NCBI GenBank assembly: GCA_001775395.1
Contig: MEWP01000009.1
Location: 1,239-58,460 of the forward strand
DNA from: a candidate division Zixibacteria bacterium RBG_16_53_22
Lineage (GTDB): Bacteria; Zixibacteria; MSB-5A5; UBA10806
Direction: 5' to 3'
Length of the DNA stretch: 57,222 nt
The position numbers were made by a program, and so were the translations under genes. The notes below the pieces were generated by a model. The model was given only the letters and a program-made list of their open reading frames with translations, made no database searches and was not told where the DNA came from. Shown here in pieces: positions 1-57,222 of the stretch; the stretch's first letter is position 1; every line of letters begins with the position of its first letter.

Positions 1-711
1 GACGACTCCAATCCATCCACCCTCTATTATGCCTGCGGTGGTTATTTCGGCAAGGGCCAGTCGGTCTGCCCGCGCAGGCTTATCCCCAAAGATGAGTTGG
101 AGCAGTATGTCATGGACACGATAGGCGCCATGATCTCCGAGTACTTCACGGGGGATAACCTTACCATGCTGAGGAAGCTGGTCGAAGAGGAGGTCAATTC
201 ATTAATTCCGAATTCGGGCAATGAAATCGATCAGGTGGAATCGAGGCTGGCCGCGATAGATAAGATAATAAACAACCTCATTGACAATATGACCTCGGTT
301 AACCGCGAGTTTGTCGATAAGCGAATCATTGAGCTCAAGAGTGAGAAGGCGGAGCTTGAGGGAAGGCTGAGAGCCTTGCAGGCCGAAGGCAAGAAGAGAA
401 TCGAAGCCGGGGCCATCATAGAGGAAGCCATGGCGATGGCCGCCAATTATAGGCGTGTGTTCGATGAGGGCACCGTCGAGGAAAAACGCTTCTTCTTGAG
501 GGCCTTCCTTACCGACATAAGGCTCGATCCCGAGAATGGCGAGGGCGAGGCCAGGTTCGTCCTGCTTCCCGGCATGCAAAAGCTGGTCCCACAGCCTTCG
601 TCATCGCGATTATCAGGGGCAAATTCAAAAAATGAAGACCCGTCCAAGGAGGACAGGTCTTCACGGTCATTCATAGCGCTACGGGGAATCGAACCCCGGT
701 TTGGTGGCTGA
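1..711 (+). CDS. C-terminal part of a large serine recombinase / site-specific integrase (5' end outside the window)
   Basis: Frame +1 is open from base 1 (DDSNPSTLYYACGGYFGKGQSVCPRRLIPKDELEQYVMDTI...). It has a recombinase zinc-ribbon-like Cys pattern followed by coiled-coil E/K-rich sequence. The last residues (SFIALRGIEPRFGG) are antisense to a tRNA gene. Confidence 0.7.
   Translation, partial: DDSNPSTLYYACGGYFGKGQSVCPRRLIPKDELEQYVMDTIGAMISEYFTGDNLTMLRKLVEEEVNSLIPNSGNEIDQVESRLAAIDKIINNLIDNMTSVNREFVDKRIIELKSEKAELEGRLRALQAEGKKRIEAGAIIEEAMAMAANYRRVFDEGTVEEKRFFLRAFLTDIRLDPENGEGEARFVLLPGMQKLVPQPSSSRLSGANSKNEDPSKEDRSSRSFIALRGIEPRFGG
627..662 (-). terminator. Rho-independent terminator of the tRNA-Glu gene, lying inside the recombinase ORF
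   Basis: Minus strand reads GAAGACCTGTCC-TCCTT-GGACGGGTCTTC followed by ATTTTTT. Confidence 0.7.
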
Positions 712-746
712 GAACCACCCGTCCTAAACCCCTAGACGATAGCGCC
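674..746 (-). tRNA. tRNA-Glu (anticodon CTC)
   Basis: Minus strand GGCGCTATCGTCTAGGGGTTTAGGACGGGTGGTTCTCAGCCACCAAACCGGGGTTCGATTCCCCGTAGCGCT. Acceptor, anticodon (GGTGG-TTCTCAG-CCACC) and T arms all pair. CCA is not encoded. Confidence 0.93.
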
Positions 747-826
747 ACGTGAGGCTTAAAATATTTAAAAGAACGCTCAAGTCAACAGAATCTTTGCGGG
801 CGGATCGGACCGCCGCGATAATATTA

Positions 827-1567
827 CTATCTTAAAGCGCCGGCGGTTCCGACGGCAATCAGGTCCTTCGTTTTTGAGGAAAACGGCCCCCGCTTATAGT
901 CGCCGTAAAATTCAACTCTGGTGAAACCGGCTTCTCTTAAATTTTTATTAAGCTCAGCGCGGGTCCAGGGCTTAAGTGTGACGGTCGAGACGGAGACTAC
1001 CGGAGGAACCCTGGAGCCATCGGCGATTGTGACAACGAAATCGATCAGGCTCTTGCGGTAACGATATTGCTTGAACCGCGCCATATCACCGTCGATATCA
1101 ACGGCGAAAGTTATGGGGCGGTCCCGCAGAATACGGTCGTAATTGAGCTGCTGGAAGATGAGGGTTCCGCCATCGGGTTTAAGATGGCGCCGGCAGTTAG
1201 ACAGCAGCCGTCGTAGCTGCGCCTCAGTCGCAAAATGGGGTATGGTGTTGCCGAGGCAAAGGAGAAGATCGAATCGGCGTTTGAGGTTGATATTTGAAAT
1301 ATCGGCCTGGACGATGCGAAGCCTGGCCTGTTGTTCTCTGGCTTTGCGGCGGGCGGCCCGGAGCATTCCGGGAGAGTAATCCACACCCACGACCTCGAAT
1401 CCCCCGAGGGCCAGGCCGACCGCGACGGTACCGGTGCCGCAGGCGAATTCGACGATACTCCTCGGGCCGAATGAGCGAATCAGCTCGAGCAAGCCATCGG
1501 GTAAAGCAGTCTGACGTTTCACAAAGCGATCGTAGCTTCCCGCAAAGGCGCCCTTGATTTTTCCCAT
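827..1567 (-). CDS. SAM-dependent class I methyltransferase
   Basis: MGKIKGAFAGSYDRFVKR...SIVEFACGTGTVAVGLALGGFEVVGVDYSPGML... is motif I plus a typical Rossmann-fold methyltransferase. The start was chosen at MGKIKG because the longer ORF overlaps the divergent gene. Confidence 0.85.
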   Translation of the reverse strand: MGKIKGAFAGSYDRFVKRQTALPDGLLELIRSFGPRSIVEFACGTGTVAVGLALGGFEVVGVDYSPGMLRAARRKAREQQARLRIVQADISNINLKRRFDLLLCLGNTIPHFATEAQLRRLLSNCRRHLKPDGGTLIFQQLNYDRILRDRPITFAVDIDGDMARFKQYRYRKSLIDFVVTIADGSRVPPVVSVSTVTLKPWTRAELNKNLREAGFTRVEFYGDYKRGPFSSKTKDLIAVGTAGALR

Positions 1568-1732
1568 GTTAAGACTCCAATTTGAAACCGGGGGGATATT
1601 AAGACGGTTTGTCAAGTCGGTCAAGGCAAAAAGACCGGGTGTGCCCGGAATGCCTTTTTGATTGACACAAATGCATTTTTTCCATATCTCACATAGTCCT
1701 TGAAATTTTACCCTTGATGGAGGCCGAGACCG

Positions 1733-2800
1733 ATGAAAGACCGAATTCCCCTGATATTGACCGCCATTCTGATGATCCACTTGCCAGCGTCGGCATTGCC
1801 GCGGTTCGGGGCGCAGTACGAGCAGAAATGCAATCTCTGCCATGTCAGCCCCTCGGGCGGCGGCATGAGAAACGCCTACGGCTCGCAGTATTTCGCCCAG
1901 ACAGAGCTGGCCGCGCACAAGCTGCCGATGGAGGAAATCAGCAAATTCCAGCCGAATGTCTCCGACAATATCCTGATTGGCATGGATGGCAGAACGCTTT
2001 ATATCCACGATGAAAGCCTGGAACAGTCGAGCTTCTTTCAGATGGAGGGCAATTTCTATCTCGACGCCCAGGTTACGCCAAAATTCAATGTCTCGGTATT
2101 CAAGGGCTTATATTCCGGATTCGAGATATTCGGGACCGGATATTACCTGCCGCTCCACGGCTATATCAGGGCCGGCAAGTTTCAGCCGTCATACGGCTGG
2201 CGTTTCGAGGATCACACCTCGTTTGTGCGCGAGAAGATGCTCTGGCCCCCGAACTCATACGACACCGGAATGGAAATCGGTTTTTATCCTCAGGGAATAT
2301 CGGCCAATATCGGCATGTTCAACGGCACCGGCGGACAGCTTGATAATGACCGTGGCAAGGCTGTCGCGGCTCGCCTCGAATACCGTCTGAAAATCGTCGG
2401 TCTGGGATTGGGCCTGGCAGGATCATTCTGGCAAAACGATCGAACAAGCGGCCGAATCGATATGTATGGGCCGGCCTATTACTTAAAGGCCTGGCAGGGC
2501 AAACTTATCTATCTTGGCGAGCTCGATTGGCTCGATGACAAGGGCAGCAATACCAAGTTGTTTGCCACGACCCAAAGCCTGGCGTTCAGGCTGACACAGG
2601 GCATTTGGATCGAGGGGAAGTATGATTTCCACGATCCCGATGTCGATCTGAAAAGCGGGGCCACCAGCCGCTACTCGCTGAGCATCGATTATTTTCCAAT
2701 CGGATTCCTGGAGCTGGAACCGTCGCTGAGATTTTACAATGACGACGTAATAAATGACGACTACGTGATATTTATTCAGCAATTCCACTTTTTCTTTTAA
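1733..2800 (+). CDS. Secreted or outer-membrane beta-barrel protein with an N-terminal CXXCH heme motif
   Basis: Signal peptide, then FGAQYEQKCNLCHVSPSGGG (CNLCH). Remainder is rich in alternating aromatic beta-strands and ends ...YVIFIQQFHFFF. Confidence 0.65.
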   Translation: MKDRIPLILTAILMIHLPASALPRFGAQYEQKCNLCHVSPSGGGMRNAYGSQYFAQTELAAHKLPMEEISKFQPNVSDNILIGMDGRTLYIHDESLEQSSFFQMEGNFYLDAQVTPKFNVSVFKGLYSGFEIFGTGYYLPLHGYIRAGKFQPSYGWRFEDHTSFVREKMLWPPNSYDTGMEIGFYPQGISANIGMFNGTGGQLDNDRGKAVAARLEYRLKIVGLGLGLAGSFWQNDRTSGRIDMYGPAYYLKAWQGKLIYLGELDWLDDKGSNTKLFATTQSLAFRLTQGIWIEGKYDFHDPDVDLKSGATSRYSLSIDYFPIGFLELEPSLRFYNDDVINDDYVIFIQQFHFFF

Positions 2801-2809
2801 GAGGAAAAT

Positions 2810-3724
2810 ATGTCAATCAGGAATATCGGAATCGCGTTGGTGATCTGCCTGGTCATTATGGCCGGCATGCGATGCGCGGATATGGGCGACGAGATCACGC
2901 AGAGTGTCAACCACGCACCGGTGATCACCTCGGCCGGGAGCGTGACGACCACGGTCGGTCAGAGGCTTCTGTATCGCGCCGCGGCGAACGATCCGGACGG
3001 GACAGCGCCGACAATATGGTTATTCAATAGCCCATCATGGCTATCGGTTTCGGCTGATTCAATTTTCGGCGTGACACCGGCCGGGGCGGTAGACACATCG
3101 TTCATGGTGGTGGCCAGCGATGGTTCGCTCGATGATACCCTTATGGTGGATATCACGGTCGGCACAGTCAACCGCGCGCCGCAAGTGACCTCACCCGATA
3201 CGGCCTCGGTTGTGCAACTGGGGCAGTTCATTTATCAAGCGACCGCTATCGACCCGGACGGCACGACGCCGACCATTTCATTTAACAATTTCGCGTCATG
3301 GTTGACACCCGACGCCGATTCGATCTTTGGTCAGGCGCCATCCGACGCGGTCGATACATCATTCCAGGTTATCGCAACCGATGGCATTCTTTCAGATACG
3401 CTGTTGGTTTCGGTATCGATATTACCGGCGGTCTCTTACTCGGCACAGATTCAGCCGGTGTTCACAACCAACTGCGCTGTCTCCGGCTGCCACATGGGGC
3501 CGGCGCCTGCGGGTGGTCTTCGCTTGATGAGTTACAACCATCTAATTGCAGGGGGCAATTCCGGCGATGCGATTGTGCCATTTGAACCCGACAGCAGCCG
3601 TTTGGTCAAGAGAATCGAGGGCACAATTTCGCCCCGTATGCCTGCCAATGGACCGCCGTATCTGCCGGATTCGACCATCCAACTCATCCGCACCTGGATT
3701 GCCCAGGGGGCGATGGATAATTGA
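2810..3724 (+). CDS. Lipoprotein with two Ig/cadherin-like repeats and a C-terminal cytochrome-c-like CX4CH motif
   Basis: Lipobox-like MAGMRC; two repeated domains (NHAPVITS... / NRAPQVTS...); C-terminal IQPVFTTNCAVSGCHMGPAPAGGL...RMPANGPPYLPDSTIQLIRTWIAQGAMDN resembles planctomycete-type cytochrome domains. Confidence 0.65.
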   Translation: MSIRNIGIALVICLVIMAGMRCADMGDEITQSVNHAPVITSAGSVTTTVGQRLLYRAAANDPDGTAPTIWLFNSPSWLSVSADSIFGVTPAGAVDTSFMVVASDGSLDDTLMVDITVGTVNRAPQVTSPDTASVVQLGQFIYQATAIDPDGTTPTISFNNFASWLTPDADSIFGQAPSDAVDTSFQVIATDGILSDTLLVSVSILPAVSYSAQIQPVFTTNCAVSGCHMGPAPAGGLRLMSYNHLIAGGNSGDAIVPFEPDSSRLVKRIEGTISPRMPANGPPYLPDSTIQLIRTWIAQGAMDN

Positions 3725-3883
3725 GAGGCCGTTTTAGAACCAGGATGTCGTCCCAATCGACTCCATCCGGACATATATTATACCAATTCGGGCGAGCAGA
3801 AAAGCGCCTCAGGACGTAAAGACTCGACTCTGACGAGATGTCGTCCCGGTTAGGCCGGGACTTCCATCCTAAGGCATAAGTGA

Positions 3884-4867
3884 TTATAACTTCACTCGCC
3901 CAGAAGCATTGAGCACCCGAAGCGCATTCAGGGTCAGCATCTTGTTGGGTTTGCCGCGCCACCAATCGACAGGGTCCATGTAGAGGCCCCTGGCATTCGG
4001 CAATTTCCAGTAATAGCCGTCGGCTTTCCAGCGGCCATCGGGGAGTTGTTTCTGCTCGACGATGTCGAGCGCCGCGCGGGCGCGGATGTCGTTGAGGACT
4101 TTCGGAAGCATCGAAAGCACGCGCAAGCCCTGCAAAATGTCGTAATGCCAGTAGTGGGGCCAGTGAAGCATAAGCCACTTGGGGTTGATAGTCTCCCCCG
4201 TTGTCTCGGAGCGAAAAAGGCGATGGCGCAGGACAAACTCGGCGGTCCGCTTGGCGGCGGCCAGGGATGCCCTGTGACCGGTGGCGCGATGATATTCGAT
4301 CAGACCCCACATTGGGATTACGCTTTCATGGAACGATGAGTGACAGGCGTCCTTTTCCTTGTCGCAGTTCCAGCCGCCGTCGGGCCACTGCCACGCAATG
4401 AGCGATTCGGCCAGGTACCTGACACGGGGGTCATCCGCCATTCCCAGGCGCGAGCAGACGGCCAGGGCGTTCCCCTCCTGAGAGGCGCACCGGCGAGTAA
4501 GGCTATCAATGACGCGGATGCTCTTTTTGTGAGCGGGGCCGGTCAGCCAATCCAAAACCGTATTGGCGGCTTTGATTGCTCGCCTGTTACTCTCGGGAAG
4601 CGCCAATTCTACAAGCGAAACCAGGCGCCAATGGGCGCCCCTCCACTTGGTGTACGGGTGGCAGCCGAAACCGCCATCGGGCTTCTGGCCGGAGAGGAGA
4701 GCCGAAACGCGAGCCGACCGGGCAATCTTGCTTTTAGCTTTCATGACGACGGGTGAGTCGTCGGGTTGGCCAAGCAGGTCGGTCAATGCCAGGTATTTGA
4801 TTGAGGGGTCATTGTCCTCGAGAAGCCAATCTATAACCCCGTTATCGACTTTCATCAGTTGCTCCAT
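3884..4867 (-). CDS. Terpenoid-cyclase / prenyltransferase alpha-alpha toroid-like protein
   Basis: Repeated QKPDGGFGCHPYTKWRGAHWRL / QWPDGGWNCDKEKDACHSSFHES / QLPDGRWKADGYYW motifs of squalene-cyclase-like toroids. Confidence 0.6.
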   Translation of the reverse strand: MEQLMKVDNGVIDWLLEDNDPSIKYLALTDLLGQPDDSPVVMKAKSKIARSARVSALLSGQKPDGGFGCHPYTKWRGAHWRLVSLVELALPESNRRAIKAANTVLDWLTGPAHKKSIRVIDSLTRRCASQEGNALAVCSRLGMADDPRVRYLAESLIAWQWPDGGWNCDKEKDACHSSFHESVIPMWGLIEYHRATGHRASLAAAKRTAEFVLRHRLFRSETTGETINPKWLMLHWPHYWHYDILQGLRVLSMLPKVLNDIRARAALDIVEQKQLPDGRWKADGYYWKLPNARGLYMDPVDWWRGKPNKMLTLNALRVLNASGRVKL

Positions 4868-5071
4868 TTGTCGGCCAAATCCCGATTCGAAACCTGCGTC
4901 GAGAGAATATATGTAGATACCTTACGATAGTTCAACTATAAAAAATCGGTGGCATCGCCCAATAAGGAACATAAAGAGCGTCATATCGTAGGATACTCAC
5001 GCAATTTAGGTAATTGACGCCTGCGGTTAGGTCGATTATATTGAGGGGAACAATGTTCTTTGAAAATTCAT

Positions 5072-5428
5072 GGGGGCGACAGGTCTCGACGGGATGGCTG
5101 AGGTCAAACCTGCGCGCCGAGGTCCCCGGTTTGCCTCGTTAATCAATCGGGAACACTGTAAGTGCCAACGATTACTCGTTTGCATTAGCCGCCTAAGACA
5201 CTGGTGGCTCGTTCTACCCGGATTTGCTTATCGGTTCGGGATAGGGCGTCGACTCAGATAAGATAGCGTCACGTCACGTCCTCGGGCGGGACGCGAAATA
5301 ACAGAGGGCTGGGCCGCTGGGAAGCCTGACAGCCGGCGATTCATCGGCCGAGATCAAAAGACTGCCTATGCGCGTAGACGGTTTTTCGGACGCGTCTTCG
5401 GACGGGGGTTCGATTCCCCCCGCCTCCA
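5072..5428 (+). ncRNA. ssrA: tmRNA (tag peptide ANDYSFALAA)
   Basis: 5' GGGGGCGACAGGTCTCGACGGG; 3' T-arm GGACGGGGGTTCGATTCCCCCCGCCTCCA; GGGGGCG pairs with CGCCTCC. Tag ORF GCC AAC GAT TAC TCG TTT GCA TTA GCC GCC TAA is at 5164-5196. Confidence 0.95.
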
Positions 5429-5438
5429 GTAAAATCAT

Positions 5439-5563
5439 GGACGGGGCACGCCTGAGGCGTGTAAACCCGCCAAAAAAACGGCGGGCAGGGCTGCGTCCCT
5501 AAGGGGCTCGTCCGCCTCTGGCGGATTCGATCTCGCCGTAGGCGAGCAAGTCCCCCCGCTTCC
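5439..5563. repeat. Cluster of short palindromes between tmRNA and the GIY-YIG gene
   Basis: Hairpins ACGCC-TGA-GGCGT (5448-5460), CCCGCC-A7C-GGCGGG (5466-5485), TCCGCC-TCT-GGCGGA (5511-5525), CTCGCC-GTA-GGCGAG (5532-5546). The cluster ends in TCCCCCCGCTTCC (5551-5563), a near copy of the tmRNA 3' end (5415-5427). Confidence 0.75.
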
Positions 5564-5578
5564 GCCAAGTTATTGGAA

Positions 5579-5845
5579 ATGGTTAATGTCTATGTCTTAC
5601 ATGGTGCCAACGGGAAACGGTATGTCGGCATTGCGAATGATCTGAATCGTCGTATGAGCGAACATCGCTCCGGCCACACCAAAGGCAGTCAAATCATAGG
5701 CGATTTCGTTCTTCTTCATTCCGAGGAATATGACAATTACACTTCCGCGAGAGAACGCGAGATATATTTTAAATCCGGCGTCGGCCGAAAATGGCTAAAC
5801 GCTAAATATCCTCGGACGGGGCCCGCCAGAAAATACGGCGGGTGA
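5579..5845 (+). CDS. GIY-YIG superfamily nuclease-like small protein
   Basis: MVNVYVLHGANGKRYVGIANDLNRRMSEHRSGHTKGS...EEYDNYTSAREREIYFKSGVGRKWLN matches the family pattern (VYVL...YVGI...R...H, then A..RE...K...GR..L). Confidence 0.85.
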   Translation: MVNVYVLHGANGKRYVGIANDLNRRMSEHRSGHTKGSQIIGDFVLLHSEEYDNYTSAREREIYFKSGVGRKWLNAKYPRTGPARKYGG

Positions 5846-5861
5846 ACCCGCCTGAAGCGGG
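5814..5861. repeat. Palindromic repeat at the 3' end of the GIY-YIG gene
   Basis: GGACGGGGCCCGCC (5814-5827) repeats 5439-5452 with one mismatch. Hairpins CCCGCC...GGCGGG (5822-5842) and CCCGC...GCGGG (5847-5861). Confidence 0.7.
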
Positions 5862-6415
5862 AAATCTCATAATTGTCGCCGAGCCAAGCCGGGGTGCGGC
5901 GACATCAATGCGGCGGATGAAATGATATTGCCCAATCTACTCGATATATGATTTCGATTGTTATCTATTGCATATCAGGTGGGAATGGACCGTAAATTTG
6001 TGCTTGACATCGATAATCCGTGTTTATATACTCTCGCCGGGCATAGAATCTGCATCTTGGAAGTTATTTTGGCATTTTATACCTAAAGCCTTTTTGTCAA
6101 ATGGCTTTTGAAATTGGTATAATTTTCCCTCCGCCAGATCGTCAATTTTAGAGAGGTCTTGTGGCTCCGGGCAGAATTTGCAGAAATTTCCAGCGAACGA
6201 GAGTTAATCCATTAAAAGATATATTGTTACTCTAATGTGTGAAATAATTCACATCATTATCAATATTTGACATGATGATTTCATTTTTCATCGCAGGGAA
6301 AGGTACGCCAAAGCTCGTGATATAATTCACAATTATTACTAATAACAGCGATTCCGGCAAGACATGGTCTAATTGCAGGCAAAGCATAACCTGTCTGCCA
6401 GCCTAAAGAAGGAGC

Positions 6416-7054
6416 ATGCCTATGAATGTGGGGCAACGCTGGAAAAACATCAGGTACGAGGCCGAGGTCGATCCCAAGTTTGTCGAGGAAATCGCCTCGA
6501 TCCCGGCCGGTCAAAGACTCTTTGACTGCATTCAATGTGGTACTTGTAGCGGCACCTGTCCGGTGAGCCACTACATGGACCAGACGCCGCGCAAGATTAT
6601 CGCCATGATCAGAGCGGGATTTAGACGGGAGGTCCTGGCCAGTGTTACCACCTGGCTTTGCGCCTCCTGCTACTCCTGCTCCGTCGAGTGTCCCCAGGAA
6701 ATCAAGATCACCGACATCATGTATGCTCTCAAACGACTCGCCATCCAGGAAGGGGTATATCCCCGGCGATTCCCGATTTCGGTTCTGGCCAGGGAGTTTT
6801 ACAGGTTTGTCCTTAAGACCGGACGAAACAACGAAGCGCGGCTCACCATGAGACTTTTCTTGAAAACAAATCTCTTCAGGCTTTTCGGGCAGACACTCCT
6901 GGGATTAAAACTGTGGAGGCAGGGAAGAATGCGTCTTAGAGTCGACCGAATCAAAAGCAAGCGTGAGCTGCGAAAAATCATCAAGGTGCTGGATGAGCAG
7001 TTGGCTCGAAAGAAATTCAAGGCAAAGGCCATTTCAGCCGGGGAGGCAGTATGA
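6416..7054 (+). CDS. hdrC: Heterodisulfide reductase subunit C-like 4Fe-4S protein
   Basis: CIQCGTCSGTCPV and CASCYSCSVECPQEIKITDIMYALKR. An alternative start at 6422 has a better Shine-Dalgarno spacing. Confidence 0.88.
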   Translation: MPMNVGQRWKNIRYEAEVDPKFVEEIASIPAGQRLFDCIQCGTCSGTCPVSHYMDQTPRKIIAMIRAGFRREVLASVTTWLCASCYSCSVECPQEIKITDIMYALKRLAIQEGVYPRRFPISVLAREFYRFVLKTGRNNEARLTMRLFLKTNLFRLFGQTLLGLKLWRQGRMRLRVDRIKSKRELRKIIKVLDEQLARKKFKAKAISAGEAV

Positions 7055-7956
7055 GCTACCTTTACTATCCCGGATGCTCTTTGAAGGGTCTGGGCAGAGC
7101 CTACGAAGAATCGCTCCTTGCGGTTTTCAGCGCGCTCAGCATCGATCTGAAGGAACTTCCCGATTGGAACTGCTGCGGCGCGACGGCCTATATGTCTATC
7201 GACGAGACGAGGGCTTTTGCTCTTTCCACCCGAAATCTGGCCCTGGCGGAGAAATGTCGCGTGGGGGAAGAGATGGTACATCTTATTACCCCCTGCAGCG
7301 GATGCTACCTGGTCTTGACCAAGGCACAGCACTATACGGAGGAGTATGAAGACCTTCATAAAGATATAGAAATCGCCATGAACTCGGTCGACCTGAAATA
7401 TAACGGTAAGGTGCGGGTCAGGCATCCCCTGGATGTGCTGATAAACGATATCGGCATAGAATATATATCTTCTCAGGTCAGCAGGCCGCTCAAAGGCATA
7501 AAGGTGGCTTGTTATTACGGGTGTCAGATTGTCAGGCCGTTTTCATCGTTTGATGATCAACATCAACCCACCTCCATGGAAAGGCTCATGAAAACGCTGG
7601 GAGCCGAGGTCATAGAGTGGCCGCTTAAGACACGCTGTTGCGGTGGGTCGCTGGCGGGGACTGTAGAGGACGTTGGCTTAAGGCTCAGTTACATCTTACT
7701 TAAGGAGGCCCAGAAGCGCCATGTCGATGTCATTGCGACGGTCTGCCCTCTCTGCCAGTTCAACCTTGAATGTTACCAGCCGCGGATCGGACGAAAGTTC
7801 CGTGACAAGATTGATATGCCAGTAATGTATTTCACACAGCTTATGGGTATGGCGTTGGGCCTTGGAAAAAAGGAACTGGGTATGCAGCGTCTGACAGTGC
7901 CTTTCCCGCAAAGAGCGGCCCTCGAGAAGATGGGAGGTCATCATGTCGGCAGGTAA
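7051..7956 (+). CDS. hdrB: Heterodisulfide reductase subunit B-like protein (two CCG domains)
   Basis: YYPGCSLKGLG...WNCCGATA...CSGC and YYGCQIV...RCCGGSLAGT...CPLC. Both CCG cysteine sets are present. Confidence 0.9.
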   Translation: MSYLYYPGCSLKGLGRAYEESLLAVFSALSIDLKELPDWNCCGATAYMSIDETRAFALSTRNLALAEKCRVGEEMVHLITPCSGCYLVLTKAQHYTEEYEDLHKDIEIAMNSVDLKYNGKVRVRHPLDVLINDIGIEYISSQVSRPLKGIKVACYYGCQIVRPFSSFDDQHQPTSMERLMKTLGAEVIEWPLKTRCCGGSLAGTVEDVGLRLSYILLKEAQKRHVDVIATVCPLCQFNLECYQPRIGRKFRDKIDMPVMYFTQLMGMALGLGKKELGMQRLTVPFPQRAALEKMGGHHVGR

Positions 7957-9271
7957 CATGAATCTCAACGGCCGGCCGAGAGTCGGCGTCTACATATGCC
8001 ATTGTGGGATCAATATCGCCGGCAAGATTGAGATTGCCGAGCTGGTGAAATTTGCAGAGAAGCTCCCCGATGTCACCGTGGTGCGCGACTACAAATTCAT
8101 GTGTTCGGATCCGGGACAGAACATAATTCAGGCCGATATCCGCAACGGGCTTGTGAATCGGGTCGTGGTGGCATCGTGCTCCCCTCTGATGCACGAGTCG
8201 ACGTTTCGACGCGTTTCCTCCGATGCGGGAGTGAATCAATTTCTCACGCAGATGGCCAATATCAGAGAGCATGTGAGCTGGGTGACGGCTGATTCGCAGG
8301 ATGCCACCGCCAAGGCCAAGGCGCTTATTGGGGCCGCCGTGCACAGGGTAGTGTTGCACAAACCCCTGGAAAAGAAGACGGTGCCGGTCCATCCTGATGT
8401 CCTGGTAGTCGGCGGCGGCATAGCCGGCATCCACGCCGCGCTGACATTGGCTGAATCGGGGAAAAAGGTTTATCTCGTGGAACGGGAGCCGAGTATCGGC
8501 GGCCACATGGCTCAATTCGACAAGACGTTTCCCACGCTCGATTGCGCGGCATGCATCCTCACACCCAAAATGACGCAGGTTCGCCTTCATCCCAATATTG
8601 AATTGTTGAGCTATTCGGAGGTGGACTCAGTCGATGGGTACATAGGGAATTTCGATGTCAAGGTGCGCCGCAAGGCCCGATTTGTGAACGAAGACAAGTG
8701 CACAGGGTGTGGAGAGTGCACGGTAAATTGTCCAGTGCATAACAGAATAGCTCCTCCAGAGCATCCTGAAGTTGAACCGCACCTCGACCATGAAGTCAAG
8801 AGTTGGCTGACGAATCTCTTAGAACAATATAAGGGGCGGGCCAGAGAAGCATTGTTGCCTCTAATGATTGAGGTCAATCGGCAATATCGCTACTTACCGC
8901 GAGACATAATTCATTATATGGCTTGGCGGCTGGACATTCCGCTGTCGGACGTTGCACTCCAGGTGGCTACCTTCTACAACGTCTTCAGCCTGAAACCTCG
9001 CGGCCTCCATACCATTAGAATCTGTATGGGGACAGCCTGCTTCGTGAAAGGTTCTGGAAGGCTCTTGGAAAGGCTGGAACGCGAACTTGGCATCAAAACC
9101 GGCGAAACAACCAGCAACTTGAATTTCACTCTCGAAGCTGTACGGTGTATCGGGTGTTGTGCCCTTGCACCTGCGATTCGCATCGATGGTGACACATACG
9201 CCCATGTCCGTCAAGACCGCATTCCTCGCCTTCTAAGAAAATATACGGTGGAAGGGGGTGTAAAGGTATGA
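7943..9271 (+). CDS. Fusion: N-terminal half of HdrA + NuoE/HoxE-like [2Fe-2S] domain
   Basis: HdrA part: GVYICHCGINIAGKIEI...VVGGGIAGIHAALTLAESGKKVYLVEREPSIGGHMAQFDKTFPTLDCAACILTPKM...CTGCGECTVNCPV (to about 8737). NuoE part: LLPLMIEVNRQYRYLPRDIIHYMAWRLDIPLSDVALQVATFYNVF...CMGTACFVKGS...CIGCCALAP. Confidence 0.88.
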   Translation: MSAGNMNLNGRPRVGVYICHCGINIAGKIEIAELVKFAEKLPDVTVVRDYKFMCSDPGQNIIQADIRNGLVNRVVVASCSPLMHESTFRRVSSDAGVNQFLTQMANIREHVSWVTADSQDATAKAKALIGAAVHRVVLHKPLEKKTVPVHPDVLVVGGGIAGIHAALTLAESGKKVYLVEREPSIGGHMAQFDKTFPTLDCAACILTPKMTQVRLHPNIELLSYSEVDSVDGYIGNFDVKVRRKARFVNEDKCTGCGECTVNCPVHNRIAPPEHPEVEPHLDHEVKSWLTNLLEQYKGRAREALLPLMIEVNRQYRYLPRDIIHYMAWRLDIPLSDVALQVATFYNVFSLKPRGLHTIRICMGTACFVKGSGRLLERLERELGIKTGETTSNLNFTLEAVRCIGCCALAPAIRIDGDTYAHVRQDRIPRLLRKYTVEGGVKV

Positions 9272-11181
9272 AGATAACGACCATGCAAGGCTTGGAAGAC
9301 GCGCGGGCTCAGGGGGAACGTAGTCTTTACCCGGCAAGAACAAAAATCACTGTGGGAATGGCCACCTGTGGAATCGCCTCCGGAGCGGGGGCGGTTTATG
9401 CAGCGCTGATTGAGGAGGTTAAGAACAAGAGGTTGGATGCCACTGTCACGCGGGCAGGCTGCATCGGTTACTGCCAGCAGGAACCGTTGGTGGATGTTCT
9501 GCAGCCGGGTTTGCCAAGGATCACGTTCGGGCAGATGACACCGAAGAAGGCCCGAGAACTGGTCGTCAGACTTTCGGAAAAGAAGGGGCTGCCGTTTGAG
9601 GATGCGATCTATCGTACCGACGAAGACAAGATTCTCATTACCGGGCAAGAAGTTCGCCTGGCTGCGGAACGAGCCGCTAATGGGTACCGGAAGGTGACCT
9701 TAATCCGTGAGCACCCCTACTTCAAGAAGCAAAAGCGGATCATTCTTCGGAATTGCGGCCTCATTGACCCTGAAAGTATCGAGGAGTATATCGCCTGCGG
9801 AGGGTACCGCGCGCTCTGGAAAGCACTCAAGGAGATGACTCCAATTCGAATCAACGAGGAAATCAAGAAGGCAGGCTTGAGGGGTCGGGGCGGCGCGGGC
9901 TTCCTCACGGGGAAGAAATGGGAACTCTGCCGCCTTGAGCCCGGAGAGCCGAAATACGTGATCTGCAACGCCGACGAGGGTGACCCTGGAGCATTCATGG
10001 ATCGGAGTGTTTTGGAAAGCGATCCCTTCAGCGTTCTTGAAGGAATGGTAATCGGAGCCTTCTCAATCGGTTCACACCAAGGATACATATACGTTCGAGC
10101 GGAATACCCCCTGGCGATTGAGAGATTACGAGCTGCTATCGATCAAGCCGAAGAGTACGGCACGTTGGGGAAGAATATCCTTGGCAGCAGCTTCACCTTC
10201 AATGTGCGCGTTGTCGAAGGAGCCGGGGCTTTCGTCTGCGGAGAGGAAACGGGCTTGATCGCCTCCATTGAAGGTAGCCTTGGTGAACCGCGTCAAAGAC
10301 CGCCATATCCCGCCCAAAAGGGACTGTGGGGTTGCCCGACAAACATTAACAATGTCAAAACTTGGGCCTCAGTAGCACCGATAATTTTCCGTGGCGGCTC
10401 CTGGTTCGTAGCGACCGGGACAGAGGGCAACCCGGGCACCACAGTCTTTTCTCTGGTCGGCAAAGTCAGGAACAATGGTCTGGCCGAGGTTCCTCTGGGA
10501 ATAAGACTGCGCGAGATGATCTTTGACATCGGCGGGGGCATTCAAGATGACAGAGCATTCAAAGCGGTCCAGACAGGAGGACCATCTGGTGGCTGTCTAC
10601 CGGCGTCCCTTATTGACCTGCCGGTGGATTATGAGCGGTTGGCGGATGCCGGCTCGATGATGGGGTCGGGGGGCATGATTGTTATGGACGAAGACACCTG
10701 CATGGTGGATATCGCCAGATATTTCCTGGAGTTCACTAGCGATGAATCCTGTGGAAAGTGCACCCCTTGCCGTGAAGGAACCAAACGGATGCTTCAGATT
10801 CTGACCAGAATTACCAGGGGGAAGGGTCGACCTGGGGACGCCGAGTATTTGCAGAATCTGGCGGAAGTAATCAAGGAAACTTCGCTGTGTGGTCTTGGAG
10901 GAACGGCTCCTAATCCGGTGTTGAGCACCTTGCGTTACTTCCACGATGAATACGAAGCTCATATTGTCGATAAGCGATGTCCGGGGCGAGTCTGCAAGGA
11001 ATTAATTAGTTATTCTATAGACCCAGAGAAATGCCCCGGCTGCTTGGCTTGCTTAAAACAGTGTCCGACGGAGGCGATTATTGGCGAGGCCAAAGTCGCT
11101 CATCGCATTATTGGAAACAAATGCATCAAGTGCGGTGCTTGTCTTGATGTTTGCAACTATAACGCCGTCATTGTGGAATGA
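9268..11181 (+). CDS. NuoF/HndC/HydB-like NAD(P)H-FMN diaphorase subunit with C-terminal 2x[4Fe-4S]
   Basis: GLRGRGGAGFLTGKKWELC, CNADEGDPGAFMDRSVLESDP, ESCGKCTPCREGTKRM; C-terminal CPGCLACLKQCP and CIKCGACLDVCN; N-terminal thioredoxin-like [2Fe-2S]-type domain. Confidence 0.92.
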   Translation: MKITTMQGLEDARAQGERSLYPARTKITVGMATCGIASGAGAVYAALIEEVKNKRLDATVTRAGCIGYCQQEPLVDVLQPGLPRITFGQMTPKKARELVVRLSEKKGLPFEDAIYRTDEDKILITGQEVRLAAERAANGYRKVTLIREHPYFKKQKRIILRNCGLIDPESIEEYIACGGYRALWKALKEMTPIRINEEIKKAGLRGRGGAGFLTGKKWELCRLEPGEPKYVICNADEGDPGAFMDRSVLESDPFSVLEGMVIGAFSIGSHQGYIYVRAEYPLAIERLRAAIDQAEEYGTLGKNILGSSFTFNVRVVEGAGAFVCGEETGLIASIEGSLGEPRQRPPYPAQKGLWGCPTNINNVKTWASVAPIIFRGGSWFVATGTEGNPGTTVFSLVGKVRNNGLAEVPLGIRLREMIFDIGGGIQDDRAFKAVQTGGPSGGCLPASLIDLPVDYERLADAGSMMGSGGMIVMDEDTCMVDIARYFLEFTSDESCGKCTPCREGTKRMLQILTRITRGKGRPGDAEYLQNLAEVIKETSLCGLGGTAPNPVLSTLRYFHDEYEAHIVDKRCPGRVCKELISYSIDPEKCPGCLACLKQCPTEAIIGEAKVAHRIIGNKCIKCGACLDVCNYNAVIVE

Positions 11182-11190
11182 GGGAGAACG

Positions 11191-12966
11191 ATGGTTAAGC
11201 TTTTTATTGATGACCAACAAGTGGAGGCTGAAGAAGGGCAAACGATTCTGGAGGTGGCTCGTAAATTCCATATTCACATCCCGACCCTCTGTTTCTATAG
11301 AGCTATATCCCCGTACGGAGGCTGTCGAGTCTGTCTGGTGGAGATCGCTGATGACCGAGGTTCCCGTCTTGTTACTTCCTGTTCCTATCCGGTGGCCGAA
11401 GGAATGTACGTCAGGACGATCTCTGAGCGTGTCCTGAATGCCCGCAAGGTGATCGTTGATCTTCTCCTGGCGCGCTGTCCGGAAGTCAAGAAAATTCAAG
11501 AATTGGCCGCCGAACTCGACCTCGGACCTCCAGACCCTGAATTCAGAGAAGACCACGATTGCATTTTGTGTGGACTGTGCACACGGGTCTGTGTGGAGTT
11601 GATGGGTGTGGGTGCCATTGGGTTTCATGGTCGAGGAGCGAAGCGCAAGGTGACCACCCCATATGAAGAAATATCAGACATCTGCATAAGATGCGGGGCT
11701 TGTGCTTTCGTTTGCCCCACGGGGGCCAGGGTGCTGGAACTCGAACACATCACAGGGAGAAAACCGGTGCCTCTTCTATCAGAGTTCGACGAAGGCTTGA
11801 GATCGCGACCGAGCATCTATATTCCCTTTCCGCAAGCGGTTCCGAACAAACCGGTCATAGACAAAGATAACTGCGTCCGCCTGCAGATGGGAAAATGCGG
11901 AGCCTGCCAATTCTTTTGTGAAGCCGAAGCTATCAATTACGACATGAAGGATGAATTTCGCGACCTCAAAGTTGGGGCGATAATCCTCTCGACCGGATTT
12001 AAGGGTTTCGATGCCAGTCGAATCTTCCGTCTTGGATATAAGCGATATCCCAACGTCTATACGAGCCTTCAAATCGAACGGATGGTCAATTCATCGGGGC
12101 CGACCGGCGGAGAAATCAAGCTGCGCGATGGTCGCCAGCCGAAAAGCGTGGGAATCGTCCATTGCGTGGGCAGCCGCGACGATAAAACTAATGCTTACTG
12201 CTCTCGTGTCTGCTGCATGTATTCACTGAAGCTGGCTCATCTCATAAAGGAACGCACCGGCGCAGAAATCTACAATTTCTACATCGATATGCGAACACCG
12301 GGTAAGGGGTATGAAAAATTCTACGAGAAGCTGATGCGTGAAAATGTGCATTTTATTCGCGGCAATGTCGCCGAGGTCACCGATTGGGCGATGACAGCAG
12401 AGGAGGAGGGCAGGCTGGTCATACGCGCCGAGGATACTCTTCTGGGTGTCGTCAGGCGCATACCGGTCGACATGGTCGTGCTTTCCATCGGCATGGAGCC
12501 CCAGAGCGATTCCGAAGGCGTAAGACGGAAATTCAATGTCAGCTGCAGCGACGAAGGCTGGTTTCTTGAAAGGCATCCCAAACTGGCTCCCGTCTCAACA
12601 TTCACCGACGGAATCTTTATCGCCGGAACGTGCCAGGGGCCAAAGGATATTCCCGATACTGTCGCCCAGGCTGGAGCTGCAGCCGCTGAGGTTATGGCCC
12701 TTATCGATAAGGGTCATGTGGATCTCGAACCCAACAGCGCATATATCACGGATGAGCTCTGTTCGGGATGCAAGACATGCATTCCACTTTGTCCCTTCAA
12801 GGCATTAAGCTTCAATGCCGAGAAGGGCATTTCCGCCATTAACGAGGCTCTTTGCAAGGGATGCGGAACCTGCGTGGCATCTTGTCCGTCGGGGGCATTG
12901 CAGCAGAACCTATTCAACGATGAACAGATTTATGAGGAGATCAAGGGAGTGTTAAGCTATGTCTGA
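11191..12966 (+). CDS. Fusion: NuoG-N/HoxU-like ferredoxin module + C-terminal half of HdrA
   Basis: HoxU-like: IPTLCFYRAISPYGGCRVCLVEI...CILCGLCTRVC...CIRCGACAFVCPTGA. From about 11782 the HdrA sequence resumes: EFDEGLRSRPSIYIPFPQAVPNKPVIDKDNC...AIILSTGFKGFD...HCVGSRD...CCMYSLKLA...CSGCKTCIPLCPF...CKGCGTCVASCPSGA. Confidence 0.88.
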   Translation: MVKLFIDDQQVEAEEGQTILEVARKFHIHIPTLCFYRAISPYGGCRVCLVEIADDRGSRLVTSCSYPVAEGMYVRTISERVLNARKVIVDLLLARCPEVKKIQELAAELDLGPPDPEFREDHDCILCGLCTRVCVELMGVGAIGFHGRGAKRKVTTPYEEISDICIRCGACAFVCPTGARVLELEHITGRKPVPLLSEFDEGLRSRPSIYIPFPQAVPNKPVIDKDNCVRLQMGKCGACQFFCEAEAINYDMKDEFRDLKVGAIILSTGFKGFDASRIFRLGYKRYPNVYTSLQIERMVNSSGPTGGEIKLRDGRQPKSVGIVHCVGSRDDKTNAYCSRVCCMYSLKLAHLIKERTGAEIYNFYIDMRTPGKGYEKFYEKLMRENVHFIRGNVAEVTDWAMTAEEEGRLVIRAEDTLLGVVRRIPVDMVVLSIGMEPQSDSEGVRRKFNVSCSDEGWFLERHPKLAPVSTFTDGIFIAGTCQGPKDIPDTVAQAGAAAAEVMALIDKGHVDLEPNSAYITDELCSGCKTCIPLCPFKALSFNAEKGISAINEALCKGCGTCVASCPSGALQQNLFNDEQIYEEIKGVLSYV

Positions 12967-13468
12967 AAACGTGTTACAAGCCAAGCCCTATGAGCCCCGT
13001 GTGGTCGCCTTCTTCTGTAATTGGTGCACATATACTGCCGCCGACCTCGCAGGCACGTCGAGGATTACATATAGTCCCAATGCCAGAATTGTCAGGCTGA
13101 TGTGCTCCGGCCGCCTGGATCCGCAGTTTGTACTTGCCGCATTTCGCATGGGCGCCGATGGTGTTCTAATTGGGGGATGCCACCCGGGGGATTGTCATTA
13201 CCAGGAGGGTAATCACAAGGCTCTGCGTCGCTTCATATTGCTCCGGCGGCTTCTCGAAGATATGGGGATAGAAAAAGAGCGCATCAGGTTGGAGTGGATA
13301 TCGGCCTCCGAAGGCGAGAAGGTGAAAAAGGTCATGGATGAGATGATCGCCGGCCTGCGCAAGTTAGGGCCCTTGCATCTGAATGACGGCACTGTCCTTG
13401 AACTGGAAGATTCCTCAAAGGATGCGATAGAGGAGCTTCAGGCGGAATTTCAGGGAGGGGTCAGATGA
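12959..13468 (+). CDS. mvhD: MvhD-like hydrogenase delta / iron-sulfur subunit
   Basis: VVAFFCNWCTYTAADLAGTSR...VRLMCSGRLDPQFVLAAFRMGADGVLIGGCHPGDCHYQEGN. Confidence 0.92.
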   Translation: MSENVLQAKPYEPRVVAFFCNWCTYTAADLAGTSRITYSPNARIVRLMCSGRLDPQFVLAAFRMGADGVLIGGCHPGDCHYQEGNHKALRRFILLRRLLEDMGIEKERIRLEWISASEGEKVKKVMDEMIAGLRKLGPLHLNDGTVLELEDSSKDAIEELQAEFQGGVR

Positions 13469-14454
13469 GCAAGCCCAAAGTCGGATTCTATTGGTGTGCA
13501 TCATGCGGGGGGTGCGAGGAAGCGATAGTCGATCTGGCGGAGGAAATCCTGGCGGTCGTGGATGCGGTCGATATTTCATTCTGGCCGGTGGCTCTCGATT
13601 TCAAACGAGAAGACGTGGAGAGAATGAAAGATGGCGAGATGGCGGTGGGTTTTGTCAATGGCGCCATCCGAACCTCGGAGCAGCGCGAAATGGCACAGCT
13701 GATGCGGAAAAAATCGGGAGTGCTGATCGCATTCGGCAGCTGCTCACATTTGGGGGGAATTCCGGGCCTTGCCAATCTTCATGACAGGAAGTCGATATTC
13801 GACAGGGTTTACTTCAACTCGCCAAGCGTGGCCAATGAGGAAAAAACGACGCCGCAGGCGGAGGTGCGCAAGGGCGATCACAATCTGAAGCTTCCCATTT
13901 TCTGGGATACGGTCAAATCGCTGAGCCAGGTGATCGAGGTCGACTATTATCTTCCGGGATGTGCGCCGCCGGTGGGCCTTATCAAGAATGCCCTAAAGGC
14001 CATTCTGGAGGGTAAACTGCCGGAAAAGGGCTCGGTTCTGGCCCCGGATATTGCGCTCTGTAATACATGCCCGCGAAAGGACACAAAGCCGGAGAACCTG
14101 CTCTTGAAGGAATTCAAACGGCCTCATTGGGCCACGATAGACTCTGCAACATGCCTTCTGGCGCAGGGAATTCTCTGTCTGGGGGCCTCGACCCGTTCCG
14201 GATGCGAGGCGGCCTGCATCAGCGCCAACATGCCATGCACCGGCTGCCTGGGCCCGACCGGGAAAATCAGGGATTATGGCGCCAAGGCCCTCTCGGCCAT
14301 AGCCTCGACGGTGGATTCGACGGATGCCGAAGAAATCAGATCGAAGCTGGACCAGATTGCTGATCCGGTTGGAACTTTCTATCGCTATAGCCTGCCGTCG
14401 TCATTTTTGCATCGACGGAAATCCAATCTATCCAGGGGAGGTAAGCCTGAATGA
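13465..14454 (+). CDS. mvhG: [NiFe]-hydrogenase small subunit, MvhG-like
   Basis: GFYWCASCGGCEEAIVDL...GSCSHLGGIPGL...YYLPGCAPP...CNTCPRK...CISANMPCTGCLGP. Confidence 0.88.
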   Translation: MSKPKVGFYWCASCGGCEEAIVDLAEEILAVVDAVDISFWPVALDFKREDVERMKDGEMAVGFVNGAIRTSEQREMAQLMRKKSGVLIAFGSCSHLGGIPGLANLHDRKSIFDRVYFNSPSVANEEKTTPQAEVRKGDHNLKLPIFWDTVKSLSQVIEVDYYLPGCAPPVGLIKNALKAILEGKLPEKGSVLAPDIALCNTCPRKDTKPENLLLKEFKRPHWATIDSATCLLAQGILCLGASTRSGCEAACISANMPCTGCLGPTGKIRDYGAKALSAIASTVDSTDAEEIRSKLDQIADPVGTFYRYSLPSSFLHRRKSNLSRGGKPE

Positions 14455-15914
14455 AACAGAATATTACCATTGATCCGATCACCAGGCTCGAGGGGCATGG
14501 AAAGATAGATATTATCCTGGATGAGCAGGGAAACGTGGAGCACGCCTATTTCCAGGTGCCGGAACTTCGCGGCTTCGAAAAATTCGCCGAAGGCCGACCG
14601 GCCGAGGATATGCCACAAATAACGTCGAGAATATGCGGCGTTTGCCCGACAGCGCATCATATGGCCTCGACAAAAACGCTCGACGATCTATACAAGGTCG
14701 ATCCGCCGGTGGCGGCCAAGAAGATCAGGGAGCTCATATATAGCATTTTCTTTGTCGAGGACCATGCCCTTCATTTCTTCTTCCTCGGTGGGCCAGATTT
14801 TGTGGTCGGCCCTACGGCGCCGAAAGGACAGCGCAATATCCTCGGTGTGCTGGGCAAGGTCGGGTTGGAAATCGGGAAGGAAGTAATCGCGGTTCGTAAG
14901 CAGTTGCGGGAATTGATTTCCCTTGTCGGCGGCAAGGTTATCCATCCGGTGTTCGGCCTGCCAGGTGGAATTTCCAAAGGGATCACCGAAAAGGACCGGG
15001 AGCGGTTCGTCGCGGCCTCGCAAAAGGCGGTGGAATTCGGCACATTCTGCCTGAAGATTTTCAATGACATCGTTCTGAAAAACAAGCAGTATGTCGACTG
15101 GATTTTATCGGATACCTACACGCATAAGACCTATTATATGGGACTTGTAGACCAGAGCAACAAGGTCAATTTCTACGATGGTCATATTCGTATTGTGGGG
15201 CCGGATGGCGATGAATTTGCCAATTTTCCATCGGCCGATTATCTGAAACATGTCGCCGAGCATGTTGAACCGTGGAGCTACATTAAATTTTGTTACCTCA
15301 AGGATATCGGGTGGAAGGGATTTACCGAGGGAGAATCAAGCGGGATTTATGCCGTGGCCCCGCTGGCCAGGCTAAATGCCGCCGATGGCATGGCTACTCC
15401 CCTGGCCCAGGAGGCTTATGAGCGATTTTTCGATACGCTCGGGGGCAAACCAGTTCATCATACATTGGCCAACCACTGGGCACGCTTGATCGAGCTTCTT
15501 TATGCGGCGGAAAGGATGCAGGAGCTCTCAAATGACCCCGACATAATAGATCCTAATATTCGAAAAATCCCCGATAACACGCCCAAGGAAGGCATCGGGG
15601 TCGTTGAAGCCCCTCGCGGGACTTTGATTCACCATTACCAGACAAACGAGCGCGGCCTGATTACAATGGCCAATTTGATAGTGGCAACCCAAAATAATGC
15701 CGCCCGTATCGCCATGTCTGTCGATAAGGCGGCTCGGGGGGTGATTCAGAACGGACGCGTTGATGACGGAATTCTCAATCTGGTCGAAATGGCGTTCCGG
15801 GCGTACGATCCTTGCCACGGGTGCGCCACGCACGCTCTCCCCGGCCAGATGCCATTAATTGTCAGAATTCTCGGGCCGGACGGATCATTAGTTGGCGAAG
15901 TTAAAAGAGGTTGA
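14451..15914 (+). CDS. mvhA: [NiFe]-hydrogenase large subunit, MvhA-like (group 3-like)
   Basis: L1-type RICGVCPTAH and L2-type DPCHGCATH with a C-terminal extension that would be removed during maturation. Confidence 0.92.
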   Translation: MKQNITIDPITRLEGHGKIDIILDEQGNVEHAYFQVPELRGFEKFAEGRPAEDMPQITSRICGVCPTAHHMASTKTLDDLYKVDPPVAAKKIRELIYSIFFVEDHALHFFFLGGPDFVVGPTAPKGQRNILGVLGKVGLEIGKEVIAVRKQLRELISLVGGKVIHPVFGLPGGISKGITEKDRERFVAASQKAVEFGTFCLKIFNDIVLKNKQYVDWILSDTYTHKTYYMGLVDQSNKVNFYDGHIRIVGPDGDEFANFPSADYLKHVAEHVEPWSYIKFCYLKDIGWKGFTEGESSGIYAVAPLARLNAADGMATPLAQEAYERFFDTLGGKPVHHTLANHWARLIELLYAAERMQELSNDPDIIDPNIRKIPDNTPKEGIGVVEAPRGTLIHHYQTNERGLITMANLIVATQNNAARIAMSVDKAARGVIQNGRVDDGILNLVEMAFRAYDPCHGCATHALPGQMPLIVRILGPDGSLVGEVKRG

Positions 15915-15917
15915 ACG

Positions 15918-16403
15918 TTGCGAACGATTGTCCTGGGTTTGGGGAATGAGCTTCTATCGGATGATGCGATAGGCATCCTGATTGCCCGGCGCATTCGGCC
16001 TGAATTGAACGGGTCAGCCGACGTTATCGAAAGCGACCAATCCGGTCTTAGCTTGCTGGAATTGCTCGTGGGATACGATCATGCCATTATTATCGATTCG
16101 ATCTCGGCCGGCCAGGATCCACCCGGAACAATAATCGAAATGGAGCCTGCTGATCTGGGGCATGTAATGGCGCCATCACCGCACTATACCGGCCTGCCTG
16201 AAATGATAAGTATCGCAAGAGAGCTGAAGCTTGAATTCCCCGATCGGGTGAGGATTTTCGCGATAAAGGCTTCCGATCTCGAGACGATTGGCGGGGAAGT
16301 AAGCGACCAGGTTTTTTCAAGCATCGAGGAAGTTGTCAGGCGGATTAAGGAGCTTATCCAGACATGGAATCTGGAAAACTTAACAGTATATCATAATCTT
16401 TGA
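15918..16403 (+). CDS. Hydrogenase maturation protease (HycI/HyaD family), TTG start
   Basis: IVLGLGNELLSDDAIGILIARRI...HAIIIDSISAGQDPPGTI; directly follows the large subunit. Confidence 0.88.
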   Translation: MRTIVLGLGNELLSDDAIGILIARRIRPELNGSADVIESDQSGLSLLELLVGYDHAIIIDSISAGQDPPGTIIEMEPADLGHVMAPSPHYTGLPEMISIARELKLEFPDRVRIFAIKASDLETIGGEVSDQVFSSIEEVVRRIKELIQTWNLENLTVYHNL

Positions 16404-16413
16404 GGAGCTGCAG

Positions 16414-16734
16414 ATGACGACCGAAAGGAAATCAATACCTCCTTTGGACAGCGAACCCAAAACGTGCCCGGAATGCCAGGGGCGTGGATGGGTCGATAAC
16501 AGGTGTCTTACTCCCAATCATGAGCATCGCTGCATGCATTGCGATGGCCGGGGATTTGACGCGCTCGAGAAGCCTTGCTATGCCTGCCACGGCACCGGAT
16601 TGATCGAGGTCAGGCAGGTGGATGTGAATCCCTGCCCATTGTGCGCCGGAGCTGGTGTCTATCCAGCCCCCGAATCGATGACAGTCTCTGAATTCGCATA
16701 CCGGCCCGGAATGGGACGTCCCGCGAGAAAATGA
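16414..16734 (+). CDS. Stand-alone DnaJ-type zinc-finger protein
   Basis: Four CXXCXGXG-type motifs: CPECQGRG, CMHCDGRG, CYACHGTG, CPLCAGAG. Ten bp downstream of the protease gene. Confidence 0.75.
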   Translation: MTTERKSIPPLDSEPKTCPECQGRGWVDNRCLTPNHEHRCMHCDGRGFDALEKPCYACHGTGLIEVRQVDVNPCPLCAGAGVYPAPESMTVSEFAYRPGMGRPARK

Positions 16735-17427
16735 TTGGGTTGCGATCAGCCTTGCAGCCATATACCATCCGACAGCGAATTAGCGGCGATTTCCCGTAAT
16801 TTCAAAAGGCCGCGCAGAAACGTGCAAGCAGGATTCTGACTGTTGCCTGTAACGGGGCAGAAATCCAGAACTCTTGCCAGGAAAGTGAATATCGGGGCCT
16901 TCGGATCATGAAAATGAGAGCTGCTTCCGGTTAGGAATTCGCAGCAATCGATTGATCTCATCTTCAACAAGTTTACTTTGGGATTATCACAAATTAAGTT
17001 CTTGAAAAATCTATGTTGCGATTTGGAAGAATAATAACGGCTCTGATAAACTGCCCCTCACTCTGAAAATTACATATCAAGAAATAATAATCTCCGATTC
17101 ATCGTGATTCAGGGGTTTGCCTTGTCGCGAGAGCTGGAATGGAATCGAGTTCGAGTCTCCTCAGCCCCATTGGGTCAATCCATTGTAAATCAATATATTA
17201 CGGCGAACTCAAGAGGCTTGAGTCTGGCTTTCATCTTGGGCTTTAGTCGTCATCGGGACTTTAGAATTAACATGCTCCTCAAGTAAAATCCGTTGACAAC
17301 ACGGTTATATCTTGCATAATAGAGTCGCATCTTCGATTCCGCATCTTGATTCAAATGCCAGCATCACTTGGCATAATAGTCCGGCCCGGCCGGATTGGCG
17401 ATAAATCATTTGGCTCGGGAGGAGTAC

Positions 17428-19566
17428 ATGAGATGCGCTTTCTTTTTTCTGATCGCCGTCATTCTTCTATTGATTGGAGTGGTATCTGCCCAGAATGTCG
17501 AATATGTGGCCTCGACCCTTTGGTCCGGCGCTAACGATGTAAAAGTGGTCGGCAATTACGCCTACTGTGCCTTTGTGAATGGCTTGGTTATCATCGATGT
17601 GTCGATTCCGTCATCGCCAACATTTGTCAGCCAATTTTACATTCAAGGAAATGGTCTCGGCATATTTGTCTCCGGCAATTATGCTTATCTGGCCGACGGT
17701 AGCTCTGGGCTGCAGGTGATAAACGTGGCCGACCCCGCCAATCCTGTATACGCGGGAAGTTGCAATACGCCGGGTTGGGCGCTTGACGTTCTTATTTCTA
17801 ATAATTACGCTTATCTGGCGGATAGTGATTCCGGGCTGCAGGTGATAAACGTGGCCGAGCCGACTAATCCTGTACTGACAGGGAGCTGCGATACGCCGGG
17901 AGAGGCCAGGGACGTTTCTATGAGGGGCCATTACATTGTTGTCGCGGATGGAGATTCCGGGCTGGTGGTGATTGACATTGCTGACCCGGCCAATCCGGCA
18001 GTTGCCGGACGTGATACGCTGGGGCCGGCTGAAGGCATTTTCATCAGGGGTCGTTATGCCTATGTGACTGTATGCTACCCAGGCGTTCCTTACCCACCAT
18101 CCCCGGGGTATTCATCTCTGAAAATTATCGACATAATTGATCCGGTTGATCCTGCGCTTGTAGGACAGTATGGCGTAGAATGGCACGATTTTCAGGACGT
18201 TTTTGTTTCAGGCAATTACGCTTATGTGGCTGACGGTCATTATGGTCTCCAAATCATCGACATTAGCGACAGCGCCAACCCTGCCTTAGCAGGAAGTTAT
18301 AGTTCGCTTAATGACGCAGTAAGCGTTTTCGTATCGGCCAGTTTCTCTTTTGTAGCAGATGGTGGCATGGGTCTGATGGTAATAAATGTGGCCGATCCTG
18401 CCAATCCTATTTTGGAGGGGGAATATGATACGCCCGACGTTGTTCATGATGTTTTTGTCACCGGCAATTACGCCTACGTAGCCAATTATTCTTCAGGCCT
18501 CCAAATCGTCGATATCGCTAATCCCGGCAATCCGACCCTGGCAGGTCAGAACCTCGCCCCCGGTTCAGCCTACAGCATTTTCATCGCAGGCAATTACGCA
18601 TACGTGGCTGACTTTTATTTTGGCCTGCAAATCATCAATGTCGTCGATCCAATTAACCCGGCATTATCAGGAAGCCTCGAAACGCCCAGCTATGCCGCGG
18701 ATGTTTTTGTAACCGGCAATTACGCCTATGTGGCTGACGAATATTCCGGCCTGCAGATTATCGACATAACCAATCCGACAGCGCCGGTACTGTCCGGGAC
18801 TTGCCCAATCCCGCCTCGTGCGGTAGATGTATTTGTCGCCGGCAATTATGCATATGTGGCCGACGATTATTCCGGCCTGCAGATCATTGACGTTGCCAAT
18901 CCGACAAATCCCATTATAGCCGGTAGCTTTGGCACCGCCGGCCTGGCATGGGGGGTATTCATCTCCGACAATTACGCCTATGTGGCTGATTTCCCGGGTG
19001 GTTTACTAATTATAGACGTTGCCAATCCTGCCAATCCGGTTTTGGCTGGAAGGTATAATACGCCCGAAGGCCCTATAGGTTTAAACGGTTCTGGCCAGTA
19101 TGTGTTTATGGTCGGTTTTTTCGGCTTGCAGATTATCGATGTTGTTGATCCTGCGAATCCGGTATTGACGGGCAACTTCGAGACGCCCAGCCCCGCTGTA
19201 AACGTATTTGTATCAGGCAATTACATTTATGTAGCCGATAATACCTCTATTTTGATTCTCAGGTGCAACTTAACGAGCGTTGAGGAAGATGACAAGAGAC
19301 CAGAGGAATTATCCCTCTCCCAAAATTACCCCAACCCCTTCAACGCCCAGACAACGATTCAATACTCTCTACCAGAGCAATCAATGGTAACAATCGATAT
19401 CTTCGACCTCCTCGGCCGAAAGATTGAGACGCTGGCGGAGGGAATAAAGCCGACGGGAGATCATCAGGCGATTTGGGATGCAAGTGGGCAGACATCAGGG
19501 ATTTATTTCTACAAAATAAAGGCGGGAGATAAGGTTGAAACGATGAAGATGATGCTGATGAAATAA
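17428..19566 (+). CDS. Secreted LVIVD beta-propeller repeat protein with a FlgD-like C-terminal sorting domain
   Basis: Shine-Dalgarno GGGAGGAG then ATG at 17428 and a signal peptide. Many repeats of NYAYVAD..SGLQIIDVANPANPVLAG. C-terminal LSQNYPNPFNAQTTIQYSLPEQSMVTIDIFDLLGRKIETL...GIYFYKIKAGDKVETMKMMLMK. Confidence 0.85.
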   Translation: MRCAFFFLIAVILLLIGVVSAQNVEYVASTLWSGANDVKVVGNYAYCAFVNGLVIIDVSIPSSPTFVSQFYIQGNGLGIFVSGNYAYLADGSSGLQVINVADPANPVYAGSCNTPGWALDVLISNNYAYLADSDSGLQVINVAEPTNPVLTGSCDTPGEARDVSMRGHYIVVADGDSGLVVIDIADPANPAVAGRDTLGPAEGIFIRGRYAYVTVCYPGVPYPPSPGYSSLKIIDIIDPVDPALVGQYGVEWHDFQDVFVSGNYAYVADGHYGLQIIDISDSANPALAGSYSSLNDAVSVFVSASFSFVADGGMGLMVINVADPANPILEGEYDTPDVVHDVFVTGNYAYVANYSSGLQIVDIANPGNPTLAGQNLAPGSAYSIFIAGNYAYVADFYFGLQIINVVDPINPALSGSLETPSYAADVFVTGNYAYVADEYSGLQIIDITNPTAPVLSGTCPIPPRAVDVFVAGNYAYVADDYSGLQIIDVANPTNPIIAGSFGTAGLAWGVFISDNYAYVADFPGGLLIIDVANPANPVLAGRYNTPEGPIGLNGSGQYVFMVGFFGLQIIDVVDPANPVLTGNFETPSPAVNVFVSGNYIYVADNTSILILRCNLTSVEEDDKRPEELSLSQNYPNPFNAQTTIQYSLPEQSMVTIDIFDLLGRKIETLAEGIKPTGDHQAIWDASGQTSGIYFYKIKAGDKVETMKMMLMK

Positions 19567-19592
19567 GACGTTTGGATACCATCTGCATAATC

Positions 19593-19622
19593 AAGGGCGG
19601 TTACCTTGGCTGCCCTTTTTTT
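19593..19622 (+). terminator. Intrinsic terminator after the LVIVD protein gene
   Basis: AAGGGC...GCCCTT followed by TTTTTT just downstream of the stop at 19566. Confidence 0.55.
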
Positions 19623-19711
19623 CCCCGGCGGCCAGGATAGCCATCTATTTTGAGTCCCGCAAACCAAGAGAGGGCGCTCTTATGAACGCCCTCAATTCGA
19701 TATCCTCAACT

Positions 19712-21976
19712 CTATATGAACAATGGCGCCAGGACCAATGTAATTGTCGAAAGAAGCTTGATAAGCACATGGAGGCTGGGGCCGGCCGTATCCTTGAATG
19801 GGTCGCCAACCGTATCGCCGACAACGGCGGCGCTGTGAGTCGGATTCTTATACTTCTTGCCGCTGGAATCGGTCAGGTATTTGCCGCCATGGGCGCCTGC
19901 TTCGATATATTTTTTGGCGTTGTCCCAGGCGCCGCCGCCGTTGTTCAAGACCAGGGCCACCAGAATGCCGCCGATTGTCCCGACCATCAATAAGGCCGCC
20001 ACGGCCTCGGCCGCGATGAGTTCCTCGCCCGGGGTTATGAACACCTTGAAAACCACGCCCACCACGATAGGCGCCAGAATTACAAGCAGCCCGGGAAGCA
20101 CCATCTGGCGGAGCGCCGCCTTGGTCACGATATCCACCGAGGTCCTGTAATCGGGCTCGAAGTCCTTGGGGAATTGAATAATGTCATTTTCTCTGGGAAG
20201 AGGCGCATATTGGCGGCGGACCTCCTCTATGATCGATTGGGCGGCTCGCCCTACCGCCCTGATAGCCAGGGATGCGAATAAGAAAACCAGCATGGCACCG
20301 AATAGGGCGCCGACAAATACGACCGGCTTGGAAAGGTCGACTCTAAAGACATAATCGTGCCCCAGGCCGGCGTATTGTTTGACCTCATCCATATAAGCCT
20401 GAAAGAGCAGGAATGCCGCCAGGGCCGCCGACCCGATGGCGTAACCCTTGGTGAGGGCTTTGGTGGTGTTGCCAACGGCATCGAGGCGATCGGTCTTTCT
20501 CCTGATCTCCTCCGGCTGCTGGCTCATCTCGACAATGCCGCCGGCGTTATCGGTTATCGGCCCGAAAGTATCCATGGCCAAAATGTAGGCCGCGGTGGCC
20601 AGCATTCCCATGGTTGCGACTGCCGTGCCGAACAGGCCGCCAATGAGGTTGCCGTTCGAATCGGCTATGCCGCTTGACCGTCCGAGATAAAAAGCGCTCA
20701 GAAGCGCGCCGCCCATAACCAGGGCCGGCAGGGCGGTGCATTCGAAGCCGACCGCAATTCCCGAGATGATATTGGTGGCCGGGCCGGTTTTGGAGGCCTC
20801 GGCGATGGACTTAACCGGGCGATATTTATATTCGGTATAATACTGGGTGATGTAAACAAAAGCCACCGATGTCAGCACACCGACTATGCCGCATAGGAAA
20901 AAGTGCCACCAGGCGTCGGGGGCCTGGGGCGTATTCAGAAGCCAGCGGGTGGCAAATCCGAATGCTATCATGGCCAGCGCGACCGCGATATAGTAGCCGC
21001 GATTCAGGGCCTGCATGGGATCCATCTTCTCCTCTTTATCGAGGCGGACCATCATGATGCCGATGATGGAGGCTATGATCCCAAAGGCGCGCGCCACCAG
21101 AGGAAACATGATGACGCCGATTATCCCGAGCGAGAATGTTATCCCGGAGCGCTCGGCGGTGGCGGCCAGGGTCGCGCCCAGAATCATGGCGCCGATGTTT
21201 TCAGCGGCGGTAGATTCAAACAGATCGGCGCCGCGCCCGGCGCAGTCACCGACATTGTCACCTACCAGATCGGCTATAACCGCCGGGTTCCGGGGGTCGT
21301 CCTCGGGAATACCAGCCTCGACCTTACCGACCAGGTCGGCGCCAACGTCGGCCGCCTTGGTATAAATGCCACCGCCCAATTGGGCGAAGAGGGCCACGAA
21401 CGACGCGCCGAATCCATAACCCACGATGAGCAGCGGAATGTGGGCGGGATCGATGCTGGGATTGACGGTACGAACTATGATATATAACCCGGAGACTCCG
21501 AGGAGGCTCATCGAAACAACCAATAGCCCGGATACGGCCCCGCCGCGGAGCGCAATCCTGAGCGCGTCATTCAGGCTCGAAAGGGCGGCATGCGCCGTGC
21601 GGATGTTGCTGCGGATAGATATCCACATGCCGACATACCCCGCGAACACCGAGCAGAGCGCGCCAAATACGAATGAAATCGTGATCCAGGTGGCCAGTTC
21701 CAGGGAGGTTCCCACGGGATCGAAGTCGTGATGTCCGCGGATGAAGCCGTACCCCACGAAAAGCAGAGCGGCCAGCACGATAGACATCAGGAGGATAGTC
21801 CGATTCTGCCGGCGCAGGAAGGCCTCGGCCCCCGATTTAATGGCATTGGAGATCTTCTGCATGGCGGCGCTCCCGGTGCCATGCCGAAGAACCCATCGGG
21901 AGAGATAGGCCGCGAACAGCAACCCCACCACGCTGATGATAAGCACAAGAAGAATCAAGTTGGCTAATTGGTTCAT
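19712..21976 (-). CDS. hppA: Membrane-bound proton-translocating pyrophosphatase (K+-independent type)
   Basis: [65 protein letters not shown] carries the Lys characteristic of K+-independent H+-PPases. Confidence 0.95.
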
Positions 21977-22197
21977 ACTTTCAAGCTCCTACCATTTATG
22001 ATGACATCATTTAGCAGTCTGCTATTTTGGCAACAATCTCCACCATCGATTGAATGCGATATATATTTATCGCGGTGGGAAACACGGCTCATTATTTAAC
22101 GCAATCTGAGTTCAATGTCAATTCAAAAAGACGCCGCCGTCGCAAAAGCGCTTGGGTAATAGCCAATAATCGGGGGTGATCATTGCACAGATTCGCG

Positions 22198-23343
22198 CTA
22201 ATCTCCTTCAAATGACATTACAGGGCAGGACGTCAATTTTCTCAAGTAATCGGCCTCAATCCGACGCCAGACATAGAACATGATCTTGTCATCGGGTACC
22301 TGATTAAAATCAAAGTCGCCGATATGGCGCCATTCCCGCTCCCCTCTCCAGTCGACAGCCTTCCCTCCCCTATTTTGAAAGAATGGCTTCGCAGACTCCG
22401 AAAACTTTCGGTAATCTTCATCGATTCCATAAATCACCGGTTTTGCCCCCATTTTCTCTGCCACTGGTCTCTTGACAGCGATCCCGTATGGCTCGAAATT
22501 CCAATTCACCCGTCGGGGACACCAGCGCAGCATTTTGAGGATATCGATTGGCGGACACTCTGAAAAACCTATCGCGGGGAATGAATCTCTTATTTTGTCG
22601 GAGGAGGCGCGGATTTTTCGCTCGCGGACGATGTTGATCAGGGTGTCGAAAGCGCTATTTGGGTATCGGTTATCCGAGGCCAGAAGGCGACCATAGAAAG
22701 CCGATCGCGTTTCGCCGGGCCAGGGACCGTGGCGAGTTTTGGTCCAATGGGTGATGAAGTCCCAGTTTTCGACATCAAGCTTAATTCCGCTGATATCATA
22801 ATGGGTAGGGCGATAGACCGCCGGGGCATATTCTATATGAAAACGATCATCGATCTTTCCTGAATCTGCATTGGATTTTATCATAGTATCCAATCGACCC
22901 CCGGGCCTGATCGAAATCGGATAGATCTTCTGCGCCATCGCCACCGCCTGTCCATCCCGCCCGGGCCAGTTTTTCTTAGGTGATCTTCCTCTTAGAGGGG
23001 AACCGACGAAAAGCATTGCGCATTTATTCGGGTCGAGGCCGAAATCCGCGACAGTGATATCAAAAAGCTCTTTTTCCAAACCCTCCCCTGTCACCGGACA
23101 CAGAATTACCTGACGGCCGGAAGTCGCCGCGGCCAGATGAACGAGCAGTTCCCAGGTTACGATTCCGGTGCTTGTGATCATGACGAACCCACTGTCGATA
23201 ATCCGGCGCGCCGCCGCGGCGGTTCGGGCGACCCAGGAATCGTTACCGCACGGGGTCTTGGATTGACTGCTGTTTAGAATGACAGCCAATTTCTCGCCAA
23301 GGAGGCTCTTATCACCTTCGACAAGCATGGTGTCGCCAGTCAA
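22198..23343 (-). CDS. Hypothetical protein: possible Rossmann-like N-terminal half and a separate C-terminal domain of unknown family
   Basis: 381-aa ORF in a co-oriented gene string. N-terminal RIIDSGFVMITSTGIVTWELLVHLAAATSGRQVILCPV; C-terminal IGFSECPP...REWRHIGDFDF. No family recognised with confidence. Confidence 0.6.
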   Translation of the reverse strand: MTGDTMLVEGDKSLLGEKLAVILNSSQSKTPCGNDSWVARTAAAARRIIDSGFVMITSTGIVTWELLVHLAAATSGRQVILCPVTGEGLEKELFDITVADFGLDPNKCAMLFVGSPLRGRSPKKNWPGRDGQAVAMAQKIYPISIRPGGRLDTMIKSNADSGKIDDRFHIEYAPAVYRPTHYDISGIKLDVENWDFITHWTKTRHGPWPGETRSAFYGRLLASDNRYPNSAFDTLINIVRERKIRASSDKIRDSFPAIGFSECPPIDILKMLRWCPRRVNWNFEPYGIAVKRPVAEKMGAKPVIYGIDEDYRKFSESAKPFFQNRGGKAVDWRGEREWRHIGDFDFNQVPDDKIMFYVWRRIEADYLRKLTSCPVMSFEGD

Positions 23344-24440
23344 ATAGTTTCCAATTCCTCATCGATACCCTGGTCGACAGGCATAATCGGGCTGGGGGAG
23401 CGTCCGACACCGAAGAGGACGATGATTCCGGCCCCGGCGACCATAATCAGATAAAATGTCAGGAAGCGCCAGGCCGTGGTCAGCAGAGGTATTACGCCGG
23501 TTGGCACAATTCCCCTGAAGATCAGGGCAAAAGAGACCTCTGCCCCGCCGACTGCGCCCGGTGTCGGGAAAAGGGTCATAAGGGTGAACACGACCCATTG
23601 CATGAGGAAGAATAGGATAGGATCAGCCGTGTATCCCAACCCGAGAATTAAAAGCGTAATGACACTATAACGGCAGGTCCAACCGATCCCGGCCAGGAGG
23701 GAGCAAAGTAGGAATGTAACCTTGTGATTTCGCCTGACGAAATCCCAGGCTCCCGTAAACTGCCCTCCATATAGTTTGAACCTGGCCGCCAATTTGTGAA
23801 AGATGCCGCTTGATTGCTTGACTGCTCCGTTAGCCATCCGCGAAGGCTTTTTGCCTCCTATCCTGAGGAATAGTATGTAACCGATAATCACGGCAGCAGC
23901 CGCGCCGGCGAAGATTGGCCAGTATGAGGCGATGTTGGCGGCCACCTGCCGGATTCCGGGGTCGTTCCAGGCGCCGGTTATGAGGAATGCAATCGGCAGG
24001 GCTACGATGAAAAAGGCGCCATCCTCGAATGTACCCAACAGGGTCACAAGAGTGGCCTCGCCCGGCGAGAAGCCGAAGGAGGCCAAGATCCCCAGCTTGG
24101 CGTAGCTTCCACCAATAGTGGAAGGCGCGATGGCCGCGCCCAGATCGGTCGCTACTGCAGTCCTGAATGACTCGCCAAATGTCAGGTTTTTGCCGAAGGC
24201 GTGTCCCCAAATGAGAATTCTGAGCGAATGAGCAATCCAGGGCACAAACACCAATGCAGCAGCAAGGGCCAGATATACAAAGTTACAGTTGCCAATTCCC
24301 TGCGCGGCCAGGGAGTCAGTGGCCACAAGCACGTATATGATATTCCCGGCCAGGGCCAGGGGAACGACGATCGAGACGATTCGGATGACGCGACTTATGT
24401 TGAAACCGGGCGCCTTGGGATACTGTGGAGTAGAACTCAT
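23340..24440 (-). CDS. Flippase-like / lysylphosphatidylglycerol-synthase-TM-like integral membrane protein
   Basis: Multiple TM segments; LRILIWGHAFGKNLTFGESFRTAVATDLGAAIAPSTIGGSYAKLGILASFGFSPGEATLVTLLGTFEDG; FPTPGAVGGAEVSFALIF. Confidence 0.75.
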   Translation of the reverse strand: MSSTPQYPKAPGFNISRVIRIVSIVVPLALAGNIIYVLVATDSLAAQGIGNCNFVYLALAAALVFVPWIAHSLRILIWGHAFGKNLTFGESFRTAVATDLGAAIAPSTIGGSYAKLGILASFGFSPGEATLVTLLGTFEDGAFFIVALPIAFLITGAWNDPGIRQVAANIASYWPIFAGAAAAVIIGYILFLRIGGKKPSRMANGAVKQSSGIFHKLAARFKLYGGQFTGAWDFVRRNHKVTFLLCSLLAGIGWTCRYSVITLLILGLGYTADPILFFLMQWVVFTLMTLFPTPGAVGGAEVSFALIFRGIVPTGVIPLLTTAWRFLTFYLIMVAGAGIIVLFGVGRSPSPIMPVDQGIDEELETI

Positions 24441-25699
24441 ACCGGGCGCCTTGTCGATGAGAGGAGCCTCTCAAACACCTGCCTATAGCGCCCGAATATT
24501 CGCTCCTGCGAGAAATTCGAACAGGTAAATTCGGCAGCCCTCAGGCTCAACTCCTGCAGGCGAGGAGGATCGATCATGAGGCCGGTGATCGCATCGATGA
24601 ATCCTTTGTTGTCGTTTTCGGCGATACAGTAACCATTCTGGCCATCGATGACAGCATCAGTGATACCCTCGATGCCAGTGGCAATGACCGGCAAGCCGCG
24701 CGAGGCGGCCTCGAGGGCCACCAGCCCGAAACCCTCCATGTCGCCCTCGACCGTGCGGTTGGGCATAATGAAAAGATCGGCCGCCGAGAGAAGCATATTC
24801 CGTTGGTGTGCTGAGACATTGTTCAAATAAAACACCCTTGGATTCCGGCTGCTTTGCCTGACCAGATCATCATGCATGGAGTACGCGCCTGAGGCCAAGA
24901 GCAGGTTATGATAGAGACTTGGGCTCATCAGCGGACGCAGGGCCTGTATCCACGGCGGGGTTGTGGATTTGGGGCTGATGACGATATAAATATAATCATT
25001 TGGCAGATGACAGAATATCTCGGAAATAAACCGGTCGAATCCCTTTCGCCTGACGGATCGCCCGACACTGATAAGGACCTTCTTGCCACGCAAATCGGCC
25101 CCAAGCATCTTCTCGATATCGCGAAAGAGCTCATCATTGCGCGGTAAGCGAATCGGATTTTTTTCGACAGCTCCCGGAATGACCTCGATTCTATCGGGGC
25201 GCCCACCGCGTTCTTTGACCCGTTCGGCCGTGGCTCTGCTTACACAGAAGATTTGGTCCATCGCCGCGAGTGACTTTCTAAGTTTCTTCTGATACCAGGG
25301 TATCGGCAAAATGACATCGAGGCCGTGCGCAGTTGCTACGACTATCTTGCCCGAACCGGCGCGGATCCGGGAGCCGATAAGCGACGTCACGGCGTCATCA
25401 CAATAGACGAGGCCGGCTCCATTGCGGGTTGCCCTGTAATAGAACAAAGGGAAATAGAAAGGCACGCCCCACTCAGGGCCATTCCAACCGATCCTCTCAA
25501 TATCGAAATTCGACGATAAGGCGCTGTATAGCCGCGCATTGTGAGTCTGTATCCCGCCAACCGTGGCCGGATTTTTCCTGATCAGGAAGACTATATGGCG
25601 TCTGACATCGGCTGTGATCTCATGTAGGCGGGGATGGTCCGACGTGTCGCCCGGTATTATCTGGAGTATTGGAGCTTGTCTCAAGTCTATGTAAGGCAA
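24437..25699 (-). CDS. Glycosyltransferase (GT4/GT-B)
   Basis: IFCVSRATAERVKERGGRPDRIEVIPGAV...VLISVGRSVRRKGFDRFI...LFIMPNRTVEGDMEGFGLVALEAASRGLPVIAT. Confidence 0.88.
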   Translation of the reverse strand: MPYIDLRQAPILQIIPGDTSDHPRLHEITADVRRHIVFLIRKNPATVGGIQTHNARLYSALSSNFDIERIGWNGPEWGVPFYFPLFYYRATRNGAGLVYCDDAVTSLIGSRIRAGSGKIVVATAHGLDVILPIPWYQKKLRKSLAAMDQIFCVSRATAERVKERGGRPDRIEVIPGAVEKNPIRLPRNDELFRDIEKMLGADLRGKKVLISVGRSVRRKGFDRFISEIFCHLPNDYIYIVISPKSTTPPWIQALRPLMSPSLYHNLLLASGAYSMHDDLVRQSSRNPRVFYLNNVSAHQRNMLLSAADLFIMPNRTVEGDMEGFGLVALEAASRGLPVIATGIEGITDAVIDGQNGYCIAENDNKGFIDAITGLMIDPPRLQELSLRAAEFTCSNFSQERIFGRYRQVFERLLSSTRRPV

Positions 25700-25734
25700 A
25701 ATGCTTTCCCATCACTAATACTATTTCGGTCCGG

Positions 25735-26895
25735 CTATAATATTACGCTTTTCGGATAGAGGGAATCAACAAAGTTTTTGGGGCCCGAAATCAGTTCTTC
25801 GTAATTTTCGAATAAGGCGCGATTGACATGATACCAATTTTTCCTCGAGGCGTGCTCGACAGCCCTGGCGGAGAAGGAGTATCTCAGAAGGTCGTTCGTA
25901 AGCAATATTTCCATCTTATTGGCATAATCCTCGGCGTCCTTTGGCCGGGTTATAAATCCCGTTTCGCCATCGCGGACAAGATTCACGACTCCACCCTCGG
26001 CGGCCACCACGCTTGGCAATCCGGAGGCGGCGGCCTCCAGGACAACGTTGCCGAATGATTCGGTAGTTGATGGAAATACGAAGATGTCGGCCGAGGCATA
26101 GGCGCAGGACAACTCGGAGCCCTCGAGAAATCCCTCCATGACAGCATCGGGTATGTTCCTGGCGATTTCATCGCGCATGGAGCCCTCGCCGACGAAAACG
26201 AGCTTGAAGTCGACCCTCTTTTCTTTGAGTATACGATAGGCCTTGATAAGCACCTCGATATCCTTCTCCCTGACCAGCCGCCCGATAAAAATAGCAATCG
26301 GGCTGCCATCAGGAGACCACCGCTTCCTGAGATTTTGATTGGCGAACCCCGGGGAAAAACAGGTCGTGTCGACTCCTCTTTCCCATAACGCCAGGTTTCT
26401 GAAGCCCTTGCAACGCAACTCCTCGATTGTAGTCATGGAGGGGACGAAATTCCTATCGGACTGATTGTAGAACCATCGTAAATACCCCCAACCATATGGC
26501 TCGAACCAGGCAAAACCGTAATATTTGAGATAAGACACGAATCTCGTGTGATAGGAGGCAACCGCCGGTATGCCAACCGACCTGGCATAATCATAGGCAG
26601 CCATACCAAGCAGAAATGGGCTGCAGATATGCACCAGATCGGGCTGGAAACTATCGAGCCGGCATTTGATGTCGTGCAGGGCGGGCAGTGAGACGCGATA
26701 TTTCGTATATAGCGGAAACGGGACCGAAACGATTTCGAAAACCTTGCCATCCCAGCCGTCAGGTTCCGGAATAAAAGGCGAGAAGAAAATAAAATCATGT
26801 CCCTCCGATATTAGCGATTTCCGCAGTTGCGCAAGCGTATGGCTAACCCCATCAGTTAACGGAGGCAACGACTCTGTAAAATAGGCGATTCTCAT
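25735..26895 (-). CDS. Glycosyltransferase (GT4/GT-B, alpha-mannosyltransferase-like)
   Basis: MRIAYFTESLPPLTDGVSHTLAQL...LVHICSPFLLG...AIFIGRLVREKDIEVLIKAYRIL...ADIFVFPSTTESFGNVVLEAAASGLPSVVA. Confidence 0.9.
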   Translation of the reverse strand: MRIAYFTESLPPLTDGVSHTLAQLRKSLISEGHDFIFFSPFIPEPDGWDGKVFEIVSVPFPLYTKYRVSLPALHDIKCRLDSFQPDLVHICSPFLLGMAAYDYARSVGIPAVASYHTRFVSYLKYYGFAWFEPYGWGYLRWFYNQSDRNFVPSMTTIEELRCKGFRNLALWERGVDTTCFSPGFANQNLRKRWSPDGSPIAIFIGRLVREKDIEVLIKAYRILKEKRVDFKLVFVGEGSMRDEIARNIPDAVMEGFLEGSELSCAYASADIFVFPSTTESFGNVVLEAAASGLPSVVAAEGGVVNLVRDGETGFITRPKDAEDYANKMEILLTNDLLRYSFSARAVEHASRKNWYHVNRALFENYEELISGPKNFVDSLYPKSVIL

Positions 26896-26995
26896 ATGTA
26901 CTGCTATTCCGGGCTAATTGCTCGATAAAGGGGCGCCGAATCGAAAAAATGCAAAGGGCATGTTCGCAGGGATGGCATCAGATAAATGAAGGGCT

Positions 26996-28072
26996 TCACT
27001 TGTTCAGCTTTTCAATTCTCTGGATTATGCCCTTAATCAAGAATGGGAGCACCGAGGTGGCATCGTCCTTAACCTCGGCATACCGTCCGCCCTCGGACTC
27101 CGAGGTGAATTTTGCCCAGGAGACGCCCTCCCGGTAAGAGCATCCCGACAACCCGCCCCAGTGATCAGGCTCGGGACAGATGCGTACACCGCGCAAGAAT
27201 TTCTTTGGTTCGACCGGCATATTCTCAAGAGCCATGATATCGAAAAATGGGGTAACTTGCTGCCCCCAGTTGCGCGGCACCCCCCCGCCAACCGTAAAGA
27301 TGCTCAAGGTCCCCTTATGGTTATATACCCTCCTGGCATAATCGAAAACATCGACAAAAGTGTTAAACGGAGGCACCAGCAGATCCTCAAAAGGCCGTTC
27401 GATAAAGCTCTGGCTGCGGGTAAGCGTTCTGATCATCAAGTCGAGACTGAGCTCGCTATCCGAAAAGGCCGGCACATAGACAGGAACATTGGCTTTGTAT
27501 GCCGAGGCCAGAATACCTCGTTGATTCGGATACAGCTCAACCAGCAACTCACCCAACTTTCTGAAAAACTCAGCCGAGCCGGTCACCGGGGCCTTCCCTA
27601 CGGCCGCCGGCACCAACCGGTCGAAATATCTGGCAATTGTCTTTTGAGTCTGCTCGAACGATATTTCCAGCTCGATAGTATCGTAGACACGGCACATGCC
27701 TTGTTCGTACAATACGCGATCGTCATCCCTGGGAGCCTTGAAATGGGTGCCGCTCATGCCCTCGGTGAGACCGTGTGTGACCAGCGCACCGGTCGTGACA
27801 ACTATGTCGACATAGCGTCTGTCGATCAACTCACAGACTATCAGCCCCTGCTTGGCCACGCTCATGGCGCCACTTATGGTCATGACAGTCAAATCGTTGG
27901 GATCAGTAAAAATATCAGTCAGAATCCGGGCCGCCTCGCCCAACTGACGGCCGTTGAATGCCGTCTTCTCCATGGCCGCCAGAGCCTCGTCAAAATCGTT
28001 GATCTTGCCCAGGTCGAGAGGTTCGAGCGGCTCCAAGCCCTCGCCCCGTGAAAATCCTTTCCTGGTTCTCAT
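26996..28072 (-). CDS. Deoxyhypusine synthase-family protein
   Basis: TISGAMSVAKQGLIVCELIDRRYVDIVVTTGALVTHGLTEGMSGTHF...VPVYVPAFSDSELSLDL...GGGVPRNWGQQ...GCSYREGVSWAKFTSES (SWxK catalytic region). Confidence 0.88.
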   Translation of the reverse strand: MRTRKGFSRGEGLEPLEPLDLGKINDFDEALAAMEKTAFNGRQLGEAARILTDIFTDPNDLTVMTISGAMSVAKQGLIVCELIDRRYVDIVVTTGALVTHGLTEGMSGTHFKAPRDDDRVLYEQGMCRVYDTIELEISFEQTQKTIARYFDRLVPAAVGKAPVTGSAEFFRKLGELLVELYPNQRGILASAYKANVPVYVPAFSDSELSLDLMIRTLTRSQSFIERPFEDLLVPPFNTFVDVFDYARRVYNHKGTLSIFTVGGGVPRNWGQQVTPFFDIMALENMPVEPKKFLRGVRICPEPDHWGGLSGCSYREGVSWAKFTSESEGGRYAEVKDDATSVLPFLIKGIIQRIEKLNK

Positions 28073-28219
28073 CTTAAATTACCTTCAATGTATTCGAAAG
28101 CGCAATCATCGTTAGGCCCACATCTTGCTGTCAAAATCGATACCGATTGGACGAGGAATATTAAGCCAATGCACCCCCATTATCAAGGGAAAAAGCATCG
28201 GTGATCATCACCGCCGCCT

Positions 28220-28378
28220 CGCCCCGGCGGGCCCCGGCCCCCCTTCGGGGGGCAGGAAACTCGCCCGCCAAACGACAGTTGGATTATCGGGCCATGCCGG
28301 GCGCCGACATTTTCGGCACAACTGTGGCCGCTGGCGAGTTTCCCTGGTCCTGCGGACCAGGCGGGGCCCGCCGGGGCG
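28220..28378. repeat. 159-bp structured inverted-repeat element, copy A
   Basis: 17-bp outer arms CGCCCCGGCGGGCCCCG / CGGGGCCCGCCGGGGCG; lateral hairpins GCCCCCC-TTC-GGGGGGC and CTGGTCC-TGC-GGACCAG; inner arms GGAAACTCGCC / GGCGAGTTTCC; central ACAGTTG / CAACTGT. Confidence 0.85.
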
Positions 28379-28390
28379 GAGGGAGGAATT

Positions 28391-30712
28391 ATGCCGACCC
28401 CTATTGACGAGACGTCGATAGTGGCTTACTATTCGTTTATGAGAACTGCGCAGTTACTTTTATTATTTTACGCCCTTTCTGTCGCGAAATTGTCGACGGA
28501 ACCGAATTATATCTGGCCGATGAAATTAACTCCGGAATTGACATCGAAATTCTGCGACTATCGTTCCGGCCATTTTCATGGCGGTCTCGATATCCGCACC
28601 CGGGGCAGGGTTGGGTTCCGGGTTTATGCCATAGACGATGGTTATATATACCGTGCGGTGACCTCGTTCCGGGGATACGGCAAGGCCATATACTTGAAGT
28701 TGCATGATGGCAGGATTGCGGTTTACGGGCATCTATATGATTACATGGAGCCTATCGAGGCCAGGATATTTGCCGCGCAGATGAAAGCCGATAAATATTT
28801 CCAGGACATTTATTTCACCCCGGGCGAATATCCGGTAAAGAAAGGTGATCTGGTTGCTTATTCGGGCGAATCGGGGTCGGGAGCGCCACACTTGCATTTC
28901 GAGTTGCGGTCGCCGGATAACAACCCTTTAAATCCGCTTCTGGCCGGGCTTGATATCATCGATAGAGACAAGCCGGAATTCCACCATCTTGCGATAAAAT
29001 ATTTCGGGCAGGATTATCTGCCGGAAGGCTCATTTGAGAATTACGAGCAAGTGGAGATAATCCCCGTGAAAGGCTCAGCCGGTGGCGAGTATTCAATTGC
29101 CGATACAATTATTCTCGATCGGCCGATGACGCTGGCCGTATCGGGCGGCGATCGGATCAATGGGCCTGGATTCCTGTACGGCTTTTATGGGTTGAGGCTG
29201 TTTGTTGATGACAGCCTGCTATTCGAGATGCGCTCGGATAGCCTTTCGTTTTCCACGACCGGGCAGTTGAATTATATTCGCGATTTCGATATGATAAGTC
29301 TATTCGGTTCTAAGCAAAAAACAGATAACGACGCTCATATATTCTATCGTCTTTATATACCGCCATTTTCCCGGCAATATTTCTGGGCAGGATTTGAGAA
29401 AAATGGGGGCGTCATTGAACCCACGGGGAATTTGGGGAAGATAAGACGCGCCGACGTTGTGGCATTCGATGAGGCCGGGAACGAGGCCCAAATAAGGTTC
29501 TATCTCAAGGAACCGGAATTGGATTTTCTCGCGCCGGCGCGGTTACAATGCTCTCGCCGGAACGATAAATTGTATTTCATTTTCGAGACTCCAATCCGGC
29601 CTAAATCGAAAGCTCTGGAATATCGAAATTCGGCTATCGAGGAATTCAAACCTCTCACGAGCATGATGACCTCCATTGTCATATCGCCTGCCACGGGGGA
29701 TCATTACATCGACACTGTCAAGGCGGCCATACCAAAGGCCAGTAGGGCATATCGCCTTAGATACCTGGACGGTGATGGGCGCACCTCACCGTGGCTGTAT
29801 TTTGAGGAAAAAACCCTGGCGAGCGATTTTTGGGTCGGCGGATCCCCTGACCTGTTGCGGGTGGAGTACAACTCCGAATCGAGCCCGGATCACCCACGGA
29901 TCCATATCCGAAGTGACAATCTTGAGTATTCCGAGATGATGAAAACTGTCGGCCCGAGTCTATTCCAAAGCGAATTCCGAGACCGCCGTCTGGCCGGCCC
30001 TATATGGGTGGGTATCGAAAGCGCTGACAGCATTGTTTTCGATACCGCGCTTGCGCTTTATGCGGCAATGCCAGGGTATGCCGGCGAGGCCATCTCACCC
30101 GATTCGACATTGAGGATCCAATTCGACCGATCCTCTGCCTATAACCAGGCATATATATTTCCATCGGAGGCGCGGCGGGAATCGACACCGTTTGGTCCTG
30201 CCATAATTTACGATATTCGCCCGGCAAGCATGCTGTTTAATTCCCCTGTCAAATTCATATTCGATACCGGCAGGCTTGGATTAACGGGCCCTAAAGCGGG
30301 CGTTTATGGGATGTCGAGCAATGACGGCAAATGGAATTTCATTGTCGGGATAGATGGTGCCAGACTGGAGGCCAAAGGAATAGGATTGGGGAAAGTGGCA
30401 ATCCTGATCGACAACGAACCGCCGGTGATCAAGTCGATAAGGCCCGGAGGAACAATATCATCCGCAGCGCCTCTGCTTTCTTGCACGATTGACGACAATC
30501 TATCCGGCCTGGCGCTGGATGGTGGATTATCAATGAAAATCGACGGCCAATGGGTACCGGCCGAATACGATATTGATACCGGAAAGTTCGCCTATAAAAT
30601 CAAGAATACATTGAAATCGGGTAAACATACAATAGAGCTGACAGCATCGGACAACCAGGGGAACTCTGTCACGAAACAATCGATTTTCAGCGTAACGGGC
30701 AGGAAGAAATGA
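28391..30712 (+). CDS. Secreted M23-family (LytM) peptidase-like protein
   Basis: FCDYRSGHFHGGLDIRTRGRVGFRVYAIDDGYIYRAV...YGKAIYLKLHDGRIAVYGHL...GESGSGAPHLHFELR. A start at 28439 (MRTAQLLLLFYALSVAKL) is also plausible as the signal peptide start. Confidence 0.85.
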   Translation: MPTPIDETSIVAYYSFMRTAQLLLLFYALSVAKLSTEPNYIWPMKLTPELTSKFCDYRSGHFHGGLDIRTRGRVGFRVYAIDDGYIYRAVTSFRGYGKAIYLKLHDGRIAVYGHLYDYMEPIEARIFAAQMKADKYFQDIYFTPGEYPVKKGDLVAYSGESGSGAPHLHFELRSPDNNPLNPLLAGLDIIDRDKPEFHHLAIKYFGQDYLPEGSFENYEQVEIIPVKGSAGGEYSIADTIILDRPMTLAVSGGDRINGPGFLYGFYGLRLFVDDSLLFEMRSDSLSFSTTGQLNYIRDFDMISLFGSKQKTDNDAHIFYRLYIPPFSRQYFWAGFEKNGGVIEPTGNLGKIRRADVVAFDEAGNEAQIRFYLKEPELDFLAPARLQCSRRNDKLYFIFETPIRPKSKALEYRNSAIEEFKPLTSMMTSIVISPATGDHYIDTVKAAIPKASRAYRLRYLDGDGRTSPWLYFEEKTLASDFWVGGSPDLLRVEYNSESSPDHPRIHIRSDNLEYSEMMKTVGPSLFQSEFRDRRLAGPIWVGIESADSIVFDTALALYAAMPGYAGEAISPDSTLRIQFDRSSAYNQAYIFPSEARRESTPFGPAIIYDIRPASMLFNSPVKFIFDTGRLGLTGPKAGVYGMSSNDGKWNFIVGIDGARLEAKGIGLGKVAILIDNEPPVIKSIRPGGTISSAAPLLSCTIDDNLSGLALDGGLSMKIDGQWVPAEYDIDTGKFAYKIKNTLKSGKHTIELTASDNQGNSVTKQSIFSVTGRKK

Positions 30713-31389
30713 TCCCGCTAAAAGATAACAATCCCACGCGCCGCTTCCCCATAATGACAGTGCTCTTGATAGTGGCCAACTCGGTAGTTTTCCTCTATAC
30801 CGACTTGCTCGGGTTTGGAACCAGAGAGTTCGTGTACCGCTTCGCAGTGATTCCGGCCGATATCATGTCATTGGGCGAATTATCCGGCCGTGGCGTGCTG
30901 GCGACTTTGGGCACGCTTTTTACCTCTCAATTCCTGCACGGCGGCCTGCTGCATATAGTCTCCAACATGCTGTTCCTGTGGATCTTCGGAAACAATGTCG
31001 AGGACAGGTTCGGGTCGTTGTTTTTCATCGTCTTTTATCCACTTTGCGGGGTGGCAGCGGCGATGGCGCAGGTCACGGGTGACCCGACATCGCCCATACC
31101 GATGTTGGGAGCCTCGGGCGCAATAGCCGGCGTGATGGGAGCCTATTTGCTCATGTTTCCGCGGGCCCAAGTGCTCACCCTGATTTGGATAATTTTCTTC
31201 ATCCGATTAATATGGCTTCCGGCCTATATAATCATTATATACTGGATGATAATCCAGGTACTATCGCAGCTTGGCGCCGAGGGGCAGCAAGGAGGGGTAG
31301 CGTACCTGGCACATATTGGGGGCTTTGTAGCCGGGATAGCCCTGTTTTTCGCCTACAGGCCATTTGCCGGCGGACGGTATCAGACTTGA
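30709..31389 (+). CDS. Rhomboid-family intramembrane serine protease
   Basis: TSQFLHGGLLHIVSNMLFLWIFGNNVEDRFG...MLGASGAIAGVMGAYLLMFPRAQV...AYLAHIGGFVAG. Confidence 0.93.
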   Translation: MIPLKDNNPTRRFPIMTVLLIVANSVVFLYTDLLGFGTREFVYRFAVIPADIMSLGELSGRGVLATLGTLFTSQFLHGGLLHIVSNMLFLWIFGNNVEDRFGSLFFIVFYPLCGVAAAMAQVTGDPTSPIPMLGASGAIAGVMGAYLLMFPRAQVLTLIWIIFFIRLIWLPAYIIIIYWMIIQVLSQLGAEGQQGGVAYLAHIGGFVAGIALFFAYRPFAGGRYQT

Positions 31390-31472
31390 CCGTTTTACTC
31401 GCCTATCGCCGCTATAGCCTATGATACAATTAATTCTTGATTTCGATATTCAGAACTTGTAGATTTCACTAA

Positions 31473-31506
31473 CAGGGCGCGAAATGCAGGGGCCCTGATT
31501 TTTATT
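31473..31506 (+). terminator. Putative intrinsic terminator downstream of the rhomboid gene
   Basis: CAGGGC...GCCCTG followed by ATTTTTATTTTC. Confidence 0.5.
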
Positions 31507-31539
31507 TTCAAACAGGTATTGGTTGCCGATTAATATAAT

Positions 31540-31890
31540 ATGATAAACGAACAGGATTTGGAACAGAAACCGATCAAGCATATTATCAACGAGATGCAGC
31601 TCGTGCTCTCGGAGAAAAGGACATCCCTGTCTGTTCTGCGGACCGGGATCACGGTGCTCTTGTTTCCCATGTCGGCCTTGACCGTTCTTTTGGCCACGAG
31701 CCGCTATTTCGATATAACGCGCGAATTGGTGCTTGCTATCCCATTGGCCATCATCTGCCTGGGATTTTTCATACTGGGTCTATATCTCATTATCCGATCG
31801 GCGCGGCATATCCGCAAATGCGATCAGGCCGCCAGCATGCTTCTCAAGCATTCCGAATATTTGAGAGATCTTCTGGATTTCAGAGATTAG
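31540..31890 (+). CDS. Small two-TM membrane protein (DUF202-like)
   Basis: LVLSEKRTSLSVLRTGITVLLFPMSALTVLLATSRYFD followed by a second TM helix. Confidence 0.6.
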   Translation: MINEQDLEQKPIKHIINEMQLVLSEKRTSLSVLRTGITVLLFPMSALTVLLATSRYFDITRELVLAIPLAIICLGFFILGLYLIIRSARHIRKCDQAASMLLKHSEYLRDLLDFRD

Positions 31891-31925
31891 CCCGCTGAAA
31901 CGCGGCCATTGCTCATAATATATAA

Positions 31926-33146
31926 CTACTCGTAGCGCAGTGCTTCGATAGGGTCCAGCAGTGACGCTTTTCTGGCGGGGTAAAAGCCGAAGAAAATGCC
32001 CACGAAACCGGCGAAGAAAAATGATATGGCCATGGCCGGAACGGACGTGAACACCGGCCAGTGCAGCAGGGCCGATATGACTTTCGCGCCCAGAACACCC
32101 AGCGCAATCCCGATTACGCCCCCGACCAGGCTCAATACGATCGACTCAGCAAGAAACTGAATCATTATATCTCTGCCCTTGGCCCCGACCGCCATCCTGA
32201 TTCCGATCTCGCGCGTCCGCTCGGTAACCGATACCAGCATGATATTCATGATCCCTATGCCTCCAACCATGAGCGAGACCGAGGCGATCGCACCCAGCAG
32301 AATCGTCATTATTCCGGAGGTTGACGTGGCCGCGGAGGCTATGTCGAGCTGGCTTCTGATAGTGAAATCGTCCTCCTGACCAGAGAGAATCTTATGCCTC
32401 TGGCGCAGGAGTTCGGCTATCTGATTCGAGGCCTCGTCGATCCGGTTGCGATCCGTGGCCGACACTATTATGGAATTGATATGGTCTCTTCCGGTTAGTT
32501 TCCTTAAGACCGTGGTGTGCGGAGCAACAACAATATCATCCTGATCGCGGCCAAATGCATTTTGGCCCTTTGGCGATAAGAGCCCGATAACCTTGAAAGG
32601 CAGTTTTCTTATTCTAATAATCTGACCGATCGGATCCTGCCCAGGAAAGAGGTTGTCCACCACGGTCTTCCCCAAGACACAGACCTTGGTCGCACCCTTT
32701 ACATCCTGCTCCGTAAAGAATGCCCCGGAGGCTATCGGCCACGAACGAATAAAGGGAAACTCCGGCGAATACCCCTCGACTGAGGTGCCCCAGTTGAGGT
32801 TACCGGCTACGACCTGGGCGCCTGTTCGAATGACGGGCGAGATCCACTGGACCGCCGGGCAGTTATCCTTGATGGCCTGGGCGTCATCATCGGTGAGGTT
32901 CATCATCGTGCCGGCGCCCGCCCTGAACCCTCCCCCGCCCATCTGACTTCCGGGAAAGATGGTCAGCAGGTTTTCTCCCAGCGACGCTATCTGGGCGTTG
33001 ACCATATTCTTGGCGCCCTGCCCGATTCCAACCATGGCGATCACGGCCGCCACGCCGATTATGATCCCCAGCATTGTCAGGCTTGACCGCATCTTATTTC
33101 TACCCAGCGCCTTATAGGCGATTTTCAATATCTGAATATATCTCAT
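31926..33146 (-). CDS. MacB-like ABC transporter permease
   Basis: ALGRNKMRSSLTMLGIIIGVAAVIAMVGIGQGAK...VSVTERTREIGIRMAVGAKGRDIMIQFLAESIVLSLVGG...FGFYPARKASLLDPIEALRYE. Confidence 0.93.
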   Translation of the reverse strand: MRYIQILKIAYKALGRNKMRSSLTMLGIIIGVAAVIAMVGIGQGAKNMVNAQIASLGENLLTIFPGSQMGGGGFRAGAGTMMNLTDDDAQAIKDNCPAVQWISPVIRTGAQVVAGNLNWGTSVEGYSPEFPFIRSWPIASGAFFTEQDVKGATKVCVLGKTVVDNLFPGQDPIGQIIRIRKLPFKVIGLLSPKGQNAFGRDQDDIVVAPHTTVLRKLTGRDHINSIIVSATDRNRIDEASNQIAELLRQRHKILSGQEDDFTIRSQLDIASAATSTSGIMTILLGAIASVSLMVGGIGIMNIMLVSVTERTREIGIRMAVGAKGRDIMIQFLAESIVLSLVGGVIGIALGVLGAKVISALLHWPVFTSVPAMAISFFFAGFVGIFFGFYPARKASLLDPIEALRYE

Positions 33147-33186
33147 CAGTTTCTCGATATTCTCCCCGTATATTCAAGCTCATTCT

Positions 33187-33924
33187 TCAATCCTCGACCG
33201 GCGGCAAGGATTCGATTTCAGCACCGGCGTTCCGAGTCATAGTTACCGCGGCATCCTTCACAATCTTGCCATCCCTGAATGCGATATTTCTCTTGGTATA
33301 GGAGGCGATATCGGCCTCGTGCGTGATAATCACAACGGTGATCCCGTTCCGGTTGAGCGATTGGAAAATATCCATAACCTCGATCGAGGTTCTGGTATCG
33401 AGGTTTCCCGTGGGCTCGTCGGCCAGGATTATGGTGGGATCGTTGACCAGAGCCCGGGCGATCGCGACTCTTTGTTGCTGGCCCCCAGACAATTGATTAG
33501 GATAAGAATTTCCCCTGTCCTCCAGGCCGACCTGCGCCAGCGCCTTTCTGGCCCTTTCGATGTTATCTCTGGCCGAACTGCCGTTATAAAGCAGAGGGAG
33601 CTCGACATTCTCCAGGGCGGAGGTGCGCGATAGAAGATTGAAGGATTGGAAAACGAATCCGATTTTCTTATTTCTAATCTCCGCCCGATTGTTTCTATCC
33701 AAAGAGGAAATGTCGGAGCCTTCGAGCAAATACCTGCCGCTGGTGGGCCGATCGAGACATCCGAGGATGTGCATTAGCGTGGACTTACCTGAACCTGAAG
33801 GCCCCATGATGGCGACGAACTCACCCCGGTCGATGGAAAGGTCGATTCCGCGCAAGGCGTGAATTTCGTAATCACCGAGCCTGTATACCTTGACCAGGTC
33901 CTTTATTTGAATCAAAGGAGGCAA
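33187..33924 (-). CDS. MacB/LolD-type ABC transporter ATP-binding protein
   Basis: Walker [10 protein letters not shown], signature [15 protein letters not shown], Walker [10 protein letters not shown]. Confidence 0.95.
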
Positions 33925-33926
33925 AT

Positions 33927-35165
33927 TTATCTCCTCCCGCCGCCGAACCGAGGCATGAAGGGGTTGACCTCCTGGCTGTTATTCGGCTGCGTCACTCCCT
34001 CCTGCCTGATTATGACCTTATCTCCCTCTTTCAAATTGTCCGAGGTAATTTCCGTGAATGAGCCATCAGAAATACCGGCCTGCACCGGGGCCGGCTCAGG
34101 ATTATGTTGTTGATCGAGCACCCAGACTCGGGCCCGATCGGATCTGCCTGCCCGAGCCGAATCGGTTCGCTGATAATTACCGCCAATGGAGGAAAATTGC
34201 CCCCTGGCCGTATCGGAATTTGCCGGTGTTGGGCGGGTGGATTCGCTTCGCAATCCGCTCAGGCGGAATCGCAATGCCGCCGCCGGCACCTTGAGCACAT
34301 TTTCCCTTTTGTCAATCTCAATAACCACGTTGGCGGTCATGCCCGGTTTCAGAAGGAGATCGGGATTGGATACGTTCAGGATAACATCATACGATACGAC
34401 ATTTTGTTCCACCTGCGGTGAAAGCCTGACCTGCTTGACCAGCCCCTCGAACAATAGCTCAGGGTAGGCGTCCACGGTGAATCGCGCCTTCTGACCATCG
34501 GCGATCTTCCCGATATCGGCCTCATCGATGCTCGTTTTGACCTCCATCTTGGCGAGATCCTGCGCAATAGTAAAGAGCGTGGGGGCCTGAAGGCTGGCGG
34601 CCACCGTCTGGCCGACGTCGACATCCCTCGAAATGATGACGCCATCAATTGGCGATGTTATGGTGGCATAGGCGAGGTTGGTCTTGAGCCGATCGAGGTT
34701 GGCCTGGGACGATTTTATTTCAGCCCTGGCCAAATCGTAATTTGTCAGGGCGGCATCCCTGTCCGATTCGGATATCATGTTTTTCTCAAAAAGCGACAGG
34801 GCCCGTTCGTATTCTCTCCGGGAGAGTTCGGCGGAGGCGACCGCCTTTTCAAGGTCTGCCTGCGCCTGGGCGACTTGCGCTTTCAGGAAAGTGGGGTCCA
34901 ATTGGGCCAATACCTGCCCCTTCTTGACCTGATCGTTGAAATCGGCGTAGAGGGCGAGAATGGTTCCGGAAATCTGACTTCCCACTTGAACCGTTTTCAA
35001 GGCCTGAAGTGTCCCGGTGGCAGTGACGGTGACCGCAATGTCCCCTCTCTGGATTTCGGCCGTTACAAACGTGCCCTGAGTTTTATTACGCTTAGCCCCA
35101 AACAGGACAAAAAGCAAGACACCCAGTATCAATACTGGAGTTGCCACAACCAGAATTTTTTTCAT
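33927..35165 (-). CDS. MacA-like periplasmic adaptor (membrane fusion) protein
   Basis: VTVTATGTLQALKTVQVGSQISGTILALYADFNDQVKKGQVLAQLD...ATITSPIDGVIISRDVDVGQTV. Confidence 0.93.
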   Translation of the reverse strand: MKKILVVATPVLILGVLLFVLFGAKRNKTQGTFVTAEIQRGDIAVTVTATGTLQALKTVQVGSQISGTILALYADFNDQVKKGQVLAQLDPTFLKAQVAQAQADLEKAVASAELSRREYERALSLFEKNMISESDRDAALTNYDLARAEIKSSQANLDRLKTNLAYATITSPIDGVIISRDVDVGQTVAASLQAPTLFTIAQDLAKMEVKTSIDEADIGKIADGQKARFTVDAYPELLFEGLVKQVRLSPQVEQNVVSYDVILNVSNPDLLLKPGMTANVVIEIDKRENVLKVPAAALRFRLSGLRSESTRPTPANSDTARGQFSSIGGNYQRTDSARAGRSDRARVWVLDQQHNPEPAPVQAGISDGSFTEITSDNLKEGDKVIIRQEGVTQPNNSQEVNPFMPRFGGGRR

Positions 35166-35428
35166 CTATTTCCTCAGTTTCACAATAATTGGATACCAAA
35201 CAAAGAGCCCGGCTACTCATACTATATCATCAGTCGAATATTAGACACAACTATTATACCGATGGTTTGATAATATGGCAAAGCCAGCGCCGGCATTGGC
35301 ATTATTGCTCCACGATTATCAGGTGTATTTTCTTATTCAAAGGCAATAATATCCAGCGCCATCGCCTTTCGGATAATTCCAAGCCGCGCCTATTCCCGAC
35401 ACAACTCATCGCGGGGAATCACGGTTTC

Positions 35429-35671
35429 TCAACTCCCCGGCTCCCTGGGCGGCGCGGGTGGCAATGCAAATGCCCTGACAACCGATTGGAAATTGATTCT
35501 CTTATGGGTGCTATCGCAAAAAGGTTTGTTACTGGAATGGCCGCATCGGCACAGCGAGATTTCGGTTCTGCCACCCAAATCAAATACGTTCCCATCGACA
35601 TCCTTTATGACGAAATCGCCGCTAATCCGAAGCGAGCCGTTGTCCTTTGGCTTTATTTCGGCTTTTGCCAT
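35429..35671 (-). CDS. CDGSH-type iron-sulfur protein
   Basis: EISLCRCGHSSNKPFCDSTHKRINF; start chosen at MAKAEIK. Confidence 0.88.
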   Translation of the reverse strand: MAKAEIKPKDNGSLRISGDFVIKDVDGNVFDLGGRTEISLCRCGHSSNKPFCDSTHKRINFQSVVRAFALPPAPPREPGS

Positions 35672-35726
35672 AATGATCAATCCTTTCCGGTTTTGAAACG
35701 ACCAGTGCGAGATAGTTTCGGGTAAA

Positions 35727-36497
35727 TCATTCCTCCTGGATATCAGGCCGCCGAACAAACATCTCCGGCACACGACTGCAGGCGCCGACCAGGCAGAATG
35801 GATCCTCGATTCTCAATGGTTCCCCGATTGCATAACCCTGGCCATACTTGACACCAATTTGACCGCCATATCCGCGCGCCATCGACTCCAACTGCCAAAT
35901 ATAATCACGATTCTTTTCCGGATTCAAGAACTGAGTGCGATGTGCGGACAAGGCTTTAATCCAAGGCTCGAATTCGTCCGTAATATCGACCACGAATGTG
36001 GGAGCAACCTCCGGTGGCAGGAAAAAATGAAATAAGGCCCCGACCGCATGCGGAGGCTCCTCGAGCGGAAGTTTCTTCAGGGTGGCGTAATTGACTCCGT
36101 TCATGACAATCCGTCCGCATGCGATATGATCCGGGTGTGAGGCCCGCTTGCCATGGCCGCCGGCAAACCACGGCGCCATCACTATTTTCGGGCGATGACG
36201 TCTGATGAACCCGGCCGCCACCAGCCGAGACTCGTAATTGTCCTCGAGGCGACAATCGCCCATATCGAGATGGGCAATGACAGACGCCCCCATTATCTCA
36301 GCCGCCTCCAAGACCTCCTGTCGACGCAGTTCCGGAGTGCCGCCGGTACCCATTTCGCCCTGAGTCAAAATCACCAGCCCGACCCTGTAGCCTCGCTTGC
36401 GAAGCTTGATAATCAGACCGCCGCATCCAACCTCGACATCATCAGGATGCGCCCCGAAAGCCAATAGATCGAAAATCTCGGCGTTGTTTTCTTGCAT
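35727..36497 (-). CDS. bshB1: PIG-L deacetylase, BshB1-like
   Basis: LLAFGAHPDDVEVGCGGLIIKLRKRGYRVGLVILTQGEMGTGGTPELRRQE...HPDHIACGRIV...GYAIGEPLRIEDP. Confidence 0.8.
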   Translation of the reverse strand: MQENNAEIFDLLAFGAHPDDVEVGCGGLIIKLRKRGYRVGLVILTQGEMGTGGTPELRRQEVLEAAEIMGASVIAHLDMGDCRLEDNYESRLVAAGFIRRHRPKIVMAPWFAGGHGKRASHPDHIACGRIVMNGVNYATLKKLPLEEPPHAVGALFHFFLPPEVAPTFVVDITDEFEPWIKALSAHRTQFLNPEKNRDYIWQLESMARGYGGQIGVKYGQGYAIGEPLRIEDPFCLVGACSRVPEMFVRRPDIQEE

Positions 36498-36516
36498 ACG
36501 GTATCACTCCGTCGGT

Positions 36517-36675
36517 TCGGCCGCTCGGGTCCCCTCGGCCATTCGGCCGAGCGCCCGGCCGGCACAAGAGCCGGTTAGATTTCATGCGCGAATGCGGGGC
36601 ATGTGGATAATCCCGGGCAGCGCCCAGGAACGCCGGGCGGCCTGACCCGGAGGGTCAGGGGACCCGAGCGGCCGA
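36517..36675. repeat. 159-bp structured inverted-repeat element, copy B
   Basis: 17-bp outer arms TCGGCCGCTCGGGTCCC / GGGACCCGAGCGGCCGA; lateral hairpins CTCGGCC-ATTC-GGCCGAG and CTGACCC-GGA-GGGTCAG; inner arms CGCCCGGC / GCCGGGCG. Confidence 0.8.
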
Positions 36676-36698
36676 CCTGGAATCGAAAACGGCGCTTC

Positions 36699-37838
36699 TT
36701 ATTTCTCCCGCACATGGTTGAAGACGGCCTGCGCCCCTCTGTAATTCTCTATCTTGAGCATATTATTAAGCCCTTTGGCATAGATGTTATCGCCCTCGCG
36801 CAGAAGTTCTGCAAAATCACCATGGCCGAAATTCAACAGGGCTTTGTAAGCAATCCATTGGGCGAAACCCTCGAGATCCTCCAGCGGGAGATCCTCGGGG
36901 CAATTCTCGGCTTGCCAGGCGTGACCGATTTCGTGAGCCAGGACACTGACATAATCTTTCTCTCTCAGGCCATATAAGGCATAGATATGGAAATCATCCC
37001 CCCTGCGGTAGAAAAGGCCGTTCAGGTCGCCATGGATTCCTTTGGCTTTGCTTTGCAGGAAATCCTTGTCGCGCAGTGAGAAATCGATCTCGCGCTTGAT
37101 CGCCATGTTCATGCTGGAGGTGATAAACTTCATCACCTTTTTTCTGATCGGATCGACCAGGCCGAAGTCGAATAGGGCCACTTTGCGGCATTCCGGGCAG
37201 AGATAGCGGCCGTCGGCAAGCCTGGTGCCGTTTGGCCCGGATGGCGCCGCGCAATTGTCGCAGCGCGGGAAATTATTCACGCAATTTAGGCAATACTTAA
37301 ACGCCTGGTTACCCTCAAAATACGAGTATTCCCCAAGGATGGGATCGCCGCAGGAATGGCAGCTTTCAACCTGTGAGGCGCAATTCATGCAGAGTTTGGT
37401 ATCGTTTATGACGATAAACTTTTCCATCGGAAGGCCGCATCTCTGGCACCGCGGTTTCTCTTTCTCGCAAATCGGGCAGACCTGCAGACCCGGTTCGGGA
37501 TAGCGCATGAAGCTCCCCACCAGGGGCCGCGAGCAGAAGCTGCATCGAGGAAGCTTCGCGTAACACTCGGCGCAGAAAGCGAGTCCTTCTGTTCTTATGG
37601 GGGACCGCGTCATTTTGCCGCATTGGGCGCATATGGCGCCGCTCTTCCAGCAGGATTCACAATAGATGCCGCCGTCGGGGGAAACATAGTAAGCCCCGAT
37701 AATAGAATTGCCGCAACTGCCGCATTTGATATCGGCCGATACTGATGACGCGGCCGCCAGCACGATCAGCGGCATAAGATAAATGGCGAAACGAGCGATT
37801 GAGATCGCCCTATGCGCCAGCGCCGGCCATGTTTTCAT
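36699..37838 (-). CDS. Secreted LIM-like treble-clef protein with HEIGH metallopeptidase motif (DA1-like)
   Basis: Signal peptide; repeated CxxC...CxxC pairs (CGSCGNSI...CESCWKSGAICAQCGK..., CSFCSRPL..., CQRCGLPM...); C-terminal VSVLAHEIGHAWQAENCPEDLPLEDLEGFAQWIAYKAL. Confidence 0.75.
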   Translation of the reverse strand: MKTWPALAHRAISIARFAIYLMPLIVLAAASSVSADIKCGSCGNSIIGAYYVSPDGGIYCESCWKSGAICAQCGKMTRSPIRTEGLAFCAECYAKLPRCSFCSRPLVGSFMRYPEPGLQVCPICEKEKPRCQRCGLPMEKFIVINDTKLCMNCASQVESCHSCGDPILGEYSYFEGNQAFKYCLNCVNNFPRCDNCAAPSGPNGTRLADGRYLCPECRKVALFDFGLVDPIRKKVMKFITSSMNMAIKREIDFSLRDKDFLQSKAKGIHGDLNGLFYRRGDDFHIYALYGLREKDYVSVLAHEIGHAWQAENCPEDLPLEDLEGFAQWIAYKALLNFGHGDFAELLREGDNIYAKGLNNMLKIENYRGAQAVFNHVREK

Positions 37839-38634
37839 TGCTCTTGACATATTCCAGCGATTGCAGCAGGTCCTCCTCGGGAAATATCTCGAGTATAACA
37901 TCCAGGGAGAGCGCCCTGAATACTTGCAAGTATCCCTCGATATTAAGCCGGCCGGAGCCGAGCCTCCGGTGATCCGCGCCTTCTCTAAAATCGTGCAGGT
38001 GGGCCAGCCGGATATATCTCAAGTGATCCTGGAAGAACTTGATTACCTGCTGCCGTCTGGGCTCGGGAAGCTGCTCGGCATGGCCGACATCCCACACAAG
38101 CCCCAAATCCCTTTCGACGGCGAGCCTTCCGACCACCTCCAGGAAGGGGGTTGAAACAGTATGGGTATTCTCGATACAGAGTTTGATCCGGCCGCGGCAT
38201 TTATCGAGAAGGCGGCTGATTGAATTTTCGAAAAGGGAGCTTATTCGTTCGGGATAGCGCTGTTCCATGAAAAAAATCTGTCTGGATGAAAGAGAGTAAA
38301 AACCCAGGCGTCCGGGGTGAAGGATGAAATACTCGCCTCCCAATTCGATCGCCATTTCAATGAATTCGCCCACCCTCTCCAAACCTGCGGCCCGGACCTT
38401 TTCGTGGCGGTTCAGAAGAGGCACATCCGATGGCCCATGGAAACAGAGACCAATGCCGAGGGCTCTAAATTTCCGCTGGATTTCGGCCCGCTTATCTGGG
38501 CCGAATTTTTCCGGGAAATAGCGGGGATTGTCGAAACTAACCTGGACCAGCCCGAAACCGTTCCTTTCGGCGAAATCAACAAGATAGTCGAAATCACCTC
38601 GGCCCTTGACATCAGCGAAACCGAGTCGTCCCAA
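37810..38634 (-). CDS. Sugar phosphate isomerase/epimerase (AP-endonuclease 2-like TIM barrel)
   Basis: EYFILHPGRLG...IKLCIENTHT...LGLVWDVGHAEQL...YIRLAHLHDFREGADHRRLGSGRLN. Confidence 0.85.
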   Translation of the reverse strand: MGRLGFADVKGRGDFDYLVDFAERNGFGLVQVSFDNPRYFPEKFGPDKRAEIQRKFRALGIGLCFHGPSDVPLLNRHEKVRAAGLERVGEFIEMAIELGGEYFILHPGRLGFYSLSSRQIFFMEQRYPERISSLFENSISRLLDKCRGRIKLCIENTHTVSTPFLEVVGRLAVERDLGLVWDVGHAEQLPEPRRQQVIKFFQDHLRYIRLAHLHDFREGADHRRLGSGRLNIEGYLQVFRALSLDVILEIFPEEDLLQSLEYVKSNENMAGAGA

Positions 38635-38657
38635 TTTAGTGCCGATGGCGTCGGAGA

Positions 38658-39929
38658 TCAGGTCTTGCGCTCCTTCTTTTTGGCGGCCGGGAATAGGACG
38701 TTGTTTAGAATCAGGCGGTAGCCCGGTGAATGTTTGTGAAGCGAAAGATCACTGGGCGGATCGCCTATCATGTGCTGGTAATCCTCCGGATCGTGACCTC
38801 CCAGAAAGGTAAATGTTCCCCTGCCATAGTTGCCGTGAATATACTTGGCCTCGTTTTTCCCCTCTGTTTCGGCGAGAATTGTAACGTGCTTCTTGAGCAG
38901 TTGCTTGTTAAAACCGGTACATTGGCCCCAGAAACCATTGACTATTTGGGTGTGGTCCTGGGTCAGCATGGTTGGGACGGGGTCCCACTTGGCAGAGAAG
39001 TTGAATATGCTGAAATAGTCGGTCTCGGGCGTCAGACCGGGAGTGCCGCGAGCGGGAGACGTATCGATATTGGAATGTTCATAGATCAGCGGATTGGTTA
39101 TGACCTCGAAATTCTCGAAAGCCAGGGTTCGCGTGAAATCAAGCTGGCTGTTGCAGCCGGGGTCCACGGCATCGCCATCGAATTCGGAAGGTACGATATC
39201 GGTTTTCCGGGCGGAACGGGCGATGTCATATGTATCGGTAGCCGAGCACATACCGAATAAGAAACCTCCCTCGGCCACATATTGGTCGATCGCATCTACG
39301 ACAGCAAGTTTCAACTTCGAGACCTTGGAAAAGCCAAGCTCGCGCGCCGTTCTCTCATTCAGGGCTTTATCCTGTTTATACCACATCGTATTTCGATAGG
39401 CGGCGAAAAATTTGCCGAATTGACCCGTAAAATCCTCGTGATGCAGATGAACCCAGTCGTATTCGTGGAGCTTCCCTGCCAACACATCGGGATCCCAGAC
39501 AATATCGAAAGGTATTTCGGCATAAGTCAGGGCCAGGTTGACGGCGTCATCCCAAGGTTCGTTTTTGCTGGCCGGCGGGGCATAAATGGCGATCTTGGGT
39601 GGCTTTTCAAGCAACACCGATTCCATGTTGCTGTCCTCGACGGTCTTCTTTATTTCGGCCTCCTGGGCCCCCGTAATCTGCTCGAATGAAACGCCTTTCA
39701 GACGGCAAACCTCGACAATCTGCGGCAGGTCGTCAGATAGAAAGGAACCGCCCCTGTAATTTAAGAGCCACTCCACATCGACACCGTACTCAAGGCACCA
39801 ATAGGCCACGCCGTAGGCCTTTAGATGATCCGTCTGGGTAATGTCCATGGGGATTAATATCTTGGAAGCCCCGGCCAGGGGAACTGTAATCAACATTAGT
39901 AATATGATAATATATACTCGCCTCATCAC
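38658..39929 (-). CDS. Secreted protein of the type often labelled 'asparagine synthetase B' in FCB bacteria; function unknown
   Basis: Signal peptide; KILIPMDITQTDHLKAYGVAYWCLEYGVDVEWLLNYRGGSFL; glutamine-amidotransferase-like VAEGGFLFGMCSATDTYD...GRGTFTFLGGHDPEDYQH. Confidence 0.6.
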   Translation of the reverse strand: MMRRVYIIILLMLITVPLAGASKILIPMDITQTDHLKAYGVAYWCLEYGVDVEWLLNYRGGSFLSDDLPQIVEVCRLKGVSFEQITGAQEAEIKKTVEDSNMESVLLEKPPKIAIYAPPASKNEPWDDAVNLALTYAEIPFDIVWDPDVLAGKLHEYDWVHLHHEDFTGQFGKFFAAYRNTMWYKQDKALNERTARELGFSKVSKLKLAVVDAIDQYVAEGGFLFGMCSATDTYDIARSARKTDIVPSEFDGDAVDPGCNSQLDFTRTLAFENFEVITNPLIYEHSNIDTSPARGTPGLTPETDYFSIFNFSAKWDPVPTMLTQDHTQIVNGFWGQCTGFNKQLLKKHVTILAETEGKNEAKYIHGNYGRGTFTFLGGHDPEDYQHMIGDPPSDLSLHKHSPGYRLILNNVLFPAAKKKERKT

Positions 39930-40046
39930 CGATGACTCCCTTACTTATTATCGTCAAGTAGTTAACGGCCTGCAGGTGGCTTATGTTCCAAAAGCTCCGG
40001 GCCGCCAAATAATCCTCGATTTTGCCGGCCGCTCCCGCAGCATCAA

Positions 40047-41030
40047 TCAACGCAGGCTGACCTCGCCGGCCGAGATCGTTTTCACCTCGTCTTTGATCTT
40101 CAGGCGCAAAGCACCGTTCTGATCAATTCCCATGGCAATTCCCGAAAGACGGAGTTTCCCCAGCCTGACATTCACCCTTTGGCCCAGTACCGAGGAGCGC
40201 CCGACAAGCTCATGCCCCATAAAGCGCAAGCCATATTTCTGGAAATTGGAATATGACTTCTCGAAATCGGCCAGGAAATAGTGCAGAATATTGAAACGAT
40301 TATGCCGGCGGCCGCTTTCTATCGCCACGGAGGTCGCGCCGGAACGGATGCGCGACGGCAGATCGCCGCGCTGATTATTGACATTTATCCCTATGCCGAG
40401 TATGGCATAATTGATCTTATCGAGCTCGGCCGAAAGCTCGACCAGGATTCCTGCGACTTTACGTCCGCTGAGAAGGCAATCGTTGGGCCATTTCACCTGC
40501 GCCGGACAGCCGCAGACCTTCTCGATCGCACGGCAAACCGACATGGCCGCGATCTGCGAGAGGGCCGGCATTCGAATAATAGATATCCATGGCCTTAGCA
40601 GCAGGGAAAAATAAAGCCCTGTTTCTCCCGGCGAATGCCAGGTGCGGCCGAGCCTGCCGCGCCCCCTCGACTGCCTGTCGGCGATGACCAAGGTACCCTC
40701 CCCGGCGCCCGATTCGGCCAGATGCCTGGCCGCCTGGTTGGTGGAGCCAATCGATTTATAACTGTGGATCGTTTGACCCATTACCCTTGTGCCCAGACCG
40801 CAAAACAGAACAGCCGGATTGATGGAGTCGGGCAACGCGCTGAGGGTGTATGCCTTATTTTCCTCGTCAAGTTTGAGACCCGATTCGGCAAAATGGGACA
40901 AGGCCAGGGCGACCTCGGCCCTTTTAAGACCGGCCCCGTGAGCTATCTGGTCAATTGAATGACGCTCTTTGGAATCGAGAAGATATCTGAGCACCCTGGC
41001 GAATTTCTTAGCATCATCCGACGACGTCAA
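40047..41030 (-). CDS. birA: Biotin--[acetyl-CoA-carboxylase] ligase with N-terminal HTH
   Basis: IHSYKSIGSTNQAARHLAESGAGEGTLVIADRQSRGRGRLGRTWHSP...VKWPNDCLLSGRKVAGILVEL. Confidence 0.95.
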   Translation of the reverse strand: MTSSDDAKKFARVLRYLLDSKERHSIDQIAHGAGLKRAEVALALSHFAESGLKLDEENKAYTLSALPDSINPAVLFCGLGTRVMGQTIHSYKSIGSTNQAARHLAESGAGEGTLVIADRQSRGRGRLGRTWHSPGETGLYFSLLLRPWISIIRMPALSQIAAMSVCRAIEKVCGCPAQVKWPNDCLLSGRKVAGILVELSAELDKINYAILGIGINVNNQRGDLPSRIRSGATSVAIESGRRHNRFNILHYFLADFEKSYSNFQKYGLRFMGHELVGRSSVLGQRVNVRLGKLRLSGIAMGIDQNGALRLKIKDEVKTISAGEVSLR

Positions 41031-41875
41031 TTCCGTTCCACCACTTTCATGGAGAGGTCAAGCGCCGGGGCAGAGTGGGTGATCCTGCCGATCGAGATTC
41101 GGTCGACTCCTGTGAGAGCTGTTTTCCTGACATTGGCCTTATTCACATTACCCGAGGCCTCCAGGATGACCTTATGCCCCCGGGCAATAGAAACCGCCTT
41201 CTTGAGCGCGGCGAAGGAAAAATTATCAAGCAGTATATAATCCACTCTGTAACTCAATGCGATCCCCAACTCGTCCAAATTCCTCACCTCGATCTCGATT
41301 TTGGCGCGGGTCTTCCTGCGGTGGCTTTCAACCTTCTCGAGCGCTTCCCTGAACCCACCCGTAGCCGCGATGTGATTTTCCTTTATCAAATACATGTCGA
41401 AGAGACCAAGCCGATGATTGCAGGCGCCTCCATGGCTCACGGCCAGCTTTTCCCAACGCCGCATACCCGGCATGGTCTTTCGCGTATCGAGAATTTTCAC
41501 CGGCAGATCGCGAATCTCGGCCACCATGGCGGCAGTCATGGTGGCGATCCCCGACAGATGACAGAGAATATTCATGGCGGTACGTTCGCCGGTGAGAATG
41601 GCGTTCAGTGATCCACTCAAACCAAGCACCTTATCGCCCGATGCCACGGCTGAGCCGTCGCGTATAAAGCGTTTCACTTTCACGCTGCGGGAAAGTTGCT
41701 GAAAGACCTCGGCAAATTGGGCGGTTCCCGAGATGACGCCGCCCGCCTTGGCAACGACAACGGCCTTCCCGCGCCGGCCATCGAGTTTGAGGGCGGCGGT
41801 GGTAATATCGCCGGCGCCGATATCCTCCGCCAGCGCCAGGCGAATTAATTCCTTTTCGATCTCAACTTTGTCCAT
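41027..41875 (-). CDS. nadC: Nicotinate-nucleotide pyrophosphorylase (carboxylating)
   Basis: ALAEDIGAGDITTAAL...GERTAMNILCHLSGIAT...KILDTRKTMPGMRRWEKLAVSHGGACNHRLGLFDMYLIKENHI. Confidence 0.96.
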   Translation of the reverse strand: MDKVEIEKELIRLALAEDIGAGDITTAALKLDGRRGKAVVVAKAGGVISGTAQFAEVFQQLSRSVKVKRFIRDGSAVASGDKVLGLSGSLNAILTGERTAMNILCHLSGIATMTAAMVAEIRDLPVKILDTRKTMPGMRRWEKLAVSHGGACNHRLGLFDMYLIKENHIAATGGFREALEKVESHRRKTRAKIEIEVRNLDELGIALSYRVDYILLDNFSFAALKKAVSIARGHKVILEASGNVNKANVRKTALTGVDRISIGRITHSAPALDLSMKVVERN

Positions 41876-41958
41876 GATTTCAATTTAGCAGCTTAAATTG
41901 CGGTGTCAATCGGAAATGTCTTGACTAAGAGTCGGAGTGGAATAATTTATGGGATATC

Positions 41959-43587
41959 ATGATGAACATTCCCCATGCCGTACCGTGTACGAAGAAGGGC
42001 CATACCAATAAACTATGCTGGCTCAGTACCCTGGCGGACAATGACGGCGCCGAAATTTCCAGGCAGGATGATATTCTGGTCTGCAACGAATGCGCCGCGT
42101 TCAAGGAAATCATCAATCGCGGATTCGGGCGCCGCACCGCCGATATGGCCCTGGGATCGACTATCGCGACGTTGTTGAGACAGGTATCGGATCGCAATAT
42201 CAGTCTGGACGAGGCCAGGCAGCAACTCGAAAAGAAGGTTTCGGAACTGGCACTGATGAAGATTATCACCGATGCAGTGGTCAAGACCGGAGACCTGTCG
42301 CGGGCATTGAAAATAATCCTGACCGGCGTGACATCGGGCAGGGCCTTTGGATTCAACCGGGCCGGCATCTTCCTGGTTGACCAGCGCCATGAGTACCTGC
42401 AGGGCATGGATGCGGTGGGACCGGAGAACTGGCAGGCCGCAATCAGAATTTGGAACGAACTCCATGCCCTGAGTTTCGAGCAGCAGATAAATAACATCTT
42501 GAAAGCTCCCCAACTCGGGAGAGACTACCTGCAGATGATCATCGAGAGAATCAAAATTCCCCTGGCCAACAAGTCGAATTTCCTCTTGCGCGCCCTGTGG
42601 TCGGAGAAACATACCTTTTTCCGCAAGAGCGAGATGGATCCATTTGTGGTCGGCGGCATCCTCAAGCATCTCGATTTCAACGAATTTGTAGCCGTTCCCC
42701 TCAGGGCCGAGGGCATTCAGTTGGGCTTGATGGTGGCGGATAATTTCTACACCAACAAGCCGATCACCGAGGCCTCTATCGACGCGTTGGAGACATTGGC
42801 CAACACCTGCATCAGCGTGCTCGAAATCACCGTCTTACATGAGCAGTTATCGCAAAGGCTCCAGGAACTCGAGAGGGTGAACCAGTTATTGCGCGAAAAC
42901 CAGGCCTACCTGCTTCAGGCCGAGCGCCTGGCCGATATCGGGAGACTGGCGGCGACGGTTGCGCACGAGTTTAAGACGCCGCTAGTGACGATTGGCGGTC
43001 ACGCCAGGAGAGCGATACGAGACATAAACACGCCGAAATTCAAGAAAAAGGACCTCGACATAATCGTATCGGAGATAGACCGCCTGGAAAAGATAACCTC
43101 CGAAATACTCGAATACTCAAAGCCGTCTAAATTCGACATCAAATCATATTCGATTAACGACTTGGTGAAGGAGTCGCTGGAATTTCTGGAGCATAAGCTG
43201 CTCAATCTGGGTATAAGGCTCAGAGTCAGATATGCCGACAGCGATCCGCATATCGCGGTAGACGAGAGAAGGTTCAGGCAGGTCATGTTCAATATAATCG
43301 ATAACGCTCTCGATTCCATGAAGACCGGCATGCACCTCAAGGTGGAAACGCGGGCGCTCGAGGGGTATGCGGCGCTGGACATAATAGACTCCGGCTGCGG
43401 GATTCCCGACGACCTGCGCGACAGGATATTCACATTCTTTTTCACGACCAAGGCCAAGGGCTCGGGATTGGGGCTGCCGATATCGAAGAGAATCGTCGAG
43501 GACCACGGCGGCTACATAGAGTTTGAATCGAAATTGAACAGCGGAACCACCTTTTCGGTATATTTTCCGATTTCGGGCCAAAAATAA
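41959..43587 (+). CDS. GAF-domain sensor histidine kinase with an N-terminal Cys-rich segment
   Basis: N-terminal C..H...C...CNEC; GAF-like region; H-box VAHEFKTPLVTIGGHARR; N/G boxes FNIIDNALDSM, DSGCGIPDDLRDRIFTFFFTTKAKGSGLGLPISKRIVEDHGG. Confidence 0.92.
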   Translation: MMNIPHAVPCTKKGHTNKLCWLSTLADNDGAEISRQDDILVCNECAAFKEIINRGFGRRTADMALGSTIATLLRQVSDRNISLDEARQQLEKKVSELALMKIITDAVVKTGDLSRALKIILTGVTSGRAFGFNRAGIFLVDQRHEYLQGMDAVGPENWQAAIRIWNELHALSFEQQINNILKAPQLGRDYLQMIIERIKIPLANKSNFLLRALWSEKHTFFRKSEMDPFVVGGILKHLDFNEFVAVPLRAEGIQLGLMVADNFYTNKPITEASIDALETLANTCISVLEITVLHEQLSQRLQELERVNQLLRENQAYLLQAERLADIGRLAATVAHEFKTPLVTIGGHARRAIRDINTPKFKKKDLDIIVSEIDRLEKITSEILEYSKPSKFDIKSYSINDLVKESLEFLEHKLLNLGIRLRVRYADSDPHIAVDERRFRQVMFNIIDNALDSMKTGMHLKVETRALEGYAALDIIDSGCGIPDDLRDRIFTFFFTTKAKGSGLGLPISKRIVEDHGGYIEFESKLNSGTTFSVYFPISGQK

Positions 43588-43688
43588 TTTGAAAATTCGC
43601 TTGGCCGGTGATAGAATAATTATTACATTATTGCCGACTTCAATCTTCAATCGTCAATTTGCGGTTGGCGTAAGTAGAGGGGGTTAAG

Positions 43689-44066
43689 ATGATTCCTGTA
43701 TTGATCGTGGAGGATGAGCAGCACCTGCTCGATCTTTATTCCGATGAGCTGTCGGACGCCGGATTTCAGGTCCGTCCGATATCATCGGGTAAGGAGGCGC
43801 TGGACTGGATCAAGAAGGAACGCCCGGGAGTGGTTGTCCTCGATATCAAGCTGGCTGACATGGAGGGATTGCGCGTCCTCGAGATGATCAAGGACCACGA
43901 TAGGACCATACCGGTGATCCTCAATTCCGCCTACGCGGTTTACAAGGCCGACTTTTCCAGTTGGATGGCAGATGACTACGTGGTCAAGTCGTCGAATTTG
44001 ACGGAGTTGATAGCGAAGGTCAAGCACTATGCCGGTTCGGCCGGAGCCCAGCCCGTGGGAGCGTGA
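43689..44066 (+). CDS. Single-domain response regulator (REC)
   Basis: VLIVEDEQHLLDLY...VVVLDIKLADMEGL...PVILNSAY...VVKSSNLTELIAKV. Confidence 0.93.
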   Translation: MIPVLIVEDEQHLLDLYSDELSDAGFQVRPISSGKEALDWIKKERPGVVVLDIKLADMEGLRVLEMIKDHDRTIPVILNSAYAVYKADFSSWMADDYVVKSSNLTELIAKVKHYAGSAGAQPVGA

Positions 44067-44104
44067 TCAGAGTCCAATATCCGCTTACCTCCGCGGAAAA
44101 AGCG

Positions 44105-44142
44105 AATGACAGTCCTGAAGCGGCTACTTCAGGACTGTCATT
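44105..44142. terminator. Convergent-gene terminator with 16-bp perfect stem
   Basis: AATGACAGTCCTGAAG-CGGCTA-CTTCAGGACTGTCATT followed by TTTATT on +; on - it is followed by CGCTTTTT. Confidence 0.85.
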
Positions 44143-46037
44143 TTTATTGTCGATGCATCATCGCCGGCGCTAAGCCTGCAATAATAGACCCCCGTGCTCA
44201 ACTTCGCATTACCGGTATCATAAGAGACGAGATGTCGCCCGGCTTCCTGGCGCCCCTCATAGAGAAGATCGGCCCTCTGGCCAAGCAGGTTAAATAATTC
44301 GAGCTTGACGTCGGCCGCTCTTGGCAGGTCATAGGAAATCATGGTCCTGGCGTTGAACGGATTCGGATAATTCGTTAGAAGCAGGTGGTTTTTCGGGATC
44401 ATCGCATCATCATCGCCATCGATCGCGGAGCTTTCGACGGTGCCGCCTGATATTACGAAGAATTTGCCGCCCATATTGTTGAGGAACTGCTGTCCGGCAA
44501 TAATATCAGGCACGCCGTCCCCGTTGACATCGCCGATAGGCCTGACCGTGAATATCTTGGAGTCGGTGTAGCAGGTCCAGATCTCCTGACCGTCGGCGCC
44601 GTTTATCAGCGCAACAGCTCCCGTGAACGCGCCGGCTATGGCCTCGCAGACGCCGTCGCCGGTGACATCGTTAGCCCAATAAACCGCCCAGACATCGTCG
44701 CCCATAGGGTATGTCCAAAGCGTGCTGCCATCATGGCCCGATAAAGCCAGGGCATAATTACCCCAGGAGGCCACGAGGACTTCGGAAAACCAATCTCCAT
44801 TCAGATCGGGGCTAATGACGATTCTCATCACCGGCCCCCCGGCCTGGGCAGTCCATAACGTGTCGCCGACACGGTCCCTGGAATAACCGGAAAGGGCAAA
44901 TACGAGATTTCCGCTGCTCCAGGATCCGGCAATGACATCGCCGTAAGCATCACCGTTGGCATCTGGTATCCCGGCCAACGAGAAAATCGATCCATTGGCG
45001 TCAAAGCTCCATATTAAGCTGGTGTCGAGTTCGACGCCGGAGTAGAGATAAACCTTGTCGTCGGTGTCCCCCGCGCCCAGAACAGCCTCGGGGATATTGT
45101 CATAATTGATATCGCTCACCCTGCTGACTGAATAAACGGCGTCGGCAACCTGATGTCTCCAGATCATGGCGCCGTCGGCTCCATTCAGGAGGATGCCGGC
45201 ATTGGCGTCCGAGCCTGCCCCGGCCAGGACCTCGGGGATAGTGTCACCGTTGATATCGCCCATCGAGGCGACGCTATAGACCCAGCCGCTGGGCAGGTTC
45301 TGATAAGTGTCATATGACCAGATTGTCTGCCCGGAGGCGCCCTCGATGGCGAAAATGGTCCTGCTGCCCCAGGCGGTGCCCAAGATCAGGTCGCGGGTCC
45401 CGTTATGATTCATATCATCTATGGCTATGAGACACTCGTCGCCATAGCCGCCGGAATTGGATGGCCCGCCCAGGGGCCTGGCCGACCAGATGAGCTCGCC
45501 CTCGCCGTTGCCCGAGCCGGAGACGCAGAGAAGATTATCGGTGGTGACACCGGCGTCGAACGATTCGGCAACGACATCCTGAATGCCATCGCCGTTGACA
45601 TCGTCCACAGCCGTGCATGAAACCACGTTTTCCGGCCCCTGATAGCTCCAGATTATCTCCCCCGGCTGGAAGACCAGAATTCCATTGGCCTCTATGGGCA
45701 ACGGGGCCGTGGGCCGGACAGGATCATTGGAATAGAATGAAAACACAGCGTCATATGATCTGATTTCGGCCGGCCTGAAATGGAATCGATACTGACGATG
45801 CTGGCCCGGAGAAATAGTATCGGGGATGGACGGACCAAGAATTGTGAAAACGGTATCTTGAAATAAAACCGTGTCGATAATCAGGGCCTCATCACCGCTG
45901 TTGGATATGTCGAGTTGGCGAACATGGTTTCCACCAACCGAAATGAAGCCGAATTTAAGCGTATCGGCGCCAAAATTAATGACCGGCGCCGCCAGCGCCG
46001 TTGACGCGCATAAGAGGAGACATAGCAATACCCTCAT
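44124..46037 (-). CDS. Secreted FG-GAP/VCBS-like beta-propeller protein with FlgD-like C-terminal domain
   Basis: AGGAGGT Shine-Dalgarno before ATG at 46037; repeated DINGDTIPEVLAGAG/DVNGDGVPDIIAGQ; C-terminal LLTNYPNPFNARTMISYDLPRAADVKLELFNLLGQ. Confidence 0.85.
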   Translation of the reverse strand: MRVLLCLLLCASTALAAPVINFGADTLKFGFISVGGNHVRQLDISNSGDEALIIDTVLFQDTVFTILGPSIPDTISPGQHRQYRFHFRPAEIRSYDAVFSFYSNDPVRPTAPLPIEANGILVFQPGEIIWSYQGPENVVSCTAVDDVNGDGIQDVVAESFDAGVTTDNLLCVSGSGNGEGELIWSARPLGGPSNSGGYGDECLIAIDDMNHNGTRDLILGTAWGSRTIFAIEGASGQTIWSYDTYQNLPSGWVYSVASMGDINGDTIPEVLAGAGSDANAGILLNGADGAMIWRHQVADAVYSVSRVSDINYDNIPEAVLGAGDTDDKVYLYSGVELDTSLIWSFDANGSIFSLAGIPDANGDAYGDVIAGSWSSGNLVFALSGYSRDRVGDTLWTAQAGGPVMRIVISPDLNGDWFSEVLVASWGNYALALSGHDGSTLWTYPMGDDVWAVYWANDVTGDGVCEAIAGAFTGAVALINGADGQEIWTCYTDSKIFTVRPIGDVNGDGVPDIIAGQQFLNNMGGKFFVISGGTVESSAIDGDDDAMIPKNHLLLTNYPNPFNARTMISYDLPRAADVKLELFNLLGQRADLLYEGRQEAGRHLVSYDTGNAKLSTGVYYCRLSAGDDASTIKMTVLK

Positions 46038-46124
46038 AACCGCACCTCCTGTAGAATTACAAATCAAATCGCCTGAGCCAATTCTGGATTCACCAAAGAC
46101 CTCACTCCAAAAAAATGGGCGGCT

Positions 46125-48269
46125 CTACCTCAATAATATCATCTTTCTCGAAAGAATGCTGCTTCCCACTCTCAGCCTATAGAAATAAATTCCACTGCTT
46201 ACCGAATTTCCTTTAGAGTCCCTCGAATCCCAGATGACTCTTTGTGTCCCGGAATCGTGCGCGCCGATTAACTGGTATTCCTTCACAACTCTTCCTACGA
46301 TATCGAAAATCGAGAGGTTTCCCCTGATTCCCGACGGCAATTCCACCGTAATGGCCGTCCTGGCATTAAACGGATTGGGGTAATTCTGAGCCAGGCCGAC
46401 AGACCCGGGAATCGGGCTTTCACTGGCTCCGGTCAGGTGATGGAAAATAAACGACCATACCGGAGAATACGATCCCCATCCATGCGAATTTTCGGCTTTC
46501 ACCCGCCAACAGAAGAAGGTATCGACCTGTGGCGCTTGCAAGACCATAACCGTATCGGTCAGGAGCGAATCGATATAAAAAGGAGTTATCAGGGCGGTAT
46601 CGGGATAGACCTCGAGGAGATATCTTTGGGCCGACGGGGCTTGATGCCAGGCAAATGTCATCACGGTGTCGGTCAGGACCGTATCGCGCGGCGGGAAGAA
46701 GGGAACCGGGGCCGGCGGGGCGGTATAGAAAACGAATGACGCGATTGACGAATATGGGCCCCATCCATATTGGTTGCCGCCCTTGACTCTCCAGAAGACC
46801 AGCGAATCGATCGGCTGAAAAACCGGCGTCAAGCTGGAATCGGCCACGAGCGAATCGACGAAAAGCGGCACGGCCAACAGCGAATCGGCGTAAATCTCAA
46901 GCAGGTAACTTTGGGCGAATTGCGACCTGTGCCAGACGAAAGTTATTGTGGTATCGACCAGAATAGTATCCTGCGGCGGGAATATCAGGACCGGGGCGGG
47001 CGGCCGCGGATCAGTCGGCGGCAGAAGCTTGTCGACCACGACCGGCCTGTTGCTGGGGACAACGACGTTATTGACGGTCCTTGTCGAATATCCGGCTTTC
47101 AGGAATCTGAGCGTATAGGTCCCAGGATCCAGGAGGCGTCTGTAGCGGCCGCTATCGGGCCGGGAGAGACGCGGCCGGATATCGGCATTGATACGCTCGA
47201 CAACCTGCACCTCGGCCTCGATCGGTTCGAGGGTAACGGAATCGCGGATTATCCCGGTGATCGCCGACCCGAGGGCGCGGCCAAGGAGGTAATATTGAGA
47301 AGGCAGGTGGCGGTTGCAGATGTCGTCCACCAGAGTCGAATCCTGAATTGTCGTATCCGAAATTTCGACTGAAAAGGCCACCGTGCCAAAATTGCCATAG
47401 AAATAGGTTTTGAAATCGCCCTTGTCGACCAGGGCCCGCCTAGCCTCGTAGGTGGAATCTCCGGCGTCATCGACTATGCGGCTGCAGTATTGCCGGCACA
47501 GGGACAGCATCATGGTTTCATCGGGGCTGGCGCCATGCCCACCATCGGTTGACCACCACCACCAGGGGTAATAAGCGACCTCGGATCTTCCATAGGTTGG
47601 GGAATGATAATCGAGTCCTACAACGGGGCGGTAGCGCCAGGCGAAGGCGGCCATGGCGATATTCTCAGTTTGAGTGAACGGGGCCGTGCCTTTATACTGC
47701 AGCGATTCCGGAGTAGTGGCATCAAGCCCCTGGTCGATATTGAAGCCGAGATCATAGTTGCGGTTGTTGTCAACACCGTCGTGAAAATCGAAAACCCCGT
47801 TGGAGTCGTTGTCGCATTTATTCTTGCGCCAGTCGGTATCGCCCTCCTCGACCACTATGTGACCCTCGGGGTTGATATACGGCACGCAGAATATTTCGAG
47901 CTCATTGATATATCTTAAAGCAACCGAGTCGCCGAGCGCATAGCGGGCCATGATATCCTGAATGAACCACATGACAACCTCGACACCCAGCACCTCATCG
48001 GCATGGACTCCGCCGCAGTAGAAGACCGCCGGTTCATCCTCTTCCATCGAGACATTGTCGGAGATCTTGAATCTGAGCATCGGGATGTTGTCCCTGGTCG
48101 AATACCCCATGGTGTCGAGCCTGCAGACCTGCGGATAGGCGGCCTCGAGATCGGCGAGAGTCTGCAACGCCTGGGAATAGCGCGTGTACCGGGAAGGCAA
48201 TTGAGCGTTGACTCCGGCGAATGCGATCAGCAATATCAATGATGTTAAAACGAATCTGCGAACCGGCAT
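46125..48269 (-). CDS. Secreted M14-family zinc carboxypeptidase with two FN3-like repeats and FlgD-like C-terminal domain
   Basis: GGVHADEVLGVEVVMWFIQDI (HxxE zinc ligands), VPYINPEGHIVVEEGDTDWRKNK, VGLDYHSPTYGRSE; C-terminal LAQNYPNPFNARTAITVELPSG. Confidence 0.88.
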   Translation of the reverse strand: MPVRRFVLTSLILLIAFAGVNAQLPSRYTRYSQALQTLADLEAAYPQVCRLDTMGYSTRDNIPMLRFKISDNVSMEEDEPAVFYCGGVHADEVLGVEVVMWFIQDIMARYALGDSVALRYINELEIFCVPYINPEGHIVVEEGDTDWRKNKCDNDSNGVFDFHDGVDNNRNYDLGFNIDQGLDATTPESLQYKGTAPFTQTENIAMAAFAWRYRPVVGLDYHSPTYGRSEVAYYPWWWWSTDGGHGASPDETMMLSLCRQYCSRIVDDAGDSTYEARRALVDKGDFKTYFYGNFGTVAFSVEISDTTIQDSTLVDDICNRHLPSQYYLLGRALGSAITGIIRDSVTLEPIEAEVQVVERINADIRPRLSRPDSGRYRRLLDPGTYTLRFLKAGYSTRTVNNVVVPSNRPVVVDKLLPPTDPRPPAPVLIFPPQDTILVDTTITFVWHRSQFAQSYLLEIYADSLLAVPLFVDSLVADSSLTPVFQPIDSLVFWRVKGGNQYGWGPYSSIASFVFYTAPPAPVPFFPPRDTVLTDTVMTFAWHQAPSAQRYLLEVYPDTALITPFYIDSLLTDTVMVLQAPQVDTFFCWRVKAENSHGWGSYSPVWSFIFHHLTGASESPIPGSVGLAQNYPNPFNARTAITVELPSGIRGNLSIFDIVGRVVKEYQLIGAHDSGTQRVIWDSRDSKGNSVSSGIYFYRLRVGSSILSRKMILLR

Positions 48270-48376
48270 CGATTTTTCTCCTTTATTTCATGCGGGGCAT
48301 AATGAAGCCGCCATCTTATTATCGACTTTAAATTTTATCAGGCCCTCGATAATCCGGGCATGCTCATTTCAGGCTG

Positions 48377-51300
48377 TCATTTCAGGAGGGTCATCCTCTT
48401 CGTTATAACGCCATCGAACGTGGCCAGGCGGTAGAAGTAAATGCCGGACGAAGCATCGCCGGCATTCCAGAGAATCAGATGGCTGCCGGCATCGAATTCA
48501 CGATCAGCCAGAGTCGCAATTCTTTGCCCGAGGACATTGAAGATATCGATCGTCAAGCGCTGCCGGGATGGGAGGTTAAACTCGATCTGAGTCGCGGCGT
48601 TGAATGGGTTGGGGTAATTCTGGCCAACAGCGAATTTCCCGGGGACCATCTCCCGATCATCAGCACCGACCATGTAGGGCGAGCCGGTCGTGAACTTGAC
48701 AGCCCGGCCACTGGAAATCTGCGCGGCCCCGGCCGGGCGGGCGCCGTTGAAGTTGATACATATGCCATCGGTGCGGTCGGGCGAACAGATGCCGGCAGAC
48801 ATTGTGGATACGGATTGAGCGGTCTGGTATTGGAAAATGATTTCATTGTCGCCGGATAGGGACGGCCAAAATGCGTTGTCCAGAATTATTATTTCGAAAG
48901 TCTGGGTGCGGCCGTTGTCGCTGTCGTAGGCGTTTCTCCAGCCGATTATAAACCGACCACCGGACTCGTCATGATGGTAATAGACGCGCATCGGCGTCTG
49001 CACGAAATCATCCCAGAAAGGAGCGATCATGGCCATGGCGTTCTGGGGCGCCGGTATGGGACAATTATAAAAATTCGGCCACCAGGTTCGGCCGAACGCC
49101 GCAAAACCGTTATCGCAGATGGTTATCTCATCGAAAACCTGACCATAGTATAGCGCCGGGAACGGCAGCTCGATGGTCGCGACGTCATCATCAGTGAGTG
49201 AAACATAAGTCCAGGCTGTATTAATATCGATCCAGCTGTAATCGGGATGATATAAGTATGTGGTGTCAGTGTTATCGAAACAGTAGTAGCCGTAATTATC
49301 AGGGCCGACAGGGTCCGATTGCTGCACCTGCCCCACCTGCACGCTGAAAGAGGAAGTGACGACATGAGGTCCGAGACCGGTGTAGATCATGGTGAAATTA
49401 ATGATATGGCCGATGTAAATATCGGAATCGACAAAGACTGCGAAGTGGTCATCGACGTTGCTGACGGTATCGCCCGGCAAGCAGTCGCCAATAACCGCCA
49501 TCGAATCGATTATTTGGACCTGGTCATCGGAGGTCCGTAGAATGGCGCTGGCGCTCAAAACAGGGTCTTCGCCAACATTAATGGCCTGCACAATTATCTC
49601 GGCCAATTCCCCGGGGTCGAGTCGCCCGTTCAATCCATCTACAATCATTACCGTGTCGGATATGATATTGCCGGCGGCAACCGAAAGGTTAACGACGTTG
49701 TGCCAGGTATGGCCGCCAACATCGGTGACATCAATTATCATCCTGGCGGTGGCGCCATCGGGCAGTTCCGATGCGGCGCTGATAAGAAATGGCTGGTCGG
49801 GTGACGACGATTCGCCGGGCGCGATGTTGCCATAGTTCGCTGTTGATCGGGAGATGGTGATGCCGGGCATCTGGCAAGAGATATTGGCTGTTACGTCGTA
49901 GGCGGTATCGGTGGCGCCGTAATTTATCAATTGGACCGGCAACTCGACCGTCTCCGAGGGGTTGAGAATGCCATCGCCATCCCCCTGCGACTCTCCGCTG
50001 GAGTCATCGTCAACGGTGTGGGAGGCGTAGCCCACAATGGCCCCGCTGGTATGGTAATAAAGGCTGTCCTCGTATGGTATGTAGTTTCTTGCTGTCGCGG
50101 TGACTTTCATATATCCCGGGGTAAGTGGCGAGGCCATGAATTCGAAATTACCGGCGTTATTGGTGAATCCGCTGGCGAACACCTCGGCGCCTTTCCAGAT
50201 ACAGACCGCGGCCCCGTCAATTGCCGTTCCCAGCGTGTCCTGAATATGAATATCGACCCGGTTCTGGCCGAATGCGATTGAATCGGGATGCCCAACCTGC
50301 ATCGGGCGCGGGACATCGGTCCAGCAGTTGATCTCGGGGTCGCCAAGGATGTTATAACTGTTGAAATAGAGTTCCACTTCGCCATTGGGATTGCGATTGG
50401 TGGGGAAGGCGTCATAGAGCACCATCTTCCCCATGAGCTGGGCCTGGGCCAGGGTTGTAACGTCCTCGTAAAACAGGCCCCAATAAGTTCCTATATCCAG
50501 GGTGTTGGTCCAACGCGTATGGGCGTAGTGGTTGCTGTTGCCGATAAAACCAGCCCCTCCCTTGTTGTTGGACCTGATCCAGGTCTCCCCGAAACAGACG
50601 TCGTAAAACTGGTCGTTGTAATCTCCGGTGCCACACACCATGGAGGTCATGATGGGATACTTGTTGACGTTGGTGAGGGCGCTGATGTTCCAACTCGTGT
50701 AATCCGGCGGGGTCCAGCCATCGGCCGTTCCGTATCCTCGATAATTCACGAATGCGACCCCGGCATTTATGGCGGCGCTGATCAAGGAAGGTAGATTCCA
50801 GCCCCCATTTTCGGCGAAAAATGTATCGACATGAGTGAATCCACGGCTCATCATGGCCTCGCGGCACCAGAGCTTGGTGAAGCGCGGGCTGGTGAACGAG
50901 AATCCATCGCTTCCGGCTACAACCACGCCGCGGTGATACCAGCTGGTATCGGTCATGAATGGGGTGCGTTCATACCTGAAAAGCTTATTAAGATAGTAAC
51001 CTATTTCGGCCTGATTATCGAACGAGATGCGGCCGATCAGGACCTCGGGGAAATAGTCATTGCCGTGGAGGAAAGTGTAATAATTGTCGGATTCAATGTC
51101 GCCCAGGTCGAGCGGATTATCGTACTCCCTGGTCGCGATGCCGGGTCCGCTCGGCATCTCCACGTCGCCCATGATAACGATATAATCCGGCTTGTTCTGG
51201 CAGGAGTCGAATCGCGCCAGGATATAATTTCTGATATTGACATAGGTGTTGGAACCCAATTGACTCTGCAGAATCGGCACGACATCGAAGCCTTTAGCCT

Positions 51301-52048
51301 TCTTCCAGACAATGAACGGCTGCACTTGCGAGGCGAAGGCGTCCGGGTAAAGCACCCAGTAGGCCCCGCGTGTCACCCGAACGGGATCGAAGACGGCCGG
51401 ATTATCGACAAATGAGCGGTATATCGGGGCGAAGGCCTCGGAAATATTATCGCCGTACCGCGTGATTTGAGAGCCGGCATGCGAGACCTCGATCTCCAAA
51501 TCGGTAAAAACCCGAAGTGATCCATTGTCGGGATCGTATTGAACAGGCGATACGGTGAGCGCATACAGGCGCAGGTCGCGCATGACCCCGGCAATTTCGC
51601 CCGTAACCAGTGGCCGTTCAACCTGCGAAAATGGGGTCTCCGCGCCAGCCAGAAAGGACTGCATGTCTTCTTCCGATGCGGAAGCCAGTGAGATATCGGG
51701 TATATCGGTGTATTCCTGGCGGACGATCTTAAATGATGGATCGGCATCGAACGGCACGGCCAAGAGGCGGGTGAGAGTGGGAATAACCGTATTCTCGGGG
51801 CCAAGGTATGCGCCCCGGCTTTGTCCGAAAGCCTCTGGAAGATAAGCAGTAATTGCCTGTCGACCATCGGGCAAAGTCACAGGATCGTGATCCAGGGATG
51901 AAATATGGATATTAATGATAGTGCGGTCGGCGGCCTGAGTTAATGCGGCCACGTCGGAGGGGGTGTTGTCGAATTCAAGCGAGTTGCCATGGGCGCCGAT
52001 CGCCAAAGGCAATGCCAATATTATCAGGGCTGTCAACCCGCGCTGCAT
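48377..52048 (-). CDS. Secreted C25 (gingipain-like) peptidase with FlgD-like C-terminal domain
   Basis: 1223 aa; GAYWVLYPDAFASQVQPFIVWKKAKGFDVVPILQSQLG...IKNYI-like INIRNYILARFDSCQNKPDYIVIMGDVEMPSG...SMVCGTGDYND; C-terminal VGQNYPNPFNAATQIEFNLPSRQRLTIDIFNVLGQRIATL. Confidence 0.8.
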   Translation of the reverse strand: MQRGLTALIILALPLAIGAHGNSLEFDNTPSDVAALTQAADRTIINIHISSLDHDPVTLPDGRQAITAYLPEAFGQSRGAYLGPENTVIPTLTRLLAVPFDADPSFKIVRQEYTDIPDISLASASEEDMQSFLAGAETPFSQVERPLVTGEIAGVMRDLRLYALTVSPVQYDPDNGSLRVFTDLEIEVSHAGSQITRYGDNISEAFAPIYRSFVDNPAVFDPVRVTRGAYWVLYPDAFASQVQPFIVWKKAKGFDVVPILQSQLGSNTYVNIRNYILARFDSCQNKPDYIVIMGDVEMPSGPGIATREYDNPLDLGDIESDNYYTFLHGNDYFPEVLIGRISFDNQAEIGYYLNKLFRYERTPFMTDTSWYHRGVVVAGSDGFSFTSPRFTKLWCREAMMSRGFTHVDTFFAENGGWNLPSLISAAINAGVAFVNYRGYGTADGWTPPDYTSWNISALTNVNKYPIMTSMVCGTGDYNDQFYDVCFGETWIRSNNKGGAGFIGNSNHYAHTRWTNTLDIGTYWGLFYEDVTTLAQAQLMGKMVLYDAFPTNRNPNGEVELYFNSYNILGDPEINCWTDVPRPMQVGHPDSIAFGQNRVDIHIQDTLGTAIDGAAVCIWKGAEVFASGFTNNAGNFEFMASPLTPGYMKVTATARNYIPYEDSLYYHTSGAIVGYASHTVDDDSSGESQGDGDGILNPSETVELPVQLINYGATDTAYDVTANISCQMPGITISRSTANYGNIAPGESSSPDQPFLISAASELPDGATARMIIDVTDVGGHTWHNVVNLSVAAGNIISDTVMIVDGLNGRLDPGELAEIIVQAINVGEDPVLSASAILRTSDDQVQIIDSMAVIGDCLPGDTVSNVDDHFAVFVDSDIYIGHIINFTMIYTGLGPHVVTSSFSVQVGQVQQSDPVGPDNYGYYCFDNTDTTYLYHPDYSWIDINTAWTYVSLTDDDVATIELPFPALYYGQVFDEITICDNGFAAFGRTWWPNFYNCPIPAPQNAMAMIAPFWDDFVQTPMRVYYHHDESGGRFIIGWRNAYDSDNGRTQTFEIIILDNAFWPSLSGDNEIIFQYQTAQSVSTMSAGICSPDRTDGICINFNGARPAGAAQISSGRAVKFTTGSPYMVGADDREMVPGKFAVGQNYPNPFNAATQIEFNLPSRQRLTIDIFNVLGQRIATLADREFDAGSHLILWNAGDASSGIYFYRLATFDGVITKRMTLLK

Positions 52049-52213
52049 ATCTTATTCCTCCTCGGTCGAATAAATGTAGTATGGGCGGATATGTCCACCC
52101 GCGTCATTTCAAGTTAATAACAGGGCCGCCAGTTTCGGCGTTCCCAAGAGTTGGCCCGCAACCGCGGAGGATTACTCATATTGCGATTGCAGTTCCGCAA
52201 ATAAATCAGAGGG

Positions 52214-53746
52214 TCAATTTTCGGAGAGCTTCCTTGCCCGTCCGTCGATCTTGCTTTCTATCGTCCCCGCCTTCTCGACAGCCTCCACGATAATCTCGGT
52301 CAACCCCAGGCCGGTTTGTTTGATTTCGGAGGTCACCGGGATACCGAAATACTTGTCGGCGTTGGCGTTGGCGACATAGTCAATTGACGCCACCGAATAG
52401 CCACGATCGGGCTCCACGGGCGCTCCGCCGACCCTGACTTCAACAAGCTCGACGTGGGCGCTGTCGCCTCGCCAGATATACGATAGCCCCGACAACTGCA
52501 GAGAACCCTGGTAGCTGCCCTGTTCCAGGCCGATATTGTGCTCTGCTATCTTGATTAATTCATTTCCCGTAAGAGTGAAAGTGACCACGCTGTTGTCGAA
52601 AGGCAGGATTTCATGAATGTCCATCTTGGTGACCGGACCGGCGGGCAGATCCTTGCGGATACCACCGGAATTGAGGAAGGCAACATCCGTTCCCATGCGA
52701 CTCCTCAAGGCATCAGCCAGCCAATCACCGATATTCGACTCGGCCCGATATTGAGTTTGCCAATTGTCTTTCAACTGGGCAATCACCATTCCATACGATT
52801 TATCTACCTCGGCTTTGATGCTGTCCACAAGGGCGCTGAGCCCCGGATCCGGGGCAATTTCGGCGGTAAGCATCGGGATAAGCCTGCCGGAATATTCCAT
52901 CACGCTGTCACCGCCTACGGTCAGATCCAATCGCCCCAGGTTGCGGCAGTTGGAGCCGGTTTGAGCAATGATGACGCCGTTGACCCGCTCGGGAGTCTCA
53001 AGGCGCGTATGGCTATGGCCGCCCAAGATCAGGTCGACTCCCCGAATGCTTTTGGCCAGCTCGCGATCATTGTCGATCCCGAGGTGAGAGAGGACGATTA
53101 TGAGGTCTGTCTTGGGATCGATTTCCGCGACAATCTTATCCACCTCCGGAGCCGGGTCGAGCGAAATAAAGCCGTCGAGCTTCTCCGGCGCGGCCATGCC
53201 GACCATTTTGTGATATGTCAGTCCAACGACACCGACCTTAAGGCCGTTGACATCATAAATATGATAAGCCTCCGGCACGAAAGAGGTATCGCCTTTGACA
53301 AAATTGGCGCAGAAAACAGGGAATCCGGCAATCTTAATGAGATTTCTGACATTCGAGGCCCCCTTGTCGAACTCGTGGTTGCCGAATACCCAGCCGTCGT
53401 AGCCGATATCGTTCATCATGGCGACCAGCGCCCCGCCGTAAGCGCCCTGGTATTCCATATCGCAGATAAGCGTGCCGGTCATCAGATCGCCAGCATCGAG
53501 GAGAAGCGAGCGCTCCGATTGGCCCCTTTCCTGCCCAACGAAATAGTCGAGCGCCACAAACCCGCCGATAAGGGGCTTGTCCGGAATCCAGGTAGCTGGG
53601 GTGGGCAGGTAGGCGCCATGCATGTCGTTGGTGTGCAGGATAGTGATTTTCTGGGGGGCCTGCTGAGCGCAGGTAATCGGCGCCAGCGGCAGGACAAATG
53701 CGATGATAATAAGAATTGTTGCGGCTTGGATGCGGTTATTCAGCAT
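52214..53746 (-). CDS. Bifunctional metallophosphatase / 5'-nucleotidase (UshA-like)
   Basis: ITILHTNDMHGAYLP...LLLDAGDLMTGTLI...DGWVFGNHEFDKG...LIIVLSHLGIDND...LILGGHSHTRL...FLNSGGIRKDLPAGPVTKMDIHEILPFDN. Start chosen at the signal peptide MLNNRIQAATIL. Confidence 0.93.
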   Translation of the reverse strand: MLNNRIQAATILIIIAFVLPLAPITCAQQAPQKITILHTNDMHGAYLPTPATWIPDKPLIGGFVALDYFVGQERGQSERSLLLDAGDLMTGTLICDMEYQGAYGGALVAMMNDIGYDGWVFGNHEFDKGASNVRNLIKIAGFPVFCANFVKGDTSFVPEAYHIYDVNGLKVGVVGLTYHKMVGMAAPEKLDGFISLDPAPEVDKIVAEIDPKTDLIIVLSHLGIDNDRELAKSIRGVDLILGGHSHTRLETPERVNGVIIAQTGSNCRNLGRLDLTVGGDSVMEYSGRLIPMLTAEIAPDPGLSALVDSIKAEVDKSYGMVIAQLKDNWQTQYRAESNIGDWLADALRSRMGTDVAFLNSGGIRKDLPAGPVTKMDIHEILPFDNSVVTFTLTGNELIKIAEHNIGLEQGSYQGSLQLSGLSYIWRGDSAHVELVEVRVGGAPVEPDRGYSVASIDYVANANADKYFGIPVTSEIKQTGLGLTEIIVEAVEKAGTIESKIDGRARKLSEN

Positions 53747-54027
53747 TTCGATGCCCTTTTCTTTTTTAAACGGAATGTTCCTCGATAGCTCTCGCAGTCG
53801 GTCAATAGCTCTATATGTCTGGGCATGTATATAACAAAAATCGACTGGAATTGTCCAGTAAATTTGGGGGATTTGTCGGAACCCGGACGCCAATCAATTA
53901 ATTGACAACGGACCGAGAGCATCATAAATTCCCCTATCGTTGGCCTGGATGCTAAATAAGCTAATATGAGGGCGGCGTTTTTTTATGCCCTTATTATCAC
54001 CCATAACACCCATGAGGGGATAATCTT

Positions 54028-54528
54028 ATGACCGATGATGAGAGATTCATGTCGGAGGCGGTGGCCGAGGCACTCGAAGGGGCGGCCGAGGGTGAGGTGC
54101 CGATCGGGGCGGTGGTGGTCAAAAACGGCGAGATAATCGCGCGCGGGCACAACCGCCGGGTGGCGCTATCCGATATCACAGCCCACGCCGAGATGATCTG
54201 CCTGCGCGATTTCTCGGCCAAATACCAGCGGGAGAACGGCGAGTTGAGTTTCGACCTGTCTGGTGTCACCATCTATTCCACGCTGGAGCCGTGCGCCATG
54301 TGCCTGGGAGCGATGATACATTACAAAATAGGCCGCATAGTTTTCGGCGAGCGTGATATCCTTCTGGGGGCCTGCGGCTCGCGGTTCGATTTCGACAAGG
54401 AGGCCGGCGTCAATGTCTGCGGCGGAGTCCTGCGGCAGGAAGCTCGCAAACCGCTGATGGATTTTTTCGAGAAGCATTTGGGACATCGTTCTCACCGCTG
54501 GAAAGATATCGAGCTGCCGGCAAAGTAG
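54028..54528 (+). CDS. tadA: tRNA-specific adenosine deaminase-like (TadA/CDD family)
   Basis: GEVPIGAVVVKNGEIIARGHNRR...DITAHAEMICLR...YSTLEPCAMCLGAMIHYKIGRIVFGERD. Confidence 0.88.
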   Translation: MTDDERFMSEAVAEALEGAAEGEVPIGAVVVKNGEIIARGHNRRVALSDITAHAEMICLRDFSAKYQRENGELSFDLSGVTIYSTLEPCAMCLGAMIHYKIGRIVFGERDILLGACGSRFDFDKEAGVNVCGGVLRQEARKPLMDFFEKHLGHRSHRWKDIELPAK

Positions 54529-54710
54529 GGCCAGGGCAGGCTCGAATCCCGAATGAATTTCGTCCGGCCGGGCCGCTCCGAAAAAAATCCGCTTATCTGC
54601 GAGAAGAATTCTTTTATTCGCGCCGATTCTGCGATATCATTTGCCTTAATTGGGGGGGCGAATGCTGTTTCGCTGAGATTCGTTCAACGCGCCTATTGAA
54701 AGGGTGAACC

Positions 54711-55985
54711 ATGCAAAGACTAATCGGTATCCTTGGTATTGCCACGATGATCGGAATAATATTTCTGTTATCATCCCACAAGAAAGCGGTCAAACTGCGC
54801 ACGATAGGCTGGGGTTTGGGCCTCCAATTCGCATTTGCTCTCATAGTTCTCAAGACAGCTCCCGGGAAATGGTTTTTCCTCAGGGTCAATGACGTCGTCA
54901 TTGCCGTGCTCAATTGCGCCCAGGCCGGGGCCAGCTTCGTTTTCGGCAATCTGGTCAGCATGTTCGTGCCGGTCGGCCAGACCGACGGGGGTGGATTTAC
55001 TCAATTCCAGGATCTGGTCGCCAACAACGGCATGGCTATTTTCGCATTCTCGGTGCTGCCGACAATTATCTTCTTTTCATCGTTGATGAGCATTCTCTAC
55101 CATTACGGTGTCATGCAGAAGGTTGTAAGTTTCGTGGCGCGTATCATGACCCGCACCATGCTGACCTCGGGGGCCGAGTCGCTCTCGGCGGCATCGAACA
55201 TATTCGTGGGACAGACCGAGGCCCCGTTGGTGGTGAGACCGTATCTACAAAAGATGACACTGTCCGAACTGAACGCTGTCATGGTGGGCGGGTTTGCTAC
55301 AATTGCCGGGGGTGTCATGGCCGCCTATGTGGGGCTGTTGAAAGACGCTGTGCCTAATATTGCGGGACATCTCCTTTCGGCTTCAATCATGTCGGCGCCG
55401 GCGGCGCTGATGATGGCCAAGATTATGCGGCCGGAGGTGGATGTGGCGGAAACAGCGGGCGGCGTCAAGGTGCAGTTCACCAAGACCACTCAGAACGGCA
55501 TCGATGCCGCCGCGGCCGGGGCCGGCGACGGGCTTAAGCTGGCGCTCAACGTGGCCGCCATGCTGATCGCCTTTATCGGCCTGGTGGCATTGATAAATCT
55601 CATCCTGGGGCTCTTTCGGGATGGCCTGACGCTTTCCTGGATATTCGGCAAGGCACTCTCGCCTTTGGCCTGGCTGATGGGAATACAGTGGGCCGATGCG
55701 TCCGAGTTCGGCGACCTGCTGGGCACGCAAATGATGATAAACGAGTTCGTGGCCTACACCAAGCTTCAGGTCTATGCGCCGGTCATATCGGAGCGGACTG
55801 CGATCCTGGCCACATATGCCCTGTGCGGTTTCTCCAACCTGGGTTCGGTAGGGATACAGATAGGCGGTATATCGGCGCTGGCCCCGGATCGTCGCGGCGA
55901 CCTGGCCAAGCTGGGGCTGCGGGCCATGCTGTGCGGCGCGTTCGCCTCCTGGTGTACCTGCTGCATGGCGGGGATACTGCTATAG
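54711..55985 (+). CDS. Concentrative nucleoside transporter (CNT/NupC family)
   Basis: FAFSVLPTIIFFSSLMSILYHYGVMQKVVSFVARIMTRTMLTSGAESLSAASNIFVGQTEAPLVVRPYLQKMTLSELNAVMVGGFATIAGGVMAAYV. Confidence 0.95.
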   Translation: MQRLIGILGIATMIGIIFLLSSHKKAVKLRTIGWGLGLQFAFALIVLKTAPGKWFFLRVNDVVIAVLNCAQAGASFVFGNLVSMFVPVGQTDGGGFTQFQDLVANNGMAIFAFSVLPTIIFFSSLMSILYHYGVMQKVVSFVARIMTRTMLTSGAESLSAASNIFVGQTEAPLVVRPYLQKMTLSELNAVMVGGFATIAGGVMAAYVGLLKDAVPNIAGHLLSASIMSAPAALMMAKIMRPEVDVAETAGGVKVQFTKTTQNGIDAAAAGAGDGLKLALNVAAMLIAFIGLVALINLILGLFRDGLTLSWIFGKALSPLAWLMGIQWADASEFGDLLGTQMMINEFVAYTKLQVYAPVISERTAILATYALCGFSNLGSVGIQIGGISALAPDRRGDLAKLGLRAMLCGAFASWCTCCMAGILL

Positions 55986-56087
55986 ATAATTAAAATCTTG
56001 GCATCTAAAATAAAGCTCCCCGGGCTTTTTAAATTGCGAACTATATCTTTCGATATCAATCGCTCTTAGTGACTCGCATCTTAAATA

Positions 56088-56291
56088 CTATGTCCCAGGT
56101 CCTCCTCTTCGCTTTTTATTTAAATAGAAAAATATGATCAAAGTACCCAGCGGAAATAGAATGAATGAAAGAAACCCCCACGCAGTTGGGTCTTTCCCCA
56201 CCATAAACGCAGACCGTGCGTTATATAGACTAAGACCAATCCATATCGCAATCAAACCAAGGCCCAAAATTGTCATTACTGTTTCTTCCAT
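56088..56291 (-). CDS. Small two-TM membrane protein
   Basis: MEETVMTILGLGLIAIWIGLSLYNARSAFMVGKDPTAWGFLSFILFPLGTLIIFFYLNKKRRGG. Confidence 0.5.
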   Translation of the reverse strand: MEETVMTILGLGLIAIWIGLSLYNARSAFMVGKDPTAWGFLSFILFPLGTLIIFFYLNKKRRGGPGT

Positions 56292-56403
56292 ACACACTCT
56301 CCCCGAATTAGGCTCATTGCCAACTATTTCGTTCAATTTCGAAAAGTAAAACCATTCATTTGAAATCTTGCCATAACTCCATTTGATTATTATAATATAA
56401 ATC

Positions 56404-57027
56404 ATGAAAGATGGCGAAAAACCATATTACGCCCAAACTATGCATCAAGCATACCTCACGATCGCTGCTAATGCATATTTGAAATATACTCTAATAAATA
56501 AACAAACGGCCTACTACAAATACGCAAACACTTTAGATTCTTTACGAATGCATTTATTTTTCGCCCATCAACGGCGTGAGCAATTAATAATATCCATAAT
56601 ATTCAGTGCCCTTTGCCTTGAGGCTTTCATTAATCACTATGCAATTAGTAACTTTGATAAATCTTATTTCAATAATTATATAGAAAGTCTCCCTATTAAA
56701 AAGAAATGGATGATTATTCCCAAATTAATCACTGGAAAGTCATTTAAAATGGGTTCCCAAGAGATGACTAAATTAAAAAGCCTATTTGATATGCGCGATA
56801 AGTTGGTTCATTATAAGACCATTTTTTATAAATCATTTGACCATTACAAATCATCAGATACTGAAGCGACCCGAATTGTGTCCGCCATCAAAGCCAAGAA
56901 TGCTCTTCTGGCTGTCTCTTCTTGTATCAAAGGCTTGAAGAAACTTGACCCAGAAGTTGATTCAGCCTGGATTAAGAATGCCCTCGATCCGCTTGTAGAG
57001 AATTCACTCCTTAAATTAAATTTATGA
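56404..57027 (+). CDS. Hypothetical alpha-helical protein, possibly HEPN-like
   Basis: ALCLEAFINHYAISNF...LFDMRDKLVHYKTIF contains an RX4H motif in a helix-rich context; AT-rich codon usage. Confidence 0.55.
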   Translation: MKDGEKPYYAQTMHQAYLTIAANAYLKYTLINKQTAYYKYANTLDSLRMHLFFAHQRREQLIISIIFSALCLEAFINHYAISNFDKSYFNNYIESLPIKKKWMIIPKLITGKSFKMGSQEMTKLKSLFDMRDKLVHYKTIFYKSFDHYKSSDTEATRIVSAIKAKNALLAVSSCIKGLKKLDPEVDSAWIKNALDPLVENSLLKLNL

Positions 57028-57222
57028 AATCACCATATTGGCTAATGACTAGAAAATAGTCTTGAACAAGTAGGTGCTCTTATGGCATTCTTCTTCTCCA
57101 AAGATAAATACAAATACTTATTAAATCCCGCGTTATCATCCGCCGTTTTTAATAACTTAAATAGTATTGCAAATAGTAGAAGCCCTCGAGACTATTTTAT
57201 TAAGTCATTCTGTTTTAATGCG

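Follow-up and report, generated by a model that had tools for sequence, protein, structure and literature searches.

Two elements of one design

Between two co-directional genes in the window (the whole 57,222-nt stretch of Zixibacteria DNA analysed here) lies a 159-bp palindromic structure, copy B, which raises the questions of whether it is a solitary fold or a member of a family, and of what kind of agent would place it there. The most probable answer, put here at roughly two in three, is that copy B and a second element of the window, copy A, are members of a REPIN/RAYT-type family of dispersed, non-autonomous mobile elements. The features concerned are as follows.

35727..36497, minus strand: neighbouring gene, PIG-L family deacetylase (Pfam PF02585)
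36517..36675, no strand: copy B, whole element (159 bp), 23 bp past the stop of one gene and 19 bp ahead of the start of the next
36517..36533, plus strand: left outer arm TCGGCCGCTCGGGTCCC, perfect inverted repeat
36534..36551, plus strand: lateral hairpin 1, CTCGGCC-ATTC-GGCCGAG, from the fold
36552..36559, plus strand: left inner arm CGCCCGGC, from the fold
36560..36631, no strand: spacer, unlike those of other copies in sequence, from the fold and k-mer comparison
36632..36639, minus strand: right inner arm GCCGGGCG, from the fold
36642..36658, minus strand: lateral hairpin 2, CTGACCC-GGA-GGGTCAG, from the fold
36659..36675, minus strand: right outer arm GGGACCCGAGCGGCCGA, perfect inverted repeat
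36699..37901, minus strand: neighbouring gene, zinc-ribbon-like protein (Pfam PF18912, score below its cut-off)
28220..28378, no strand: copy A, whole element (159 bp), from the inverted repeat and the fold
28220-28236 and 28362-28378: outer arms of copy A
28237-28253 and 28344-28360: lateral hairpins of copy A
28255-28265 and 28333-28343: inner arms of copy A, GGAAACTCGCC

Both copies are built from outer arms, a pair of lateral hairpins, inner arms and a spacer of about 70 nt, and no other perfect inverted repeat with flush hairpins in the window is as long. In copy B, the outer arms measure 17 bp, or 19 bp with CT/AG included, one hairpin has 7 bp and a 4-nt loop and the other 7-8 bp and a 3-nt loop, and the inner arms measure 8 bp. 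The position, length, arms and hairpins given for copy B by the first-pass annotation were all confirmed. Its statement that nearly every stem pair differs between the two copies holds for the hairpins and inner arms but not for the outer arms, which agree at 12 of 16 positions after a 1-nt shift, and the equal length to which it drew attention is real but partly a coincidence, as copies span 124-181 bp. Elsewhere in the window, a perfect 16-bp hairpin with a 6-nt loop (44105-44142) adjoins the end of an ORF and is probably a terminator.

A dispersed family in one genome

A single Zixibacteria genome contains at least about two dozen copies of the element, copy B among them. About 19% of this genome was read base by base, in stretches, while whole-genome counts come from a pattern search. 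Eighteen copies of the family (family 1), comprising A, B and 16 others, were gathered from 727 kb; since the second set of stretches was picked partly for its hits, copy density is not to be read from it. A structural descriptor, which requires a perfect inverted repeat and a hairpin lying flush inside each arm, detected four more full-size copies on 324 kb of other contigs, together with a smaller relative from a different sequence family. Across the 727 kb it matched 17 times, compared with no match after that sequence was shuffled once and a single match in 5.8 Mb of further first-order shuffled sequence. Sets of two to six copies aligned poorly with MAFFT, and a covariance model derived solely from copy A recovered copies in the stretches read as well as new sites on many other contigs, so that the covariance search suggested earlier did not stop at A and B. 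In contrast, blastn with copy B returned only itself, both in its own genome and in 58 others, a discrepancy that shows how families of this kind escape repeat finders that rely on sequence.

An independent route to the family is provided by the short motif GAAAC[C/T]C, which opens the inner arm in most copies. The pattern GAAACYCN{58,88}GRGTTTC, which specifies only the two inner 7-mers and a gap of 58-88, matched 22 times genome-wide versus once with a reversed control. Among the matches examined in this genome, both flush hairpins were present in 15 of 15 and outer arms at least 83% matched in 13 of 15, neither feature having been searched for, whereas none of 20 chance matches from other genomes carried such hairpins and outer arms. 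All 28 GAAAC half-ends with adjacent family-like hairpins in the 727 kb sit in paired elements, with no solitary half. Halves of different copies are clearly homologous in some cases (the best score is 38, and the null does not exceed 21), an example being the hairpins CCTCGGTC/GACCGAGG and CCTCGGCC/GGCCGAGG, between which a C-G pair is exchanged for T-A. The shared GAAACYC motif and the homologous halves thus point to common descent, and no near-identical pair of whole copies was present among those found. The earlier proposal of a structured, dispersed, REP/MITE-like family with covarying arms is therefore supported.

Paired variation of the arms

Within the 18 copies, partner arms match at 0.957 (outer) and 0.929 (inner), compared with 0.68 and 0.67 for permuted partners, whose maxima in 20,000 permutations were 0.79 and 0.80, respectively. 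The outer-arm value is circular for copies found by the descriptor but not in the pattern-found set, where outer arms match at 0.911 within copies versus 0.72 after permutation (maximum 0.844 of 20,000). In the same set, the inner arm just past the motif matches at 0.83 versus 0.42, a value reached by none of 20,000 permutations. Between copies, arm identity is only about 0.66. The two lateral hairpins of one copy are unlike each other, with 99.4% of permutations scoring at least as high as the real arrangement (pattern-found set), and the correlation tracks folded pairing exactly. The letters vary widely while the four-armed shape persists, which suggests preservation of the shape itself.

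Nearly perfect arms in copies that differ from one another could also be produced by a mutational process, such as template switching or gene conversion between halves, acting without selection or mobility. However, each hairpin sits between an outer and an inner arm, and since the hairpins are unmatched, the matched arms cannot be put down to copying between the halves; conversion would have equalised the hairpins, which are in fact less alike than random ones. Whole-half gene conversion is accordingly ruled out, the data fit only a correction that acts on the folded form, and the evidence of common descent also speaks against a purely mutational origin, which is very improbable. A further reading, of a mobile or host-maintained DNA element that would be recognised by its four-way shape rather than its sequence, with arms and hairpins drifting in compensating pairs and only the short inner motif and a fixed spacing being held, is possible and is offered tentatively.

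Spacing, spacer and loops

The quantity that remains constant across copies of different length is the distance from inner arm to inner arm, which is 84-87 bp in all 15 pattern matches (L157-L171) where 72-102 was permitted. In two copies, N (L092:10276) and Q (L096:254), this distance is 53 and 57 bp, about 31 bp less, or roughly three helical turns. Spacers are mostly 59-69 nt when fixed inner-arm lengths are trimmed, and two are about 30 nt shorter. No k-mer shared among the spacers of the 18 copies is significant after multiple-test correction; the best word, GATAA/TTATC, occurs in 10 of 18 copies versus 3 expected (p = 0.001, 512 words tested). The conserved tip sequence proposed by the first-pass annotation does not survive this comparison, as GGATTATC...CATGCC is present but its other two genomic matches fall outside such elements, and the tip motif is most simply explained as chance plus a locally common word. 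A distinction between 3-nt and 4-nt loops as a marker of left and right ends was also rejected, with 10 of 18 copies mixed, about the chance level.

The nearly fixed distance, the loss of approximately three turns in two copies, and the age and divergence of the copies would also suit a domesticated, BIME-like binding site for a protein of the nucleoid-protein, gyrase or IHF type, serving chromosome organisation and now immobile. The spacer nevertheless offers no conserved sequence that could serve as such a site and the family is not conserved in relatives, which renders this explanation improbable.

Genomic placement and relatives

According to crude, heuristic ORF calls, nearly all copies are intergenic and about 10 of 18 lie within 33 nt past a stop codon. 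Their gene settings are tandem, convergent and, for copy A, divergent, and both A and B lie at most 20 nt from start codons. In G001, G003 and G004 (a genome of the same genus and two of the same family), the two genes that flank copy B are neighbours with no element between them, and the empty site cannot be aligned at single-base precision. The family is lineage-restricted, being essentially absent among 133 other genomes of the phylum. The inner 7-mer pattern in these genomes mostly stays near its own control, the exception being G005 (8 versus 0), and the copy-A covariance model gave no match in 58 relatives under stricter filters. By eye, no direct repeat is visible in the flanks of the copies, so that the search for a target duplication, proposed as a check on mobility, yielded nothing. 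The window also contains four large ORFs (17395-19566, 44124-46067, 46125-48269 and 48377-52048) that end in an NYPNPFN-type C-terminal sorting motif.

These placements bear on a possible role as a structured RNA in mRNA 3' ends or leaders, where it would act as a stabiliser, a processing site or an attenuator and would owe its spread to that function. The predicted fold is very stable, with RNA folding z-scores of -7.2 (plus strand) and -7.8 (minus strand) for copy B and of -8.9 and -7.8 for the two strands of copy A, none of which is equalled by a shuffle, and the proximity to stop codons and, for A and B, to start codons would be in keeping with such a role. However, the contexts are varied, one gene pair being divergent; no Rfam match reaches the gathering score for the window at the site, and none appears at E≤1 for 36400-36800; and no terminator-like site is found at copy B. 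Arm mismatches number 22 in 430 pairs, 10 of the G-T/A-C type and 12 of other types, with no orientation to the transcribed strand and no marked wobble excess, and the element is missing from the orthologous locus. The first-pass alternatives of a structured mobile family or an RNA family can thus be separated to some extent, the mobile-like family standing while the RNA alternative is weakened by the varied contexts, the absence of an Rfam match and the lack of an excess of G-U-type mismatches, and a cis-regulatory RNA is unlikely. The element is probably a small piece of mobile DNA, as would be suggested by its scattered copies, its restriction to one lineage and its likeness to RAYT units.

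RAYT genes and related mobile units

The host genome contains 10 matches to PF01797 (Y1-transposase), and of five tested against NCBIfam NF047646, three score above its cut-off (L064, L067 and L068). Long inverted repeats frame the gene at six of the 10 PF01797 loci (L061, L064, L066-L069), with clearly nested outer and inner repeats of 16+15 bp at L066, 18+13 bp at L068 and 16+14 bp at L069, separated by an unmatched hairpin stretch. Such nested loci reproduce the family 1 layout with a transposase gene where the spacer would be. The frames are similar but other repeats, and no RAYT gene with family 1 ends is present at the 10 PF01797 loci of this 96%-complete assembly.

REPINs have been described as doublets that act as units, in which spacer length and the capacity to form hairpins are critical and compensatory changes occur (Bertels and Rainey 2011; PMC3116915). 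Family 1 shares with them the inverted doublet unit, a variable spacer of restricted length, extragenic location, a predicted single-stranded DNA hairpin, compensatory changes and a RAYT in the genome (PMC3116915), and every copy presents two inverted REP-like ends with a spacer as a unit. In contrast to REPINs, which have highly conserved 16-mers and leave singlets, family 1 consists of strongly diverged copies, only some halves being clearly alike; its halves never stand alone in the 727 kb, and its ends were found at no RAYT. Neither a GTAG nor a CGTC tag occurs in the ends or flanks of the 18 copies. The outer and inner arms of one half show no complementarity above chance (permutation p = 0.46), so the only palindromic part of a half is the lateral hairpin; a reading of the halves as imperfect REP palindromes, which seemed reasonable on inspection of a few copies, was rejected by permutation. 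Although the element works like a REPIN, it is not classed as one, being untagged, without a RAYT bearing its ends, composed of halves that are not self-complementary and diverged among copies.

Other known systems resemble family 1 in part. Di Nocera et al. (2013; PMC3733652) reported RAYT genes between long TIRs, TIR families, and REPs downstream of genes. These TIRtrons/TIRYT are like the situation here in having Y1 transposase genes within long inverted repeats unrelated to GTAG REPs, and moderately abundant TIR families in dimers downstream of genes (PMC3733652); unlike them and GTAG- or CGTC-tagged REPs, family 1 has its ends at no transposase gene, carries no tag, and displays a consistent four-arm architecture with covarying arms. 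Bacterial MITEs of the NEMIS, RUP and ERIC type are comparable in size, terminal inverted repeats and lack of coding capacity, whereas family 1 shows no target duplication, no matching DDE-type insertion sequence was identified, and its hairpins are flush with both arms. Integron attC sites are read by shape, as family 1 might be, but family 1 is of different design. A further parallel, seven near-identical GTAG-type doublets in G005, shares nested arms, a GAAACCC inner arm, an inner spacing of 77-79 bp and a similar total size, but these doublets are GTAG-tagged, with self-complementary halves and one weak lateral hairpin. G005 also carries RAYT-like genes inside long, often nested inverted repeats (L174, L175, L176 and L179).

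The link of family 1 to the REPIN/RAYT type rests on the similar nested repeats around most host RAYT genes, and since neither a GTAG tag nor a RAYT with family 1 ends is present, family 1 is only a candidate member. The simplest reading is that of an old, diverged element of the RAYT world whose folded form has been maintained. The unit, an outer arm, small hairpin and inner arm followed by a spacer and the mirror image, would fold as a single strand into a four-way cloverleaf; an IS200/IS605-like Y1 (RAYT) transposase, the host's or one since lost, might recognise the hairpin ends in single-stranded DNA and insert copies between genes, often directly past stop codons. The arms would stay complementary because the folded form is recognised or templates repair, and the letters would consequently drift in pairs. 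If the fold is indeed recognised, dozens of natural paired-change variants in one genome would be available to test the reading of hairpins by Y1/RAYT-type transposases or host proteins. RAYT/REPIN-type biology is here extended to Zixibacteria, an uncultured phylum.

Several other repeats were observed. A second family in the same genome has the same four-arm layout (L045:11452-11540, L091:10106-10227, L097:35-150 and L099:15196-15321), with a conserved outer arm GGGTGGCATGCTT and self-complementary halves (AAGCATGC). A CGTCATTGCGAG-type repeat, found at L099:4568-4682 and at L112:3365-3494 (relative G003), folds as outer arm, hairpin, inner arm and hairpin. Finally, L048:4930-5031 contains a GTAG-tagged inverted REP pair (BIME-like) with the tips TCC-ATTT-GGA and CCC-GAA-GGG.
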